Of a stretch of DNA of 64,000 nt, positions 1 to 64,000 are shown one piece after another. The DNA comes from Balneolaceae bacterium. GTDB taxonomy: Bacteria; Bacteroidota; Rhodothermia; Balneolales; Balneolaceae. Each line of letters starts with the position of its first letter. Positions within the stretch are counted from its first letter, which is position 1. The notes under the pieces are model-generated. The model did no database searches, was not told the origin of the DNA, and saw only the letters and a list, made by a program, of their open reading frames with translations. The position numbers and the translations under genes were made by a program. Location: the NCBI GenBank assembly GCA_017640605.1, contig JAEPQH010000014.1, forward strand, positions 1 to 64,000, written 5' to 3'.

Positions 1-168
1 AAGTTCAATAAACCAGTTCAAATAAAACGGGGAATAAAATTTAGTTGAACATTTTTTGTAAGGATTTACTCTAAAACTTATCTAATAGATGAACAAGGAA
101 GTAAGAATTGAGAGTCACAATTTTAGATTCGCGAATTTTTTGATAGAGGGATGAATCTTATTACTTAC

Positions 169-232
169 GGTCATTGCGAGGAGGCTGGGAATTAGGAATC
201 CAAGTACAAGAAAAATCGACGCGGCAATCTCC
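169..232 (+). repeat. REP-like palindromic element, copy 1
   Basis: The segment begins GGTCATTGCGAG and ends CGACGCGGCAATCTCC. This is the outline of the widespread dispersed element that reads TCATTGCGAG...GCAATCTC in many bacteria. A second copy of the same length lies inverted at 61943-62006. It overlaps a 78-codon minus-strand reading frame (115-351) whose peptide (KEIAAS...SLLAMTVSN) is the usual spurious translation of this element, so I do not call that frame a gene. Apart from this element, bases 1-347 hold nothing I can recognise. Confidence 0.6.
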
Positions 233-347
233 TTAACAACGCTCCAACAGGAGGTCACTTCGTCGAGGGAATTTGTAAACTTCAAATGGATTAGATTCCC
301 CTCGTGATGGCTAGAGAAATGAAATACGGCCAAAAATTCAGCTGCTC

Positions 348-1055
348 TCAACTAATCAAATTCCCACCCTCATCCCATTCAGCCGTTACATCCCGTTTTG
401 ATTGATCCACACATTTAGCCAGCCATTCCGGCTCATATTCCAAGCCATGCTTTTTAAGCACCTCTTCGGGAACTCCATCCCACACATTCGGACGATTTCC
501 TACATATCCCAAATCATCCCATCCCATTTGCGTGGTGTAATAACCGGTAAGCGTGATGTTTCTTATCTCGCGATAAAAATCTACGCCCGGCTGGGTGACT
601 TCAGTAGCTTTATCCGGGTAGGCAATCTCTTCGATGATTTCCATTTGCTGAGCATGCGTTAACAGCACAAAATCGTAGCCAAATTTTTGCTTCGAATACG
701 CATCCAGCCAGGTTATCCCGATCTGAAAATCATCCTGCCAGCTGGGAGCATCTTTTACCATAAAATCGATAAAGGCGGGTACATGTGCATCGGAAGCAGA
801 CCCAGCGGTATCCGTGGCCGGTAAAATCAGATCGCACAACACCGCAACGGTTTCAAACTGATGATCGGTAAAGAAATTTTCAGCAAATAGATCGACATCA
901 CGTTGTTTTTCTTCTGCAGTTCTGCCATAAGAGCTAAAGTCATAGACATTCTGCAATTTGGTTCGTTCCGCTTTTGAAGGAGCACATCTATTTAATAAAG
1001 CACCGGTACCTAATGCACCAATCAACATTGTTTTAATTGATTCTCTGCGATCCAT
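348..1055 (-). CDS. Gluconate 2-dehydrogenase subunit 3 family protein
   Basis: A 235-residue protein resembling the small subunit of membrane-associated FAD-dependent sugar/polyol dehydrogenases. The N-terminus has a twin-arginine start (MDRRESIK), a hydrophobic stretch and a Cys near residue 24, so Tat export and possibly lipid attachment are likely. Family knowledge: subunit 3 escorts the GMC catalytic subunit through Tat and binds it. The stop of the upstream GMC gene lies only 2 bp from this start, so the two are surely co-transcribed and probably form one periplasmic complex. The electron acceptor is not visible here. The substrate cannot be told from sequence. Confidence 0.85.
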   Translation of the reverse strand: MDRRESIKTMLIGALGTGALLNRCAPSKAERTKLQNVYDFSSYGRTAEEKQRDVDLFAENFFTDHQFETVAVLCDLILPATDTAGSASDAHVPAFIDFMVKDAPSWQDDFQIGITWLDAYSKQKFGYDFVLLTHAQQMEIIEEIAYPDKATEVTQPGVDFYREIRNITLTGYYTTQMGWDDLGYVGNRPNVWDGVPEEVLKKHGLEYEPEWLAKCVDQSKRDVTAEWDEGGNLIS

Positions 1056-1057
1056 AA

Positions 1058-2776
1058 CTAAATATTTTGCTTTTTAAGTTGATCAACGATGTACTCACTT
1101 GCCCGCATTGAAAGTGCAAGGATGGTCCATGTTGGGTTTTTATCTGCTTGTGATACAAACACGCCCGCATCAACCACAAACACATTCTTTGCATCATGCA
1201 GCTGATTGTATTTATTGGTCACCGATGTAGCCGGATCATCGCCCATGCGTGTGGTTCCTACTTCGTGAATTATCACCCCGGGATTCATCAAGCCATAATC
1301 GCGATCCGCACCCGGTTTGTTTCCTAATTTGATGGCACCCATCGCATCAAAAATACTTTCAATGGTGTCGTGAGCATGTTTGGCTTGCAAGCGTTCATAA
1401 TCCGTCCACTGATAATTAAATCGTAACACCGGAATTCCCCATTGATCTTTCACCTCCGGATCGAGTTCGCAATAATTATTGTACTGCGGCACACTTTCTC
1501 CTCGCATTGCAATACCCATTACCGAGCCAAAAAATCGTTTCACATCCTTACGCAGCTTATCCCCGTAACCACCAACGGTTTCATTGAAATGCGAGTTTAA
1601 ATTGGTAGTATCAAAACCGATTCCGTAAGAAGGCATGCCCATTCCTCCCCAAATCTCCAGATGATAACCACGAGGGAAATCAAGTTTCGCTTCATTAAGC
1701 CACCACGGCGTATACACGTGAAGGCCGCCCACACCATCTTCGTTGTATCGATCACGATCCATTAACTCAGGTACCAGCGCTGCCGCTCCCGTTCCGGTGG
1801 AGTCGTGTAAATAGCGCCCTATCATACCGGAGCTATTGCCTAATCCATCCGGATGTTGACTGCTTTTTGAGTTCAATAATATACGCGCGGTTGAACAGGC
1901 AGAAGCTCCAAGTACAATTACTTTACCTTTAATCTCTTGTTCGCTTCCATTTTCTTTGTTGATGTACGATACGCCGGTTGCTTTCCCGTCGCCATTGGTC
2001 ACCACTTCTTTGGCCATCGAGTTTACATACAAATCCACTCGCCCGGTTGATTTCTGAGCCGGAAATATCAGACAAGTTCCCGAACTGAAATCTGCATAAA
2101 TCTGACAAGCGCGATTACACTGATTGCAGTAAAAACAAACACCTCGTTCGTTATTTAATCGTTTTGTAAGGATGGAAAGCCGTGAAGGAATTACCGGAAT
2201 TCCAGCTTTCCGAGCGCCTTTTATATAATATAATTCATGCAACCTTGGTTTAGGTGGTGGCAGGAAAAACCCATCCGGTTCATTAAAAATGCCCTCTTTA
2301 CTTCCAAAAACGCCGATCATTTTGTCTACTCGATCGTAGTAAGGTTTCACATCGTCGTAGCTGATGGGCCAATTATCACCTAGCCCGTCCCAATCTTTAC
2401 GTTTGAAATCGAGCGGACCAAAACGAAGTGAAATTCTGCCCCAATGATTGGTTCGTCCCCCTAACATACGTGACCTGAACCAGCCAAAATTAGTGCCATC
2501 TGCTTGCGTATACGGCTCCCCATCGATTTCCCACCCACCGTAAGCGGCATCATAATCACCAAAAGCTCGAGTAGATCCATAACCACGGCGAGGGGATTCC
2601 CAAGACGGACGTAGTTGTGTGCGATATTCGTCCAAAGCAGGATCGAAATAAGGTCCGGCCTCTATGATAGCGACGTTTAGCCCTTGTTCCGCCAGAATTT
2701 TGGCCGACATTCCTCCTCCTGCCCCCGAGCCAACTATTACAGCATCGTATTCTTTTCTGCTTTTGATGATTTCCAT
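1058..2776 (-). CDS. GMC family FAD-dependent oxidoreductase
   Basis: A 572-residue catalytic partner of the preceding small subunit. The N-terminal Rossmann motif GSGAGGGMSAK (about residues 16-26) followed by an acidic strand end (IIEAGP) binds FAD. The C-terminus has the GMC_oxred_C signature (HEVGTTRMGDDP, then NVFVVDAGVF and NPTWTILAL). It lacks its own signal peptide, in line with hitchhiking on the Tat-bearing small subunit. Odd point: a four-cysteine cluster C-x2-C-x2-C-x3-C near residues 212-222 that could hold an Fe-S cluster, as known for bacterial FAD-glucose dehydrogenases, though with different spacing. Sugar or polyol oxidation is the likely role; the exact substrate is unknown. 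Confidence 0.9.
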   Translation of the reverse strand: MEIIKSRKEYDAVIVGSGAGGGMSAKILAEQGLNVAIIEAGPYFDPALDEYRTQLRPSWESPRRGYGSTRAFGDYDAAYGGWEIDGEPYTQADGTNFGWFRSRMLGGRTNHWGRISLRFGPLDFKRKDWDGLGDNWPISYDDVKPYYDRVDKMIGVFGSKEGIFNEPDGFFLPPPKPRLHELYYIKGARKAGIPVIPSRLSILTKRLNNERGVCFYCNQCNRACQIYADFSSGTCLIFPAQKSTGRVDLYVNSMAKEVVTNGDGKATGVSYINKENGSEQEIKGKVIVLGASACSTARILLNSKSSQHPDGLGNSSGMIGRYLHDSTGTGAAALVPELMDRDRYNEDGVGGLHVYTPWWLNEAKLDFPRGYHLEIWGGMGMPSYGIGFDTTNLNSHFNETVGGYGDKLRKDVKRFFGSVMGIAMRGESVPQYNNYCELDPEVKDQWGIPVLRFNYQWTDYERLQAKHAHDTIESIFDAMGAIKLGNKPGADRDYGLMNPGVIIHEVGTTRMGDDPATSVTNKYNQLHDAKNVFVVDAGVFVSQADKNPTWTILALSMRASEYIVDQLKKQNI

Positions 2777-2882
2777 CGATTAATACTCCCGAAAATTGGT
2801 GTGATAAATGATTAAAAAGTTAGAAGAATATCTGTTTTTTAAAAGCGCCTTTACAGGTTAAAAACTGCTTTATCAATACGCT

Positions 2883-4562
2883 TTAAAACAGTCCTGAAAT
2901 TTCACCCTCATCGTTTACACTCATATTCATTGCGGCAGGATTTTTTGGCAGTCCGGGCATCAACATCATATTACCACAAATCACCACCAAGAAACCGGCA
3001 CCGGCAGATAGTTGTACATCGGTTATGGTAAATGTATGGTCTTTTGGAGCCCCTCGCAGCAGGGGATTGTCAGAAAACGACGATTGTGTTTTAGCGATAC
3101 ATACAGGAAGATTTCCATAGCCCAATTTGGTGTATAAATCGATATGCTTTAGTGCTATCTTATCAAAATAAACAACTCCTGCACCATACATTTTGGTTGC
3201 AACCTGAGTGATTTTTTCTTTGATGGATGCCTTGTTATTGTATAATCGAATCGTTGCAGGGTGTTGGTTATCCGATGCCAGTTTAACCGTTTTTTCTGCC
3301 AATGTTTTCACTCCGTCTCCACCTTTTGCAAAGGCTTCGTGGGGTGCACACTCTACTCCTAGTTTCTCACAGAATTGTACTATTTCGTTAATCTCATTGA
3401 GATCGTCATCCATAAATTGATTTACAGCAACAATGATCGGAGTTTCAAACTGTTTCAGGTTTTTAATATGTGCCTCAAGATTAACAAGTCCATTTTTTAA
3501 AGCATCCAAATGTTTGCCACCTTCTTTGGCCTCATCCACACTAACTCCACCATGATATTTTAACGCTTTGCAGGTGGCAACTAGTACAACCGCTGATGGC
3601 CAAATGCCTGCGACAGGACATACAATATTGAAGAATTTTTCGGCGCCAAGGTCCGCTCCAAAACCAGCTTCTGTTACCACAAAATCTGCGAGTTTAAGAC
3701 CAATTCGATTGGCAATAATACTACTTGTGCCATGTGCAATATTAGCAAAAGGTCCGGCATGAACGAGGGCGGGTACATGCTCGATAGTTTGTACCAGATT
3801 AGGCATAATGGCTTCATTCAAAATAACGGCAAGTGCCTCGTGCGCATGTAATTGTTTAGCTAGTATTGCTTCTCCCTTCATGTTATATCCGACAATTATA
3901 TTCCCCAATCGTTTCTTAAGATCAGTTCGTGAGCTGGACAAAGCTAAAATTGCCATGATCTCTGAAGCTGCAGTAATAATAAAACCGGATTCCCGGGGAA
4001 TACCATTAAACCGACCACCTAAGCCAACTACTATTTTTCGTAACGCTCTGTCGTTCATGTCAATAGATCGGTTCCACAAAGTATTTGTCACATCAAATTC
4101 CAGCTCATTACCTTTAAAAATGTGGTTGTCGAGCATGGCGGCCAAAAGATTATGAGCCGCACCAACAGCATGGATATCGCCGTTAAAATGCAGATTAATT
4201 CGTTCCATGGGGATTACCTGCGACCAACCGCCTCCCGCTGCTCCGCCTTTTATACCAAAAACCGGGCCTAGAGATGGCTCACGAAGTGCTACCAACGCTT
4301 TGTGTCCGATTTTTTGAATCCCTTGACTCAAACCGATAGACGTTAGCGTTTTCCCTTCACCGGATGGGGTAGGAGTCATCGCGGTAACCAGAATTAATTT
4401 TCCATCCGGTTTATCTTTAAACTTATCCAGCACATTCAATCGAATTTTTCCGGTGTATTTGCCGTAGAACTCAAAATTTTCTTCTTCCAGATTTAATGCT
4501 GCCATAAAATGGCGCATGTGCTTCATTTCGGCATTCTGAGCGATTTCTATACTAGATTTCAT
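2883..4562 (-). CDS. fhs: Formate--tetrahydrofolate ligase
   Basis: A 559-residue protein of the normal length for this enzyme, which makes 10-formyl-THF from formate, THF and ATP in the cytoplasm. It shows the nucleotide-binding signature TPSGEGKTLTSIGLSQ (about residues 63-78), the glycine-rich substrate region (GIKGGAAGGGWSQVIPME) and the conserved end (LCGN-like VVICGNMMLMPGLP). It stands alone between GMC and amidohydrolase genes, with about 100-150 bp on either side. It fits one-carbon metabolism with gcvT elsewhere in this window. Identity is secure. Confidence 0.97.
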   Translation of the reverse strand: MKSSIEIAQNAEMKHMRHFMAALNLEEENFEFYGKYTGKIRLNVLDKFKDKPDGKLILVTAMTPTPSGEGKTLTSIGLSQGIQKIGHKALVALREPSLGPVFGIKGGAAGGGWSQVIPMERINLHFNGDIHAVGAAHNLLAAMLDNHIFKGNELEFDVTNTLWNRSIDMNDRALRKIVVGLGGRFNGIPRESGFIITAASEIMAILALSSSRTDLKKRLGNIIVGYNMKGEAILAKQLHAHEALAVILNEAIMPNLVQTIEHVPALVHAGPFANIAHGTSSIIANRIGLKLADFVVTEAGFGADLGAEKFFNIVCPVAGIWPSAVVLVATCKALKYHGGVSVDEAKEGGKHLDALKNGLVNLEAHIKNLKQFETPIIVAVNQFMDDDLNEINEIVQFCEKLGVECAPHEAFAKGGDGVKTLAEKTVKLASDNQHPATIRLYNNKASIKEKITQVATKMYGAGVVYFDKIALKHIDLYTKLGYGNLPVCIAKTQSSFSDNPLLRGAPKDHTFTITDVQLSAGAGFLVVICGNMMLMPGLPKNPAAMNMSVNDEGEISGLF

Positions 4563-4712
4563 GCTTTGTCCCCTTTATGATGATTTATTCCCGATACCTT
4601 ATTAATTCTTAATGCAGTGTAAGAAAAATAGTGTGTAGAATAAAACCCGCCTTATTCATAAGGATTATCTAATCACGGTATGAACGAAGAATTTCCAGCA
4701 GGAACGGGTGAA

Positions 4713-6092
4713 TTAGTTATACATGGCTTCGATTTCAGATAATTTCTTATCGATCCTTTCGCGAGAAAGCCACAGACCGTTTACCATTACTCCGGAATGA
4801 GTTCGAATGGCATCAAGGTTTCTTAATGGGTTGCCTTCCATCAAGATAAGATCGGCGCGCATGCCTTCTTCAATGGTTCCAAATTGATCTTCATTTGCGA
4901 AATATTCACCAACTGCTTTAGTGCCCGAATGTAAGATTTCAAAATTACTCATTCCCGCATCCTTCATGTAAGGTAATTCACGGTGAATAGAGAATCCGGG
5001 TACACTAAACAGCTGGGGCGCATCGGTTCCCATCAATATTCTAACCCCGGCGTTATTCATTTCTCTCAGTAACCGTTGTCTAAGTTCGGCATGATCCTTT
5101 GCGGCATCGATATTTAAGGTGGCATTATTGGTAATATTTGTGGTAACAAAGTTATTGTAGTTATCACGTACAGCTTGTGGAATATATTTGAGCTCGTCAT
5201 AGGTTTGCATGGCTTCATAGTCAGCCGCCCCGATAATCGTTTCCCAAAGAGCTTGTGTAGGCACAATCCAAACACCGGCTTCTTTAGTTTTTTGGATGAT
5301 ATCATTCATTCTTTGGTTTTGCTCTTCTCCATCATACGCCTCTAAATAGGCAACATATCCATCGATATGATCCATGGTTTCCTGCCCGGCTTCAATAGCT
5401 CTTTGTATGCCAACCGCTTCGGGTACATGTCCACCAAACCGAATTCCTAAAGCATTCGCTGTTTCTGCCATGGCCTTGTATTCTTCCAGTGTTAAACCGG
5501 GATGTATTTTCAGCAGATCCCAACCTTCTTCCACTTGTTGCCGCACTTTTTCTCGAGCTTCTTCCGGCGAACTAACTGAGTTGCCATTAAAACTCGGTCC
5601 GGCTAAATACAAATTCGGACCAATGTATTCGCCATTCGCAACTTTCTCTTTTAACTCTAGTTGGCGGTTGTACCCAAGCATTCCACGCACAGTTGTTATA
5701 CCTGCAGATACATATAAAAACAAGGTCGATTCTACATAATCTTCGTTAAAATAAGCCGGAAAGTTAGCTGATGGGTGAGTGGGTGGTACATGTCCATGCA
5801 TTTCTGCAAGACCGGGCATTAGGTATTGGTCGGTGCCATCAATAACGATGGTATTTGGACCGAACTTGATATTTGCATCATCCAAAATCGAAGAAATACG
5901 ACCATTTTCGATGAGCACCGTCTTATTCTCTAACACCAAATCATCTTGCGTCATTGGAATCACATTTACATTTGTGAATGCATGAGTAAGCATTTCGCCA
6001 TCGTAGGTGTATTCTACATCGAAGGGCTTAATAGAGAAGAAGAGGATTACTGCGACCACCGGAAGCAGAATCAATAGCAGGACTTTTTTCAT
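4713..6092 (-). CDS. Exported amidohydrolase family protein
   Basis: A 459-residue metal-dependent hydrolase of the imidazolonepropionase/prolidase-like amidohydrolase type. An N-terminal hydrophobic segment (residues 2-20) acts as signal or anchor. Binuclear metal ligands are visible: HGH in PGLAEMHGHVP, the probable carboxylated Lys in LLKIHPG, His in GGHVPEA and in MDHIDG, and Asp in MGTDAPQ. The C-terminus closes with the usual composite-domain return (GTIEEGMRADLILMEGNPL). It likely hydrolyses a peptide or cyclic amide outside the cytoplasm. Substrate unknown. It seems to be monocistronic. Confidence 0.88.
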   Translation of the reverse strand: MKKVLLLILLPVVAVILFFSIKPFDVEYTYDGEMLTHAFTNVNVIPMTQDDLVLENKTVLIENGRISSILDDANIKFGPNTIVIDGTDQYLMPGLAEMHGHVPPTHPSANFPAYFNEDYVESTLFLYVSAGITTVRGMLGYNRQLELKEKVANGEYIGPNLYLAGPSFNGNSVSSPEEAREKVRQQVEEGWDLLKIHPGLTLEEYKAMAETANALGIRFGGHVPEAVGIQRAIEAGQETMDHIDGYVAYLEAYDGEEQNQRMNDIIQKTKEAGVWIVPTQALWETIIGAADYEAMQTYDELKYIPQAVRDNYNNFVTTNITNNATLNIDAAKDHAELRQRLLREMNNAGVRILMGTDAPQLFSVPGFSIHRELPYMKDAGMSNFEILHSGTKAVGEYFANEDQFGTIEEGMRADLILMEGNPLRNLDAIRTHSGVMVNGLWLSRERIDKKLSEIEAMYN

Positions 6093-6231
6093 AATTGAAA
6101 GGTTAGTTCAGTTCGAAAGAAGTGAAATGCCTGCTAGAATACAATGCGATGCAATGGAATTGATGATTTTTTACTGTGAACGAGTAGGGAGTTTTATCTA
6201 AACTCGGGACAGATGAAAATTAAGAATTGAG

Positions 6232-6669
6232 TTACTCACTATCTCCAGAACCCAATCGTTTGGGATGATTATCTGCTTCCTGTAGTTCATTAAATGCTTT
6301 CTGGAAGTTATCCATCAGCTCCATGTACTCTTTCGATTCCACTACACGCTGCTCCAGCATTCGTGATTTTAAGGTTTCGTTTCGAGCGTATTTAATGAAC
6401 TTATAGAAGTGAAAGGAAACCAAATCACCATTATCATCGGCTAAATATATCTTTCCGTCCTCATCTACCGATTTAAAATTAAATATATGTTGCCCGGTTG
6501 ATGAATCGGCAGAAGAATACTTTCTATAGGTAGCCCAGTCAAATTTTTCACCGGTAAGGGCTTGCGCAATATTCCAGCAATTCACTCGGTCTCCTTCTTT
6601 CCAATGCAGAATTTCCGGATACCAAGTATGGGGAGGAACGCCTCTTTTCTTATTCCTAAAAAACTTCAT
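6232..6669 (-). CDS. Uncharacterised protein, paralogue of its upstream neighbour
   Basis: A soluble 145-residue protein with no recognised family. It shares a block with the adjacent gene: EILHWKEGD near residue 20 in both, and a C-terminal helix SxEYMELxxxFQKAxxEL in both. Hence the two arose by tandem duplication. The middle (DEDGKIYLADDNGDLVSFHFYKFIKY) reads like a small beta-sheet domain, perhaps SH3-like; that is a guess. Its ATG overlaps the stop of the upstream gene (ATGA), showing translational coupling. Confidence 0.7.
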   Translation of the reverse strand: MKFFRNKKRGVPPHTWYPEILHWKEGDRVNCWNIAQALTGEKFDWATYRKYSSADSSTGQHIFNFKSVDEDGKIYLADDNGDLVSFHFYKFIKYARNETLKSRMLEQRVVESKEYMELMDNFQKAFNELQEADNHPKRLGSGDSE

Positions 6670-7067
6670 GACTCTAATAATTTTGATTCTTCACTTTGAT
6701 CGGAGAGCTCCAAATAAGCCTTTTGGAATTCAGCAATCAACTCCATGTATTCACTCGAGGTGTCTAATTCCGTTAAAATTGTTCGATTTTTCAGGCTAAG
6801 GTTTTCCGCTTTTTTGAGAAAAGACTGCAAATCTGTTTTATGGATTTCTTTATCTGCCTCGTCTTCTATAATTATGAAGCCATCACTCGTAATTCCCTTG
6901 TATACATAGTTCCGCGTTAATGTCCCTGTTTCTAATGCATTCAACTTAGAGAAAATTCCTTTCGCTTTAACATTCCTCGCTCTGATGATATCCCCTTCTT
7001 TCCAATGCAATATTTCCGGATGCTGTAGATGCGGAGCTTTAGCTGTTGATTTATTAAAAATGCCCAT
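6666..7067 (-). CDS. Uncharacterised protein, tandem paralogue
   Basis: A 133-residue soluble protein, first of a coupled pair with the 145-residue gene downstream. Shared elements are HPEILHWKEGD (about residues 16-26), a central hydrophobic/acidic strand region, and the C-terminal SSEYMELIAEFQKAYLELSD helix. Only 8 bp separate it from the membrane protein gene upstream, so the three genes probably form one transcript. No signal peptide or membrane segment. Function not recognised. Confidence 0.7.
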   Translation of the reverse strand: MGIFNKSTAKAPHLQHPEILHWKEGDIIRARNVKAKGIFSKLNALETGTLTRNYVYKGITSDGFIIIEDEADKEIHKTDLQSFLKKAENLSLKNRTILTELDTSSEYMELIAEFQKAYLELSDQSEESKLLES

Positions 7068-7075
7068 TTAAACGA

Positions 7076-7813
7076 TTATTTGCCCTTAAATATTAACTGA
7101 ACGCCTTTACTGAATGAAACCGGATTTGTTTCGGTAGATTCGTCATACAACGGTAAGATAAGCGTTGCCCTGTAAAACAAATACAAGCTTATCGCCATAA
7201 TGGTATGGGCAATATCTAAATGGTTGAACCAAATACTTAGGCCAATTTCGCTGGTGTAGAAAAAAGCAGCTAGCGTAGCAAATAGTATGGCACGACAAAT
7301 AAGCCGGCTGCCCGGGTTTTGAGTCTGCATAAAAATGTAGAAATGGATGGGAAGCACAATTAAACCTAATCCATAGGCTGAGTGCACCTGTATGAAGAAA
7401 AAATTTAGCGTTGTAAAGGTGATGACGGCAAAAACTAATAACTCAACGACATTGGCAACTTCCAGAAAACGAGCAAATCTGGTTTTCAATAACGGAAAGG
7501 CATACATAATGGTAGCTCGTTCAATTGCTGAAACCGCCAACATACTAATTAGCCAACCGGGTAATTTCCAGGCCAAACCAACTTGAGCCTGAAACGCATG
7601 CCCCAATAAACCGCCCAAAAAAGTTGCAATGGCCATAATCAAAAAATACCAGCGCATATATTGATGCACTTTACCGGGCAGGTTTTTCTTTCTCAGTTTG
7701 ATGTAGGCAAACACACAAACCCCAGTGATTAAAAAATCGGTGAGCGTTACCACCGGCTCCATGACGGTTACATCAAAGATTTCTATCGATGGCTGTCCAC
7801 TGGGTGACTGCAT
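7076..7813 (-). CDS. Seven-helix membrane protein (DUF6962-like)
   Basis: A 245-residue integral membrane protein with about seven hydrophobic segments, from VTLTDFLITGVCVFAYI near residue 22 to TIMAISLYLFYRATLILPLY near 210. The arrangement (N-terminal outside segment, TDFLITG, HQYMRWYFLIMAIATFLGGLLGHAF) matches my memory of the DUF6962 family; no enzymatic motif is evident. It leads the small operon with the two EILHWKEGD paralogues. The region upstream (7814-7903) has no gene. Confidence 0.7.
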   Translation of the reverse strand: MQSPSGQPSIEIFDVTVMEPVVTLTDFLITGVCVFAYIKLRKKNLPGKVHQYMRWYFLIMAIATFLGGLLGHAFQAQVGLAWKLPGWLISMLAVSAIERATIMYAFPLLKTRFARFLEVANVVELLVFAVITFTTLNFFFIQVHSAYGLGLIVLPIHFYIFMQTQNPGSRLICRAILFATLAAFFYTSEIGLSIWFNHLDIAHTIMAISLYLFYRATLILPLYDESTETNPVSFSKGVQLIFKGK

Positions 7814-7903
7814 GGTTAATTAAGAATTAGATACAGTTGAATTTGGAATCTGTTTACTCTATAACGTATTGAGCTTATTCACGTTCCGAACTCTTCAGGT
7901 AAG

Positions 7904-8224
7904 TTAGAGTTCGAACATCTCTACAAGAAGGCGGGAAGTCTCGGACTGAGCTTTACCTGAAACTTCTCCCAACTTTTTTACAAGTCGTTTTTTGTCGACG
8001 GTTCGGATTTGATCTAGAACGATATCACCTTTTTTTCCCTGAAAAGATAAGCCAACTCTCGTTGGGTACTTTTTCCTCGTTGATGTTAAAGGTGCAATAA
8101 TTACAGTATTTAAATGACGATTCATCTCATCAGGAGATATAACAACACAAGGTCTGGTTTTTTTAATTTCTGAGCCTAACGTAGGGTCCAAGGCTACCAG
8201 ATATACATCAAACCGATTTACCAT
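7904..8224 (-). CDS. mazF: MazF/PemK family toxin (endoribonuclease)
   Basis: A 106-107-residue toxin of a type II toxin-antitoxin pair; the family cleaves mRNA at short motifs. The hallmark N-terminus (RFDVYLVALDPTLGSEIKKTRPCVVIS), the catalytic Arg in KTRP, and the central VIIAPLTSTRKKYPTRV block with its Thr/Ser are all intact, as is the C-terminal DQIRTVDKKRLVKKLG. I start it at the ATG at 8224 rather than at the GTG at 8230, because the ATG begins the conserved MVNRFDVY and lies within the antitoxin end (ATGGTAA overlap). It looks functional. Confidence 0.93.
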   Translation of the reverse strand: MVNRFDVYLVALDPTLGSEIKKTRPCVVISPDEMNRHLNTVIIAPLTSTRKKYPTRVGLSFQGKKGDIVLDQIRTVDKKRLVKKLGEVSGKAQSETSRLLVEMFEL

Positions 8225-8460
8225 GTCCACTCTTCTTCATCCCAATCATTGGCAAAATAAGTAGTTGGTTCTTCATGTATTTCCTCTGCCTCTAAAAAGG
8301 CTTTGCTCCAACCTGCCCTGGACGATTGCATTGATTGTAAGATAATTCGGTTCTTATCAAGTATAAGCTCAATCTCATCGGATAAACCAGCCTCCTCAAT
8401 CATCGGTTTTGGAATCCGTACTCCTTTTGAGTTTCCAACTTTTATCAACTTTGTTTTCAT
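8218..8460 (-). CDS. mazE: MazE/AbrB-type antitoxin
   Basis: An 80-residue antitoxin. Residues 1-45 form an AbrB/MazE swapped-hairpin DNA-binding fold (KVGNSKGVRIPKPMIEEAG, EIELILDKNRIIL). The acidic, Trp-rich tail (YFANDWDEEEWTW) is the part expected to wrap and block MazF. It overlaps mazF by 7 bp, so translation is coupled. A perfect 8-bp inverted repeat 25 bp upstream is the probable autoregulatory operator. Confidence 0.92.
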   Translation of the reverse strand: MKTKLIKVGNSKGVRIPKPMIEEAGLSDEIELILDKNRIILQSMQSSRAGWSKAFLEAEEIHEEPTTYFANDWDEEEWTW

Positions 8461-8484
8461 GGTAATCTATCTTATTCCATATAA

Positions 8485-8509
8485 AATGTAATTACAATGG
8501 TATTACATT
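8485..8509. promoter_or_regulatory. Probable MazE/MazEF operator palindrome
   Basis: The arms AATGTAAT (8485-8492) and ATTACATT (8502-8509) are perfect inverted repeats separated by 9 bp; a nested palindrome TGTAATTACA overlaps the left arm. They sit 25 bp upstream of the mazE start, where MazE-type antitoxins bind in known systems. Binding itself is inferred. Confidence 0.6.
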
Positions 8510-8566
8510 ACAATTAGAAAACCCTGATTGGTGAACGCAACTGCTTTTTGTTTAAAAAATCAACAT

Positions 8567-10972
8567 TCACTTTAATTCAACCACCGTACACCCGGCACCA
8601 CCAAAATCTTCGTTTGCCAAATCGTAGCTTTTTACTTCAGTACGATCGCCGAGATATTTATGAATTTGCTCTTTTAGTATTCCAGTACCTTTCCCGTGAA
8701 TAATCTCAACTTGTTTGAGTCCTCTGAATACGGCCTTATCTATATACAATGTTACCTCTTCGATGGCGGCATCAGCCCGTTTCCCTCTCAGATCAAGACG
8801 AGAAGATACCGATCCTTTTAACGATGAGTCGTTCAAGATTACATTTGCCCTACTTTGGCTCGATTTCTTTTTCTTTGGCGGCTCTACTTTAACCAGGTTT
8901 TTATACTTGGTTTTCAATCGCAGTCCATCTGCTTGCACTGTTGCATTGTTGCCTTTTCTTTCAACAAGCTGTCCATTGGTGTTTCCATCCAAAAAGCGTA
9001 CATAATCGCCCACTTCCGGTCGGTCGGAACTTTTAACGAACTGCGCTTCCCGTTTTTCTTTTACTTCATCCAGCGAAGCTTCAATTTTCCCCTTTTCGGC
9101 TTCAATGTCTTTGCGGATATCTTTAATCTGTTTTTTCCCCGTCTTCTGCTCTTCAACAATTTTCTCAACCGCCCGCTCAACTTTCTGATTCGCCTGATCC
9201 ATGATCGACTTCGCTTCTTTCAACGCCTTTTCGCGAATTTTATCTCGCTCCCGATTTAATGACTCCAGCTTTTGCTTGTATCGATTTTCGTTAACCTGAG
9301 CGCGTTTGAGGATTTCCTTATTTTTCTCCGCCAGTTCTTCAGCCGATTGAGTTTTTGCCTCCAATTCCGCAATCAAACCTTCCATTTTATTTTTGGCCTC
9401 GCCGAGCAATTCACGTGATCGGGTTAGTAAACGTTTGTCTAGATGCATCCGCTCTGCAATTTCGAAAGCGTAACTACTACCGGGGATTCCTTTTTTGAAC
9501 CGATACGTAGGCGATAGAGAAGCTTGATCGAATTCCATTGACCCATTAACCGCATTCTCATGTTCGTGAGCAAACACTTTAAGAGCTCCGTGGTGCGTGG
9601 TAACCAAAATCTTACAATCGTACTTTAAAATGTACTCGATAAAAGCCTGAAAAAGTGCCGAACCTTCATCAGGATCGGTCCCTGCTGCGGCTTCATCAAT
9701 TAGAATAAGACTATTTTCTTGTAATCGATCCTGTGTTTCGCGCATCCATTGTAAGCGAGATGAGAATGTACTCAAGTCATTTTCTATGGACTGATCATCC
9801 CCTAAATCCACAAAAACACCGTTAAACACAGGCAACTGCGAAAGTGGATCAACAGGAATAGCGAAGCCCGATTGATTCATCAGCACACAAATACCCATTG
9901 TTTTCATAGCCACTGATTTCCCACCGGCATTCGGACCCGTGATCATCAAGCAATGCTCTTCTTCGCTGAGTTCTAGATCTAAAGGTATTACTTCCAGCCG
10001 CTCTTCTTTTTTGAGGGATACGTTTTTTAACCTAAGATTAGGATTGTAAGCCTCTTTAAGTTTCGTAAACCCCGTATTGGATACAGTAGGTATTTCCCCA
10101 TCTAATTGTATGCTCACCTTTGCTTTAGCGGTAATAACGTCGAGTTCGGCTAAGGTTTCTATATTTTGTCGAATGTAGGCTCTGTTTTCTCGGATGTGAT
10201 TAGTCAGTTCCTGCAAAATGCGTTCAATTTCGGCCTGCTCTTCAGCTTCGTATTGTCTGATCTCATTATTGAGATGCAAAGCCTCAACCGGTTCCAGATA
10301 CACGGTTTGTCCGGTGGAAGATACATCATGAATAAAGCCCTGGATCTGTCGTTTGTATTCGGCTTGAATAGGAATCACCATTCTGCCATTCCTTATGGTA
10401 GCGCCCTCATCGCTGGCCATGCCGTCTTTTACTGCATTTCGCATCATCTTGTTGATGGTGCTACGCAACTCATTTCGTTTCGAGTTCAGGCGTTTACGAA
10501 TGCTTTTAAGTTCCGGGCTGGCATCATCTCGTAACTCACCATTTTCTGTTACTTTCCCCTTGATGTAATTCTCAAGTTCTTTAAGTGGAATCAGTTGTTC
10601 AGAGATTCCGGTAAGTGTCTGAGCCCGTTCTTCTTTTTGCTTGATGAACTTCTTAACAGTACGGGCGTTGAAACAAATTTTTAAAATATCACGGAAGGCA
10701 TATAATGGAATGATGCTTCCGTAGGCTTTGGCAATATCCAAATGATCGCGCACATCGGGGAGTTCATCCAAAGGAAATACGTCCGGATCGCGCAGAATTA
10801 CCATCATCTCCCGAGTTTGAGCAAGTAAAACCTGAACCCGATCTTTTCGATTGGTGGGACGAAGTTCTTCAATCATCTCAGCCGATCGAATAGACTGTGC
10901 GGCAGCTAAAGTGGCTTCTCGAACTTGCTCAAAGCCTAGTTTTTCTAATACGTTTTTAGGATAGAACTCCAT
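8567..10972 (-). CDS. mutS2: MutS2 family ATPase/endonuclease
   Basis: An 801-residue protein with the normal MutS2 layout: MutS core helices, then Walker A GPNAGGKS near residue 346 and Walker B with the DEAAAGTDPDEG signature, then a long coiled-coil (about 520-650), then a KOW-like segment (VGDYVRFLDGNTNGQLVERKG), and a C-terminal Smr domain (about 725-801) with LDLRGKRADAA and HGKGTGILKEQ. The family resolves branched DNA or splits collided ribosomes. I start at the ATG at 10972; the codon before is TTG. Divergent from the PhzF gene, with a 65-bp shared promoter gap. Confidence 0.97.
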   Translation of the reverse strand: MEFYPKNVLEKLGFEQVREATLAAAQSIRSAEMIEELRPTNRKDRVQVLLAQTREMMVILRDPDVFPLDELPDVRDHLDIAKAYGSIIPLYAFRDILKICFNARTVKKFIKQKEERAQTLTGISEQLIPLKELENYIKGKVTENGELRDDASPELKSIRKRLNSKRNELRSTINKMMRNAVKDGMASDEGATIRNGRMVIPIQAEYKRQIQGFIHDVSSTGQTVYLEPVEALHLNNEIRQYEAEEQAEIERILQELTNHIRENRAYIRQNIETLAELDVITAKAKVSIQLDGEIPTVSNTGFTKLKEAYNPNLRLKNVSLKKEERLEVIPLDLELSEEEHCLMITGPNAGGKSVAMKTMGICVLMNQSGFAIPVDPLSQLPVFNGVFVDLGDDQSIENDLSTFSSRLQWMRETQDRLQENSLILIDEAAAGTDPDEGSALFQAFIEYILKYDCKILVTTHHGALKVFAHEHENAVNGSMEFDQASLSPTYRFKKGIPGSSYAFEIAERMHLDKRLLTRSRELLGEAKNKMEGLIAELEAKTQSAEELAEKNKEILKRAQVNENRYKQKLESLNRERDKIREKALKEAKSIMDQANQKVERAVEKIVEEQKTGKKQIKDIRKDIEAEKGKIEASLDEVKEKREAQFVKSSDRPEVGDYVRFLDGNTNGQLVERKGNNATVQADGLRLKTKYKNLVKVEPPKKKKSSQSRANVILNDSSLKGSVSSRLDLRGKRADAAIEEVTLYIDKAVFRGLKQVEIIHGKGTGILKEQIHKYLGDRTEVKSYDLANEDFGGAGCTVVELK

Positions 10973-11037
10973 CAAAAATAGATTGTACTTAAAGAATCAT
11001 TTACATTGTTCAGGAAGATAAACCTAATTCCGCGCCT

Positions 11038-11820
11038 ATGAAATTCCCCATTTTCCAAGTTGATGCTTTTACCGATCATGTTTTTGGTGGAAATCCCGCC
11101 GCAGTAGTTCCATTAACTGAATGGCTGCCCGTCGAAACCATGCAGCAAATAGCCATGGAGAATAATCTCTCCGAAACTGCTTTTTATGTGAAAGAACACG
11201 AAGCTTACGGTTTGCGATGGTTTACTCCACAAGTTGAAGTAGACCTTTGCGGACATGCAACCTTAGCTACGGCTCATGTTTTATTCCATGAATTAGGATT
11301 TACTGGAGCTGAATTATTATTCAATACAAAAAGTGGCCGATTAGTAGTTAAAAAAACTAACGATGGATATTCCATGAATTTTCCGTCGGATGAAATGCCC
11401 CAGGTTGAAGCGCCACCAATTTTGTTCCAAGCACTCGGAATAAAACGCACCAACAAAACATTCAAAACTGATGATTACATGGTGGTGCTTGAATCTGAGG
11501 AACAAGTTGCGGCTTTAGCACCCGATTTCAAATTCTTGAAAGAGGTGGATGCTCGAGGAATCATAGTTACTGCACCGGGTAATGAAATTGATTTCATTTC
11601 GCGATTCTTTGCTCCTCAAGTTGGCATTGATGAAGATCCCGTCACCGGTTCAGCACACACAAAAACCACGCCTTTTTGGGCAAAAGAACTAGGCAAATCG
11701 GAACTCACCGCCCGACAAATTTCTAAACGGGTTGGAGATTTAAATGTAAAACATCTTGGTGATCGTGTAGAACTCGAAGGGAAGGCAGTTACCTTTTTGA
11801 GAGGCGAGATTGAAGTGTGA
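11038..11820 (+). CDS. PhzF family isomerase/epimerase-like protein
   Basis: A 260-residue protein of the two-lobed diaminopimelate-epimerase fold. The N-terminus has VDAFTDHVFGGNPAAVV; the conserved catalytic Glu is in NNLSETAFYV (about residue 46); FTPQVEVDLCGHATLATAHVLF and the second-lobe DPVTGSAH loop are intact. The family includes phenazine-pathway isomerases, but no phenazine genes are nearby, so the substrate is unknown. Its stop codon is followed at once by a heptamer word array. Confidence 0.92.
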   Translation: MKFPIFQVDAFTDHVFGGNPAAVVPLTEWLPVETMQQIAMENNLSETAFYVKEHEAYGLRWFTPQVEVDLCGHATLATAHVLFHELGFTGAELLFNTKSGRLVVKKTNDGYSMNFPSDEMPQVEAPPILFQALGIKRTNKTFKTDDYMVVLESEEQVAALAPDFKFLKEVDARGIIVTAPGNEIDFISRFFAPQVGIDEDPVTGSAHTKTTPFWAKELGKSELTARQISKRVGDLNVKHLGDRVELEGKAVTFLRGEIEV

Positions 11821-11822
11821 TT

Positions 11823-12037
11823 AATTAGAAATTAGGAATATAAGATTAGGAATATGGTATTTGTTCAGACCAAACTCGAGTCGGCTAATGGTCGTTAATA
11901 AAATCCGGAAGAAATGCGGTAGGTAGTATCTGGAGGTAGTTCGAATCGTAAGCAAGTACGAAGATCAAAGGGCAGATATGACTGAATCTACATTTCTTAC
12001 GGTGACTTTTGGGTACTTTTGGTCAATCAAAAGTACC
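11823..12037. repeat. Heptamer word array and a perfect palindrome after the PhzF gene
   Basis: Right after the stop codon come five phased heptamers at 11823-11857 (AATTAGA, AATTAGG, AATATAA, GATTAGG, AATATGG). Further on, GGTACTTTTG (12012-12021) and CAAAAGTACC (12028-12037) form a perfect 10-bp hairpin with a 6-nt loop, lacking a T-run, so it is more likely a dispersed palindrome than a standard terminator. Otherwise the 273-bp gap before the TauE gene holds nothing recognisable. Confidence 0.5.
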
Positions 12038-12093
12038 ATGTGAGTAGTAACTCAGACTTAATGAAGAAGGGTTGCTTTAAGTTTTAAATACAA

Positions 12094-12912
12094 ATGATGG
12101 AAGCATTTATTTTACTAATAATCGGGGTTTTTGGAGGTTTAATCGCCGGCTCGATGGGTGTTGGTGGTGGAATCATTTTTACACCCGTTCTTTATTTTTT
12201 ATTTGATGAAGCCGGAGTTGAACAACCCGTGCAATGGTCGGTGGCTAGCGGTTTGTTGTGCACGTTGTTTACTTCGGTCAGCAGTTCTGTTCGGCAGTAT
12301 CTGAATAAAAATTTCTTTCTTAAGGAAGGACTTTTACTTGGCGTTTTTGGGGCAATTGGGATTAGCATCGGCAAATGGATACTTACCTCAGAATATTACG
12401 ATCGCGAGCAATTTGTGGTGATTTTCAGTGCAGTTTTATTTTTTGCTGCATACATGATGTTCAAGAAAGGGAAAATCTCTCAAGAAGCAACAACACCGGA
12501 TGCTGACACAAAATTTGAAACGAAATCAGCCGGAACCGCAGGCATTTCGGGTGGACTAGTCGCCGCCTTAGCAGGAGTAGGCGGTGGCGGGGTAATGGTG
12601 CCCATTATGAATCTGATCTACAAACAACCGTTCAAAAAGGCCGTGAGTATCTCCCATTTGGGAATGTGTGTATTGATAGCTACGGGATTGATACAATTAG
12701 CCCTTGTTTCGGTAAATACTCAGGGAATATCCCCGTATAATCTTGGATATATCGATATTGGAGCCGCATTGCCCCTTGCTGTTGGTGGATTATTCGGGGC
12801 TAATTTCGGAACCATCCTCAATCACAAACTCAAACAACAGTACCTGCAATGGGGGTTTGCTTTGTTAGCAGTGGTAATGGCCAGTCGTTTACTTTGGGGA
12901 GTTTATGGGTGA
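12094..12912 (+). CDS. TauE/SafE family sulfite/organic-anion exporter
   Basis: A 272-residue membrane protein with about eight helices in two repeats. Each repeat starts with the family's glycine-rich motif: GGLIAGSMGVGGGIIFTPVL near residue 14 and GGLVAALAGVGGGGVMVPIM near residue 152. The family exports sulfite, sulfoacetate or related anions. Two adjacent ATGs (12094, 12097) are equally possible starts. It appears to be monocistronic. The exact anion is unknown; the comB homologue at 19.2-20.0 kb is the only other sulfonate-linked gene here. Confidence 0.9.
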   Translation: MMEAFILLIIGVFGGLIAGSMGVGGGIIFTPVLYFLFDEAGVEQPVQWSVASGLLCTLFTSVSSSVRQYLNKNFFLKEGLLLGVFGAIGISIGKWILTSEYYDREQFVVIFSAVLFFAAYMMFKKGKISQEATTPDADTKFETKSAGTAGISGGLVAALAGVGGGGVMVPIMNLIYKQPFKKAVSISHLGMCVLIATGLIQLALVSVNTQGISPYNLGYIDIGAALPLAVGGLFGANFGTILNHKLKQQYLQWGFALLAVVMASRLLWGVYG

Positions 12913-12995
12913 GGTGATTTTTTAATTGTAACTTGCTTAAAACGGGATAAACAAATTAGAGGAAATACTGATTGTTTTACTTAGAAGATCTATTG

Positions 12996-13304
12996 ATGTA
13001 CTTGCCTACAATTATTGGGGTAATATTTGTGATAATTATTGTAGTAGCTCGATATAAAGTTAAACCAAGAAAAGTTGTAATACTCGCGTTATCACTTTTC
13101 ATAACGATGACTGTACTTACAGTAGCCAGTATTTACATAAATACATATGGAATTAGAGGAGATGTGATGACAGGTCATATAACATTAGAGTTGCTAATGG
13201 ATGCTTGGGATTATTATTGGCTACCCATTTTATATAATTGTTTGATACTGTTTTCAATTTATCTATTTGGGGTTTTTAGATATGGAGATACAAATGAGCA
13301 TTGA
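12996..13304 (+). CDS. Small membrane protein coupled to the LRR lipoprotein
   Basis: About 102 residues with three hydrophobic segments. I use the ATG at 12996; an in-frame TTG at 12972 would add eight residues. Its last segment (DYYWLPILYNCLILFSIYLFG) resembles the final segment of the next protein (IYWLPITFSVITAIPLTIYL), so the pair probably shares a membrane module. Its coding end overlaps the start of the LRR gene, implying coupled translation. AT-rich compared with its neighbours. No family recognised. Confidence 0.65.
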   Translation: MYLPTIIGVIFVIIIVVARYKVKPRKVVILALSLFITMTVLTVASIYINTYGIRGDVMTGHITLELLMDAWDYYWLPILYNCLILFSIYLFGVFRYGDTNEH

Positions 13305-15015
13305 TAAACAAAAAATGAAGAGACTTCAGACAATTGTTATGTCGTTTCTACTTTTTTGCATTTCAATAATCAGTTTTTTTGGTTGTAATTCCCTTGATGA
13401 AAGTGATTACGATTATGGTCGATTTTATACAATAGAAGAAGCACTAAAAAACCCGAATAAAGTGCTTAAGTTAGACTTAGGTGATTATCATTTTCGTAGA
13501 AATACAAATAAGAAATTCAGTTTAGACTCTTCAATTGCGCGACTTGTTAATCTAGAAGAATTCTCTTTTACGTGTAATTATTTAGATTCAATACCCACTG
13601 AAATAGTACAACTTCCAAAGCTCAAACATGTCACAATTGTCGATGCAGATAACATGGGTGCACCAAGAGATAATTGTGAGCTTGATTTCCCAGATACTTT
13701 TCGAAAGTTGGCACAAATTGAATCGCTTGAAAGCTTATATCTGCCATATGTAAAGGTCAAAATCCCATCTGAAATTAGCTTATTGCAAAATATTTCAACA
13801 CTAACGATGGTCTTTAACGGGTTACAAAGTTTACCACCTGAAATAGGTGATTTAACAAACCTAAAAGAGCTATATATAAACTATAATGAGCTTAAAGATT
13901 TGCCGAACGAGTTGAGCAAATTAAAATCACTTCGATCTTTAAGTTTAGGATCAAATAATCTTGAAGCAATTCCGCCAGAAATATTGAATCTAAAAGGTTT
14001 AAAGAGTTTAGATTTAGCCGGAAATGAAATTGAACGCATTCCAACCGATATATCTAAGTTAGAAAACCTGAGTAATCTAAATTTATCCTTTAATTCAATT
14101 TCTACCTTCCCATCGAGTACACTTGAACTAGACCATTTAAGGTCACTCGATATAGGACACAACCACTTGTATGAATTACCGAGTGAGATAAAAGTTAGGA
14201 GTAAAATCAAGTTTTTAAATGTTTCTTCAAACTCTATCAAACAAATACCTGAATGGGTATTTAGACAAGACTCTCTCGAATATCTATTATTTGCTAATAA
14301 CAGCATCACTGAAATAAGTATTCAGGAAGCGTTCCTGCCAAATTTAAAGACATTTAATGGTTCTGAAAACAGCCTCAAAGAAATACCCTCATTCCTTTTC
14401 AATTCAACAAAATTGGAACAACTAACTTTATATCAAAATTCAATTGATGAACTACCAAACGAAATTGGGTCGCTAAAAAAGTTGAAATACTTAAATCTTG
14501 CAGATAACACTATCAAAGAAATTCCCAAAGTAATATTTGAACTAGACTCGTTATCTGAACTACGGTTAGATTTTAATAAACTAGTAGATGTTCCTGTCGA
14601 ACTTTTTGAGTCAACAAGTATAGACCGGCTCGGGTTGAGTGGAAATTTGTTTAATACAGAAACGATTATTGATAAAGCAAAGTCTAACTATGCTTGGCTT
14701 TGGGTTTTAGATTGGCTGATACGGTTGATGCCATTATTTCTAGGAATATTCTTTTCAAACCTGGCATTAAAAAGCAATAGGACAGGAGTTCCTTATTCAA
14801 TTCTATGCTTTAGACTTATTCTAGTTTTGCTTTTAATAGGCTTACTTATCACTTGGTTTAATGCCTTCTTTCTAATTCGAGTTATCAACTTGAACTTTTT
14901 ATACGTAATGCACTTTTATGAACATTGGTACATTTATTGGCTACCAATTACCTTTTCTGTAATAACAGCAATACCATTAACCATTTATTTGTTAAATGGT
15001 CTAAGAGAAGTCTAA
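13294..15015 (+). CDS. Leucine-rich-repeat lipoprotein with C-terminal membrane domain
   Basis: About 573 residues. I start at the ATG at 13294, which has GGAG 6 nt upstream; TTG (13267) and ATG (13282) are alternatives. A signal peptide ends at a lipobox-like FFGC (Cys about residue 32). Then comes a run of some 15 leucine-rich repeats of about 23 residues with the LxxLxLxxNxLxxLPxEI pattern (about residues 60-450). The last 110 residues hold three membrane segments, unusual for a lipoprotein. LRRs bind proteins. The gene is AT-rich and pairs with the small membrane protein upstream; transfer is possible. Function unknown. Confidence 0.8.
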   Translation: MSIDKQKMKRLQTIVMSFLLFCISIISFFGCNSLDESDYDYGRFYTIEEALKNPNKVLKLDLGDYHFRRNTNKKFSLDSSIARLVNLEEFSFTCNYLDSIPTEIVQLPKLKHVTIVDADNMGAPRDNCELDFPDTFRKLAQIESLESLYLPYVKVKIPSEISLLQNISTLTMVFNGLQSLPPEIGDLTNLKELYINYNELKDLPNELSKLKSLRSLSLGSNNLEAIPPEILNLKGLKSLDLAGNEIERIPTDISKLENLSNLNLSFNSISTFPSSTLELDHLRSLDIGHNHLYELPSEIKVRSKIKFLNVSSNSIKQIPEWVFRQDSLEYLLFANNSITEISIQEAFLPNLKTFNGSENSLKEIPSFLFNSTKLEQLTLYQNSIDELPNEIGSLKKLKYLNLADNTIKEIPKVIFELDSLSELRLDFNKLVDVPVELFESTSIDRLGLSGNLFNTETIIDKAKSNYAWLWVLDWLIRLMPLFLGIFFSNLALKSNRTGVPYSILCFRLILVLLLIGLLITWFNAFFLIRVINLNFLYVMHFYEHWYIYWLPITFSVITAIPLTIYLLNGLREV

Positions 15016-15026
15016 ATTATTTGATG

Positions 15027-15068
15027 TCAATAATCACAATTCTACAATCATTACTCGCTATTCGTAAT
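15027..15068 (-). repeat. Heptamer word array spanning the flippase stop codon
   Basis: Read on the minus strand, six consecutive heptamers all end in GA: ATTACGA, ATAGCGA, GTAATGA, TTGTAGA, ATTGTGA, TTATTGA. The first three lie within the last codons (ITNSE) and stop of the YbhN-like gene, so the array has become part of the coding end. The first words match those of the array at 50.8-51.7 kb. Confidence 0.55.
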
Positions 15069-16082
15069 TCTCTGGCTCTCTCTCCCCATCGACAAACGTT
15101 TTTCCACAGCCAATAAAACTGGGGTGACGGTTACAATCACCACTAAGGTAGCAGCATGAGCGATGGTGGCAAACGCAAGTCCGGTCGCTTCAGGAACAGC
15201 GTATAAATATAGAAGTGCAAGCTTTATAAAGATGTGATAGCTACCTACACCACCGGGAGTTGGAATCGAAATTCCTACCGCAGAAACCATCGTTAGTACA
15301 ATGGCATCGGCATAAGACAGATCAAAGACATTTGTCATGTCGAACATGAAAAAGGGAATGTACGTCATGGTGATGTAGCAGACCCAAATTAGTGCCGTAT
15401 GGAATATGAACAATGGCCAGTTTTCCAAATCTTTGATAGCCAAAACACCTTGTGCAAAGTTTTTAAATCCTTCACTAAGCTTCGCGAAAAACTGACCAAG
15501 TTTATTTTCAGGTGAACTGAGTTTATTCAGCACAAAGAAGATAAGAAAGCCCCCAATCAGTAAAATACCGCCGTATAATGCGGCTGCTTTCATTAAACCA
15601 AAATAAACTTCCGGATCGGTAACGTCGGTACCAAAAAGATTTGATAAAACTTCTGCATCAGAAATCAGAAAAATACCCACCAGAACCATGATGATGAGCA
15701 TACTGAGTACATCCACAATCCGCTCTAAAACCACAGTCCCAATCAATTTGGAATTGCTTTCATCAATTTGGCGGGCTACGTAAACAGGTCGGGTTATCTC
15801 ACCAAGTCTTGGAAACGCGATATTAGTGAGATAACCGAACATAACGCCGGTAAATAAGGTGGATCGATGGGGCAAGTTCGCTTTGTCTTCAAAAAGCATC
15901 CGCCAGCGCTCAGCTCGAATAAAATGAGAGAAAAGAGTTAACGCCGCAAAAGGAAGAAACCAACCCCAGCTTGCACCTTTCGAAGCTTCTACAATCTCTG
16001 AAAATTCAACGTCTTTAAAAGCGAACCACAAAAACCCCAACCCAACGAGCAGACTGATGCCTACTTTCACATATTTATTCAT
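15051..16082 (-). CDS. YbhN/UPF0104-type lysylphosphatidylglycerol synthase transmembrane-domain protein
   Basis: A 343-residue flippase-like integral membrane protein with about eight helices. Family hallmarks include the N-terminal WFAFKDVEFSEIV, FSHFIRAERWRMLFE, the GEITRPVYVARQ loop with VVLERIVDVLSM, and TPGGVGSYHIF near the C-terminus. It lacks the soluble synthase domain, so it is the membrane part only. It is the last gene of the gcvT-comB-ftsK-lolA operon, starting 1 bp after lolA. The C-terminal residues are encoded within a repeat. Lipid-related transport is likely; the substrate is unknown. Confidence 0.85.
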   Translation of the reverse strand: MNKYVKVGISLLVGLGFLWFAFKDVEFSEIVEASKGASWGWFLPFAALTLFSHFIRAERWRMLFEDKANLPHRSTLFTGVMFGYLTNIAFPRLGEITRPVYVARQIDESNSKLIGTVVLERIVDVLSMLIIMVLVGIFLISDAEVLSNLFGTDVTDPEVYFGLMKAAALYGGILLIGGFLIFFVLNKLSSPENKLGQFFAKLSEGFKNFAQGVLAIKDLENWPLFIFHTALIWVCYITMTYIPFFMFDMTNVFDLSYADAIVLTMVSAVGISIPTPGGVGSYHIFIKLALLYLYAVPEATGLAFATIAHAATLVVIVTVTPVLLAVEKRLSMGRESQRITNSE

Positions 16083-16083
16083 A

Positions 16084-16710
16084 TCAATATCTCATGTCCA
16101 CGATTTCGGCATCTTCGGGATGAGTAAACTCAAAAATAGAAGAATCATTTTCGATAAAAGCTCCATCCGAGAAGGTAGTAGTGATTACATTATCAGCAAT
16201 ATCGTAGGCGGTAATTGTTAAGGGTAATAATTGAGCTGAAACTTCAATTTCTACGGTGATGAAAGCGGCAAAATCGTCGGTAGTGATCAAGGTAATTTTT
16301 GTCCGACCATTTCCGATCTGTTCTTCTGTTGCGGTATAAGTATCATCGATACCGCTTAACATACGTGATGGAGCAAAGTCGTCTTCTTCGGCTTCGTATT
16401 CACTGATAATCACTCGATTCCGGGAACCATCATATACCTGTGAAATCTCGCCATCAACTACAATTTTCTGTTGATTGCTTTCCAACTTATATCCAACAGC
16501 ATTAATCCAGATGGTTCCGTCAGTACGTGTGATCTCTTCGGTGTAAGAATCCTGATAGGTATGATCAAACTTTCCTTTATAAACTTCTCCCGCATTAAAG
16601 CGTGCTTTTAGCTGATCAAAAATTGGTGTGGATTGAGCATGTGATTGCCCCATAAATCCAAATGATACTAAAAGGAGCAGCGTTAATTGCTTATAAATTT
16701 TCAAGTCCAT
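16084..16710 (-). CDS. lolA: LolA-like outer-membrane lipoprotein carrier protein
   Basis: About 208 residues when started at the ATG at 16710, which gives a clean signal peptide (LTLLLLVSFGFMGQSHAQ). A longer frame to 16794 lies inside ftsK and is unlikely. The mature part has the LolA half-barrel traits: LKARFNAGEVYKGKFDHTY, then an IWINAVGYKLESNQQKIVVDG block and a YDIADN strand. LolA ferries lipoproteins across the periplasm. It overlaps the ftsK stop by 20 bp in another frame. Confidence 0.82.
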   Translation of the reverse strand: MDLKIYKQLTLLLLVSFGFMGQSHAQSTPIFDQLKARFNAGEVYKGKFDHTYQDSYTEEITRTDGTIWINAVGYKLESNQQKIVVDGEISQVYDGSRNRVIISEYEAEEDDFAPSRMLSGIDDTYTATEEQIGNGRTKITLITTDDFAAFITVEIEVSAQLLPLTITAYDIADNVITTTFSDGAFIENDSSIFEFTHPEDAEIVDMRY

Positions 16711-19228
16711 CCAAAATCTCTTGAAGTTCGTCTTCGTCTTGTACAAGTACGTCGCGGGCGGTACTGCCTTGATATGGTCCAACAATCCCTGCATTAAATA
16801 ATTGATCTATAATTCGTCCGGCGCGGTTATAGCCGATTTTAAGTTTACGCTGTAAGAGTGAAACCGAGCCTTGTTGATGTAGAATTACCACTTTGGCGGC
16901 TGTCTCAAACATTTCGTCTATGTCCTCTAACGGATCTGGAATGCCTCCATTGTCCTCTTGAATAACGGGAAGATGAAAAGGTTCTTTGTAACCGGCTTGT
17001 TGCCCGATAAAGGCATTAATTCGCTCCACCTCTTCGGTGGAAACGAAGGCGTTTTGAAGCCGAACCATGCCGGCACCGTTCGTAAACAACATATCGCCCA
17101 TACCCACCAGTTGATCGGCACCGCCTTGATCTAAAATGGTTCTGGAATCCACTTTTGAAGCAACCTGATAAGCCACACGAGCCGGGAAATTCGCTTTGAT
17201 GGTACCCGTAATTACGTTTACCGATGGTCGTTGCGTGGCTACTACCATGTGGATACCAACCGCACGAGCCAGCTGAGCAATTCGGGCAATCGGCTCTTCG
17301 ATTTGCTTACCGGCAGTCATCATTAAATCGGCTAGCTCGTCAATAATAACCACGATGTAGGGCAAATGTCGGTGACCAAGTTCGTCTTCCAGCTCGCCAT
17401 CTTTGAATTTTTTGTTGTAGGCTTTTATGTCGCGAACCAACGCCATCTTAAGTAAATCATAACGGTCGTCCATCTCTTTACACACACTGTTTAAGGTATC
17501 CAGTGCTTTAGTAGTGTCAGTAATGATGGGCTCATCTGCATTGGGGAGCATCGCCAGAAAATGATTCTGAATGTTTCGATATAGCGACAATTCAATCTTT
17601 TTAGGATCGATCATCACAAACTTCAGATTGTCGGGATGGCATTTATAGAGCAAGCACGTGATGATGGTATTAATCCCCACCGATTTACCCGAGCCGGTAG
17701 CACCTGCAACCAACAAATGCGGCATTTTGGTGAGATCGAGCATAAACACCTCGTTCTCGATAGTTTTACCAAAGGCAACGGGCAACGTCATCTCCGTTTC
17801 TACAAACTTTTTGGTGTTGATGACCTGCTTGATGTACACCGTTTCGCGAGTACTGTTCGGTACTTCAATTCCTACCGCTGATTTACCCGGAATTGGTGTT
17901 AACATCCGAAGCCCTTTTGAGGCTGTCGCCATTTTTAAATCGTTCGAATAGCTTTCAATCTTGCTGATTTTAACATCCGGTGCAGGCTCAAGTTCGTACA
18001 GCGTTACGGTTGGCCCTACAATGGCATTAATAGCTACAATCTCAATTTTGTGGCGCTTCAACTTGTCCAGTATAATGCGCTTATTTTCTTTGATCTCTTC
18101 CAGATCAACTTCATTTCCTTCGCCAGGTGGTGTATTTAGTAGATCTACCGTTGGAAACTTGTATTTGATAACCGGTACTTCTTTCGCCTTTTCCTGATTT
18201 TTCTTGTCCAGTTCTTTGCTGTCGGCTTGTTCCTCTTCTTCGCCTTTAAAAATAGCTACTTCCAGATCGTCGTCTTCATCGGATGATTTCTTCTCCGGTT
18301 TTTCCAGGCTTGCTCGTGGACGAGTATCCAAGGTTTGTACTTCAGCCTTTTCTTTTTCTAATCGCTTACGATCCTCTTCTTCCGACTTTTCTACAATTTC
18401 ATCGATAGATGGTGTTGGTTGCTTATCGTCCTGAGCTTTTGTGGCCGCTTTTTCTTCCTTCTTTTTGGCTTTCTCTTGTAGTTTAGCTTCTTTAGCCGCT
18501 TCCTTTTCTTCTTTTTTAAGCTGAAGTTCAGCTCGCTTTTCTGCAATTCGTTCTTCTCGTTCGGCTGCTCGTTGGGCTTTACGTTCTGCGCGCTCTTGGC
18601 GGTTTTGCTCCATTTTTTCCTGCATTTGCTCCATCCACAGCTTTAAACTGTCGATAGTTTTTTGCAGATCCCGTTCCACAAAGAGTAAAAGGGTAATCAG
18701 TATTAGTACGGAGAGTATAAAGATGGAGCCAATTCCGGTGATGTTCTGCAAAATGCTGGCAAAAGCGATTCCTGCTCCGCCCGACCAAATCGGATCTTCC
18801 GGCGCGCCTGCATTGGTAATCAGCCATCCCAAAAAAGTGGATAGCAACACCATCCCCCAAATAGAAAGTACATTCAAATAAGCATTATCGCGGAAAGAGC
18901 GCCGACGAAAAGTATGCCAGCCATTGTAGCCCACAATCAATGCAAAAAGCAGACTGGTATAACCAAATAATTTATATACCAAAAAATGGGAAATGTACGC
19001 GCCAACCGGACCTAACCAGTTTTGAATCATCCTGGAGGAGGCGTCGGGGTTAAAAAGGTCCAGAAAGGAAAGTCGCTGTGCGTATTGATAATCTTCTGCG
19101 GTATACGATACAATGCTTAATCCCAGTAACACAGCAATGGCAAGTACAATGATGCCAATAATTTCCATCTTTCGGCCCGAATCTAGCGGGGTTGAAGCAG
19201 TAGAAGTATGTTGTTTTTTCTTAGCCAT
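16691..19228 (-). CDS. ftsK: FtsK/SpoIIIE DNA translocase
   Basis: An 845-residue septal DNA pump. Four to five membrane helices lie in residues 20-185, followed by a charged Ala/Glu/Lys-rich coiled linker (about 200-355), then the motor with Walker A GATGSGKS near residue 508 and Walker B VVIIDELADL near 622, and a C-terminal winged-helix gamma domain (KVVILHQQGSVSLLQRKLKIGYNRAGRIIDQL) that reads orienting DNA sequences. All key residues are present. It overlaps comB by 8 bp. Its job is chromosome segregation at division. Confidence 0.97.
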   Translation of the reverse strand: MAKKKQHTSTASTPLDSGRKMEIIGIIVLAIAVLLGLSIVSYTAEDYQYAQRLSFLDLFNPDASSRMIQNWLGPVGAYISHFLVYKLFGYTSLLFALIVGYNGWHTFRRRSFRDNAYLNVLSIWGMVLLSTFLGWLITNAGAPEDPIWSGGAGIAFASILQNITGIGSIFILSVLILITLLLFVERDLQKTIDSLKLWMEQMQEKMEQNRQERAERKAQRAAEREERIAEKRAELQLKKEEKEAAKEAKLQEKAKKKEEKAATKAQDDKQPTPSIDEIVEKSEEEDRKRLEKEKAEVQTLDTRPRASLEKPEKKSSDEDDDLEVAIFKGEEEEQADSKELDKKNQEKAKEVPVIKYKFPTVDLLNTPPGEGNEVDLEEIKENKRIILDKLKRHKIEIVAINAIVGPTVTLYELEPAPDVKISKIESYSNDLKMATASKGLRMLTPIPGKSAVGIEVPNSTRETVYIKQVINTKKFVETEMTLPVAFGKTIENEVFMLDLTKMPHLLVAGATGSGKSVGINTIITCLLYKCHPDNLKFVMIDPKKIELSLYRNIQNHFLAMLPNADEPIITDTTKALDTLNSVCKEMDDRYDLLKMALVRDIKAYNKKFKDGELEDELGHRHLPYIVVIIDELADLMMTAGKQIEEPIARIAQLARAVGIHMVVATQRPSVNVITGTIKANFPARVAYQVASKVDSRTILDQGGADQLVGMGDMLFTNGAGMVRLQNAFVSTEEVERINAFIGQQAGYKEPFHLPVIQEDNGGIPDPLEDIDEMFETAAKVVILHQQGSVSLLQRKLKIGYNRAGRIIDQLFNAGIVGPYQGSTARDVLVQDEDELQEILDGLENL

Positions 19229-19958
19229 TTAAATTGGTGATGAGACCATCGCGCATGCCGGGCAACACATCGTATGCATTGAGATTGCAACAAAATTCTA
19301 TGTCGTTTTCGGGAACGAGGTTTCGCAGGCGATACGCATGATCGCTACTACCAATGGTTTCCTGAATCTGATCTTTAAATTTTTCATAGAGCCCGAATGC
19401 TACTTTGGCGCCGTCTTTCGTTTTTTCGGGTAATGTTCCCCCAAACATATGATAAAGTAGCGAGCCTGCAAAAAGAGTATCTTCAAGGGCTAATCGTCCA
19501 CGCCAGCCCGAGCAGATTAATACTACCTCATCGTCGTGTTCTTTTAGCGCATTCAGAATATTTTGTTGATTTAGAAATGAGCCGATATAGATTCGATTTG
19601 CCAGACCTGCTTTTTTAATGGCTTTGGTGCCATTGGTGGTGTTGAAGATAAGCGTTTTGTCTGCAATGGCTTCTTTGGTGTATTCCTGAGGTGAATTTCC
19701 TAGGTGATAACCTTCGATTTTAGAACCATTTTTTTCGCCACATAATAGATAGTCGTTAGCATCCATGGTGTGCGCAATTTTAACGGCATCGCTCATATCC
19801 TCAACAGGAATTACTTTTTTTGCACCGTTATGAATTGCGGTAGTAATCGAAGAAGTAGCCCGGAGTATATCTATAATAACCGCGCTTTTACCACGCAGAT
19901 CTTCCTCTTGAAAAGCTTGAACCGAAAAAAATACGTCGATGTAATTAGATTCTGGCAT
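19221..19958 (-). CDS. comB: ComB-like 2-phosphosulfolactate phosphatase
   Basis: A 245-residue protein started at the ATG at 19958 (MPESNYIDVFF), 7 bp after gcvT ends; the longer frame would overlap gcvT. Family signatures are VIIDILRATSSITTAIHNGAKKVIPV, GEKNGSKIEGYHLGNSP, TTNGTKAI and LICSGWRGRLALEDTLFAG. ComB removes phosphate from 2-phospho-3-sulfolactate. No coenzyme M genes are nearby. In this lineage the product might feed sulfonolipid (capnine-type) synthesis, which is my inference. Operonic between gcvT and ftsK. Confidence 0.9.
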   Translation of the reverse strand: MPESNYIDVFFSVQAFQEEDLRGKSAVIIDILRATSSITTAIHNGAKKVIPVEDMSDAVKIAHTMDANDYLLCGEKNGSKIEGYHLGNSPQEYTKEAIADKTLIFNTTNGTKAIKKAGLANRIYIGSFLNQQNILNALKEHDDEVVLICSGWRGRLALEDTLFAGSLLYHMFGGTLPEKTKDGAKVAFGLYEKFKDQIQETIGSSDHAYRLRNLVPENDIEFCCNLNAYDVLPGMRDGLITNLNG

Positions 19959-19965
19959 GAGTGAG

Positions 19966-21060
19966 TTATTTACTGATAAAAGGAGGCTTAGCAACGGTAG
20001 CAGTTGCAGATTTTTTTCGAATGGCTACATGAATGGTATTTCCGTCAGCAGCGTGCTCGGTGGCAACAAAACCCATTCCAATTCCCTTACCGAGAGTAAT
20101 CGACATTGTTCCACTTGTAACAAATCCAATTTCATTGCCATCAGCATCGGTAATCGTATATCCATTCCGTGGAATAGAGCGCTCGTCGTCCATCACAAAG
20201 CCAACCAATCGGCGTTTTAAACCAGCTTCTTTTTTAGCCAATAGGGTTTCTTTTCCTACAAAATTGCCTTTTTCAAATTTAGTAATCCAGCCTAAGCGAG
20301 ATTCTAATGGGTGTGTGCTTTGGGTGATGTCGTTGCCATACAATGCATATCCCATTTCAAGGCGAAGGGTATCGCGAGCTCCAAGTCCGCACGGCTCGAT
20401 GCCAAATTCTTCACCCGCTTCAAAAATAGCGTTCCAAACTGCCGCTACATCAACATTTGCATGCTCGAAATATAATTCGAAGCCAGGTTCGCCGGTGTAA
20501 CCGGTAGCTGAAATGATCATTGGTATTCCTGCCAATTCACCGGTTTTAAAACTATAGAAGCCAATTTCTTCGAGATTTACATCCGTTAGTTTTTGCAAAG
20601 CTTCCGCTGCCTTGGGTCCTTGAACTGCCAACAAAGCGTAATCATCAGATCGGTTAACTAGTTCTGCACCCATCGTATTTTGGGATTGAATCCACGCAAA
20701 ATCTTTATCCACATTAGCTCCGTTTACTACCAGCATGTATTCGTTTTCGGCCAGCATGTAAACAATTAAATCGTCTACAATTCCGCCATCGGCATAACAC
20801 ATGCACGAATACTGTGCTTTTCCGGGAAAAAGTTTTGAAGCGTCGTTTACTGTCACTTTTTGGATAAGTTCGAGCGCTTTTTCTCCTGAGACAAAAAACT
20901 CGCCCATATGCGAAACGTCGAATACCCCAACGGCATGACGTACAGCGGCATGTTCAATTTTAATCCCTTTATATTGAACCGGCATTTCAAATCCGGCAAA
21001 CTCTACAATTTTGCCTCCTGCTTTGGTGTGGAGGTCAAAAAACGGCGTTCTTTTAAGCAT
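19966..21060 (-). CDS. gcvT: Aminomethyltransferase, glycine cleavage system T protein
   Basis: A 364-residue protein, normal for the family, when started at the ATG at 21060 (MLKRTPFFDLHTKAGGK); the longer frame up to 21174 lacks conserved sequence. It shows FAGFEMPVQYKG, VGVFDVSHMGEF, the THF-binding core (ALLAVQGPKAAEAL, SATGYTGEPGFELY) and GLGARDTLRLEMGYALYG. It moves the aminomethyl unit to THF in glycine breakdown. First gene of the operon; it shares a 112-bp divergent promoter gap with the flavin reductase. The gcvH and gcvP genes are not in the window. Confidence 0.97.
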   Translation of the reverse strand: MLKRTPFFDLHTKAGGKIVEFAGFEMPVQYKGIKIEHAAVRHAVGVFDVSHMGEFFVSGEKALELIQKVTVNDASKLFPGKAQYSCMCYADGGIVDDLIVYMLAENEYMLVVNGANVDKDFAWIQSQNTMGAELVNRSDDYALLAVQGPKAAEALQKLTDVNLEEIGFYSFKTGELAGIPMIISATGYTGEPGFELYFEHANVDVAAVWNAIFEAGEEFGIEPCGLGARDTLRLEMGYALYGNDITQSTHPLESRLGWITKFEKGNFVGKETLLAKKEAGLKRRLVGFVMDDERSIPRNGYTITDADGNEIGFVTSGTMSITLGKGIGMGFVATEHAADGNTIHVAIRKKSATATVAKPPFISK

Positions 21061-21172
21061 GTACCTTTCTAAAAAAGTGTGATGATGGTGCAGGGCGAAG
21101 TTAGTGAATTTTGTACTAAGGAAAGAATTAAACGTCCTTAAGTTCGGTTTACTCAGGCAAATATCTAAGATC

Positions 21173-21811
21173 ATGAAACACTACTCACAAACTATCATCA
21201 AAGAGATGCCTTCGCGGGCAAGAGCGCATTTTATCAACTCTGTTACGGGATATAAATCCAGTAATTTAATCGGCACCATTTCTCCCGATGGCAAAACGAA
21301 TTTAGCCATTTTTAGTTCGGTTACTCATTTGGGAAGTAATCCTCCTTTACTCGGTTTTGTGCTACGCCCGCATACCGTAATGCGCAATACCTTCGATAAT
21401 CTGAAAGAAACCGGAGTGTTTACCGTAAATCACGTAAGTGCTGATATGATCCGTAAAGCACATCAGACCTCAGCCAAATATCCGGCCGGAGTTTCCGAAT
21501 TTGAACAAACCGGACTCAACGAGGACTATCGAGATGATTTTAAAGCACCATACGTTGCAGAAAGCGTGATCAAAATTGGGTGCCGATATGTGAATGAGTA
21601 TTACCTGAAGGAAAACGATTGCCGGTTTATTATCGGGGCGATGGAGCACATTTATTTACCGGAAGAGTTAGTAAGTGATGACGGATTCATCAACTTGGAA
21701 CAAGCAGGAACCGTTTCGGCGACCGGTTTGGATGGGTATGCGTTACCAAAAATTCTGGATCGTTTCAGTTATGCTAAACCGGATGAGGAAGTAAAGTCGC
21801 TGTTGGGTTGA
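21173..21811 (+). CDS. Flavin reductase family protein (FMN-binding split barrel)
   Basis: A 212-residue protein started at the ATG at 21173 (MKHYSQTIIKEMP). It has the split-barrel flavin-binding pattern GYKSSNLIGTISPDGKTNLAIFSSVTHLG, then the family's PPLLGFVLRPHTVMRNTFDNLKETGVFTVN. Members are flavin reductases or FMN-dependent oxidases related to the flavoredoxin group. It is divergent from gcvT. The physiological partner is not evident. Confidence 0.9.
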   Translation: MKHYSQTIIKEMPSRARAHFINSVTGYKSSNLIGTISPDGKTNLAIFSSVTHLGSNPPLLGFVLRPHTVMRNTFDNLKETGVFTVNHVSADMIRKAHQTSAKYPAGVSEFEQTGLNEDYRDDFKAPYVAESVIKIGCRYVNEYYLKENDCRFIIGAMEHIYLPEELVSDDGFINLEQAGTVSATGLDGYALPKILDRFSYAKPDEEVKSLLG

Positions 21812-22294
21812 TGGTTTGAGGTTTCGTATTTCATAAATCAATCTGAAGGGTTATGACCCAATGATTATACATTCAAAAAAATGCCCTCGATTTAGCGAAT
21901 CAGCGAAAACTCTCTAATCAGTTTGATGATTTGATCTCGTTTTGGATATCATGAATTAGATTAGATAATGACATAGTATATGTTTGTATTATTTTATTCT
22001 ATGAGAAATTAATTTTTCCGTAAAAGAAAATTACATTTTATAGATTTGATAGCATGATTTATACCTCAACTTTATGAATCAGAGAAGTTTTATCAGTAAG
22101 TAATAAAATTGAAAAGCGTTCACATAATTCAAAGAAGCAATTACGTAACAGACTAGATCTTAAACATTAGTATTTGCAACTCAAACGTGTTAAAAGCCTC
22201 TACCATGTTAACCAGGTGATTATCAGTTGAAAAAATGGGAAAAAGTATTGACACATTTGGCCTAAATACACTTGATATTGATACTTAATTAATT
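21812..22294. other. Gene-poor AT-rich interval with left direct repeat
   Basis: No convincing gene lies in this 483-bp stretch. It contains the left 43-bp direct repeat (21909-21951) and then an AT-rich tract leading to the HEPN-like gene. A TTGACA hexamer at 22248-22253 could be a -35-like promoter element for that gene, but no matching -10 is clear. Confidence 0.4.
21909..21951 (+). repeat. 43-bp direct repeat, left copy
   Basis: It matches 22950-22992 at 40 of 43 positions, including GATCTCGTTTTGGATATCA against AATCTCGTTTTGGATATCA. The pair brackets about 1 kb that contains one AT-rich gene. This could mark a past insertion or duplication. Confidence 0.75.
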
Positions 22295-22927
22295 ATGTAT
22301 AAAGAAAAGATTGTTGATGAGACTAGGGTCCATATCACATTGTGGAAAACAAGCAAAATGCTACAATATATTCTAGAACAAAATCTCAAATACGTTCAAG
22401 AGGAGTACATTTATGCAAATATTCTACTACTCCAATATTTTACACTTGAAGCATTTTTAAACTTTTTAGGGGAGAATATAAGACCTACAATTTGGAAAAA
22501 AGAAAGACAGTATTTTAATAAAAATGCTTTTCATGATAGGAGAGGTACACTTGGTAAATTTTGGTATTTGGCCGAGGAGCTTAGATGTGAAGAATACTTC
22601 GATTCAGGTGAAGGCAAAACAGTTTATAAGTTTGTCGAACAAGACTTAAAAGGCGTAAGGGATTTTTTTGTCCACGCTAAGCCAGAAATTCTGCAGACTG
22701 AAAGTCTTACAAGTCAAATGAGTCGTCCGAAATTTATTGAAAACTTTATTGACCGTAATATTAATCTAAAAATTGTCAACGAGGGGTTTAGCAGCGTCGA
22801 ATTATTAATACTAAAGTTCCATAACATGGCTAATGAACTTGAAAAGTATGACATTAATATAGAAAACCCATTATTTGGGCCAGATAGAGTTTTACATGGT
22901 AGTTCAGAGCTTTACAAGCATAAGTAG
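22295..22927 (+). CDS. Uncharacterised protein, possible HEPN domain
   Basis: A 210-residue, mostly helical, soluble protein, markedly AT-rich. I recognise no named family with certainty. The motif R-D-F-F-V-H at residues 122-127 fits the R-x4-H catalytic signature of HEPN RNases, placed between predicted helices (KFVEQDLKGVRDFFVHAKPE), and the N-terminal half (YANILLLQYFTLEAFLNFLGENI) resembles HEPN-like helices in proteins such as MAE_28990- or Cthe-type families. It is bounded by 43-bp direct repeats. A lone HEPN ribonuclease or stress protein is one hypothesis; a non-enzymatic helical protein is the alternative. Confidence 0.6.
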   Translation: MYKEKIVDETRVHITLWKTSKMLQYILEQNLKYVQEEYIYANILLLQYFTLEAFLNFLGENIRPTIWKKERQYFNKNAFHDRRGTLGKFWYLAEELRCEEYFDSGEGKTVYKFVEQDLKGVRDFFVHAKPEILQTESLTSQMSRPKFIENFIDRNINLKIVNEGFSSVELLILKFHNMANELEKYDINIENPLFGPDRVLHGSSELYKHK

Positions 22928-22949
22928 CCAGTTGTACAAATCAATGATG

Positions 22950-22992
22950 ACTCACTAATCAGTTAGATGATTTAATCTCGTTTTGGATATCA
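22950..22992 (+). repeat. 43-bp direct repeat, right copy
   Basis: Right-hand partner of 21909-21951, differing at three positions. It starts 22 bp after the stop codon of the HEPN-like gene. Confidence 0.75.
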
Positions 22993-23006
22993 AAATGATC
23001 TTATTA

Positions 23007-23462
23007 TTAATTAATTAGATATAAAGCTGGGTCAATAAACGCGCCATTTTTATAAATCCTGAAATGCAACATATACACGTCTGCGTATTTGGATTTCCCC
23101 GGAACTCCCAAAAAATCTCGCTGCAAAATTTCTACTCCTACTACCAAATCCTCGGATACACTTTGTAGGTGACTATAATGCGTTTCCAATCCTTTGTCAT
23201 GTTTAATAATGATGGAATACCCCTCATCCTCTAAAAAACGTACAGATTTAATGATACCTGAAGATGAAGCCACAATTTTTGAATCTTTAGAAACTTTGTA
23301 ATCAATCCCATCATGGGAACGAGTGGTTTGAAGTACAGGATGTGTTCTTTCCCCGAATTCACTAACTATTTGCGCATCACCTTCAACGGGCACTTCAAAA
23401 CTAATGGTTGTAGCGCTATTGGTAACGGTGAACAAGATGAGAAAAGCAGCTATTACTTTCAT
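23007..23462 (-). CDS. M23-family (LytM-type) peptidase-like protein
   Basis: A 151-residue protein with a short signal peptide and a single LytM domain that takes up most of it. The first zinc motif is present (FGERTHPVLQTTRSHDGIDY, with H-x3-D), and HYSHL carries the middle His. In the final motif, however, the usual H-x-H reads M-L-H (DVYMLHFRIY), so the residue normally acting as catalytic His is Met. The domain may still bind zinc but could be inactive, as in regulatory LytM factors. No other cell-wall gene is adjacent. Confidence 0.85.
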   Translation of the reverse strand: MKVIAAFLILFTVTNSATTISFEVPVEGDAQIVSEFGERTHPVLQTTRSHDGIDYKVSKDSKIVASSSGIIKSVRFLEDEGYSIIIKHDKGLETHYSHLQSVSEDLVVGVEILQRDFLGVPGKSKYADVYMLHFRIYKNGAFIDPALYLIN

Positions 23463-23573
23463 GTTGGGGCTGATTAATTGATATAAATTAAGTTAAGTGA
23501 AAGCAAAGTAGAGATTTAAGGTCACTTTAGAAAATGCGGAGGGTTTTGAATGTGATTAAAGAAAAATCCCCTC

Positions 23574-24443
23574 CTTTAGCTCCCAATTCGTAACTCGTAA
23601 TTCGCATAATCGCCTATTCCTACTTCAATCCTTTTTTTCAAAGTTCGAAGTTAAACCTGTTCAATGTTCGATTTGTTCATTCACCCAAGCCCTTAAACGA
23701 CCTCCTCTGTCTCCTCCTTAACAAGGAGGAGGACTCGTTGTTATAATTTATGCCAATTGAAATGGCGCTAATTCGCGCAAATTATCATGTTTTAGTTTAA
23801 TCCAACGAAACGGTCTAAGGAACAAGACTCTGGTATTTAAACTTGAGTAATCTATACTTCACGATAAAACACCTTTAGCTCCCAATTCGTAATTCGTACA
23901 TCGCATATTCGTACTTCAATTCTTTTTTCAAAGTTCGAGGTTCGAAGTTCAACCTGTTCAATGTTCGATTTGTTCATACACCCTAGCCCTTAAACGACCT
24001 CCTCTGTCTCCTCCTTAACAAGGAGGAGGACTCGTTGTTATAGTTACTGCCTGATTATATAGACTTAATTCTCTAGAATTATTGTGTTTTAGCACAATCA
24101 CTACACAAATCGATGCGACGATCTAATTATCATGACATTGATCTACCTCCCCAATTCGTAACTCGTAATTCACACAATCTCATATTCCTACTTCAATCCC
24201 GTTTTTTCAAAGTTCGAGGTTCGAAGTTCAACTGTTCGATTTGTTCATACACCCTAACCCCTAAACGACCTCCTCTGTCTCCTCCTTAACAAGGAGGAGG
24301 ACTCGTTGTTATAGTTAATGCCAGATTATGTAGCCCTAATTCGCGCAAATAATTATGTTTTAGTTCAATCCAACGAAACGGTCTAATAAACAAGACTCTG
24401 GTATTTGAACTTGAGTAATCTGTACTTCACGATAAACCACCTT
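23574..24443. repeat. Tandem array of about 300-bp units (three copies)
   Basis: Units begin near 23574, 23874 and 24147 (spacing 300 and 273; the last about 297 bp). Each opens with CCCAATTCGTAA-type words, continues with TTCGAAGTTCAAC words, and has a perfect hairpin CTCCTCCTT-AAC-AAGGAGGAG. Units one and three share their second halves (CCAACGAAACGGTCTAA, CAAGACTCTGGTATTT); unit two differs there. No gene is credible inside. It fills the space between the divergent M23 and mrp genes. Confidence 0.8.
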
Positions 24444-24660
24444 TAGCTCCCAATTCGTAACTCTTTAGATCTCTCTCCGCCGGTTGGCGGATCGAGATGA
24501 CAAAAGTGAAATGTTCGATATTTCAAAGCGAGTTCGAATTACAGCTTCTCAAATAAAATCGTAATTCGTAAATCTACATTCGCCTATTCGTAATTCTTCA
24601 AAGTTCGAAGTTCAACCTGTTCAATGTTCAATGTTCGTACCGTTCATTCTTCGTTAGTCT
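24444..24660. repeat. Fourth, different repeat unit; inverted relative of the 51-kb array
   Basis: The reverse complement of this stretch matches the 302-bp units at 50.8-51.7 kb: the hairpin CCGCCGGTTGGCGG flanked by AGATCT and GAGATGAC, then AAAGCGAGTTCGAATTA, then words of the form TACGAATTACG. It ends with TTCGAAGTTCAAC and GTTCAATGTTC words before the mrp start. Confidence 0.7.
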
Positions 24661-24715
24661 CTCTCTTTCTCCTTATCTTATCCCAATACAAAAAATTCAA
24701 GAAGTAATTAGTTAG

Positions 24716-25819
24716 ATGTCCATCAACAAAGAACAAGTAAAAACGGCCTTAGCACACGTTCTGCACCCCGAAGCAAAGCAAGATTTAATATCACTAGATA
24801 TGATTCAGGATCTGATTGTGCAGGATAAATACATTTCATTTACGTTGGAAATGCCTGCACAAAATGATGCCTTAGCAAGTGAGCTTAAACAACGATGCGA
24901 AGGGGCTGTACATAAGTTTATTGATCGTGAAGCCGTGGTTGATATTCAAGTAGGAATAAATGTCTCGAAGCGACAAGAAGCGCCTCAGCCAACCGCTCCT
25001 CCGGCTCAACCACTTTCGGGCGTTAAAAATATTATCGCTGTTGCATCCGGCAAAGGTGGCGTTGGTAAATCTACCGTTGCGGTAAATCTTGCAGCATCAC
25101 TAGCTCGTACAGGAGCTTCAGTTGGTTTGATGGATACAGATATTTATGGTCCAAGCATTCCTACCATGTTCGATTTATTTGAACGGCCAAACATCACCAC
25201 CCAAAAAAAATTGATTCCACTCGAAAAATATGGCATCAAAATGGTGAGTATGGGCTTTTTGGTGGATGTGAACCAAGCCATGGTGTGGCGTGGTCCGATG
25301 GCTACCAGCGCTATCCAACAATTTATGAAAGACGTGGAATGGGGCGAGCTGGATTATATGATTCTGGATCTGCCTCCCGGAACCGGGGACATCCAACTAA
25401 CCATTGTTCAAACAATTCCGCTAAGTGGAGCCGTTATCGTTTCTACTCCTCAAACCGTTGCGCTGGATGATGTACGAAAAGGAGTAGCTATGTTCCAGAA
25501 AGTGAAAGTACCGGTACTAGGCGTGATCGAAAATATGGCGTATTTCACTCCACCCGACATGCCGGATAAGAAGTATCACATTTTTGGCGAAGGCGGAGCA
25601 ACCCGACTTGCGGAAGAATTAGCTGTCCCGGTGTTAGGCGAAATCCCGATTGAACAACCTATTCGCGAGGCCGGCGATAACGGGAAACCGATTGTGATTG
25701 CCGATGAACAATCGAATGCAGCGCACGCTTTCTTCACGGTTACTTCAAATATGCAACAACAACTGAGTTTACGTGAAGCAGAAGCGAAGCCAAAAGTGCA
25801 GATTTCGTTTAAGAGCTAA
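24716..25819 (+). CDS. mrp: Mrp/ApbC-type Fe-S cluster carrier ATPase
   Basis: A 367-residue P-loop ATPase that loads Fe-S clusters onto apoproteins in the cytoplasm. An N-terminal MIP18/DUF59-like domain (about residues 1-85) precedes the deviant Walker A GKGGVGKST near residue 112; the switch DTDIYGPSIPTM, the DLPPGTGD block and VIENMAYF follow. The usual C-terminal CxxC is not evident: the segment after NMAYF reads TPPDMPDKKYHIFGEGG, so cysteines for cluster binding are absent there. Monocistronic. Confidence 0.94.
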   Translation: MSINKEQVKTALAHVLHPEAKQDLISLDMIQDLIVQDKYISFTLEMPAQNDALASELKQRCEGAVHKFIDREAVVDIQVGINVSKRQEAPQPTAPPAQPLSGVKNIIAVASGKGGVGKSTVAVNLAASLARTGASVGLMDTDIYGPSIPTMFDLFERPNITTQKKLIPLEKYGIKMVSMGFLVDVNQAMVWRGPMATSAIQQFMKDVEWGELDYMILDLPPGTGDIQLTIVQTIPLSGAVIVSTPQTVALDDVRKGVAMFQKVKVPVLGVIENMAYFTPPDMPDKKYHIFGEGGATRLAEELAVPVLGEIPIEQPIREAGDNGKPIVIADEQSNAAHAFFTVTSNMQQQLSLREAEAKPKVQISFKS

Positions 25820-25846
25820 GGTATGTTACTAACACGGTCTGACGGA

Positions 25847-26878
25847 TTACCCGTCTGACCGGTTCTTCGAGTTCGATAATATCCATTTGACCACCTCATC
25901 GTCGAACGGATACTGTTTCTGATCTACAGTATCGTATAAGCCATGCGTACTGTTTGGAAGTAGGATAATTTTCATGTTTGTAGTTCCGGACTGCGATCGA
26001 ATCCATTTCAGATTTTGAATACTCGTTTTGACATCAACAGCACGGTCGTCTTCGCCATAAACGTTGATCCAAGGAATATCGATGGTTACGTACTCATCAA
26101 AGAAATTCATTCCATAAGAGTTTTCGATGGGGTGATTGCCAACCTCATCGGAAAGAGGTGGCAGCCAATTTGGATTGTACTCATTTCGCAGATCGGTAAT
26201 TTCTGCATCAAGTGCTGATAATCCTTCATTATCGCCAGCCTCAAGCAGATCAAAATGACGTTCCCACAAGGGAGTAATTCTGTTCAATAATTCTTCAGAT
26301 GCATTTGAACCACGAATCCCATTCAAGGTTGAAAATTTTCGAGTCATAACAACCGAATTAATCGGGCCGGATACATTTGCAATCATATCCACTTTGGGAT
26401 TTCGCGCTGCTAGAACACCCACTAGTCGCCCGCCTTGACTCACCCCAAAAGCCGCGATGTGATTCGTATCTACTTTAGAATGATTGTTCAGATAATCTAT
26501 AGCTGCGGAAGCATCAGATACAAAATCATTGAAATTGGAGCTTGAGTAATCTAAGGTCGAACGGCCTGTTCCTCGCTTATCGTAAATCAAGGTCATAATC
26601 CCACAACCGGCGGCTCTTCCGGCGAAATAAAGAGGCACATTCATCAAACGTTCATAATTGTTCCCTCCGCCATGCATCGCTATGGCAGCCGGGAACGGTC
26701 CTTCGCCCTCGGGTTGATAGAGAGTCGCATGAAGAATTCCATCTTCTATTGGAATTGAAATAGAATCTGTAGTAAAACTAAAATATGCTTCAGAACCTCT
26801 TTCAAGGCAGTTTTGTGATTGTCCCACAGCTGTTCCGGCACAAACAACCAAAAGAATGGATGAAATTAAATATCGCAT
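25847..26878 (-). CDS. Secreted alpha/beta hydrolase
   Basis: A 343-residue esterase/peptidase-like hydrolase started at the ATG at 26878, which yields a signal peptide (MRYLISSILLVVCAGTAVGQS). Seen: the oxyanion region AIAMHGGGNNY, the nucleophile elbow GVSQGG, the acid region VYGEDDRAVDV and a late His in NSTHGLYD. The set matches the dienelactone hydrolase/acyl-peptidase group. Substrate unknown. The gene is convergent with mrp. Confidence 0.88.
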   Translation of the reverse strand: MRYLISSILLVVCAGTAVGQSQNCLERGSEAYFSFTTDSISIPIEDGILHATLYQPEGEGPFPAAIAMHGGGNNYERLMNVPLYFAGRAAGCGIMTLIYDKRGTGRSTLDYSSSNFNDFVSDASAAIDYLNNHSKVDTNHIAAFGVSQGGRLVGVLAARNPKVDMIANVSGPINSVVMTRKFSTLNGIRGSNASEELLNRITPLWERHFDLLEAGDNEGLSALDAEITDLRNEYNPNWLPPLSDEVGNHPIENSYGMNFFDEYVTIDIPWINVYGEDDRAVDVKTSIQNLKWIRSQSGTTNMKIILLPNSTHGLYDTVDQKQYPFDDEVVKWILSNSKNRSDG

Positions 26879-27008
26879 AAGCACTAAATAGGTTTGTTGA
26901 TAATCTACTCGAAACCAATCTCTCATGCTTGTTCCAAACCGATTCTTCATTAAAACTTCACAATATGCGTCTAATTTTGAGGCGAATTAAGGTTTAAGAG
27001 GTATCACT

Positions 27009-27470
27009 ATGTTGTTAGAAAAAAGGTTTGAACAAGTGGACGTTGCCATCACTCAGTGGATGGCCAACAATGCGTTATTAATTATGCGCGTTGGATTGGG
27101 TGTAATATTCCTATGGTTTGGAGCACTTAAATTTTTTCCGGGATTAAGTCCGGCCGAAGAACTGGTTAGAAACACCGTGTATTTCGTGGACCCGGATTTA
27201 TTTATTCCGATACTGGCAAGTTGGGAAGTGCTGATTGGAATTGGACTAATCGCCGGCAAGTTCATGCGAATCACCTTGCTTCTTTTATTCCTACAAATGC
27301 CCGGCACCGCCTTGCCCATTGTACTTTTACCCGAGGTAGTTTGGACTCAGTTCCCGTTCGGACTAACCCTTGAAGGTCAATACATCGTTAAGAATTTGGT
27401 ATTGATTGGTTCAGCACTTGCTCTTGGTGCTACCGTTAGAGGCGGGAAGTTGGTAGCTGAAGATCGTTAA
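27009..27470 (+). CDS. DoxX/DUF417-type membrane protein
   Basis: A 153-residue protein with four membrane helices in the DoxX order: [63 protein letters not shown], and [16 protein letters not shown]. The family is linked to redox or quinone roles but is poorly defined. Its TAA stop is the start of the heptamer array GTTAAGC/GTTATTC/GTTAATC. Confidence 0.82.
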
Positions 27471-27576
27471 GCGTTATTCGTTAATCGAGGAAGTTAACCC
27501 GAATAACGAATAACAATTAACGAAAACCGATTAAGGGAAAATACCCATCTGTTCGTACATGATTCCAATCTTTTGG
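27464..27576. repeat. Duplicated gdh 3'-end/terminator segment, copy A
   Basis: About 113 bp matching 29099-29211 with only three substitutions. It covers the phased heptamer hairpin (27466-27521: GTTAAGC, GTTATTC, GTTAATC against GAATAAC, GAATAAC, AATTAAC), which probably ends transcription from doxX, plus the last codons of a gdh-like gene. See the pseudogene entry. Confidence 0.85.
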
Positions 27577-27611
27577 AAGTCAATTATGAATACGGCTGTG
27601 CGTGCTGTCTG
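27531..27611 (-). pseudogene. Remnant of the 3' end of a glutamate dehydrogenase gene
   Basis: On the minus strand this reads, in frame up to a stop, RTAVFIIDFQKIGIMYEQM-GIFP. The intact enzyme ends RTAAFINAIQKIGIMYEQM-GIFP. The last 45 bp are nearly identical, whereas the codons before differ more, many at third positions. Beyond about 27611 the similarity is lost. So a partial second gdh copy once lay here. Confidence 0.75.
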
Positions 27612-27683
27612 ACAAATGAACTTATTGTAATCTCATTACGAAACAAAAATTTATATACAAATACTCCAGTTGATGCCATCAAG

Positions 27684-28793
27684 CTACTCAATATATATGT
27701 TTTCATTTGTCTCCCCTTTGGTGATTGGTTGTTTAAACAGATAGAATTTTTCAAAATTCGATACAGACTCTGGTAAGTGTATTTGCTTAACTAATTCCCT
27801 TGTTTTTAAATCAATAACAAATACACTAATCCAACTATTTGTGATTAAAAATCTCTCTTTCGGTGTTAAATAAACCATGTCAGTAATTGAATTCACATCA
27901 ATTGTATCACTAATCACGTCATTATTTGGATTGTAGACAGTTATTTTTTTCAAGCTCGGACCAAAAACACCAAAATCGTCAGGACCGGATATATAAACTT
28001 CTTTTTTGTCTTTTCGTGATACTAATTGTCCCCATTTAAAAACCGGTATTTGCCCTATATGCTTATTCTCTTTTACATCTAAAACTGGTCCTCCAGAAAA
28101 GTAAAGTGTGTTTGCATCTTCTGATACTTCAAAAATTGAATGTTGGCTAAAATCAATAGAATCAAACAATTTATTACTAGTATTTGTTTCTATTTCATAT
28201 TTATATAGATTGCGATTAGAATTAAGTGCAAATATTATTTTTTCTGTCGAATTATACTCTATGATTTTAAAGTCATTATGACCAGCTGCAACTACATCAA
28301 TAACATCAATTTCAGTAATACCGCCCATATTCGAATCGAATTTACCTAACGATCTAAGGTCAAGTTGACCATTATTACTCGCTAAATAGTCCAATTTTGT
28401 AATAAAATATATTTCTTCTCCAGCTGATATAAACTCAACCGAATGATCATAGATTACTTCTCCTTTCCATGTTTTGGTATCAATCATGGTTACATAGCCT
28501 GGATCTCCTCCATACAAACCTTCTCCACTTGAAACAAACAATTTGGATCCATCAGCTGAAGCCGCAACCGAGTTAATATTATTAATCCCGCGAATATTCA
28601 GTATTGCATCATTCTCGAGGTTAACCATATGAAGAATATTTCCTCCGCCAGTAAATCCATAAACCACCAACCCCTTCAAATTCTCCTCTTCCCACTCTAT
28701 GGATTTTTCTTCGACTTCACCCCCAAGAATGCCACAGTTTCCAAGTCCAATGAATACCAAGATTGGTAGCATAAATAACAATATACGATTCAT
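27684..28793 (-). CDS. Lipoprotein with beta-propeller-like repeats
   Basis: A 369-residue protein started at the ATG at 28793. A signal peptide ends at a lipobox (IGLGNC). The rest is strand-rich with recurrent hydrophobic-Asp-Gly patterns (SADGSKLFVSSGEGLYG, VTMIDTKTWKGEVIY, SEDANTLYFSGG, VFVIDLKTRELVKQIHLPE), in keeping with a WD40/YVTN-like propeller. It is AT-rich and sits between the two copies of the gdh 3' segment, so it may have been inserted or caught in a duplication. No specific function recognised. Confidence 0.75.
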   Translation of the reverse strand: MNRILLFMLPILVFIGLGNCGILGGEVEEKSIEWEEENLKGLVVYGFTGGGNILHMVNLENDAILNIRGINNINSVAASADGSKLFVSSGEGLYGGDPGYVTMIDTKTWKGEVIYDHSVEFISAGEEIYFITKLDYLASNNGQLDLRSLGKFDSNMGGITEIDVIDVVAAGHNDFKIIEYNSTEKIIFALNSNRNLYKYEIETNTSNKLFDSIDFSQHSIFEVSEDANTLYFSGGPVLDVKENKHIGQIPVFKWGQLVSRKDKKEVYISGPDDFGVFGPSLKKITVYNPNNDVISDTIDVNSITDMVYLTPKERFLITNSWISVFVIDLKTRELVKQIHLPESVSNFEKFYLFKQPITKGETNENIYIE

Positions 28794-29030
28794 AGCTAAC
28801 CCCATTTAGTGTGTTCATTTAGATAGAAGCACGACACTTAAAATTAGTGTATGCTTTATTTATGAATAAAATTTGAAGAGTAACAGAAAGCTAGGATTTC
28901 GATTATCAACGGTTCAATGATTAATTAAGGATCAAGTACCATTCAATTTATAAGTAATTGATAGTTTGTGCGAATCTCGGCCACTAGGATTCCTCTACTG
29001 ACCAAGGGCTTATAGATGGAATAAAAGTGC

Positions 29031-29067
29031 TCCAAAAGAAAAAGCTCCAACGCAGAGCATCGGAGCT
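29031..29067 (-). terminator. Intrinsic terminator of gdh
   Basis: On the minus strand AGCTCC and GGAGCT form a stem around a 13-nt loop, followed directly by TTTTTCTTTT. It lies about 100 bp past the gdh stop. Between it and the lipoprotein gene start (28794-29030) I see nothing recognisable. Confidence 0.6.
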
Positions 29068-29098
29068 AATGAAAAAAGATAGAAATGGCGGATGAAAA

Positions 29099-29211
29099 TC
29101 GTTAAGCGTTATTCGTTAATCGAGGAACTTAACCCGAATAACGAATAACAATTAACGAAAACCGATTAAGGGAAAATACCCATCTGCTCGTACATGATTC
29201 CGATCTTTTGA
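29099..29211. repeat. Duplicated gdh 3'-end/terminator segment, copy B
   Basis: This is the copy attached to the intact gdh gene. Bases 29166-29211 are the gdh coding end; 29099-29165 are the phased heptamer hairpin downstream. Just before it, the plus-strand frame ending MADENR-stop faintly resembles the DoxX tail LVAEDR-stop, hinting that the duplicated unit included the doxX end. Confidence 0.8.
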
Positions 29212-30572
29212 ATGGCATTAATGAATGCAGCCGTTCTTAAGTCGTTCAAGTCATGTTGCTCACGAATATCGGTGATTTGATGATAGGCCGTGATCATCGT
29301 TTCTTCGAGTCCTGAATCTACCAAGTCTGCTTCACCGGCTCCATAAGTTAAACGTTGAAGATCTTCAGCATCATAAGTTTTACCGGAGATGCTTTCCAAC
29401 TCACGAACAATCTTCAGTAAACTGCCTTCATCGAATTTTTTGTTCATTCGGCCGTAGCGTACGTGCTGAATGTCTTTCAACCATTCGAAATAAGAAACAA
29501 CTACACCACCGGCATTTAAGTACGTATCCGGTATGATTAATGCCCCACGATTTTTCATGGTTTCGTGGGCATCGGCTGTTACCGGTCCGTTTGCCGCTTC
29601 GGCAATGATTTTGGCCTTAACCTTATCGGCATTTTCTGCGGTTATTTGGCTTTCGAGCGCGGCAGGAATCATGATATCGCACTCCATTTCAAAGATCATG
29701 GCGTTGTCAGAAAGCTCTTTGCTTGTTCCGAAACCTATAATACTTCCGGTTTCTTTGCGGTAGGTCATCAACGCTTCCAGATCAATACCTGCAGGATCGT
29801 AAATAGCGCCTTCAATTTCGGCAACTCCAATCAATTTTGCGCCGGCTTCAGTCATGTATTTTGAGGCATGATATCCCACATTACCTAAACCTTGCACACA
29901 AAAAGTTTTGCCCTCGATGCCAGGCTCCATTCCTAGAGCATCCATATCTTTTTTGACGCTTACCGCTTCGCGAATTCCAAAATAAACTCCACGACCGGTA
30001 GCTTCGGTACGCCCACGAATTCCACCTTGTTGAATCGGTTTACCTGTAACACATGCTTCTGCATTCAAATCATCTTTCATCTGGCGATAAGTATCCAGAA
30101 TCCAGCCCATTTCTCGAGCTCCGGTTCCGTAATCGGGTGCAGGCACATCCACGCCCGGCCCGATAAAGCCTTTTTTAACCAACTCGAAGGTATAACGACG
30201 AGTAATGCGCTCTAACTCAGATTCAGAATACGCACGGGTGCTGATTTTTACACCGCCTTTGGCGCCACCGAAGGGAACATCCACCAAGGCACATTTGTAC
30301 GACATTAATGCCGCCAACGCCATAGTTTCGTCTTCATCCACTTTATGGCTATACCGAATCCCGCCCTTCGTTGGCATTTTATGATGGCTATGCTCAACAC
30401 GCCATCCCTCTATTACCTCTACCGAACCATCATCTCTGCGCAACGGAAATGAAACGTGGTACACCGTATTACACATTTTTATCTGGCTGAGTATACCTTT
30501 ATCAAATTTGGTATAGGCAGCTGCCTTATCAAAATTCTTATTTACCTGCTCGAAGAAATTATATTTTGCCAT
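29166..30572 (-). CDS. gdhA: Glu/Leu/Phe/Val-type glutamate dehydrogenase
   Basis: A 468-residue enzyme started at the ATG at 30572 (MAKYNFFEQVNKNF). It interconverts glutamate with 2-oxoglutarate and ammonia. Motifs: RRDDGSVEVIEGWRVEHSHHKMPTKGG-type substrate region (K in MPTKGGIRY), catalytic ALMSYKCALVDVPFGGAKGG, Rossmann GLGNVGYHAS, and AANGPVT. Such NAD-type enzymes near 470 residues often work catabolically; the cofactor is uncertain. The 3' end is duplicated at 27.5 kb. Confidence 0.92.
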   Translation of the reverse strand: MAKYNFFEQVNKNFDKAAAYTKFDKGILSQIKMCNTVYHVSFPLRRDDGSVEVIEGWRVEHSHHKMPTKGGIRYSHKVDEDETMALAALMSYKCALVDVPFGGAKGGVKISTRAYSESELERITRRYTFELVKKGFIGPGVDVPAPDYGTGAREMGWILDTYRQMKDDLNAEACVTGKPIQQGGIRGRTEATGRGVYFGIREAVSVKKDMDALGMEPGIEGKTFCVQGLGNVGYHASKYMTEAGAKLIGVAEIEGAIYDPAGIDLEALMTYRKETGSIIGFGTSKELSDNAMIFEMECDIMIPAALESQITAENADKVKAKIIAEAANGPVTADAHETMKNRGALIIPDTYLNAGGVVVSYFEWLKDIQHVRYGRMNKKFDEGSLLKIVRELESISGKTYDAEDLQRLTYGAGEADLVDSGLEETMITAYHQITDIREQHDLNDLRTAAFINAIQKIGIMYEQMGIFP

Positions 30573-30638
30573 TAGTCTGAACTGATTACACTTAAAAAAA
30601 ATGAGCAATCAATGGTCGGGATATTCTAACTGATAAAC

Positions 30639-30661
30639 AATAGAAAAGCGCTTTTTCTATT
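30639..30661 (-). terminator. AT-rich hairpin after the 30.7-kb membrane protein gene
   Basis: AATAGAAAA and TTTTCTATT flank GCGC in an almost perfect palindrome that overlaps the stop of the upstream gene and lies about 65 bp before the gdh start. It may end transcription or act as an attenuating site. Confidence 0.35.
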
Positions 30662-31412
30662 AATTGCTCAAAGGGAGCGCTACATGTAAATGATCGGCTG
30701 TACCCACATGCCTTATCGTCTGAAATCCCATCAGTTTTAATCCCCATTCGAGAGAAATATTTCTGAGTTCAGAGTGCCCGATGGTTCGAAGATCGATCGC
30801 ATGAACAAACCCTGTGGGTTGCACATAATGCATGGAACTCTGCCGAGGTGTAAGTCCCATAGCAATATAATCATCTTGAGTGCGAGATATGTCGGTAATC
30901 ACTAATTCATTGTCGGCTAAGGTAGTACTGGTTACCGCAACTCGTAAGATGGGATGCAGCGAGCGGTAAACTTCCCGTATTTCATCCGACTTTGCATTTA
31001 CACTGTTCAGATAAAGGAGACCATAAATGATAAACCCGCCAACCAACATAGATACGGCCGAAACACTGAGCTTCGCCATCATCTTTTTGTTCTTCACTTT
31101 TCTAAATACAAAAAAGAAAAGCAGTGAAAGAAACACGATACACGCTCCGGTTCCACCCAGTAAAGCGCCCCAGGCATTCCATTGTTCAGAAATATTGAGG
31201 TATACCGCTGTTCTGATCAAAATAAAGAAAGGAAGAATAACCAAACTAACCGCCATGAATAGAAACCCTGACAGGTAATATCCAATACTTCGGCGTTTTT
31301 GGGGAGATGCAGTTCGACTCTTACTGTTAGAGGATGCAGAAAGGCGACTTGGATTGAACTCATCCTTCGACTGTAGCAACCATTCGATATCATTTTGGGA
31401 AACTTTCTGCAT
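30660..31412 (-). CDS. Membrane-anchored protein with C-terminal M15-like His/Asp motif
   Basis: About 250 residues from the ATG at 31412 (a GTG at 31424 is the alternative). A Ser/Arg-rich N-terminus precedes three membrane segments (about residues 45-75, 80-105, 113-135), then a 115-residue domain. That domain ends GFVHAIDL ... TADHLHVAL, which recalls the metal ligands of VanY/DD-carboxypeptidase-like M15 folds (SxH..D..HxH), although the spacing is not canonical. It could be a cell-wall peptidase or a diverged relative. It is upstream of gdh in the same orientation. Confidence 0.6.
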   Translation of the reverse strand: MQKVSQNDIEWLLQSKDEFNPSRLSASSNSKSRTASPQKRRSIGYYLSGFLFMAVSLVILPFFILIRTAVYLNISEQWNAWGALLGGTGACIVFLSLLFFFVFRKVKNKKMMAKLSVSAVSMLVGGFIIYGLLYLNSVNAKSDEIREVYRSLHPILRVAVTSTTLADNELVITDISRTQDDYIAMGLTPRQSSMHYVQPTGFVHAIDLRTIGHSELRNISLEWGLKLMGFQTIRHVGTADHLHVALPLSN

Positions 31413-31580
31413 GATTTGGTACACGAACCTACCGAAAAACTGTTTCGATTAAATCTTAATCCAGGTAAAATCCTTCAACCCATTCTGCAACAAACATTAA
31501 CAAACATTGTGCAGTGATTTTATTGCAGCATTCATGCTTTTGTTTATTTTCGATGCGAATTCTAAACCAACCTTCGACTT

Positions 31581-32858
31581 TTGAAAAACTCTTTCCTCGC
31601 ATTTCTTACTGTACTTATTTTTGCTAATTGTGCTGAACCTAATATTGAGCAAAAAGCACGTGAAATTCATGAGCGGGTTCTTACTCTGGATACTCATGTG
31701 GATATAAACACTGCGAATTTTACCGCAGATCGAAATTACACCATGGATTTACCTACCCAAGTAACCTTGCCCAAAATGGAAGAGGGTGGATTGGACGTAG
31801 CCTGGCTGATTGTGTATACAGGTCAAGATACGCTCAGCGAAGATGGCTATGCCGCAGCCTATGAAAACGCGATTGATAAGTTTGATGCCATCCATCGCTT
31901 AACCAAAGAATTTGCGCCCGATCGAATTGAACTGGCAACCACTTCGGAGGAAGTTCGAAGAATTGCTGCTACCGGTAAAAAAGTGGCAATGATTGGCATC
32001 GAAAATGCCTATCCGGTAGGAACTGATTTGGGAAGAATTAAAGAGTTTTACGACCGTGGAGCGCGTTATATGTCGCTTTCGCATAATGGCCATAGTCAGT
32101 TTTGTGATTCTAACACCGGCGAACGAGATGATGTTTGGTTACACGGTGGTTTAAGTGATTTAGGAAGAGAAGCCATTAAAGAAATGAACAAATGGGGCAT
32201 GATGATTGATTTGTCGCATCCTTCTTACGAATCGAATATGCAAACGATGGAGTTGACTCGTGCGCCGGTTATTGCCTCGCATTCATCGGCACGAGCGTTG
32301 GATCCAAGCGTTAGTAGAAACTTAAGTGATGAAGAATTGATTAAACTCGCAGAAACTGGTGGGGTAGTTCAAGCGGTAGCATTTAAGGGATATTTAGATT
32401 CGGAGAAGCACTCCACGTATCAAGAAGCGGCAGACGAAATATTGAACCAAGTGATGGCTGAGGAAGGATTTGAGCGGAAGTCCTGGGGTGAAGTTCGACA
32501 AATGCCGCAAGACGAGCGGGATACATACATTGCTAAGTACAGAGAATTGCAGGCTAAAGCACAACCAATTATAGAATCTGAAGTAACCGCTCCTCCAGTT
32601 GATGTTGCCGATCTTGTAGATCACATTGATTACATGGTAGAATTGATTGGTATCGATCATGTTGGAATAAGCTCAGATTTTGATGGCGGCGGCGGAGTAC
32701 ATGGCTGGATGGATGCATCTGAAACGTTCAGCGTTACGTTGGAATTAGTGAAACGTGGATATTCTGAAAAGGAAATTGAGCAACTATGGAGTGGTAATTT
32801 ATTACGTGTTTTGGATGAAGTGACGGCAATTGCGCAGCAAATTCAGGCGGAGGGGTGA
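31581..32858 (+). CDS. Membrane dipeptidase (peptidase M19), lipoprotein
   Basis: A 425-residue zinc dipeptidase starting at a TTG. The lipobox IFANC puts it on the cell envelope. Ligands of the binuclear site are seen: HVD in LTLDTHVDIN, Glu in MIGIENAYPVG, His in DLSHPSYES and in VIASHSSARALD, and Asp in HVGISSDFDGGGG. Length fits the family, which splits dipeptides. The TGA stop is itself the first word of a GTGATnnn array, and a 135-bp tandem array follows. Confidence 0.94.
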   Translation: MKNSFLAFLTVLIFANCAEPNIEQKAREIHERVLTLDTHVDINTANFTADRNYTMDLPTQVTLPKMEEGGLDVAWLIVYTGQDTLSEDGYAAAYENAIDKFDAIHRLTKEFAPDRIELATTSEEVRRIAATGKKVAMIGIENAYPVGTDLGRIKEFYDRGARYMSLSHNGHSQFCDSNTGERDDVWLHGGLSDLGREAIKEMNKWGMMIDLSHPSYESNMQTMELTRAPVIASHSSARALDPSVSRNLSDEELIKLAETGGVVQAVAFKGYLDSEKHSTYQEAADEILNQVMAEEGFERKSWGEVRQMPQDERDTYIAKYRELQAKAQPIIESEVTAPPVDVADLVDHIDYMVELIGIDHVGISSDFDGGGGVHGWMDASETFSVTLELVKRGYSEKEIEQLWSGNLLRVLDEVTAIAQQIQAEG

Positions 32859-32913
32859 TTTGGTGATAAATTGATAGGTGATGAGTGATAAGGTGATATG
32901 TGATAAAGTGATC
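32855..32913 (+). repeat. GTGATnnn word array at the dipeptidase stop codon
   Basis: Eight words with 7-8 nt phase: GTGATTTG, GTGATAAA, TTGATAG, GTGATGA, GTGATAAG, GTGATAT, GTGATAAA, GTGATC. The gene's stop TGA lies in the first word. The same word family follows the GH5 gene at 43.2 kb on the other strand. No complementary arm is nearby. Confidence 0.8.
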
Positions 32914-32932
32914 TTTGTTTGATTTACAGATA

Positions 32933-33433
32933 GTCATCTCGCGGCGAATGCCCGAGATCTAAAGCTGCGTAAAACCAAGAAGTGTTGTTTTAGCTAGGAT
33001 TAACACCTTAGCCAGTTTGGCTCATCTAGCGATTAGGATGAAAATCTTAAAACAACAAAGGAATCTAGTCATCTCGCGGCGAATGCCCGAGATCTAATAC
33101 TCCGTAAAACCGATAAATATTGTTTTGGCGAGGATTAACACCTTCTCCGGTTTGGCTAATTAAGCGTTTAGGGATGAAAATCTTAAAACAACAAAGAAAC
33201 AAGTCATCTCGCGGCGAATGCCCGAGATCTAATGTTCTGTAAAAACCGAGAAGTAATGTTTTGGCGAGGATTAACATATTCGCTGGCTTGGCTAATTAAG
33301 CGTTTAGGGATGAAAGCCATAAACAACAAAGGAATCTAGTCATCTCGCGGCGGATGCCCGAGATCTAATACTCCGTAAAAACCGATAAATATTGTTTTGG
33401 CTTGGATTAACCTCTTCGCTGGCTTGGCTAATT
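32933..33433 (+). repeat. Tandem array, period 135 bp, four units
   Basis: Units start at GTCATC at 32933, 33068, 33203 and 33339 (spacing 135, 135, 136). Each has a hairpin-forming head (GTCATCTCGCGGCGAATG, then CCCGAGATCTAA), a middle with AAGTGTTGTTTTAGC-like sequence, and a tail ending ACAACAAAGGAATCTA; the fourth is partial. An inverted five-unit array lies at 42590-43192. Small reading frames here (such as minus 33065-33277) are translations of the repeat and are not genes. The rest up to 33540 is empty apart from a CGTGGTTCAGTG-type decayed repeat. Confidence 0.85.
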
Positions 33434-33540
33434 AACAGGCATGACTACATAATATGAATGGTAATAAAACAAACATTTCGTGGTTCAGTGCTTTCGTGGC
33501 GATTATAAATCAAACTCTCGCTACTTTTCTTTTGTTGAGG

Positions 33541-33563
33541 TGTATGAATAATAAAAACATACA
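33541..33563. promoter_or_regulatory. Possible operator upstream of the SDR gene
   Basis: TGTATG (33541-33546) and CATACA (33558-33563) are inverted 6-bp arms with an 11-bp AT spacer, 14 bp before the start codon. It could bind a small regulator; there is no regulator gene adjacent. Confidence 0.3.
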
Positions 33564-33577
33564 TTTTAATTACATAT

Positions 33578-34231
33578 ATGAAACGCATTTTAATTATCGG
33601 TGCCAATGGTGGCATCGGAACCTTCGTAAGTAAACAATTAACTCAAGAGAGCGGCTTCGAACCTGTTGCCATGCTTCGAAAAGAAGATCAGCAGCCTAAG
33701 TTTTCGGGGATGGGCGTAGAAAGCATTGTAGCTGACTTATCACAAAGTGTAGATGCATTGGCTGAGATCATGACTGACTTTGACGGAGTTGTGTTTACCG
33801 CCGGATCGGGTGGATCCACCGGATATGATAAAACGCTCGAAATTGATTTAGACGGAGCCGTCAAAGTCATGGAAGCCGCTGAGAAAAGTGATTCGAAACG
33901 ATTTATCATGGTGAGTGTAGCTGGTGCCGATGACCGTGAGTCCTGGAATTCATCACCCATTAAACCGTATATGATCGCTAAACATTACGCCGATCGTGTG
34001 CTCAAAAATACTGAACTTGAGTACACCATTATTCGTCCGGGAAGCTTAACCGATGATGAAGGCTCGGGCAAGATCACCAGCGACCTTAGCAAGGCATCCA
34101 ACAGATCTATTCCACGTGAAGATGTAGCTACTGCGGTAACTCTAAGTATTGTAAATAATCTGGCTATCCGGAAATCGGTTGAAATGGTGAGCGGGGATAC
34201 TCTGATTGAAGAGGTTTTGAGTCAAGCTTAA
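33578..34231 (+). CDS. NAD(P)-binding atypical SDR-family protein
   Basis: A 217-residue single-domain Rossmann protein. The nucleotide-binding motif is GANGGIGTFVS at residues 8-18. The atypical SDR active-site pair appears as YMIAK (Tyr and Lys about residues 131-135), followed by YTIIRPGSLTDDEGSG. This is the NAD(P)H-binding/NmrA-related group often found as a flavin reductase or redox sensor. A small inverted repeat upstream may regulate it. Role unknown. Confidence 0.88.
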   Translation: MKRILIIGANGGIGTFVSKQLTQESGFEPVAMLRKEDQQPKFSGMGVESIVADLSQSVDALAEIMTDFDGVVFTAGSGGSTGYDKTLEIDLDGAVKVMEAAEKSDSKRFIMVSVAGADDRESWNSSPIKPYMIAKHYADRVLKNTELEYTIIRPGSLTDDEGSGKITSDLSKASNRSIPREDVATAVTLSIVNNLAIRKSVEMVSGDTLIEEVLSQA

Positions 34232-34566
34232 AGAGTTGATTTGTAAACGTTCTTAATCTTTTTTCCAAAATTCGCAGGACTGAAGTCCATGCTTGTTTAT
34301 GACCGAGACAGATTAAACAACATCAACCTTGGATAGAGTACTGTGGTTTTTGACTTACTTTTTAATTAAAGCTAGTTCTTAGTAGATCATATTTCGTGAA
34401 TTTGTGTTTCCGTGGCAGAATTTTAGATGTATGGTTTTCATTTCTTAGTCCCTTATTGATTATTAACACTCTAGATCGTGGAATACTAAAAAAGGAAATA
34501 GGCTCATGTCGCAACGCATACCCGATTTTTTAGTGTGTGTAAAATTCTATCGCCTTTGTAAAACCT

Positions 34567-34594
34567 AAGATTCCTGCTTTCGCAGGAATGACTA
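34567..34594 (-). repeat. Hairpin repeat, GTCATT...GCAGG type
   Basis: On the minus strand: GTCATT-CCTGC-GAAA-GCAGG-AATCTT. One of three such elements within 180 bp. The outline resembles known dispersed elements such as dRS3 of Neisseria. Confidence 0.6.
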
Positions 34595-34670
34595 CAGAAG
34601 AGAACCGGAACCATACAAACTTCCGTGCATTAGTGTTTCCGTGGCAGAAATGAATATTCCTTCTCCACAG

Positions 34671-34700
34671 CTCTAGATTCCCGCCTGCGCGGGAATGACA
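34671..34700 (-). repeat. Hairpin repeat, GTCATT...CGGGAATCT type
   Basis: On the minus strand: GTCATT-CCCGCG-CAGG-CGGGAATCTAG. Same outline as the neighbouring elements but with a different stem. Confidence 0.6.
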
Positions 34701-34718
34701 ATGAATTTTTATTTCCAG

Positions 34719-34745
34719 TCATCCCTGCGAAGGCAGGGATCTAAT
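34719..34745 (+). repeat. Hairpin repeat, GTCATC...GGGATCTAAT type
   Basis: On the plus strand: GTCAT-CCCTGC-GAAG-GCAGGG-ATCTAAT, opposite in orientation to the other two. The gap 34232-34798 also has two decayed copies of a TTCGTG...GTGTTTCCGTGGCAGAA motif (near 34389 and 34619) and no gene. Confidence 0.6.
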
Positions 34746-34840
34746 ATTAATTTTGCTGTTTCTATACACCTTGTTGAAATATTTACCAATGCAGTAGATT
34801 GATATTCTTTCTGATTCAAATTATATGTATAATATATGTT

Positions 34841-35926
34841 ATGAAAAGGGAGGATACCATACGAAAAATCATCCATGTGGATATGGATGCTTTTTTCGCT
34901 GCGGTTGAGCAGCGGGATAATCCGGAATTGCGGGGTAAACCGGTGATTGTTGGGGGGAAGCCGGGCGGCCGTGGGGTAGTTTCAACCTGTAGTTATGAAG
35001 CTCGAAAGTTTGGAGTCCGATCTGCCATGCCTACAAATGAGGCCTATCGATTATGTCCGCATGGTATTTTTGTGAAGTCGAATTTTGAGGCCTACAAAGA
35101 AGCTTCCACAATCGTGCGAAATATCTTTTTCGAGTACACCGATTTGGTGGAGCCACTTTCCTTGGATGAAGCGTATTTGGATGTAACCGAAAATCATAAA
35201 GGAAACCCATCTGCAACCCTTATCGCCGAAGAAATACGTGCTCGAATTTTTAAAGAAACTCAACTCACTGCTTCAGCCGGAGTGGCGCCTAATAAATTCG
35301 TGGCAAAGATTGCTTCCGATTATAACAAGCCAAACGGACTTACTGTAATTACCCCCGGTGAAGTAGAAGCTTTTGTAGAACAACTCGACATCAAAAAGTT
35401 TTATGGAGTAGGAAAAGCTACCCAAAAGAAAATGCATGCTTTGGGGATTAAAACCGGAGCGGATCTTAAAACCTGGAGCGAAATTGATTTGGTAAAAGCC
35501 TTCGGCAAATCGGGCAGATACTATTATCGAATAGCTCGTGGAGTTGATGATCGTGAAGTAAAGCCGCATCGAACCAGAAAATCGTACGGCAAAGAGCGGA
35601 CATTTTCGGAAGATGTGGGCGATTTAGAATGGGTGAACACGTTTTTGGATGATCTGGCAAAGCAGATTTCGGATGGAATGCGGAAAATCCCCACAGCGGG
35701 AAAGACCATCACCCTAAAAGTACGCTACAAAAATTTTGATACGATAACGCGAAGTCATTCTTTAGCTCATTACACCAATAAAGCCGAAGAGATAACTACC
35801 ATAGCGAAGCAATTACTAGAGCAAACCGAAGCCGGAACACGAGAAATTCGTTTATTAGGAATTTCCCTCTCGAATTTAAACCTGATCGAAAAAGAGTACT
35901 GGGAGCAGTTGGAGTTGGGGGTTTAG
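34841..35926 (+). CDS. dinB: DNA polymerase IV (Y family)
   Basis: A 361-residue translesion polymerase started at the ATG at 34841 (MKREDTIRKIIHVDMDAFF); the upstream frame extension is AT-rich and unlike the family. The catalytic acids lie in VDMDAFFAAVE and SLDEAYLDV (about residue 106), followed by the thumb with YGVGKATQKKM and a little-finger domain (FSEDVGDLEWVN, TITLKVRYKNFDTITRS). The C-terminal beta-clamp peptide is not obvious. Its TAG stop is followed at once by nine octamers GTGTTCGG. Confidence 0.96.
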   Translation: MKREDTIRKIIHVDMDAFFAAVEQRDNPELRGKPVIVGGKPGGRGVVSTCSYEARKFGVRSAMPTNEAYRLCPHGIFVKSNFEAYKEASTIVRNIFFEYTDLVEPLSLDEAYLDVTENHKGNPSATLIAEEIRARIFKETQLTASAGVAPNKFVAKIASDYNKPNGLTVITPGEVEAFVEQLDIKKFYGVGKATQKKMHALGIKTGADLKTWSEIDLVKAFGKSGRYYYRIARGVDDREVKPHRTRKSYGKERTFSEDVGDLEWVNTFLDDLAKQISDGMRKIPTAGKTITLKVRYKNFDTITRSHSLAHYTNKAEEITTIAKQLLEQTEAGTREIRLLGISLSNLNLIEKEYWEQLELGV

Positions 35927-36070
35927 GTGTTCGGGTGTTCGGGTGTTCGGGTGTTCGGGTGTTCGGGTGTTCGGGTGTTCGGGTGTTCGGGTGTTCGGGT
36001 AAAAATTTGCTTTATTTAATTTTAGAGCCAACACCTAAACACCTCAACACGTGAACACTTCAACACCTTA
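35927..36070. repeat. GTGTTCGG octamer array with complementary arm after dinB
   Basis: Nine perfect GTGTTCGG copies (35927-35998) abut the stop codon. After an AT-rich loop (AAAAATTTGCTTTATTTAA) comes an arm (36029-36070) whose reverse complement is again phased: GTGTTGAA, GTGTTCAC, GTGTTGAG, GTGTTTAG, GTGTTGG. GTGTT can pair with AACAC every 8 nt to make a long interrupted hairpin. It may end transcription. The rest up to 36215 shows nothing else. Confidence 0.85.
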
Positions 36071-36215
36071 AATAAAAAATATCGCGAATATTGAAATCAG
36101 AGAGAGAATGTGTATTAGAAAGAAATTAAGTACACTTTAAAACTATCGGGATAGCACACTCGTCTTACTCTCGAAATCAACAACAGAGAAAACGAAACTC
36201 TACGTTGAACATGCA

Positions 36216-36794
36216 ATGACACACATGGAAGACGCACAACTGGTTCAGGATTTTTTGGGAGGCAATCATCAGGCTTTTAATAAGCTGATTGGTCGGTGGC
36301 AGGATCGCATTCATCACTTTGCGTATCGATACTTTGCGAATAATGATGACGCCGCTGAAATCACCCAGAAAACTTTCATCAAAGCGTATCAAAAACTGAA
36401 TACGCTGGATGATGCCGGCAAATTCGGATCATGGTTGTATCGCATCGCCAATAATTTGTGTCTGGATGAATTAAAGCGCGTAGGTCGGAAACGGGCTACA
36501 TCGCTGGAAGCACTTAAAACCGCGCCGCAAACAGAAACTGAGAGAGCCGCCGACAGTGCCTTAATGAGAAATGAAGCTATTGTGCTTTTACACAAAGCAC
36601 TGCTTCAACTACCTACCGAACAACGCATGGTGGTAATTATGAAAGAGTATGAAGGGCTGACCTTCAGAGAAATTGCAGAAATTTTAGATGAATCGGAGAA
36701 TACAGTGAAATCGAGGTTGTACTACGGCCTGCGGTCCCTGAAAAAAACCTTCGATTCGTGGAATATTAACAAAGAGGTGTTTAGCTATGACTAA
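36216..36794 (+). CDS. ECF-type RNA polymerase sigma factor
   Basis: A 192-residue sigma-70 of the extracytoplasmic-function group. Region 2 is seen in HHFAYRYFANNDDAAEITQKTFIKAYQKLNTL and FGSWLYRIANNLCLDELKR; region 4 in LLQLPTEQRMVVIMKEYEGLTFREIAEILDESENTVKSRLYYGLRSLKK. An in-frame ATG at 36225 is an alternative start. It overlaps its anti-sigma gene by 8 bp, the normal layout of a co-transcribed pair. Confidence 0.93.
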   Translation: MTHMEDAQLVQDFLGGNHQAFNKLIGRWQDRIHHFAYRYFANNDDAAEITQKTFIKAYQKLNTLDDAGKFGSWLYRIANNLCLDELKRVGRKRATSLEALKTAPQTETERAADSALMRNEAIVLLHKALLQLPTEQRMVVIMKEYEGLTFREIAEILDESENTVKSRLYYGLRSLKKTFDSWNINKEVFSYD

Positions 36795-37470
36795 AGACAA
36801 AGCACGCGAGCTTTTTATCGACTATATGTACGGGGGGCTCGATATCGACACACAAAACCAATTAGAAGCCTTTGTGCAGCAACATCCCGATCTGAAAGAA
36901 GAACTGGATGGGATGATGGAAACACGACAAATGCTCCAGCAAATGCCGGTAGAATCACCTACCGAACAATTTGTGATGATGGATCCGGCAGCAAACAAAC
37001 GTTCATTCAGAATTTCACTTGAAAATTTGTGGTCTGCTTTAAAACCAACTTCAGGTTTTGGTCGATTTGGAGTTGCTGTTGCAAGTTTTGTATTCCTGTT
37101 CATAATAACCGGTAGCCTTACAAATCTAAATTTTAGTATGCAGGATGGCGAAATTTCCCTTCGCTTTGGTGAGCAGCCTCCGGCACAAATCGGTTATACA
37201 GCTGCTCAGGTCGAGTTATTGATTAACCAAGTGCAGGCCGAGAATGCCGAATTAATGGCTGATTTTGTACAAGCTGCTCAGGAACAGCAAGAAGCCCAAT
37301 TTCAACAAACACTGGCCAGTTTTGCTTCTTATCTGGAAGAACAACGTACCTCAGATCTCGAGCTTATCGACTTTAGTCTGGCCAACCTTCAAGAAACTAC
37401 CTACAATCGCTTTGTTCAAACCGATCAGGTGTTAGGCGAAATCATAGAAACTGTAAGTTTAAATAGATAA
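36787..37470 (+). CDS. Probable anti-sigma factor
   Basis: A 227-residue single-pass membrane protein. The cytoplasmic N-terminus (ARELFIDYMYGGLDIDTQNQLEAFVQQHPDLKEEL) has the anti-sigma zinc-finger-type helix layout but without the H-x3-C-x2-C residues. The membrane helix is about residues 98-117 (FGVAVASFVFLFIITGSL). Then follows a periplasmic Gln-rich coiled coil (about 145-225). Overlap with the sigma gene and spacing of 4 bp to the next gene support a three-gene regulatory unit. Confidence 0.8.
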   Translation: MTKDKARELFIDYMYGGLDIDTQNQLEAFVQQHPDLKEELDGMMETRQMLQQMPVESPTEQFVMMDPAANKRSFRISLENLWSALKPTSGFGRFGVAVASFVFLFIITGSLTNLNFSMQDGEISLRFGEQPPAQIGYTAAQVELLINQVQAENAELMADFVQAAQEQQEAQFQQTLASFASYLEEQRTSDLELIDFSLANLQETTYNRFVQTDQVLGEIIETVSLNR

Positions 37471-37474
37471 TATC

Positions 37475-38671
37475 ATGAATTACTTCAAAAAAACTCTACT
37501 GATCGGCTTGTTGAGCATCCTTTTTGCTCCAACCCTATCGGCCCAAAATATCGATGCCAATCGAATGAATCGCGACATCCGAATAATGGAAAATATCCTT
37601 GCGGAGTTGTTTAGAACTCAAATCGAAACCCCAACCGCCGAGACTATAATTGTGGATCGCGGGGGATTCCGTCAACGTGGAATTAGAGGCACGTATTTGA
37701 ATGGCTACGGCATCATTTTTATGATAAACCGAGATGACCCATTCACTCCAAAAATGCACGTTACAGGACAAGGAAGTTATAGCTTTTATTATGGCTCCGA
37801 TTCTGATTCGGAAGGCGCATCCCCAAAAGTAGACGAAACTACCGTAAAACGTAGAATTACTGAATTCCTGATGGATTACGCATCAACCATTGGTCAGCTT
37901 AAAGACGATGAACAAGTTATGGTGATCTACGGGGCACAAACTGGTAGTAACAGAACGGTTTGGAACTATCGTATTGCCGTGAACGATGTGGTTGTTGATG
38001 AGCAATCTAACAAAGATTTACCGGTGATTTCAGCTTCCGTAACCGTAAAAGATTTGAAAGAGTACCGAAGCGGAAAGCTTGATGAAGGCAAAATTAAGGA
38101 TCGTATTTCGTTTGCCACTTCCGAAGGCAAAGAATACATGGACTTAAAGGTTATGGGGAATATTTTTGAAACAGCTTTCCGTGAGTCTGATACCGGTTTC
38201 AGAATGTCGGGCACACCTAATTATTTATTACTTGATAATTTTGGTGCCATTTTTAGTTTCGACACCCGATACTCTGACCGGGAAGGAGCGTTTACTGTTT
38301 TGAATAACTCACGAACGCTTATTCAAGGGCTGCGACGTGGTGATAATCGTATTCAGGTTCGGGGAAATGTTACTCAAGAAGACCTTGAAGAAATTGAAGC
38401 ACGCGAAGAAGAAATTAAAAACAAAATAATCGAAGCCTATAGTGCTATGATCACGAATGTATCGGAGTATTTAGTGGATTACGGACGCACATTAAATTCA
38501 GTGGATTCCGATCAGCATATTTTGATTAGTATGAGCGTATCTGCTTCGCGGATTGAGGAAGTGCCGCAACGCGTTGATCTTCAGATAAAAAAATCAGTGC
38601 TTGAAAATCTGGATAGAGGCCGAATAAGCCGAGAAGAAGCTCTAAAAGCGGTGACGGTTACTGAGTATTAG
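37475..38671 (+). CDS. Exported protein of an ECF sigma operon, unknown function
   Basis: A 398-residue protein with a clear signal peptide (MNYFKKTLLIGLLSILFAPTLSAQ). The body is mixed alpha/beta: an N-terminal helix with IMENILAELFRTQ, a strand region with IRGTYLNGYGIIFMI, and a C-terminal acidic helix (DLEEIEAREEEIKNKIIEAYSAMI). I do not recognise a domain. As third gene after sigma and anti-sigma genes it may be the sensor or target of the regulon. Seven GTGTTCGG octamers follow its stop. Confidence 0.75.
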   Translation: MNYFKKTLLIGLLSILFAPTLSAQNIDANRMNRDIRIMENILAELFRTQIETPTAETIIVDRGGFRQRGIRGTYLNGYGIIFMINRDDPFTPKMHVTGQGSYSFYYGSDSDSEGASPKVDETTVKRRITEFLMDYASTIGQLKDDEQVMVIYGAQTGSNRTVWNYRIAVNDVVVDEQSNKDLPVISASVTVKDLKEYRSGKLDEGKIKDRISFATSEGKEYMDLKVMGNIFETAFRESDTGFRMSGTPNYLLLDNFGAIFSFDTRYSDREGAFTVLNNSRTLIQGLRRGDNRIQVRGNVTQEDLEEIEAREEEIKNKIIEAYSAMITNVSEYLVDYGRTLNSVDSDQHILISMSVSASRIEEVPQRVDLQIKKSVLENLDRGRISREEALKAVTVTEY

Positions 38672-38796
38672 GTGTTCGGGTGTTCGGGTGTTCGGGTGTT
38701 CGGGTGTTCGGGTGTTCGGGTGTTCGGGTAAAAATGCTTGATTTAGTTTCAAGATCAAAGCCTGAACACGTCAACACCTAAACACCCCAACACCTA
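38672..38796. repeat. Convergent-gene octamer hairpin between the 37.5-kb gene and aat
   Basis: Seven GTGTTCGG copies (38672-38727) directly follow the TAG of the plus-strand gene. On the minus strand the TAG of aat is directly followed by GTGTTGGG, GTGTTTAG, GTGTTGAC, GTGTTCAG. Both genes thus end TAG-GTGTTnnn, and the two arrays face each other across an AT-rich loop, giving a possible bidirectional terminator. Confidence 0.85.
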
Positions 38797-39381
38797 AAGA
38801 ACAAACTCACACTCCGTCTTCAGCGCTTCTTCTAATAAAAGCAGATATTCATCCCCAGAGATTTCGATACAGCCAAAAGTCTTGCCTAAATGATCAGTAT
38901 AGTATTGGGCGTCCCACAATTTGAAGCCGTTCTTTTCTAAAATGTGATGCAAGTAAAACATCGCTACTTTATCGGCTTCGGGATAGTATTTGAACATGCT
39001 TTCTGCAAAAAAAGCGGCTTTATAATGTATTCCGTATACGCCACCAACTAGTTTTCCTTCATGATAAACTTCAACACTATGTGCATGCCCCAACTGATGC
39101 ATATGTTCGAACGTATCTATGATTAGATCGTTGATCCAAGTGTCTTCTCTATCAGCACAGCCTTCCACCACCTGCCGGAATTGCGTATCAATTTTTACTT
39201 CGAATGTCTGCTTTTTAACAAGCCTTCGCAGATTATTGGATGCGTAAAATTTATCGATAGGGATAATCCCCCGCTCGGTTGCCGAATACCATTCTACTTC
39301 ATCAGAATCGCGTGAATCTCCCATTGGAAACAAACCTTTAGAATAGGCATCGAGTAATATGTCCGGGTGGATGATTTTCAT
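38794..39381 (-). CDS. aat: Leucyl/phenylalanyl-tRNA--protein transferase
   Basis: A 195-residue N-end-rule enzyme that puts Leu or Phe on proteins starting with Arg or Lys, marking them for ClpAP. Motifs: LDAYSKGLFPMG, EVEWYSATERGIIP, GHAHSVEVYHEGKLVGGVYGI, FFAESMF and LWDAQYYTDHLGKTFGCIEIS. It is a little shorter than the usual 210-230 residues. Its last codon abuts the octamer array. Confidence 0.94.
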   Translation of the reverse strand: MKIIHPDILLDAYSKGLFPMGDSRDSDEVEWYSATERGIIPIDKFYASNNLRRLVKKQTFEVKIDTQFRQVVEGCADREDTWINDLIIDTFEHMHQLGHAHSVEVYHEGKLVGGVYGIHYKAAFFAESMFKYYPEADKVAMFYLHHILEKNGFKLWDAQYYTDHLGKTFGCIEISGDEYLLLLEEALKTECEFVL

Positions 39382-39383
39382 AA

Positions 39384-39455
39384 TCAGAAGTGTTCACGTG
39401 TTAAAGTGTTAAGGTAAAAAGCACACCAACACCTTAACACTTCAACACGATAAAA
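39384..39455 (-). terminator. Phased hairpin after the metalloprotease gene
   Basis: On the minus strand, 8 bp past the TAG: GTGTTGAA, GTGTTAAG, GTGTTGGT, then a TGCTTTTTA loop, then CCTTAACAC, TTTAACAC, GTGAACAC. The arms pair almost fully. Same word family as the arrays after dinB and aat; it fills the whole space up to the aat start, so it also lies in the aat upstream region. Confidence 0.7.
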
Positions 39456-39456
39456 T

Positions 39457-41871
39457 CTAATGCTCACAATACAACATCGGGCCGGAGCCAATTGGGGAGC
39501 CGGGTGGTGGAGACAACGAAGGTGGCAATTCAAACTCGGCAGGATCATCTAAATAACTGTCGATCAGCATGGCTGCATGTTGAGCGGTTACATCATTCTC
39601 GCGATCTTCCAGCATTTCCATTAATTCGTTTAGTTTACCAAACACAATGGCTTTTGTAAGTGGATTAGCCTGATTCGAGGCGTGAAGTTTAATCAAATTC
39701 ACAACCACCAAATGATTTACTGTTTTCTGAATCGCATCGTGATAGTCATCGCCTAATCTACGTTTCCAAGTGCGATCTATCGTTTTATCAATCATTTCCT
39801 CTAAGCTAAGAGTATTATCGCGGGCACTTTGTTCTACCAATCGATTTGCACGTTGAGGGTGAAAAAGTAGCCCTAAACTAGCATCAGCAGCTGTTTGAGC
39901 TATGGATAATGCATCTAAAGTCGGACCGGTATTTCCGTTGAAAAGTTCACGTGTTGTGCTCATTCCGGCAGGTCGTGGCGGAATTATCTCCAATAAATTC
40001 TCTGGCAATGCTAGCACTTCCGGCTCAATCGTGGCTAGCATCATTTCCAATGCGCGACGCTGAGTTTTGGCATCCACTATACTCATATTTGGCTGGTTAT
40101 CGCCTTTCAATTTGTAGTAGTAATCCACACCGCCAATTAATTTAACTGTGCCTTCTAACTGATAGCGATGGAACAAATAAATAGGTACTAACACATCTTC
40201 CAACTTACTCATCGCCGTTCCGGCCGGAATATTGGCTTCGCCAAAGTTACTAAGTGCAATTTCACGCACTTCTAAAATGTGTTGCATTTGCGCAACCGGA
40301 TCCGATCCGTATTCCCATAAATGAGCGTATGGGTGAGCTCCACCTTGGGGACGAGCATCTGTATCCGAAATGTACTTCAATCCATCAGAATGGGCTTTTT
40401 CGAGAATTTCGTTCAGTGCTTCAGCTTCATCTACACCATCAGGAAAATCCTGATATCCATAAGCAATGGTAACTTTATCCCATGCTCCCATTCCAACATC
40501 GTAGGCATCGCTTAAATCAAGTTTACCATCAACGATATCTACTTTTGGATGCGGATAATCCATCACCGAAGCTCGATCGTTTACACTTGCTGCAAAGTTG
40601 TGATAAATGCCTAAAGTATGGCCAATTTCGTGGGCCGAAAGCTGACGAATTCTTGCCAGCGCCATTTCCATCATGCGTGGATCTTCATCTGCGCCTTCTT
40701 CAAATGGAGCCAATAATCCGGTAGCAATCATATAATCCTGCCGAACTCGGAGGGAGCCAAGTAAAACATTTCCTTTGATGATTTCACCGGTTCTGGGATC
40801 TACAACCGAGCCACCATACGACCACCCTCGTGTTGAGCGATGCACCCAGTTAATCACGTTATATCGAATGTCTAGCGGATGGGCGGCATCGGGAAGTACT
40901 TTTACCTGAAAAGCATCTTTATAGCCAATAGCTTCGAAGGCTTCATTCCACCAGCGGGCTCCATCAAGCAGAGCAGAACGCACCGGTTCCGGAGTTCCAT
41001 TATCGAGATAATACACAATGGGCTCAACAGCTTCGCTGATTTCTGCTTCCGGATTTTTCTTTTCCAAACGATGACGATTGATGTACTGAATCAGCATTGG
41101 TTCATCGATAGGCGAGGCATAATCCATAAAGGAAGTGGGATAAAAACCGGCACGAGGATCGTACATTCTTGGCTCGTAATTATCATCAGGTAACTCAACA
41201 AAGGAATGATGCTGACGAACGGTAATACTTGTTGGTGAAGGAACAACCGAGCGTACTTGTCGGCCCGGATTATTTCCTGCAAACGTGAGCATAGTTTCAA
41301 ACTCACTATTTTTTGGGAAGTTGAAAGTGCCTTCTTTATAAATGGTGGAACGGTTTTTATCCAGCGAATAATTGCCTTCTCCTCTGCCACGTAATCGACC
41401 TATTACATCATGTGCATCACGAATTAAAAAGGGAGTGAGGTCAATTAAATACGTTTCACCATCGGCAGCAACGATATCGAAGGCGGCCAGCACTGAAGAA
41501 GCAAAGGCCTCACGAACCGATTTTTTCTCGAGTTCATTGTCGGAGCGAGCGATGTAATCCAGATTTGGTTGAATCAGAAAGAGTTTTGGTCCGCGTTTTT
41601 CAAAATAAACCACGCGTTGACCACCTTGTTGACTTCGATCAAGCCCAATATCGTTCGAGCCCACACCGGCCGCTAAATAATTGGCGTATAAAAATTCGAA
41701 GTTGAGTTTGTCTACTTCCAGCCAAAGCTTGGCTTGGTCGTCATCGAAATAGTAATCGAAGAAGCCTTCTGTTTTTGTAAGCCCCTCTGTTTTTTCGTTG
41801 ATGGATGGCGTTTGTGCCCAAAGGTTGGTGGTGAGAAAAATCCCAAGTAAGAAAACAGCAATTCGTTTCAT
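39457..41871 (-). CDS. Secreted zinc-dependent metalloprotease (DUF5117 type)
   Basis: An 804-residue exported protein with signal peptide (MKRIAVFLLGIFLTTNLWAQ). The zinc site HEIGHTLGIYHNFAAS near residue 412 is H-E-x2-H-x5-H, as in metzincin-like families, and ASVMDYPHP may provide the Met-turn. N-terminal DUF5117-type blocks (LWLEVDKLNFEFLYANYLAAGVGSNDIGLDR) and C-terminal helices fit the Bacteroidota family of zinc-dependent metalloproteases. Substrate unknown. Upstream (41872-42097) no gene was seen. Confidence 0.92.
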   Translation of the reverse strand: MKRIAVFLLGIFLTTNLWAQTPSINEKTEGLTKTEGFFDYYFDDDQAKLWLEVDKLNFEFLYANYLAAGVGSNDIGLDRSQQGGQRVVYFEKRGPKLFLIQPNLDYIARSDNELEKKSVREAFASSVLAAFDIVAADGETYLIDLTPFLIRDAHDVIGRLRGRGEGNYSLDKNRSTIYKEGTFNFPKNSEFETMLTFAGNNPGRQVRSVVPSPTSITVRQHHSFVELPDDNYEPRMYDPRAGFYPTSFMDYASPIDEPMLIQYINRHRLEKKNPEAEISEAVEPIVYYLDNGTPEPVRSALLDGARWWNEAFEAIGYKDAFQVKVLPDAAHPLDIRYNVINWVHRSTRGWSYGGSVVDPRTGEIIKGNVLLGSLRVRQDYMIATGLLAPFEEGADEDPRMMEMALARIRQLSAHEIGHTLGIYHNFAASVNDRASVMDYPHPKVDIVDGKLDLSDAYDVGMGAWDKVTIAYGYQDFPDGVDEAEALNEILEKAHSDGLKYISDTDARPQGGAHPYAHLWEYGSDPVAQMQHILEVREIALSNFGEANIPAGTAMSKLEDVLVPIYLFHRYQLEGTVKLIGGVDYYYKLKGDNQPNMSIVDAKTQRRALEMMLATIEPEVLALPENLLEIIPPRPAGMSTTRELFNGNTGPTLDALSIAQTAADASLGLLFHPQRANRLVEQSARDNTLSLEEMIDKTIDRTWKRRLGDDYHDAIQKTVNHLVVVNLIKLHASNQANPLTKAIVFGKLNELMEMLEDRENDVTAQHAAMLIDSYLDDPAEFELPPSLSPPPGSPIGSGPMLYCEH

Positions 41872-42097
41872 GATATGCAGATATGGTGACAGTATTATTG
41901 AAGCGATAAGAAAACAGATTCTGCAAAGAGTTGAAACGATCGTTTTGGTTTTTTACAAGTGATTTGTTCTGGCAGGAAATCACTAAAACACTGACTTTCT
42001 ATTTAATACGGGATCTGAAGTTCTGTATTCAGCGTTGTATACATAGGGATAATTACCGATGTTCGACGGTATGTTTTGGTTAACAAATCACTGAACT

Positions 42098-42565
42098 ATG
42101 GGCATTTTCGATAAAGTAAAATCATTCGCAAAAAAGCTAACCGGTGGCTCTGCAAAAGTGTTTGTAGAAAGCGATCCTGTTTGTTTTGGCTCACCATTTG
42201 AGGTGCGGATCAAAGCAGAAGTACAGGATGAGAACATTCGAATAGATCGTGTATATCTGAATGTAGTGGGTACCGAATTAGTGAAAGCTCGGGCGTCGGA
42301 TGTGGTGCGTAACAGCGATGGTAGTACGAGAACTAGAACAAAAACCGTTGAATTGAGTCACGAAACGTTTAACGATGAAATCACTGTGAAAGGTGCTTCT
42401 AATTTAGTGGCCAATCAAACCTATGAGTGGAAGACAGAGATTACTATTCCTAATGGCTCGTTACCCATTTATCATGGATTTAATGCTCGCCATGGCTATT
42501 ATATTCGCGCCGGATTGGATATGAGTGGCAACGACCCCGATTCGGGATGGGTGGAGTTGAAATGA
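42098..42565 (+). CDS. Spo0M-like arrestin-fold protein
   Basis: A 155-residue cytosolic beta-sandwich protein. It opens MGIFDKVKSFAKKLTGGSAKVFVE and has the arrestin-like pattern VRIKAEVQDENIRIDRVYLNVVG and WKTEITIPNGSLPIYHGFNARHGYYIRAGLDMSGNDP that I associate with the sporulation-control Spo0M family. It seems to be the first sandwich only; family members in Firmicutes are about 250 residues. No sporulation is implied. A 135-bp tandem array starts about 25 bp beyond its stop. Confidence 0.8.
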   Translation: MGIFDKVKSFAKKLTGGSAKVFVESDPVCFGSPFEVRIKAEVQDENIRIDRVYLNVVGTELVKARASDVVRNSDGSTRTRTKTVELSHETFNDEITVKGASNLVANQTYEWKTEITIPNGSLPIYHGFNARHGYYIRAGLDMSGNDPDSGWVELK

Positions 42566-42589
42566 GTGAAGGGGAAGGTGGATGTTTTT

Positions 42590-43192
42590 GCTAAAACAAT
42601 GTTTCTCGGCTTTATGCAGCTTTAGATCTCGGGCATTCGCCGCGAGATGACCAGACTCTATTTTTGTTTTCTGATTTTCATTCCTAATCGTTTAATTGGC
42701 TATTCCAAAAACAGCAGTCCCGACTGAAATCAACACTTCTCGGCTTTACGAAACTTTAGATCTCGGGCATTCGCCGCGAGATGACTAATCTCTTTGTTAT
42801 TTTATGATATTCATTTCTTTGCGGTTCATAAGTCATACCGGTGATAACAGAAGATCAAGCTAAAACAACACTTCTCGTCTTTTCACAACTTTAGATCTCG
42901 AGCATTCGCCGCGAGATGACTAGACTCTAATCTTGATTAATGACCTTCATCCCTTACCGTTTAACTAGCTATTCCAACGAAAACCGTAGTCCTTGCTAAA
43001 GTCAACACTTCTCGGCTTTACGCAGCTTTAGATCTCGGGCATTCGCCGCGAGATGACTAATCTCTTTGTTATTTTATGATATTCATTTCTTTGAGGTTCA
43101 TAAGTCATACCGGTGATAACAGAAGATCAAGCTAAAACAACACTTCTCGGCTTCCCACAACTTTAGATCTCGGGCATTCGCCGCGAGATGAC
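42590..43192 (-). repeat. Tandem array, period about 135 bp, five units, inverted
   Basis: Read on the minus strand the GTCATC heads lie at 43192, 43057, 42920, 42785 and 42651 (spacing 135, 137, 135, 134). Heads are nearly invariant (CTCGCGGCGAATG, CCCGAGATCTAAAG), followed by GAGAAGTGTTG; the second half of the unit exists in two versions that alternate. This is the inverted relative of the array at 32933-33433. Confidence 0.85.
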
Positions 43193-43212
43193 TAACAATA
43201 AATTAAAATGAC

Positions 43213-43290
43213 GATCACTTTATCACTCATCACCTATCACGTAATCACCTCTCACTTAATCACCAAATCACTTTCTCACTCATCACCAAA
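43213..43290 (-). repeat. GTGATnnn word array after the GH5 gene
   Basis: On the minus strand, 3 bp or so past the GH5 stop: GTGATGA, GTGAGAAA, GTGATTTG, GTGATTAA, GTGAGAG, GTGATTAC, GTGATAG, GTGATGA, GTGATAAA, GTGATC. It then runs into the 135-bp array, the same order as after the dipeptidase gene at 32.9 kb. Confidence 0.8.
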
Positions 43291-43294
43291 CAAT

Positions 43295-44335
43295 CTACTC
43301 CGTATTAATCAAAGCGTTTAACAGCTCCATATCCCATTGACCGTTATTTGCATTATAGATTCCAAAACCGGAAGCAAACTCCCAATAGTGGTAACTCATG
43401 TTATTTTCGAGGGCAAAATGGACAATAGCTTCCGTCCAACGAGCTCGCGAAGGTGAATCCGCTTTGCTGTAGGCACCAAACTCGCCAATATTAATCGGCA
43501 CTCCTCGATCTTCTCCCCAATCTACAATTTGTTGAAAATGATTTTCCACGGCTTGCACCTCTTGGGGTGTTCCGTTCCAGGTTGTGCCCACCCACGGATC
43601 AGAGTTTTCCACCCATTCTGCTCCCTGATGTGTAAACTGAAATGGCTCATAATAATGCACCGTTACAATCAGATTACTATCATTGGGGATGTCGAGTTTT
43701 AGTAAGCCCGGAATTCCTCCCCATTCAGCGGCACCAATTACTACCGTACGGTTTGGATTCGTATCACGTATAATATCAAGTGCTGCCGGCAATAATTGAT
43801 TCCATAACTCCGCGGTTAATTCTCCATGAGGCTCGTTCAATATCTCAAATAAAACCTCCTTAGGCTGATCTTTGTACCGCTCAGAAATTTGGGTCCACAT
43901 CGACAAAAACTTATCACGTTCCTGCGCCGGGTTTTGAAAGATCTCCTCGTAGTGATGCATATTGATCATCACCATTAAATCGTTTTCCAGTGCTTGCTCA
44001 ATTGCCCAATCCACGCGATCGAAAAAAGCTTCCTCAATAGTAAAAGGAGCCTCTGCCGAGGTATGCGCACTCCATCGAATAGGAATGCGTACACTGCTAA
44101 ACCCTGTAGCTTTTATTAACTCGAAAAACTCCGCTTCCAGCGTTACTCCCCATTCTCCTTCATTAGGTGCTTCGAGCGCATTACCAAGATTTATTCCCCG
44201 TCCAAGCTCCGCATTTTGTACAAAAGGATCCAGCGGCTCTGAAATACCTGTATTATTATTATTTGATGGAGAATCTGAGCAAGCAGTTACAATCAGAAGT
44301 GTGCAAGCGATAAAAAAGGATACGATTGATTTCAT
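43295..44335 (-). CDS. Glycoside hydrolase family 5 endoglucanase-like lipoprotein
   Basis: A 346-residue protein started at the ATG at 44335, with lipobox TAC and a short Ser/Asn linker, so anchored in the envelope. GH5 motifs: GRGINLGNALEAP, VRIPIRWSAH, MINMHHYEE, acid/base Glu in EILNEPHG (about residue 167), VTVHYYEPFQFTHQG and nucleophile Glu in INIGEFGAYS (about residue 284). It probably cleaves beta-glucan or beta-mannan. Bases 44336-44509 hold no gene. Confidence 0.94.
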   Translation of the reverse strand: MKSIVSFFIACTLLIVTACSDSPSNNNNTGISEPLDPFVQNAELGRGINLGNALEAPNEGEWGVTLEAEFFELIKATGFSSVRIPIRWSAHTSAEAPFTIEEAFFDRVDWAIEQALENDLMVMINMHHYEEIFQNPAQERDKFLSMWTQISERYKDQPKEVLFEILNEPHGELTAELWNQLLPAALDIIRDTNPNRTVVIGAAEWGGIPGLLKLDIPNDSNLIVTVHYYEPFQFTHQGAEWVENSDPWVGTTWNGTPQEVQAVENHFQQIVDWGEDRGVPINIGEFGAYSKADSPSRARWTEAIVHFALENNMSYHYWEFASGFGIYNANNGQWDMELLNALINTE

Positions 44336-44509
44336 AGACTTGAGGTACATTTATGTGCTCCTCAAATATGATCTTTTTAAAGGAATTATTCCTCCTTTAC
44401 GGCAATATATTCAGGGTAAATTAGGCATAGTTTTAGGGAACAGAATTATGAGTTATTCCAGCGCCTATGATGTACACGTTTGCTTGCATCGTAGAAATAA
44501 AAATGGACA

Positions 44510-45283
44510 TCAATATGCCGGCAGGATAAAATAAACGGGCATCGTATAAATTACAGGCACAGGCTTGCCGTTTTGGGTGCCGGGTTTAAACGATAAACGA
44601 CGAACGGCTTTAATTGCCTCTTCATCACAGCCAAAACCCAACCCTTGCACTACTCTGGGTTTAATTACATCACCACGTTCTCCCACTAAGAATTGTACAA
44701 TTACTACCCCTTCAACTTCTTCTTGTAGGGCTTCTTCGGGATAGTTAACCACCAAACTTTCGAGTCCACCAATTAATACCGGATCGGTGAAGTATATGTG
44801 TTGCTCAATGAATCTTGAAAGTAACTCCTCTTCTTGCGATGTACTTATCGGTAAAAAGCTAGTATCAGCAAATTGAACGGATACCATTGCGTTTTCCAGC
44901 TCAAACGAGACCTTTGAATATAAAAGAGTAACCGACGGTACTTTATTCACCTTTTTGGGGTAAAATATTTCTTTTGATAAAGTTTCGGTTACTGAAGCGG
45001 AGGCGTATACATCAAAAGAGGATAAGATTTCTGTGTTTGTAACTTCTCCATTTCGGTCTACTAAAAAAGCGACATATACATCGCCTTCTTTGTTCGCATT
45101 GTACGTGATTTGCGGGTAGTGAATATGGGCTGCGATTTCATCCTCCGTAAAAAATGGCTCCCCTTCCCGATAGGGTAACCCATAATAGGTAGAAGAATCG
45201 GTGCTTTCCGGCTGATTGTTGGAAGGTTTGATAAAAGAACATGAAGCAAGCCAAAGAAAAGAAAGGATAACCAGGTACTTCAT
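44510..45283 (-). CDS. Lipoprotein with two TonB-C-like domains
   Basis: A 257-residue protein with lipobox LASC instead of the usual TonB membrane helix and Pro-rich linker. Two units resemble TonB C-terminal folds: the first (about residues 48-115) has YPQITYNANKEGDVYVAFLVDRNGEVTNTEILSS; the second (about 165-257) has NYPEEALQEEVEGVVIVQFLVGERGDVIKPRVVQGLGFGCDEEAIKAVRRLSFKPGTQNGKPVPV, a full match to the family. It cannot be a classical energy transducer with ExbB. It may be a surface or periplasmic adaptor. Monocistronic. Confidence 0.85.
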   Translation of the reverse strand: MKYLVILSFLWLASCSFIKPSNNQPESTDSSTYYGLPYREGEPFFTEDEIAAHIHYPQITYNANKEGDVYVAFLVDRNGEVTNTEILSSFDVYASASVTETLSKEIFYPKKVNKVPSVTLLYSKVSFELENAMVSVQFADTSFLPISTSQEEELLSRFIEQHIYFTDPVLIGGLESLVVNYPEEALQEEVEGVVIVQFLVGERGDVIKPRVVQGLGFGCDEEAIKAVRRLSFKPGTQNGKPVPVIYTMPVYFILPAY

Positions 45284-45710
45284 GTATTGCGTGAATTAAA
45301 AAACCATTAAACGTTAGTAATAAAATTACAACAAGTTAACAGTATAACAAAACAACCTAAATCAGTTTTTATTGCTTCGCTTTCTCACTGTTGATTAGTT
45401 AAGGTGGTTATTTATAAGGTTGGAGGTAATAAAAAAGGAGCGAGCCCTCTGCACGTTGATTAGCTAATTACTTTTCCCCATAGTGTTGATCTTTTTGTTG
45501 ATAGTACTATCTTGCATGAACACGGAGCTGGTAACTTCTAATAAAATTTTTATCCGAAACTGAGTTCGGGTTTTATCGGAAGAAAGAGTTTTCGAGGCTG
45601 TTGATGGGGGGTTGGAAGTTTATCCGAATATTATCCACTTGAGCTAGTTCGCTTAATAATATGTTATTTTGCATCAAATCTTTAAACAGAAATCATGCTA
45701 GTCTTTTAAA
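45284..45710. other. Intergenic region without recognised gene
   Basis: A 427-bp AT-rich interval between divergently transcribed genes. Contains two related short blocks with TTTATCCGAA (near 45550 and 45618) and an AT-rich promoter-like stretch just before the 45.7-kb gene. Nothing more definite. Confidence 0.4.
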
Positions 45711-46538
45711 ATGATTAATAAACGGGTTTTAATTTGTTTACTCTTTTTCCTGCCGAGTTGCGTATCAACTTCATATACTAAACTATTAAATGATACACAT
45801 GAAGAGTATTGGACTAAAGAATCTTATTTAAAAGCTGAACAAGTTATCGAACAACTTGAACCAGATAAGTCGACGTATTCTGATTTAGCGAATGAACTTC
45901 CTATTCTTATTTCATCAATTGATAATGGTAGAGTAAGATTCTATGTGGCGAATGGTTGGTTAAAAGATTTAAACCATTTTGGCACGACTGATACAACAAG
46001 TAAATATTCGATGATTTTTGGTTACATAGACCAAGGTCAGGTTCATGTCAAATATAAGATCAAATTTAATCAGGAAGCTCCAAATCTAATTTCTGATATT
46101 CAAAAATTTACCTATGATCTTCATTCTTTGAGTAATTCAAATATTAACGCAACAAATAATGGTGAATATTTGACCAAAGAATATTATGAAATAACTAAAC
46201 ATAAGATTAACAACTTAACTGAAGGGACTGATTTTTTTGAACTTTTAAGACTTCTTGATGGCGCTATATTTCATGAAAGAATGAATCAAAATCATAATGA
46301 TTTTACAAAAGGCATTAAATCAACATTTTTAGTTGGACTTTTTGGTTACTCAAATGTGAAACAACCTATTGAATATAAACATACCTTCAACTTAGCTATT
46401 CCTGCATTAATTGAAATAATTGTGGATGAAGATGGGTTTATAAATTGGGTATTTGGATACGAAGAGGAAGATAAATTAGAGTCTAAAATCAAATTATCAA
46501 TTAACAACTGGAAACTGTACGAAATTGAATATTTATAA
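45711..46538 (+). CDS. AT-rich lipoprotein of unknown function
   Basis: A 275-residue protein with a lipobox-like LPSC after a short signal peptide. The mature part is mixed alpha/beta with no motif I know; the end (IIVDEDGFINWVFGYEEEDKLESKIKLSINNWKLYEIEYL) looks like a small beta sheet. Base use is much more AT-rich than the housekeeping genes. Its stop lies 8 bp before a large structured noncoding element, an arrangement that might reflect a gene cassette. Confidence 0.7.
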   Translation: MINKRVLICLLFFLPSCVSTSYTKLLNDTHEEYWTKESYLKAEQVIEQLEPDKSTYSDLANELPILISSIDNGRVRFYVANGWLKDLNHFGTTDTTSKYSMIFGYIDQGQVHVKYKIKFNQEAPNLISDIQKFTYDLHSLSNSNINATNNGEYLTKEYYEITKHKINNLTEGTDFFELLRLLDGAIFHERMNQNHNDFTKGIKSTFLVGLFGYSNVKQPIEYKHTFNLAIPALIEIIVDEDGFINWVFGYEEEDKLESKIKLSINNWKLYEIEYL

Positions 46539-46545
46539 GCCTCTA

Positions 46546-46812
46546 TATTGGCAATCTAACACCTTTTATAAGGACAGAACCAAGTAGATAGTTTTTTCCC
46601 TCGCTCTGTTTGAGCTTTTATTGACTGTACTTGTTCGTTTCTACGTTCGTTGCTCTCGCCCCTCCCTTTCCGGCTTCCCTGCTATCTATGCGACTACGTT
46701 TGGCAGCTTCCGTAGGAATGCCTATGGCACAAACACCTTTGCGGACTTATGTTGAATGTATATCAGCATTGTTACGAGTTTAGTGCTCGCAAACATCCCG
46801 GTATTGCCATTC
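46546..46812. other. Large imperfect inverted structure, possible attC-like or MITE-like element
   Basis: Outer arms TGGCAAT (46549-46555) and ATTGCCA (46803-46809) are inverted. Inside, ATCTAAC (fits RYYYAAC) and GTTGAAT (fits GTTRRRY) are placed as attC core sites would be, with nearby TATAAGGAC and GGACTTATG weakly complementary, and further arms TAGATAG/CTATCTA. Length exceeds common attC sites. No integrase is nearby. The rest to 46952 shows nothing. Confidence 0.35.
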
Positions 46813-46952
46813 TTTCATGTTCTGATTTATTTACAATAATTGAATTATCCATTATCGCCCATAAATGTACTGTGCATTTGGCCAAGTAATAGTTGGAGCG
46901 GAGCTTCAGAAAAAGGATTGTGTAGTAGAGCTATGTAACGAGGTTAACTAAT

Positions 46953-47480
46953 CTAAAAACCCAAAGTCTTTATTAATGATAGTTTAGAATCAAAGAAATA
47001 AATCGTTTTCATTCCCATTCTAGGGGTTTTAACATTGTAATAAGAAATATATAGGTCATCGATTTTAAAAATCGGACCTCTTTCATAATCATCTAAATCA
47101 GTTTGTCTCTCCTCCATTACTTGATAAATCTCGCTACAAATTGATAAATCTTTGATGACAATTACCCCATTATTAATCAAATAATCTCCTACCATATCAA
47201 ATTGTTGCTCAAGATCTTTATATGAACTTATTTCAGATGATTTTAATTTTACTAAGTTTTCAAAATCAGAGTAATTGTATTTAAGGGATTTTTGACTTAG
47301 ATAATTATCAAAATCAGTTATTTTCGTTGATATTAGTACTGACTTTACTGTCATCCAATCAATTGGCTTATTCTCAGGGCATGTCACTAAATCACTCTTA
47401 GCCTGTGAGTAAACATAATCAGGATTAATGAAAACAAAGCTTATAACAATAAGTAGTATAGAAATTGAGTATTTCTTCAT
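46953..47480 (-). CDS. Small exported protein downstream of the JAMM-like lipoprotein
   Basis: A 175-residue protein from the ATG at 47480 (MKKYSISILLIVISFVFINPDYVYSQA, signal peptide); a GTG at 47492 would overlap the upstream gene. It begins 1 bp after the stop of the 448-residue lipoprotein, hence co-transcribed. Body: mixed helices (FENLVKLKSSEISSYKDLEQQFDMVGDYL) and strands ending in IYFFDSKLSLIKTLGF. No family recognised. It might be a partner or cognate inhibitor of the upstream protein; that is only context. Confidence 0.7.
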   Translation of the reverse strand: MKKYSISILLIVISFVFINPDYVYSQAKSDLVTCPENKPIDWMTVKSVLISTKITDFDNYLSQKSLKYNYSDFENLVKLKSSEISSYKDLEQQFDMVGDYLINNGVIVIKDLSICSEIYQVMEERQTDLDDYERGPIFKIDDLYISYYNVKTPRMGMKTIYFFDSKLSLIKTLGF

Positions 47481-47481
47481 C

Positions 47482-48828
47482 TTAGTACCCACATCTTTTA
47501 GTAGTTATAATATGAAGGAAGAGATTAATCGATAAGATATTATCACCATCTATTATGTAACTTTTAAGATTGAAATTGTTTGTATAATTCATTACTGCTG
47601 TCAAGAATTCAAAATCATAAAGATTTGATCCCGAACTGTAATTAGTTGGCCCACCAGAACCGCAAACAGCTGGCGATGTAGTGTCATCCCCCGAAAAGAA
47701 AGGGTGAGTATGTATTACCCCCACTATATTTTCCGGTACATCATTTAAAAAATCGTTTGGTGGGTCAATTTGACAAGCATTTCTGATCCAATCTGATGGG
47801 TAATTAATAATACTGTAATCATTCCCATCACTTACAATAAAACCTCCTTGCTCTGTTCTTTCACTAATTGGTTCATCGGGTTGACTCGATTGCCAAAGTA
47901 GGTTGAGGTTAATTTGAAACACTTCGTTATCTAATATTGGGTCTTCTGTGTCACAAGGCTCTGGAGGCTCTTCTTCTGTGCTTTCCTCTTCCGAGTCATC
48001 CTCATCGGATGCTTGTTCCGGACTACCGCAATTATATGGAGGAGGACAAGAATCATTGCCACCTTCACCTTCCCCAGTATTTGAACTCGACCCACTACTA
48101 CTCGAGCCTGTATTACCATCAGTGTTGGCACTTGGCCAGTTAAAATCAGAGCCGCCATCTGTAGGAACGCTGCCTTCAACTACAATATCGCTTTCACTAC
48201 AAGATACCGGATAACAATATAACACATCCGTTAAAGCAGTGGCCGATTTAAGTTGATCTGCACTTACCATAGTACACATATAGGTGCATTGTGGTAATAC
48301 AGACTTAGTATGAAGTAAGGAATCTAGTACTACGCTCATCGATTTGGGGTGCAACCAGGTGGTAAGTTCTTTTTTAGCCAACTCACTATCCGGAATGTAG
48401 GCAATAGCCACACGCTTTACTTCATCACTTAGCCCCAATAGATCGATAATTTCATATATGTAAGGTCGAACATTTCCATTAGCCTCCTGCACCGCTTCGG
48501 GAGAAAATCCTAACATTTGTTGATGGTAACTATAGAAGCCGTCGGCTTCTAATATTCCAAAAACAGCTACATAATTAGTTTGCAAGTTGGTTCGGGCATC
48601 ATCAATAACGGGTAAAATTACCTGCCAGTTTACGATGCCGGTAAAGCCCTGAAATCCTGATGAGTCAGATTTAAATAGATAAGCATCAGAATAATTGAGT
48701 GATCTATAATCGTTAGCCTCAATTTCGGGTAAAGGTGTTTGCCCTTTTTGATCGGTAGTTTTTTGATCAAGATTAGAAACCTCACACCCTGCTACTAAAA
48801 GTAACACCCCTAACAGTAATCGTTTCAT
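47482..48828 (-). CDS. Lipoprotein with acidic linker and JAMM/DUF4329-like C-terminal domain
   Basis: A 448-residue protein. Signal peptide and lipobox VAGC; an N-terminal domain (about residues 40-210) of unknown type; a Ser/Gly- then Glu/Asp-rich linker with Cys pairs (about 220-300); and a C-terminal domain with Glu in RTEQGGFIVSDG, then GVIHTHPFFSGDD and SNLYDFEFL. Glu...His-x-His...Asp is the JAMM-type metal signature, also found in DUF4329 domains of polymorphic toxins. So a surface metallo-isopeptidase-like or toxin-like enzyme is plausible. Function not shown. Confidence 0.72.
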   Translation of the reverse strand: MKRLLLGVLLLVAGCEVSNLDQKTTDQKGQTPLPEIEANDYRSLNYSDAYLFKSDSSGFQGFTGIVNWQVILPVIDDARTNLQTNYVAVFGILEADGFYSYHQQMLGFSPEAVQEANGNVRPYIYEIIDLLGLSDEVKRVAIAYIPDSELAKKELTTWLHPKSMSVVLDSLLHTKSVLPQCTYMCTMVSADQLKSATALTDVLYCYPVSCSESDIVVEGSVPTDGGSDFNWPSANTDGNTGSSSSGSSSNTGEGEGGNDSCPPPYNCGSPEQASDEDDSEEESTEEEPPEPCDTEDPILDNEVFQINLNLLWQSSQPDEPISERTEQGGFIVSDGNDYSIINYPSDWIRNACQIDPPNDFLNDVPENIVGVIHTHPFFSGDDTTSPAVCGSGGPTNYSSGSNLYDFEFLTAVMNYTNNFNLKSYIIDGDNILSINLFLHIITTKRCGY

Positions 48829-48993
48829 ATACCATAATTTACTTATAGCAATGAGTATATATATATAGACTTATAGGCAAATAAAAAAACAAGATAAGCT
48901 GCAGAAGGGATTTTCAAGTGCTTAGAGTGGCTGAATATTATGCTTAATCTTTACACTTGTACATTGATTACTTACCCGCTTTCTATCCTGCTC

Positions 48994-49653
48994 TTAAAAC
49001 TCAAAAAGCGTAGTATGCAGCACTCCTTTACCGTCGGAGTAAGGGATGCGCAATAAGGTTTTCTGTCGCTTAGATTTTAGCTTAAACGGCTCTTCGGTGA
49101 TATCTACACCACTGTTCTTCTTTAGCCGAATTCCCTGCCCCGAAATGATATCGATATTAGGCTTAAAATCTCCATCAGGAATATGTTCAGTGAGTATCAA
49201 GTAACCATATTGATTCAACTTTTCGGAAACGCTCTTAATTTCCGCATTCGAAAGATGCTGCAACACATTTCGCAGTAACGCCACGTCTGCTTTTTGAAGA
49301 TCATCGTGTGCAATATCACTACATCGAAACTCAAGGTGATCCGCTGCAAAGGTATTTTTATTTCGGGTGATTAAATCCGGTACAATATCTACCCCTATGT
49401 ATGTACTGCAGTGATCTAGCAAGTGTTTTCCAATGTTAAAATCGCCGCATCCTAAATCACATATCGATGGTTTACGCTCAAAACCATTCAGGAATTTCAC
49501 CACAATCTCCACATACGGTTTAACATAATTATTTTGATGCGAGCCGGCTCCCGAATAGAACTCTCCGCGATCGCCACCCCACAGATTTAACTCATAAATC
49601 TGTTCCATCACAGCTTTTGTAGGCCAGGGTTTTTTAACTTTTTTGGATTGCAT
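48994..49653 (-). CDS. Class I SAM-dependent methyltransferase
   Basis: A 219-residue protein started at the ATG at 49653 (the codon before is TTG). Motif I is CDLGCGDFNIGKHLLDH (about residues 62-78), then YIGVDIVPDLI, FRCSDIAHDDL and VALLRNVLQHLSNAEI. The substrate is not clear. There is no signal peptide. Bases 48829-48993 upstream of its stop hold no gene. Confidence 0.85.
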   Translation of the reverse strand: MQSKKVKKPWPTKAVMEQIYELNLWGGDRGEFYSGAGSHQNNYVKPYVEIVVKFLNGFERKPSICDLGCGDFNIGKHLLDHCSTYIGVDIVPDLITRNKNTFAADHLEFRCSDIAHDDLQKADVALLRNVLQHLSNAEIKSVSEKLNQYGYLILTEHIPDGDFKPNIDIISGQGIRLKKNSGVDITEEPFKLKSKRQKTLLRIPYSDGKGVLHTTLFEF

Positions 49654-49716
49654 CAATCTTCAACTACTCTCGTACGGATGTTCAACTTAAAAATGGGCAA
49701 CACATAGTACGGATTT

Positions 49717-50292
49717 ATGGATCACTCCTCTAGCAACAAAACTCTAGCTGATTTAAAACAAGAAATCCAGCTAAAGGCAAAAAACGGGCTCGACTTTATT
49801 GTAGCAGCAAGCATCTTATGGTTTGCGATTACAGTAATCTGGACGCTGGATCAAAGTTCGTACAACAAAAGTATTTTTACCTTTATGATTGGTGGCTTGA
49901 TGCTTCCGTTGGCGTTCGCCTTTTCAAAATTATTTGCTACCACATGGAAAATAAAGGGAAATCCCCTGCAACCCTTGGGTATGTGGTTGAATGTGGCTCA
50001 GGTTTTCTATTTTCCTTTTTTGATCTTCATCTTACTCAAATCGCCCGATTACTTTATCATGACGTTCGCCATTATTACCGGGGCGCATTTTCTGCCTTAT
50101 GCATGGTTTTATGATGAAAAAGCCTATGCCGCAACTGCCGCTGTAATTCCGATTGGCAGCCTCTTGATTACTCTGAATTTCGATGATCAACAATTATGGA
50201 TTACTCCGTTATTTACAGGAATAATACTCAGTATTCTTGCCCTCATCATTTATTTAAGATGGAATAAATTTGCTAACTCGGTTTCCAGTTAG
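49717..50292 (+). CDS. Six-helix membrane protein (DUF7010-like)
   Basis: A 191-residue integral membrane protein. A short soluble helix is followed by about six hydrophobic segments (FIVAASILWFAITVIWTL, FTFMIGGLMLPLAFAFS, MWLNVAQVFYFPFLIFIL, FIMTFAIITGAHFLPYAWFY, and two more). The order and the HFLPYAWFY motif match my memory of DUF7010. It is followed 24 bp later by the OmdA-like gene in the same direction. Function unknown. Confidence 0.75.
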   Translation: MDHSSSNKTLADLKQEIQLKAKNGLDFIVAASILWFAITVIWTLDQSSYNKSIFTFMIGGLMLPLAFAFSKLFATTWKIKGNPLQPLGMWLNVAQVFYFPFLIFILLKSPDYFIMTFAIITGAHFLPYAWFYDEKAYAATAAVIPIGSLLITLNFDDQQLWITPLFTGIILSILALIIYLRWNKFANSVSS

Positions 50293-50316
50293 TCACTTTG
50301 TTAGTATCGTAGCGAC

Positions 50317-50826
50317 ATGAAACCTATCACATTTCATACCTACCTTGAGCCAAAAACTAAGGTAGGATACTGCCACATCACCGTGCCTGTCGAAATCGTT
50401 GAACAAGCGGGTGGATTTGGAACACGGTTGATGTGTTCCATTAACGGAAACGAACAAATTCATGCCGGTTTACAAGGCAAGGGCGATGGTCGCGGACTCA
50501 TTATCATCAATAAAAAACGACAGAAGAAGTGGGGAATAAGTATTGGTGATGAGGTTTCGGCTACTATAGAATTAGATACCTCGAAATACGGTGCCGCCAT
50601 GCCGGAGGAATTGGAAGCTTTGCTCGAACAGGACTTGGAAGGAATGAAGGCGTTCGAACGCATCACCCCCGGACAGCAGCGCTACATAATTAATTATGTG
50701 GATGGTGTGAAGTCGATCCAAAAACGCATTGATCGCGCAATCATGTTGATTGAAAACCTAAAAACCATGCCATCCGGTAAGTTTGATTATCGGCATTTAT
50801 TGGGGATGGAAGAGAGGGACGATTGA
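50317..50826 (+). CDS. YdeI/OmpD-associated-like protein (DUF1905 plus OmdA)
   Basis: A 169-residue cytosolic protein. The first half (about residues 1-90) is a DUF1905-like beta-barrel (GYCHITVPVEIVEQAG, IHAGLQGKGDGRGLIIINKKRQKKWGISIGDEV). The second half is the helical OmdA domain (MPEELEALLEQD, FERITPGQQRYIINYVDGVKSIQKRIDRA). Molecular role not established. Its TGA stop overlaps the first word of a GAACnnn heptamer array that leads into a 302-bp tandem array. Confidence 0.85.
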   Translation: MKPITFHTYLEPKTKVGYCHITVPVEIVEQAGGFGTRLMCSINGNEQIHAGLQGKGDGRGLIIINKKRQKKWGISIGDEVSATIELDTSKYGAAMPEELEALLEQDLEGMKAFERITPGQQRYIINYVDGVKSIQKRIDRAIMLIENLKTMPSGKFDYRHLLGMEERDD

Positions 50827-51660
50827 ACGTTGAACTTCGAACAATAGAACATCGAACGTTGAAGAATTACGAATAGACGAATGTAGATTTACGAATTACG
50901 ATTTTAATTGAGAAGCGCTAATTCGAACTCGCTTTAGAATCTCGGACATCCTTTTTTGGCATCTCGAACCGCCAACCAGCGGAGAGAGATCTAAAGAGTT
51001 ACGAAAAGGGAGTAACACGTTTGGTACTACTAATTCAATTGAAGAACTCTGTGCTTCTACATGTCGGCTAATGCCTATCTGACAGATTTCATGCAACAAA
51101 AAATCCTCCCTTGAGGGAGGTGTCAAGCGAAGCTTGACGGAGGGTGGCGGACACCCGGAATCGATGAATTACGAATAGGCGAATGTAGATTTACGAATTA
51201 CGATTTTAATTGAGAAGCGCTAATTCGAACTCGCTTTAGAATCTCGGACATCCTTTTTTGGCATGTCGAACCGCCTTCCGGCGGAGAGAGATCTAGAGAG
51301 TTACGAATATAAGAATAAGGATTTTGGAATTACGAATTTGTTGGACAAACTCCGCGCCTATGTTTAATAGCTAAACCCTATCCAACAGATTTCCACCTCA
51401 AAAAATCCTCCCTTGAGGGAGGTGTCAAGCGAAGCTTGACGGAGGGTGGCGGACACCCGGAATTGCAAAATTACGAATAGACGAATGTAGATTTACGAAT
51501 TACGATTTTAATTGAGAAGCGCTAATTCGAACTCGCTTTGGAATATAGAACATCCCTTTTTGGCATCTCGAACCACCAACCAGCGGAGAGAGATCTAAAG
51601 AGTTACGAAAAGGGAGTAACGAGTTTGGAATTACGAATTCAAGTGAAGAGCTCTATGCCT
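50825..51660. repeat. GAACnnn heptamers and tandem array of 302-bp units
   Basis: From the stop codon: GAACGTT, GAACTTC, GAACAATA, GAACATC, GAACGTT. Then three units start with ATTACGAATAG at 50866, 51168 and 51470 (spacing 302, 302; the third partial). Each has a hairpin flanked by GGCATCTCGAAC and GAGAGATCTA, then GTTACGAA, and units one and two contain CCTCCCTTGAGGGAGG and the palindrome GTCAAGCGAAGCTTGAC. Small frames here are not genes. Inverted relative of 24444-24660. Confidence 0.85.
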
Positions 51661-51672
51661 GTTTATGCGTTC

Positions 51673-51707
51673 AAAAAAAAGCCCGAATGAAAAGTACATT
51701 CGGGCTT
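51673..51707 (-). terminator. Strong intrinsic terminator of the M14 peptidase gene
   Basis: On the minus strand AAGCCCGAATG and CATTCGGGCTT form a perfect 11-bp stem with a 7-nt loop, followed by TTTTTTT. It lies about 28 bp past the gene's stop. Confidence 0.9.
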
Positions 51708-51734
51708 AGCGGGTTTAATAAATTTCCTAGTAGA

Positions 51735-54320
51735 CTAGTTTGCTGAACTTGATCGAATATTTGGACCGAAGAAAATGGAGTTAGCAAACAGCTTATTCGT
51801 TCCGTACCAGAAGGCTCGGAAGTTCGGGTTGTCGGTCATCGCGATTACTTTTCCACCGCCATATCGGCTTACAACTATGGCTGCGGTTCCGGCTAAAGTC
51901 TCAGCATTTTCGTCCGATACATACCCACTTGCAAGCGGATTATCTGCATAATACAAGGGAGTTGAATATGGGTTTTCACCCTTTTCCATAAAAATGGTGC
52001 TGTTTCTGAACACAGTGATGTCTTCATCATTGTAGCCATAACCGAGCGGGTGGGTCAGGTCTAATTTCGCATTAAAAATGGTACCACCAATCACTTGCGC
52101 TCCCTGATCTGCACCTTGTTTAATGTATGGTCGTGTTTCTACTTCTTCGTCCTCGTCTTCATCTTCATCCCGAACAAACTCAACATCGGCGAGGTCATTT
52201 CTGGCAGCCCATTGCACACCTTGTTTCATGGCTACAAGTACACCACCATCACGCACCCAATCTTTGATAGCGTCAACGGTTCCACTGGATAGGTTTCCGT
52301 ACCAGTATCCGGTCATAATCAACACCGTATATCGGCTTAAATCTGCGCCACCCAAATCACTTTGGTCCAAAATGGTTAGCGGCATATGATAGCGTTGATC
52401 TAGTAAGTGCCACATTTCGCCTACTTCGTACGAATTGGTTCCATCTCCACCAACTACGGCAACACTTGGCTTGGTTACATTCGAAAAGTTATTACTACCT
52501 AAATCTATTCCGCGGGTAGATAATCCGGTGTTTAATCCGTAAACCTTGATGTGATCTTCACTTGCAATCTGATTCATAATCCGATGCACTTCCATCTCAT
52601 CGTCTTGAATACCCATCGGCACAAGTATGGTACCATAATCGAAGTTTTTCTCACCTTGCCCGGTTACTCCAGAAAATTGAAGCGTTGCAACTTTAGCTTT
52701 GATGCCTGCATCCAACAAGCGGTATAGTGCTCTTGGCGCGTAATATTCGTCCCATTCGAAGGCATAAGCATATCTACTGCGGCCTCCAATAATTTGTCCG
52801 TTTTTAGGCATGGTTCCATCAAAGCGCTCACCCAATAAATCGTCATTGAACGAGCGATTACTTAATTCTGCAAAAGGAAGGTTGAACGCGTAGGGCATAG
52901 TCCAGGCAGAAACATCATAGAATAAACTATCAGTAAATGTATTACGGCGTTCGAATAATGCAGTTATCAATTTGTATTGCGGCTGATCGGTGGGCACTAC
53001 ATAGGCTTTCCCGGCTTCAAAACTTTCACCATCGAAGGATACGTTTTCAGCAAGTTCATACACTTCAATGCTATGTCGGTTAATCATCTCGGCCAGATGA
53101 AAGGTTCTTGCCTGATCAGCAGACTCACCAAACACATATGCTTTAATCGTTGATCTTGATGCTTCGCGTGCTGCCTCTTTATAGAATAATCGGTAGTGCT
53201 CCAGCAATTCTTCTCGTAAATCCACCGCTGCTTTTATCGTCGATTGGGTAGCCGTGAACTGATTCAGGATCGTAAATGGAAATTCCAGCACTCCATGGAT
53301 GGTTTCTTGTGCATGTCCGCGCGAACTTGCCTGCTCGAATAGAATACCGATACTACCTTGCACATCGGGATAAGTAGAGCCTTTCCCGTAATAGTAATCG
53401 TCAAAACTTTCTTTCGAATAATACAGCGATTGAATTTTATCCAATTCTTCGGCGTGATATTCTGCAATACTCGCTGTGAGTGCCTGATTTCGCTCTGGTG
53501 TCAATGGATGTGTTCTACTTGGAATACCCGGCTGGAAAAAGAAGGTAGAGTTAGAACCCATCTCGTGATGATCGGTTAAAATATTAGGCTTCCACTCTTG
53601 GAAACGAGCCACACGCCCTTCACTTTCAGGATGTTGAACCAGCATCCAATCGCGGTTTAAATCGAACCAATAATGGTTAGTACGACCTCTTGGCCAAACT
53701 TCGTTATACTCCCTGCTTTCAGGATCAGTAACTAAGGTGTTTAGGCTCTTATGCATATTTGCCCAGTGCGCAAAACGAGCAAGTCCGTCTGGGTTGATGC
53801 TCGGATCAACTAAAATCACGGCATTTTCAAGTACATTTTCGATCTCGTCTCCCTCAGCAGCTGCAAGGTGATACGCAGTTAATAGCGCAGAATTCGATCC
53901 GCTAGGCTCATTTCCGTGTACACTGTAGCTTAATTGAACCACAACGGGCATGTCGGAAACATCCAAATCATCGGAGGTTTCCGGATTACCAAGTGCTAAA
54001 TGATTTTGCCTGATTTCTTCTAAACGCGCATGGTTTTCCGGCGATGTGAACACCAACGACAATAGTTGCCGGTTTTCATACGTACGGCCGGTTTCAACAA
54101 TGGTAGCTCGGTCGGAAGCTTCGGCGATGGCATGCATGTATTGAACAAGCTGATCGTGACGTATATGCCATTCCCCAACTTCTTGATGTAACACATCGTG
54201 CGGTGTTGGGATGTCATCATTATAGGTAACTCCCTCCGGTAAATAATAATCGAGGGTAACTTGTGCCTGTGTTTGCACAAACATGAACAGAGCGAATATA
54301 AACGTGAAGTATGTTTTCAT
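51735..54320 (-). CDS. Secreted M14 zinc carboxypeptidase
   Basis: An 861-residue exported peptidase started at the ATG at 54320 (signal MKTYFTFIFALFMFVQTQA). The zinc motif H-x2-E is in YSVHGNEPSG (about residue 133), with the third ligand in LTDHHEMGSNS and catalytic Glu probably in GILFEQASSRG. The long C-terminal part (about 400-861) includes a gatase-like fold region (YTVLIMTGYWYGNLSSGTVDAIKDWVRDGGVLVAMKQG), as seen in large Bacteroidota M14 proteins. It probably trims peptides outside the cell. A clear terminator follows. Confidence 0.93.
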   Translation of the reverse strand: MKTYFTFIFALFMFVQTQAQVTLDYYLPEGVTYNDDIPTPHDVLHQEVGEWHIRHDQLVQYMHAIAEASDRATIVETGRTYENRQLLSLVFTSPENHARLEEIRQNHLALGNPETSDDLDVSDMPVVVQLSYSVHGNEPSGSNSALLTAYHLAAAEGDEIENVLENAVILVDPSINPDGLARFAHWANMHKSLNTLVTDPESREYNEVWPRGRTNHYWFDLNRDWMLVQHPESEGRVARFQEWKPNILTDHHEMGSNSTFFFQPGIPSRTHPLTPERNQALTASIAEYHAEELDKIQSLYYSKESFDDYYYGKGSTYPDVQGSIGILFEQASSRGHAQETIHGVLEFPFTILNQFTATQSTIKAAVDLREELLEHYRLFYKEAAREASRSTIKAYVFGESADQARTFHLAEMINRHSIEVYELAENVSFDGESFEAGKAYVVPTDQPQYKLITALFERRNTFTDSLFYDVSAWTMPYAFNLPFAELSNRSFNDDLLGERFDGTMPKNGQIIGGRSRYAYAFEWDEYYAPRALYRLLDAGIKAKVATLQFSGVTGQGEKNFDYGTILVPMGIQDDEMEVHRIMNQIASEDHIKVYGLNTGLSTRGIDLGSNNFSNVTKPSVAVVGGDGTNSYEVGEMWHLLDQRYHMPLTILDQSDLGGADLSRYTVLIMTGYWYGNLSSGTVDAIKDWVRDGGVLVAMKQGVQWAARNDLADVEFVRDEDEDEDEEVETRPYIKQGADQGAQVIGGTIFNAKLDLTHPLGYGYNDEDITVFRNSTIFMEKGENPYSTPLYYADNPLASGYVSDENAETLAGTAAIVVSRYGGGKVIAMTDNPNFRAFWYGTNKLFANSIFFGPNIRSSSAN

Positions 54321-54526
54321 AGATAGTGTTAATTGAATCCCTTTTAATAGCAAACCATTGTACCTGTTGCAATTGAAAAATGCTGAAAAAAGGATTACAG
54401 AATTTGCCGTTTTATCTACTTAAAACCTATTGACCGCAAAAGAGCTGTTTTTTGGATTGTGCACTTTGTGAGCCTTTTATCAGACACAATTAATTAATAC
54501 ACTCTTCAAAATTAAATGTTCGGAGT

Positions 54527-55792
54527 ATGGCAGACACAAAATCTAAAGCAGTTTCCACACTTAAATATGCCTTTGGGCCGGGGTTAATTCTGGCTGCGGC
54601 AGCTATTGGGGTTTCTCACCTCGTACAATCAACACGTGCGGGTGCGGAGTTTGGCTTTGCTCTTGTTTGGGCGGTAATTCTCGCTAATGTGAGTAAGTAT
54701 CCATTTCTCGAATTTGGTCCGCGCTACACCATTACAAAACGAGAAAGTATCATTCAGGGTTATCAGCGATTAGGTAAATGGGCGCTGTACACTTTTAGTG
54801 GCTTCACCATGCTTACTATGTGCGTGGTACAAGCAGCGGTAACTATTGTAACAGCAAGCTTGGCTGCAGAACTCACCGGTATTACACTCAATCCATTGTT
54901 ATGGAGCGCCATTATCCTGGCAATATGTATCGCAATTTTGGGTGGTGGACAATATTCTGCACTCGATAAAGCCATCAAAGTGATAATTGTGGTTCTTTCG
55001 ATTTCTACCTTAATCGCTGTGGTCGTGGCCTTTACCAATACGGGTGGCGCTGTACGTCCCGAACCGCCAACTATCTGGACTGTAGGCGGAGTTTCGTTTT
55101 TGATTGCCCTGATGGGATGGATGCCCATTTTAATTGATGCATCGGCATGGCATTCTCTTTGGATACTGGAGCGCATCAAACAAACCGGACACACTCCGAA
55201 ACTCAAAGAGTCTCTCACCGATTTTAATATCGGATACATTGGCGCTGCTGTACTAGCTCTTGGCTTTTTATCGCTGGGGGCGCTTATTTTATTTGGAACA
55301 GGACAGGATTTTGCGGTAAGTGGTTCGCAGTTTGCAACTACGCTTGTTAGCCTTTATACCGAAACGCTAGGTGACTGGGCCTATTGGATTATTATCGTTT
55401 GTGCTTTCACGGCTATGTTTAGTACTACATTAACTGTAACTGACGCCTATCCGCGCACCGTTTCTCATATTCTTAACCTGAATAAAGCCAAAGTAACGAC
55501 CACTCCTTTTGTAACTTCTTATAAAGGAACCCTCATCATAATTTCATTGATTTCACTTCTAGTTCTATTTTTAGCCGGCAGTAAGTTCATATTTATGGTC
55601 GACTTGGCTACTACTATGTCGTTTTTAGCAGGACCGATTTTCGCGTACATCAATTATAAACTCATTTTCTCAGAGCATTTCCCAGACGATCAGAAACCTG
55701 CAAAATGGCTGAAATTATTAAGCTGGTTTGGCATGTTATTTATAACAGGATTTGCGTTGACCTTTTTGTATTGGAAGTTCTTCGTAACTTAA
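54527..55792 (+). CDS. Nramp-fold divalent metal transporter-like protein
   Basis: A 421-residue protein with about 11 helices in the LeuT-like Nramp fold (FGPGLILAAAAIGVSHLVQSTRAGAEFGF at the start; MGWMPILIDASAWHSLW in TM6). The canonical Asp-Pro-Gly-Asn metal motif of TM1 is replaced by GVSHL, and the TM6 Met-Pro-His by Met-Pro-Ile. So it is one of the Nramp-related branch members that do not carry the classic Mn/Fe ligands; the substrate may differ, Mg being one known case in related proteins. First gene of a four-gene operon. Confidence 0.88.
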   Translation: MADTKSKAVSTLKYAFGPGLILAAAAIGVSHLVQSTRAGAEFGFALVWAVILANVSKYPFLEFGPRYTITKRESIIQGYQRLGKWALYTFSGFTMLTMCVVQAAVTIVTASLAAELTGITLNPLLWSAIILAICIAILGGGQYSALDKAIKVIIVVLSISTLIAVVVAFTNTGGAVRPEPPTIWTVGGVSFLIALMGWMPILIDASAWHSLWILERIKQTGHTPKLKESLTDFNIGYIGAAVLALGFLSLGALILFGTGQDFAVSGSQFATTLVSLYTETLGDWAYWIIIVCAFTAMFSTTLTVTDAYPRTVSHILNLNKAKVTTTPFVTSYKGTLIIISLISLLVLFLAGSKFIFMVDLATTMSFLAGPIFAYINYKLIFSEHFPDDQKPAKWLKLLSWFGMLFITGFALTFLYWKFFVT

Positions 55793-55811
55793 CGCCAACC
55801 AAATTTGACTC

Positions 55812-56468
55812 GTGAGAAAATATTTATTCCCCATAAGAGAGCCCTTTAATGCCTATACCCATTTGTTTGGAGCTCTTGTAGCATTAGCCGGAACTGTACT
55901 GTTGATTGTCGATTCCACGATCGATCCCATTTCTTATAAACTATCGTTTATCGTGTATGGTATTACGGTATTCCTAATGTTTGGCTCATCGGCGTTGTAT
56001 CATGCGGTGCAAGTTTCGGAACGCACGGAAGAAATTTTTCGGATGATTGATCACATAATGATCTATTTGGTGATTGCCGGTTCCTACACTCCAATTTGTG
56101 CTATCGCCCTAGACGGCGAATGGCGATTGGGAATGCTGATTGGAATATGGATTTTTGCAGTCGCAGGTGTACTAAAAAAGATTTTTTGGCTTAACGCGCC
56201 AAGATGGTTTTCAACCGGGTTATATTTGTTGATGGGATGGATTGCCGTGATCATTTTCCCCCAAATCTGGGGCGTGTTACCTAAGGGCTTTTCGTTTTGG
56301 ATCATTGTTGGTGGCTTATTCTATACCATTGGCGCCATTATTTACGGGTTAAAAAAACCCGATCCCGCTCCAAATTGGTTTGGTCATCATGGCATTTGGC
56401 ACTTGTTTGTGATAGGTGGAGCTTTTTCTCATTTCTGGGCAATATATAATTACTTACCCGGGTTCTAA
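55812..56468 (+). CDS. Hemolysin III family membrane protein
   Basis: A 218-residue protein with seven helices that begins at a GTG, 19 bp after the Nramp gene. PAQR/HlyIII motifs: REPFNAYTHLFGALVALAG, SSALYHAVQVSERTEEIFRMIDHIMIYLVIAGSYTPICAIAL and GHHGIWHLFVIGGAFSHFWAIY, with the Ser-His-Asp-His-His zinc-site residues intact. Homologues act as membrane hydrolases or stress proteins; true lysis is unlikely. Its stop overlaps the next start. Confidence 0.93.
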   Translation: MRKYLFPIREPFNAYTHLFGALVALAGTVLLIVDSTIDPISYKLSFIVYGITVFLMFGSSALYHAVQVSERTEEIFRMIDHIMIYLVIAGSYTPICAIALDGEWRLGMLIGIWIFAVAGVLKKIFWLNAPRWFSTGLYLLMGWIAVIIFPQIWGVLPKGFSFWIIVGGLFYTIGAIIYGLKKPDPAPNWFGHHGIWHLFVIGGAFSHFWAIYNYLPGF

Positions 56469-59380
56469 TGCCATTTATGATTAAGTTTTATCTCGTTCTT
56501 TTTGTTTTTCTCGTTGGGTCTATTTCTACTCAGGCACAAAATCAGCTGTATTTTACACAACATCGCCCGGCAGGCTTAGATTGGCAAGAGCTGAAAAGTC
56601 CGCATTTCAGAATTATTTTTGCAAACGGACAAGAAGACATTGCCAGAAAATCCGCACGTATACTTGAAAGTCAGTATGCCCAATCATTTGCATTAACCGG
56701 CGGTGAACTTAAGAATTTTCCGGTTGTGCTGGTTCCATATAATGACCTCACCAATGGATTTGTATCAACGGTTAACTTTCGATCAGAAGTGGATTTATCA
56801 CCCTTCAAAGGGAAAAGTTTAAACCCACAATCCGGCTTATGGCTCGAAAATGTACTCCCTCACGAGTTGATTCATGCAAATCATGCCAATGTTACCAACA
56901 ACTTCTCTGTTGCCCGAGCATTTGGTTTACTTTCGCCCGACATTAGGCGCTCTTTCAACATGTTTCCACCACTTGGTGTGCACGAAGGTTTGGCAGTATA
57001 TCATGAATCAGAGCATGGACTTCGCCCCAATTCCGGCCGGGCTAACTACACCTATTTTACCAATCAGTTTAACGCGAATTTGAATGGTCCTGATACTTGG
57101 AGTATGGGGCAAAACCTCATCATCACAGATTACACCCTGCCCAATAACCGGCATTACGTAGGTGGTTCAGCCTTTACCGAATGGTTGCATCAATCGTATG
57201 GAGATGATGTTTCGAAAAGAGCAATTGCCGTACATCAAAATGTGTTTTTTCTTGGCTATGGCTATGCCTTAAAACAGGTAACCGGTAAATGGCCGGGTGA
57301 ACTTTATAACGAATATATAGCAGAAAAGAAGGCACAAGAAGAACGCCGGTTAGACCGGGTCGACCATGATCCCACTTCGTTTAATTTTATCGGTTCAGCC
57401 TACGATGGTGTTCGACAAAGCGCACCCATCTGGATTTCGGATAACGAAATTTTGTACCACTCTCGGCAATACAATGCGGCATCTGCATTCTATACGTACA
57501 ACACCGAGACCAATAGGCATACTAAGGTGAGTGAGCATTTTGTGGTATCCGACTTTTATTTTGATTTTGATCCGTCCACTCAGCAACTCATTTTATCGGA
57601 ATATTTCGCGCAGAATAGAATTTTTAGTAGTTACCAAGCCGACTTAGTGCGCTTAAACGTGAGAACAGGTACTAACTTCAGGCTCTCCAATAATGCCCGG
57701 TTATATTCACCGGCACGAACTAATGAATCGTTATTTGCACTTCAACCCAATGGCGACATTGCCTCAATTGTTGCGTTAGAGGGAGATAAAATCACTGTAA
57801 AAAAAGAGTTCACAAACCGACATCCGGTAGCGCTTAAAGCGGCAAAAGATGATAGCGGTAAACTTGCGGTATTAATTAATCAACGTGGAGTTCAGGCCCT
57901 TTGGATAACTACCGAAGCTAATCTCGCAACCGATTTGGATCAAAATCCTCAGCTTGCTTTTCGAGCTGGCTCTATCCATGATCCTCAATGGCATCCCACC
58001 GAAAATAAACTCCTTTTTACCGTAGACGCCTACCCGGCGATGAATGTTTATGAGTATGATTTAGACAGTGGTGAAGTTCTACAACTCACCAATTATCCTT
58101 ATAACGCTTTTGAGGCATCCTATTCTCCTGATGGAAATACCATTGCTCTTGTGATACAACTATTGGAAGAGCAGCAAGTAATTTTGCTGGATCAAAAAGA
58201 TTTTTTGAATGAACCCGTAGATCCGGCTTTACTTTTAGTGGGAGAAGAACTTGATGAAGCACTAAACGCGCCTGTTTTAGGAGATGAACTAACCGCAGAA
58301 AGTGAACTTTGGGAGGTGAACTCGTACGGTAGCGACTTCAGTTGGTTAAAACCAAGAGCCTTATTGCCGGTAGTGAAAAATAAAAGCGGCGTAAATGAGT
58401 GGGGCGCTCAATTAACCAGTACCGATGTGCTGCAGAGCCAAATGTACAATATCGAGGTTACTCTATTACAAGATCAGGCTTGGTACAATGTTGCTTATAC
58501 CAACAAAACTTTTTTCCCCGGAATAAGTGTATTTGCGTTTCGGGAGCCCTCGTATTTTGCAACTCGGTTCCAACTGGATAACGAAGTGCTTACCGAAACT
58601 TTTTTAGTTGAAGACGTTGGCGCAGGTATTTCAACTACCCTCGAGTATTATTTCGATGATGTTGAACGATATTCTTCGTTCTATTTTCGTCCCCGGTTTA
58701 CGGTGAGTAACTCCAGATACTATCAGCTAAATAATAATCCTGCAACATCGCGGATTCTTGAAAATAAAATTGGAGGTTTTGGCCAATTTAACATTCGTTT
58801 ATTACAACGCTCCAGAGATATTCAGCCCGCTTCGGGTGTTCAATTGTTTGCCCAGATTGAACAATCGTTAAACACCAACACCATTGCATTTAAAACCGAT
58901 CAATTTGAAACATTGCCCGAAGTGTTGGATAAGCGAAATGCTTTTTATTACGGATTAAACGCCTATTGGGCACCTCTCAAAAAAACAAACCAATCGTTAC
59001 TAGTATCTGCACAATTCCTGAACCAATCCGATCGGAGATTATTTAGTAACAACACCATCATTCCGATGGGTTTTACGAATAACGATTTCGATTTTTCCAG
59101 CTCCATCGGGCGATTCAGTACCCGATACACCGTTCCTTTGGCTTACCCAGATAATGGCGGACTTCTAATCCCGTTTTATGTAAGCGCTGTGTACATGAGT
59201 TTCTTTACGCATACTTTGGCTGATTACGAACAAGCCGAGCCTTTAGCGAGCTCTTCTTCCATAATTGGGGCAGGACTTCATCTTCGATATAAAATTAGTA
59301 ACTTATCGCTAGATTTTGGAATTGGTTTTGCTCTTGATCCTGTTGCGGGTACAACCAATGTAATTTTTGGCACATTTTAA
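56468..59380 (+). CDS. Large exported protein: gluzincin-like peptidase, propeller and probable outer-membrane barrel
   Basis: A 970-residue protein with a signal peptide ending QAQ. Residues about 35-280 hold a peptidase-MA-like domain: HELIH at 132-136 and EGLAVYHESE downstream with the third ligand. Then TolB/WD40-type repeats (about 290-590: DPQWHPTENKLLFTVD, EASYSPDGNTIALVIQ). The last 350 residues have alternating strands ending GAGLHLRYKISNLSLDFGIGFALDPVAGTTNVIFGTF, with a C-terminal Phe as in outer-membrane barrels. It may be a surface or outer-membrane peptidase. The start overlaps the HlyIII stop (TAATG). Confidence 0.85.
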   Translation: MPFMIKFYLVLFVFLVGSISTQAQNQLYFTQHRPAGLDWQELKSPHFRIIFANGQEDIARKSARILESQYAQSFALTGGELKNFPVVLVPYNDLTNGFVSTVNFRSEVDLSPFKGKSLNPQSGLWLENVLPHELIHANHANVTNNFSVARAFGLLSPDIRRSFNMFPPLGVHEGLAVYHESEHGLRPNSGRANYTYFTNQFNANLNGPDTWSMGQNLIITDYTLPNNRHYVGGSAFTEWLHQSYGDDVSKRAIAVHQNVFFLGYGYALKQVTGKWPGELYNEYIAEKKAQEERRLDRVDHDPTSFNFIGSAYDGVRQSAPIWISDNEILYHSRQYNAASAFYTYNTETNRHTKVSEHFVVSDFYFDFDPSTQQLILSEYFAQNRIFSSYQADLVRLNVRTGTNFRLSNNARLYSPARTNESLFALQPNGDIASIVALEGDKITVKKEFTNRHPVALKAAKDDSGKLAVLINQRGVQALWITTEANLATDLDQNPQLAFRAGSIHDPQWHPTENKLLFTVDAYPAMNVYEYDLDSGEVLQLTNYPYNAFEASYSPDGNTIALVIQLLEEQQVILLDQKDFLNEPVDPALLLVGEELDEALNAPVLGDELTAESELWEVNSYGSDFSWLKPRALLPVVKNKSGVNEWGAQLTSTDVLQSQMYNIEVTLLQDQAWYNVAYTNKTFFPGISVFAFREPSYFATRFQLDNEVLTETFLVEDVGAGISTTLEYYFDDVERYSSFYFRPRFTVSNSRYYQLNNNPATSRILENKIGGFGQFNIRLLQRSRDIQPASGVQLFAQIEQSLNTNTIAFKTDQFETLPEVLDKRNAFYYGLNAYWAPLKKTNQSLLVSAQFLNQSDRRLFSNNTIIPMGFTNNDFDFSSSIGRFSTRYTVPLAYPDNGGLLIPFYVSAVYMSFFTHTLADYEQAEPLASSSSIIGAGLHLRYKISNLSLDFGIGFALDPVAGTTNVIFGTF

Positions 59381-59385
59381 GTTTT

Positions 59386-59946
59386 ATGAGATCGGTTAGT
59401 GTAGGTCTGATTATTTTTTTATGTATTTCGTTAGCCGCTTGTGGCTCGCAAAAAAATCAGGATTCTGAGTTTGAATCCGTAGCAAACAGAAAAAGTCCTA
59501 TATCAATAAGCAGTGTTAAACACGAAGGCACCTATATAAAAGTGGTATATGGGCAACCCTATCGCAAAGGGCGTACTATCTTTGGTGAATGGGAGCCTTA
59601 TGGTGAAGTTTGGAGAACCGGTGCAAACGAAGCTACCGAAATTACGTTCACTCGCCCGGTTTTAATGGCTGATAATGTAATTGATGCCGGAACTTATAGT
59701 TTATTTACCATCCCAAATGAAAATACATGGACAATTATTTTAAACTCTGAGTTGGGACAATGGGGAGCTTTTGAATACGATGAACGAAGGGATTATGTAC
59801 GATTTGATGTACCCGTGATTAACCTAGAAACTCCCATAGAGGCATTCACTATTGCGTTCAGCGAGGTACAGAATTCTTTAACTACTTTAAGCCTAGCTTG
59901 GGATGTAGTTCGAGTAGATATTCCCATCCGGTTTTACGGAGAGTAA
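59386..59946 (+). CDS. DUF2911 lipoprotein
   Basis: A 186-residue lipoprotein (lipobox LAAC). The DUF2911 signature is plain: VVYGQPYRKGRTIFGEWEPYGEVWRTGANEATEITF, then AGTYSLFTIPNENTWTIILNSELGQWGAFEYD and VRFDVPV. Common in Bacteroidota, function unknown. It begins 5 bp after the large peptidase gene, closing the operon. Confidence 0.93.
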   Translation: MRSVSVGLIIFLCISLAACGSQKNQDSEFESVANRKSPISISSVKHEGTYIKVVYGQPYRKGRTIFGEWEPYGEVWRTGANEATEITFTRPVLMADNVIDAGTYSLFTIPNENTWTIILNSELGQWGAFEYDERRDYVRFDVPVINLETPIEAFTIAFSEVQNSLTTLSLAWDVVRVDIPIRFYGE

Positions 59947-59958
59947 ACTAAATCAAGC

Positions 59959-60306
59959 TTAGTTTTTGGATACAAGGTCCAGCAACTCTTGGGGCACGTC
60001 AATGTCCATGCGTAAAACTTGAGAAGCATGCGTTTTACCTTGAGCATCTAATTTTAACGATACTGTGCCACCACCACCTAAGCTCTCATTCAAAATAAAA
60101 TTTAACGCCCCGATGTTAGGTAGCTCGTAACGCTCTACATCGCCTTTGCACACATACCTCATGTGTTCTTTTACTACGTCGGAGGTAAGTGTTTCTTTTA
60201 AGAATGGATAAATATCGGGGTGACGTGCAATGATTCCTACATTACTTCCATTTCCTTTGTCGCCGCTGCGACCATGTGCAATCTCAATAAGTTTTACTAC
60301 CGGCAT
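59959..60306 (-). CDS. Stand-alone AtuA C-terminal-like protein
   Basis: A 115-residue soluble protein matching the C-terminal ferredoxin-like part of AtuA/DUF1446 proteins: EIAHGRSGDKGNGSNVGIIARHPDIYPFL, then GDVERYELPNIGALNFILNESLGGGGTVSLKLDAQGKTHA. In AtuA-type proteins this piece is fused to a large N-terminal domain; here it is alone. The partner gene is not in the window. Convergent with the DUF2911 gene. Confidence 0.85.
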   Translation of the reverse strand: MPVVKLIEIAHGRSGDKGNGSNVGIIARHPDIYPFLKETLTSDVVKEHMRYVCKGDVERYELPNIGALNFILNESLGGGGTVSLKLDAQGKTHASQVLRMDIDVPQELLDLVSKN

Positions 60307-60356
60307 ACTTCTTTATTTTTTTGATGAAACTACAAAAGAGCCAGCCTTAATTCGAC

Positions 60357-60704
60357 TTATTCTTCAATTTCGATGTTAAAGATTTCACTCACTTCTTCAT
60401 CCCAATAAAAAACCACGATGGTCCCATGTTCGTTGTTCGAAAATATCTCAGATAAAGAAATTGCTGTCAAAGCATCTGATTGAATTTTGTTTTCATCGCT
60501 TACGATGGGTGCCCAAAAAATATAAGGCAGGCTCGCTTTATCTACCGCAAAGTAATACACATCGAAGGCCTGATTATTTTTAATGATCAATTGTTCATCT
60601 TTTACGATTGCCTCCACCGCATCGCCGGATTGTTCATTATCAAAAACCGAACATCCGTTAATCAAAAATAGTGAGATCAAACATGCAGATATCTTTTTCA
60701 TCAT
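60357..60704 (-). CDS. Small lipoprotein, paralogue B
   Basis: A 115-residue lipoprotein (lipobox INGC). It shares AxxxIVKxxxLIIKNNQAFDVYYFAVD-type sequence with the neighbouring gene, and both end in a GTIVVFYW / KTAIAYFW strand. The fold is probably a small beta sandwich. The ATG overlaps the stop of the upstream paralogue (ATGA). Function unknown. Confidence 0.7.
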   Translation of the reverse strand: MMKKISACLISLFLINGCSVFDNEQSGDAVEAIVKDEQLIIKNNQAFDVYYFAVDKASLPYIFWAPIVSDENKIQSDALTAISLSEIFSNNEHGTIVVFYWDEEVSEIFNIEIEE

Positions 60705-61060
60705 AACTCCGGATGCTCATCAATAATTAGTGTGTTCCAGTACTCTCTGCCATTCCAAAAATAAGCTATGGCTGTTTTCCCTTGGGTGTAACCAACAATA
60801 ATATCGGCAGGAAATTTTCGAAAACTACCTGCTTTCACTCGGTTGGCATCGCTTTCAACAGGTATCCAATCGATTACGTACGATGTTTCCTGATCAACGG
60901 CGAAAAAGTATATATCGAACGGCAAGTTGTTTTTAATGATAAACGTATCGTTCTGTATGATGGCAGATAGAGCCTCTTCATTATTTTCGTTATTAAAAAT
61001 AGACTCACAAGCAGATGTGATACTAATTAGTAAAATGGATAAGAGTATTGAAGTGCGCAT
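60701..61060 (-). CDS. Small lipoprotein, paralogue A
   Basis: A 119-residue lipoprotein from the ATG at 61060 (TTG just before); lipobox TSAC. Shared with the next gene: NEEALSAIIQNDTFIIKNNLPFDIYFFAVDQE and WIPVESDANRVKAGS. A coupled tandem duplicate pair of unknown function. Confidence 0.7.
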   Translation of the reverse strand: MRTSILLSILLISITSACESIFNNENNEEALSAIIQNDTFIIKNNLPFDIYFFAVDQETSYVIDWIPVESDANRVKAGSFRKFPADIIVGYTQGKTAIAYFWNGREYWNTLIIDEHPEL

Positions 61061-61132
61061 CAAAGTTTAAAATTTTGCCTGTACTAAGGTATATAATTAA
61101 AACCTATCTTCATTCACATTTTGATGTGACCT

Positions 61133-61369
61133 ATGTACGATTCTTCATTTCTCATTCATTTAGTACAAGCCCGAATGCCCTTTGGAAAATATGAAGGGCG
61201 TTACATAACCGATCTGCCCGTGCATTATTTAGAGTGGTTTAGTCGAGAGGGATTTCCTAATGGTCAACTCGGGCAGTACTTATCTACCATGTATGAAATA
61301 AAAATCAACGGAATTGATGAAGTACTGGAGCCCATAAAGAAAGAGTTTAGGAGAAAACGGTGTCCGTGA
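61133..61369 (+). CDS. DUF3820 family small protein
   Basis: A 78-residue protein with the DUF3820 core MPFGKYEGRYITDLPVHYLEWFSREGFPNGQLGQYLSTMYEIKING. This block also occurs in exonuclease-related proteins and is thought to bind nucleic acid or protein; its function alone is unknown. It starts 72 bp from the divergent lipoprotein pair. Confidence 0.85.
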   Translation: MYDSSFLIHLVQARMPFGKYEGRYITDLPVHYLEWFSREGFPNGQLGQYLSTMYEIKINGIDEVLEPIKKEFRRKRCP

Positions 61370-61446
61370 AAAAAATTTCTTACACTGTGTAACATATTTT
61401 TTACATCACGTAAAGCCTGCCTGACATCAAACTAAACGGAGAACAC

Positions 61447-61890
61447 ATGTCACGCTCAGAAATTCTTTCCTGGACTTCCCTAGCTACTACCACTTCGGTA
61501 ATGGTTTTTTATGTATTAATGGTTTTTGGCTGGCCGGACGCTATTCCGGATTTCTCATCTAAACTGTTTAAAGTTTTCTTCAATGTATTCTGGATCGCAG
61601 TAATTGTAGAGATTGTGGTTGAAATAAGTGAAAGCAGCCGAAAAGTAGTAAAAGACGAAAGAGATCACATGATTGAAGGAAAAGGCCATAAAATTGGCTA
61701 CGCCTTTTTGGTTTTTGGAGTGATGGTTACCCTTATTCAATTATTCATCTCAAACACGATTGGCCCTGAATTAGAAGAATACACCAAAGTAGTGAACACA
61801 ACTACCATTTTTCATTTTCTATTTATCACGCTTTATTTAGCAAGTACCGCCAAACGATCTGTGATGATTTATTACTACCGAACGAAGTAA
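61447..61890 (+). CDS. Four-helix membrane protein paired with an HTH regulator
   Basis: A 147-residue protein with four hydrophobic segments (about residues 10-30, 38-58, 82-105, 118-137) and a charged loop EISESSRKVVKDERDHMIEGKGHKIGY between helices two and three. The DERD-x-GKGHKIGY layout recalls small DUF2178/DUF3796-type proteins that commonly sit beside XRE regulators such as the one 180 bp downstream. Function unknown. A CACTCAA heptamer array (61912-61939) lies after its stop. Confidence 0.75.
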   Translation: MSRSEILSWTSLATTTSVMVFYVLMVFGWPDAIPDFSSKLFKVFFNVFWIAVIVEIVVEISESSRKVVKDERDHMIEGKGHKIGYAFLVFGVMVTLIQLFISNTIGPELEEYTKVVNTTTIFHFLFITLYLASTAKRSVMIYYYRTK

Positions 61891-61942
61891 GCGTCGCGAT
61901 GTCCATCTTCCAACTCAACACTCAACACTCATCACTATTAGT

Positions 61943-62006
61943 CCAAGATTGCCGCGTCGAGTGTTATCAGCTTCTATTCTGGGTTCTCGGGCTACTCGCA
62001 ATGGCC
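61943..62006 (-). repeat. REP-like palindromic element, copy 2
   Basis: On the minus strand it reads GGCCATTGCGAGTAG...TCGACGCGGCAATCTTGG, 64 bp long like copy 1 at 169-232. It lies between the membrane protein and the HTH gene. Confidence 0.6.
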
Positions 62007-62070
62007 ATCCTCTGAATTTTTAATCTTAAATCTTTCATTTTTGAATTGTAAACCCCACAAGTAAAACGAT

Positions 62071-62289
62071 ATGATTGAAGGAAAAATCACCAATAATATC
62101 CGAACATTACGGTTCATGCATAACGAAATGACTCAGCAAGAGTTAGCGGATCGAGTGGGAGTAACCAGGCAAACCATTAATGCCATTGAAGCAGCGAAGT
62201 ACTCTCCTTCTTTAGAGGTAGCCTTTAAAATTGCGGTCGCTTTTGACTGTTCAATTCAAGATGTGTTCCAATTTAATACAGATAGCTGA
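62071..62289 (+). CDS. XRE-family helix-turn-helix regulator
   Basis: A 72-residue, single-domain DNA-binding protein. The HTH is textbook: MTQQELADRVGVTRQTINAIEAAKYSPSLEVAFKIAVAFDCSIQDVF (about residues 19-66). This compact YgzD-type regulator usually controls the neighbouring membrane-protein gene; that link is inferred. Confidence 0.93.
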   Translation: MIEGKITNNIRTLRFMHNEMTQQELADRVGVTRQTINAIEAAKYSPSLEVAFKIAVAFDCSIQDVFQFNTDS

Positions 62290-62618
62290 GCTCGCTCTCA
62301 AAGAAATTCGCCCCCAAGCATTTATACACAATTTATCAACACATGGTACTAAGCAGTAAGCTCTTAACCACTTATTGCTCAAATTGATACTGCCATAGCC
62401 CTTTCTTTATCTGTAATTATAAAATATCGAGCTCCTTAACACATTGGTATGTTGTCACTTACAGAGATTTTATGATGAGTTTAGAATAATTCTATAAGGA
62501 TTTCTTTTCTCCCTGCCGATAACTGCATCAACAAAGCTTAAAAGCTACTCAACGGGATCAATAACGTGAAGGATACAGATTCTTTTCTCCCGCAATGCTA
62601 AAACAAAAAAATAAAGCA
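62290..62618. other. Intergenic region upstream of the porin gene
   Basis: About 330 bp without gene or RNA signature. The in-frame ATG at 62595 could extend the porin by eight residues. I see no clear pho-box-like or terminator sequence. Confidence 0.4.
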
Positions 62619-63788
62619 ATGGTGCAGCGAATTTACACTAAACTACTATTCACCCTTTTGTTGGTTTTCGGAGTTCAAGCCGTACAAGCTCAAGATTATT
62701 TTGAGCCTCAAACGAACATTACGGGTTACATTTCAACGGAATTTAATTATTTCGATAACCTAGAAAATTACCGGGTAACAGCCGGATCTGCCGTTTCTGA
62801 AGCAGGCATGCTGGTTACATACATGCCAACATCAAGTTTACGCCTCAAAACCGTATTCGTTTACAGGCCGGAGTTTGAATTCGATCAAATGCTAAACGAA
62901 GCATTTGGTGAATTGTCTATGTCTAAAATGGTCAACTTTAAAGTTGGTCGGTTCTTACTTCCGTTAAGCCCAATGAACACTTACTACTATGCGCCGGTTA
63001 ATACCAGTGCAACGCTTCCAATCCTAATCACCAACCACGAGTTCTTTCCATTAAATATGGATGGCGTTTCGATTAATGGTGCTTTTGGTGATGATGTAAA
63101 ACTAAAGTACGACGTATTTGCAGGTGGCTACCGAAATACAACTTGGTTACCAACAGGTGCGGTTGGCTTCTTTGGTAGCGAAGTACCTTACTTCAAAGAG
63201 CAAATTAACTCCCCTTACTCAATCGATAGATCTTACAATAATACCTACAACACGGCTATTGGTGCAGCTGTGAGTTTTGCTTATAAGCAGTTGGTTGAAG
63301 TTGGAGCTAGTTACTTTAAGCCAAAGCAAGAAGAAATCCCACTAGACGTAACGATTCCAGCTGACGCGCTTTTCCCCGGATTTCCAGAAACGGAAACTGT
63401 AATTGATACAAAATTGGACCGCCCAACCTATGGATTTAACGCAAAGGTACAGTACGAAAATACTAAAATAGCCGGCGAATTATGGCGAGGAAATCTTGAG
63501 ATCGACCCAATCGTGTTTGTGTTTATGGGTAACCCCGCACCACTAACCGCAGGTGGCGATGTAGATCTTGAAGGTTCTTTTGTTGAGCTAAGCCATCGAA
63601 TCGAGAAGTTTACACCGTATGTCCGCTACGAAGATCAACTCACTGATGATATCGAATATTCACGCTTTACTGCAGGCATCAACTACAAGCCAAGCTTCGA
63701 GCGTACTCTAAAAGTTGAATACATGATGTACGATCATTCCAGCGGCAATGTGAATGGCCTCATCGGAACTTTAATTTATTCGTTCTAA
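62619..63788 (+). CDS. Outer-membrane porin-like beta-barrel protein
   Basis: A 389-residue protein from the ATG at 62619, giving the signal MVQRIYTKLLFTLLLVFGVQAVQAQ; the ATG at 62595 is possible. Alternating strands with aromatic ends are frequent (TNITGYISTEFNYFDNL, LRLKTVFVYRPEFEF, VNFKVGRFLLPLSPMNTYYY, RFTAGINYKPSFERTLKVEYMMY) and it ends with Phe. It resembles phosphate- or anion-type porins of Bacteroidota. The next gene, 10 bp on, looks like a phosphate-binding protein, which supports a joint uptake role. Confidence 0.8.
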   Translation: MVQRIYTKLLFTLLLVFGVQAVQAQDYFEPQTNITGYISTEFNYFDNLENYRVTAGSAVSEAGMLVTYMPTSSLRLKTVFVYRPEFEFDQMLNEAFGELSMSKMVNFKVGRFLLPLSPMNTYYYAPVNTSATLPILITNHEFFPLNMDGVSINGAFGDDVKLKYDVFAGGYRNTTWLPTGAVGFFGSEVPYFKEQINSPYSIDRSYNNTYNTAIGAAVSFAYKQLVEVGASYFKPKQEEIPLDVTIPADALFPGFPETETVIDTKLDRPTYGFNAKVQYENTKIAGELWRGNLEIDPIVFVFMGNPAPLTAGGDVDLEGSFVELSHRIEKFTPYVRYEDQLTDDIEYSRFTAGINYKPSFERTLKVEYMMYDHSSGNVNGLIGTLIYSF

Positions 63789-63798
63789 GGAGCTCATC

Positions 63799-64000
63799 AT
63801 GAAAAAATTAATACTTAGCACGTTATTCTTATTTGTTGCTTCGGTAGCCCTTCAGGCGCAAAATTTCAAAGTTATTGTTAACGAAGCGAATGCCACCACT
63901 TCTTTAAGTAAAAAGGAAGTATCGGAAATCTTTCTTAAAACTAAATCAAGTTGGGACGATGGTAGTAAAATCGTGCCTGTAGATCAAACAGCTCGATCTG
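63799..64000 (+). CDS. PstS-like substrate-binding protein, 5' part
   Basis: Cut by the window end after 67 codons. It begins MKKLILSTLFLFVASVALQ, signal peptide ending QAQ, then FKVIVNEANATTSLSKKEVSEIFLKTKSSWDDGSKIVPVDQ. The VIVN...L-x4-E-x2-IFL-x4-WxDG-x4-PVDQ pattern is usual for short phosphate ABC-type binding proteins. A strong AAGGAG (63787-63792) lies 6 nt before the ATG and overlaps the porin stop, so the two are co-expressed. Confidence 0.8.
   Translation, partial: MKKLILSTLFLFVASVALQAQNFKVIVNEANATTSLSKKEVSEIFLKTKSSWDDGSKIVPVDQTARS

What the first reader, a model, noticed from the sequence alone, without database searches (positions are those of the whole stretch)
46953..48828. Surface lipoprotein with JAMM/DUF4329-like domain and a coupled small exported protein
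The lipoprotein combines an unknown head, an acidic Cys-containing linker and a C-terminal Glu...HTHP...Asp domain. Such domains occur in isopeptidases and in C-terminal toxin modules of polymorphic toxins. The next gene begins 1 bp later and encodes a small exported protein that could be an immunity protein or cofactor. I know no described system with this exact pairing.
Basis: partly seen in the sequence, partly recalled or inferred. Interest (0 to 1): 0.5.

Follow-up and report, generated by a model that had tools for sequence, protein, structure and literature searches.

The report
Lipoprotein toxin–immunity pair with JAMM domain
The two genes look like a bacterial weapon and its antidote: a membrane-anchored protein whose tail is a swappable protease-like toxin, followed directly by a small exported protein that probably protects the producer, and related bacteria carry the same anchor with many other tails.

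Summary
On the minus strand, a 448-aa lipoprotein gene (A) is followed 1 bp later by a 175-aa exported-protein gene (B). A's C-terminal domain models as JAMM/MPN (best Z 9.7) with E326, HTH 373-375 and D405; the usual Ser is Asn. DUF4329 is the nearest Pfam family, below its cut-off. In the same class (head in 49 of 244 genomes), A's head sits on unrelated tails: JAMM, M23, GH19, zincins including Pfam Tox-MPTase3, DUF6973, nuclease-like. Each tail class has its own downstream gene: among 57 pairs no partner cluster is shared across classes. Of 29 JAMM places, 25 have sequence behind them and 23 of these have B next. Heads 85% identical carry different tails. Best reading: a lineage-specific lipoprotein-anchored polymorphic toxin system; A is a toxin acting in the target's periplasm, B its exported immunity protein. 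Delivery and substrate are open; a T6SS marker is absent from the 29 carriers in the window's order. No toxicity has been shown.

The parts
47482..48828 (-). Gene A: lipoprotein with conserved head, linker and C-terminal JAMM domain; putative polymorphic toxin
   Evidence: ORF and lipobox; head and JAMM profiles; structure model
48784..48828 (-). Lipoprotein signal peptide ending in LVAGC (residues 1-15)
   Evidence: Read from the sequence; lipobox-like motif in 21 of 27 aligned heads by regular expression, one more (L014) by eye; the other five pieces lack a signal peptide in the ORF piece used
48298..48819 (-). Head shared by the family; modelled core about residues 68-159 (helix, four strands with a short helix between, helix)
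   Evidence: Head profile match E = 6.6e-41 (the profile includes this row; left out, E = 8.2e-28); block pLDDT 57-86 for residues 71-160
47959..48186 (-). Low-complexity acidic Gly/Ser/Pro/Cys linker
   Evidence: Sequence; pLDDT below 50 for residues 194-276
47485..47961 (-). C-terminal JAMM domain (residues 290-448): E326, H373, H375, D405; N402 in place of the usual Ser; Cys 292, 352, 389, 446
   Evidence: Alignments; VIA-align against PDB, best Z 9.7, rows covering residues 293-444
46953..47480 (-). Gene B: 175-aa exported protein, putative immunity protein; Cys 34 and Cys 115 conserved in the B family
   Evidence: ORF; in 25 aligned rows C115 is invariant and C34 in 90% or more; leave-one-out search; B next to JAMM at 23 of 25 places with downstream sequence
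47478..47484 (-). A stop, one base, B start: tight coupling
   Evidence: Sequence

Best explanation
A and B are a toxin-immunity pair of a lipoprotein-anchored polymorphic toxin system found in the window's bacterial class. The lipobox and head anchor the protein in the envelope and serve as a constant carrier ('escort') part. Behind a flexible linker sits an exchangeable C-terminal domain, here a JAMM metallopeptidase-like domain. After transfer to a neighbouring cell the JAMM domain cuts a substrate in the target's periplasm, most likely a peptide part of the cell wall. B is secreted to the producer's own periplasm and blocks the JAMM domain. Shown by sequence or model: gene pair, lipobox, JAMM fold and most of its motif, swapping of tails on one head, class-specific partner gene, partner with a signal-like segment. 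Inferred: toxicity, periplasmic action (about 0.7), peptidoglycan as substrate (about 0.45), transfer by cell contact, membrane exchange or vesicles (about 0.5).
For: Same head on unrelated tails: Pfam names Peptidase_M23 (best 6.6e-17), Glyco_hydro_19 (5.2e-6), Tox-MPTase3 (1.4e-17) and DUF6973 (6.8e-25) in head-bearing proteins; JAMM, other zincins and nuclease-like tails by profile or eye. Heads 85% identical over 148 aa carry a JAMM tail (a broken copy at a contig edge) and a nuclease-like tail in two genomes of one genus; 73% over 120 aa JAMM/M23 within one genome. Of 57 tail/next-gene pairs: 292 comparisons same tail and same partner cluster, 66 same tail and different partner, 0 different tail and same partner, 1238 both different; 0 of 5000 shuffles reach 292. 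B next to JAMM at 23 of 29 places; of the 6 misses, 4 end at a contig edge, 1 is a remnant, 1 is cut short beside transposase-like genes. B without JAMM: 21 of 58 B places are over 6 kb from any JAMM or on another contig, one of them in a congener beside the same GH5 gene. Partner location follows tail class: all 23 JAMM, 14 M23, 3 GH19, 7 zincin and 2 Tox-MPTase3 partners have a hydrophobic signal-like segment, 0 of 3 partners of the tails I call REase- or RNase-like.
Against: No toxicity or binding was measured. The Ser of the JAMM motif is Asn in the window (Ser in 16 of 20 aligned rows by my count), and 3 of 20 rows have HTQ for HTH, so some copies may be inactive. B-family genes also occur as second gene behind a GH19 tail and a DUF6973 tail, which fits stray immunity genes but also a general accessory role. 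With signal peptides left in, my clustering merged the B, M23 and one zincin partner group (335/23/371/867). Rows are related sequences, so the shuffle count is not a probability. The signal-segment rule is crude: 276 of 548 ORFs in the set pass it. No transfer machinery was identified.
Confidence: 0.8

Rival explanations
1. A polymorphic toxin whose JAMM tail enters the cytoplasm and cuts nucleic acid, as Zhang et al. 2012 suggested for Tox-JAB domains.
For: Zhang et al. argue that Tox-JAB domains may be nucleases (passages read). Salmonella Rhs-DUF4329 candidates are listed as RNases with partners marked as without signal peptide (passages read). RadC is among the structural matches (Z 8.2). 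Nuclease-like tails do occur on this head.
Against: All 23 partner genes counted for JAMM tails carry a signal-like segment, whereas the three partners of the tails I call REase- or RNase-like do not. Conserved Cys in the JAMM tails fit an oxidising compartment.
Confidence: 0.1
2. A housekeeping or nutritional surface peptidase with B as its inhibitor, cofactor or chaperone, not a weapon.
For: M23, GH19 and zincin domains also serve envelope upkeep (general knowledge); B's C-terminal half resembles cystatin and BLIP-like inhibitors (best Z 7.6, below 8).
Against: Patchy presence (JAMM in 23 of 244 class genomes; no head or JAMM match in the two congeners, one of them 82% complete), tail swapping, orphan partner genes and a Pfam-named toxin tail on the same head.
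Confidence: 0.07
3. An effector aimed at eukaryotes (grazers), like the lipobox APD1/APD2 proteins of Amoebophilus.
For: Lipobox plus constant head plus varied tails is the same layout (section read); some JAMM domains cut ubiquitin chains (general knowledge).
Against: Toxins aimed at other organisms usually lack an immunity gene (passage read); here a B gene follows 23 of 25 JAMM places with sequence behind them, and M23 and GH19 tails point to bacterial wall.
Confidence: 0.03

Closest known systems
SitA/SitI lipoprotein toxins of myxobacteria (PMC5562445, PMC8546572; passages read)
   Same: Lipoprotein with constant N-terminal part, exchangeable toxin tail, immunity gene directly downstream.
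   Different: SitA escort domains are about 375 aa and the tails act as nucleases in the cytoplasm; here the head is about 170-200 aa, tails mostly look envelope-acting and partners mostly exported. Sequence relation and TraA/B dependence not tested.
Cystatin-headed lipobox polymorphic toxins with BamE-like immunity (Burroughs et al. 2025, PMC12419801; section 29 read, passages)
   Same: Lipobox, small head, varied tails, membrane or periplasmic partner; our modelled head has a helix followed by four strands; one M23 partner shows a weak BamE match (E 0.015, below cut-off).
   Different: Tails named there are Min-Wnt, CapCone-1, ColM-like, START, papain-like and VanY-like; JAMM, M23 and GH19 are not named in the section read. 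Whether the heads are the same domain could not be settled.
Tox-JAB-1/Imm65 and Tox-JAB-2 (DUF4329)/Imm-NTF2-2 (Zhang et al. 2012, PMC3482391; passages read)
   Same: JAB domain as toxin tail with an associated immunity gene; Imm65 is a lipoprotein, so it too leaves the cytoplasm.
   Different: Those ride on RHS or other secretion-system carriers; window A has no Pfam match, and B has a signal peptide without lipobox.
MAFB-N, Microscilla-N, APD1/APD2 lineage-specific heads (PMC3482391 section 37)
   Same: Lineage-restricted constant head with polymorphic tails.
   Different: No sequence comparison made; APD proteins are predicted to target a eukaryotic host.

Membership tests
JAMM/MPN fold | JAMM fold | tested here: met
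   Model residues 301-380 block pLDDT 83-93, 381-448 68-86; the 50 rows shown are, as I read their titles (Prp8, EMC and NPL4 recalled), JAMM/MPN chains, best Z 9.7, rmsd 3.0, 113 aligned. Foldseek alone with the whole 448-aa model gave no E below 0.001.
JAMM/MPN fold | E ... HxH(P) ... SxxD metal site | tested here: inconclusive
   E326, H373, H375, P376, D405 present; Ser position is N402.
Tox-JAB-2 / DUF4329 (PF14220) | Match above Pfam cut-off | tested here: not met
   Window: 0 families at E <= 10 and <= 1; 1 of 20 rows (L020), 22.3 bits against 28.6.
Tox-JAB-1 / Imm65 | NxxxE motif, RHS carrier, lipoprotein immunity | tested here: not met
   S, not N, four before E326; no RHS or other Pfam match at E <= 1; B has no lipobox. 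Motif list from passages of PMC3482391.
Polymorphic toxin system (general) | Constant N-terminal part with exchanged C-terminal toxin domains | tested here: met
Polymorphic toxin system (general) | Downstream gene specific to the tail class | tested here: met
   (57 pairs, 0 shared across classes); depends on trimming signal peptides (without). Protection itself not tested.
Polymorphic toxin system (general) | Toxicity and cognate protection | not testable with these tools
   Needs bench work.
SitA/SitI | TraA/TraB-dependent outer membrane exchange | not tested
   No TraA/B search was made.
SitA/SitI | Sequence relation of the head to a SitA escort domain | not tested
   No SitA sequence was compared.
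Cystatin-headed lipobox toxins (Burroughs 2025) | Cystatin-like N-terminal domain | tested here: inconclusive
   Order helix, then four strands in the model; the fold search rows lie between residues 290 and 448, so the head is untested.
T6SS effector | T6SS marker (VipB, PF05943) present in carriers | tested here: not met
   8 of 49 head-bearing genomes, 0 of 29 in the window's order, none in the window's genome; control rings in E. coli.

The most novel reading that the evidence does not exclude
An undescribed lipoprotein-carried weapon system of one bacterial class, in which a single small escort head delivers a rotating set of enzymes, mostly wall-cutting, to neighbours without T6SS. Its JAMM tail would be the first JAMM toxin that acts in the periplasm on the cell wall, held in check by an exported cystatin-like inhibitor; most tail types would be closed by a cysteine at the extreme C-terminus.
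Probability: 0.35. Interest if true: 0.8.

Novelty: new variant of a known kind. Interest (0 to 1): 0.6.

Why it matters
It extends lipoprotein-anchored polymorphic toxins to a class (Balneolaceae, Rhodothermaceae and relatives) for which our literature searches listed none. It ties a branch of JAMM toxins to exported partners, so the unsettled question of what toxin JAMM domains cut becomes testable with a small periplasmic expression and rescue assay. It also offers natural head/tail combinations for finding out how lipoprotein toxins enter neighbours without a T6SS.

Tried and rejected
Single-sequence searches were too weak: the search for related loci with A confirmed nothing in genome contigs; plasmids gave one unconvincing Streptomyces hit, E 0.06; Pfam and NCBIfam gave nothing above cut-off for A or B; PDB sequence searches gave nothing significant for A (best 0.15), heads (best 0.087), JAMM (none) or B (best 0.53). 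IMG/VR scan with JAMM: none of 49 stretches confirmed. L146 (Clostridia, E 2e-4) lies at the end of an ORF that I read as a C69-type peptidase and was dropped as spurious.

T6SS and contractile sheath as general delivery routes: VipB in 8 of 49 and sheath over cut-off in 1 of 49 (a second below it) head-bearing genomes; rejected as general route, not for those few genomes.

First clustering of partner genes with signal peptides left in merged groups; I then cut 32 residues. The clusters depend on thresholds that I chose. Rows dropped before the 57-pair count: 10 tails without a downstream gene in the fetched stretch (listed), head ORFs with fewer than 80 residues behind the head, and duplicate locus L126. 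L121 was put into the JAMM cluster wrongly (I read it as a broken M23 gene); it has no downstream gene and is not among the 57; its 98% pair is ignored. In one search the window's B and the L093 fragment fell outside the main B cluster; the window's B joins, the L093 fragment only at E 0.0045 there.

Phylum samples: JAMM 9 of 394, all in the class; head 30 of 394, 28 in the class and two marginal (E about 5e-4, profile positions 1-88), which I take as noise. Two of the 49 class genomes with a head match are marginal too (G034, G076, E about 3e-4). B's model has mean pLDDT 64 and its fold matches are below Z 8, so the cystatin-like label is a hint only; Foldseek alone gave no E below 0.001 for B either.

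Full report
What is there. On the minus strand lie two genes. A (47482-48828) codes for 448 aa with a lipobox (LVAGC), a head, an acidic Gly/Ser/Pro/Cys-rich linker and a C-terminal domain with E326, H373-T-H375-P and D405. B (46953-47480) codes for 175 aa with a signal peptide and begins one base after A's stop. Neither has a Pfam or NCBIfam match above cut-off. One head, one JAMM and one B were found in the genome. GC falls from 39% in the head through 36% in the JAMM part to 28% in B, with 41% for the window, which fits an exchanged tail-plus-partner cassette but proves nothing.

The fold. A model from nine aligned sequences gives mean pLDDT 61 overall, 83-93 per block in residues 301-380 and 68-86 in 381-448. 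The 50 VIA-align rows shown are, as I read their titles, JAMM/MPN-fold chains or complexes holding one: best Z 9.7 (BRISC complex 6r8f, residues 295-443), then Rpn11, an archaeal Rpn11 homologue, AMSH, a bacterial Ubl-deubiquitinase complex and RadC at 8.2. Foldseek with the whole chain gave no E below 0.001. The metal-site Glu, two His and Asp are present; the Ser of SxxD is Asn in the window, while 16 of 20 aligned rows keep Ser by my count. DUF4329 is the nearest Pfam family, reached by 1 of 20 rows at 22.3 bits against a cut-off of 28.6. The head model has a helix (68-82), four strands with a short helix between them, and a helix (149-159); this order would suit a cystatin-like domain, but the fold search rows lie in the JAMM part.

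The family. A single-sequence search of the 92 genomes of the family gave 10 with a match. The fetched loci showed the head on different tails. A head profile from 8 rows found 12 of 92 genomes; one from 27 rows found 49 of 244 genomes of the class, two of them marginal. JAMM was found in 23 of 244 and B in 31 of 244. In an even sample of 394 genomes of the phylum, JAMM was found in 9, all in the class, and the head in 30, 28 in the class and two marginal. So this is a lineage-restricted system as far as sampled. Named members reached through GTDB contigs are metagenome-assembled genomes titled Balneolaceae, Balneolia and Rhodothermaceae, and one titled Chitinophagaceae.

The tails. Pfam names Tox-MPTase3 (E 1.4e-17), DUF6973 (6.8e-25), Peptidase_M23 (best 6.6e-17; one of four scanned is under the cut-off) and Glyco_hydro_19 (5.2e-6; a second, 0.062, is under the cut-off) in head-bearing proteins; one large-zincin member shows a weak SprT-like match (0.017) and another none; 20 proteins were scanned, of which one was a tail piece without its head. 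Several tails have no Pfam match; two kinds look nuclease-like to me by eye. Swapping is recent in places: heads 85% identical over 148 aa carry a JAMM tail (a broken copy at a contig edge) in one genome and a nuclease-like tail in another of the same genus; within one genome, heads 73% identical over 120 aa carry JAMM and M23; in another genome, heads 56-62% identical carry JAMM, M23 and an unnamed tail.

The partner genes. For 57 tails with a downstream gene in hand, comparisons give 292 same tail and same partner cluster, 66 same tail and different partner, 0 different tail and same partner, 1238 both different; none of 5000 shuffles reaches 292. An earlier clustering with signal peptides left in gave 335/23/371/867. 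B is next to JAMM at 23 of 29 places; four misses stop at a contig edge within 150 bases, one is a 53-aa remnant, and one is cut short beside transposase-like genes. The window's own B is a divergent member. B also stands alone: 21 of 58 places are more than 6 kb from any JAMM or on a contig without one, and some loci hold several B genes in a row. In a congener without head or JAMM match, a B gene sits beside the orthologue (87% identical) of the window's GH5 gene, on its 5' side and same strand, as in the window, where two other genes lie between. Two B genes are second genes behind a GH19 tail and a DUF6973 tail.

Where it acts. By a crude hydrophobicity rule, all counted partners of JAMM (23), M23 (14), GH19 (3), zincin (7) and Tox-MPTase3 (2) tails have a signal-like segment; the partners of the two REase-like tails and the RNase-like tail and of one unnamed tail (L108) do not; four further single tails (DUF6973 and three unnamed) have one each that passes. 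As 276 of 548 ORFs in the set pass the rule, single calls are weak and the pattern by class is what counts. I infer that the JAMM tail is met by B in the periplasm. This speaks against the nuclease proposal of Zhang et al. 2012 for this branch of JAB toxins (passages of PMC3482391), while Salmonella Rhs-DUF4329 candidates are listed with partners lacking a signal peptide (passages of PMC10469887). That the substrate is wall peptide rests on company with M23, GH19 and zincin tails only.

B's mode of action. B's better-modelled C-terminal part (fold rows cover residues 102-175; mean pLDDT of B 64) resembles cystatins (1cew Z 6.4; a designed cystatin fold Z 7.6), a BLIP-like protein (6.0) and a chain of a Tae3-Tai3 complex (5.2), all below Z 8. 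A cleft-plugging inhibitor is a reasonable guess, no more.

Delivery. Of 49 head-bearing genomes, 8 have VipB and none of these is in the window's order (0 of 29); a contractile sheath passes the cut-off in 1. A general T6SS or eCIS route is therefore unlikely. SitA-type outer membrane exchange, vesicles or contact remain open and untested.

A further regularity. Cys lies within the last eight residues of 24 of 25 JAMM, 14 of 14 M23, 3 of 3 GH19, 4 of 4 large-zincin, 2 of 2 REase-like, 1 of 1 DUF6973 and 1 of 1 unnamed (c12) tails, but in 0 of 2 Tox-MPTase3, 0 of 2 RNase-like, 0 of 3 other zincins and 0 of 3 further unnamed tails; 2 of 57 partners and 75 of 422 ORFs of 150 aa or more (which include tails themselves) have it; seven broken or cut tails were left out. 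Many JAMM tails also begin with a Cys at the linker junction (by eye). A disulfide that closes each cassette would explain it; this is inference.

Against the literature. SitA toxins share the plan but have longer escort domains and nuclease tails (passages). Burroughs et al. 2025 describe lipobox proteins with a cystatin-like head, varied tails and BamE-like immunity (section 29; passages); our head may prove to be that domain, which would make this an extension of their system. A search for 'Balneol' with 'polymorphic toxin' gave 0 papers; of 92 papers holding two of Rhodothermia, toxin-immunity and polymorphic toxin, the 10 listed do not hold 'Rhodothermia' and I saw no others. Most subscription papers are not in that library.

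Noticed in passing
L133 (G032) 7235-7774: Congener without head or JAMM match carries a lone B gene between metK and the GH5 orthologue, on the same side and strand relative to GH5 as A-B in the window: an orphan immunity gene at a comparable spot.
   Followed up: partly
C-termini of JAMM, M23, GH19, large-zincin and DUF6973 tails (L012-L138): Unrelated tails nearly all end in a Cys within eight residues of the C-terminus; possible shared disulfide staple or sorting signal. Other tail types lack it.
   Followed up: partly
L013, L015, L042, L045; L043, L047, L048; L085, L133: Recurrent insertion spots: beside ileS/dksA/lspA-like genes, beside gcvT and its comB-like neighbour, and beside metK (names recalled from the protein sequences).
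   Followed up: no
L042, L044, L045, L047, L048, L087, L105-L107: M23 tails have their own partner family, in several Balneolaceae loci ending YFVNP or similar and in up to three tandem copies; one M23 partner (L013) shows a weak BamE match (E 0.015).
   Followed up: partly
L084, L108, L114, L117: Nuclease-like or unnamed tails on the same head with partners that lack a signal-like segment.
   Followed up: partly
window 45711-46538: AT-rich (29% GC) 275-aa lipoprotein on the other strand next to A-B, no family match above cut-off; perhaps part of the same island.
   Followed up: no
window 60357-61063: Two tandem similar-looking small lipoproteins (115 and 120 aa) of unknown role.
   Followed up: no
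L094 3342-6213: A JAMM tail cut short beside genes that look like transposase genes.
   Followed up: no
L130-L132: Head-only proteins of about 184 aa without any tail.
   Followed up: no
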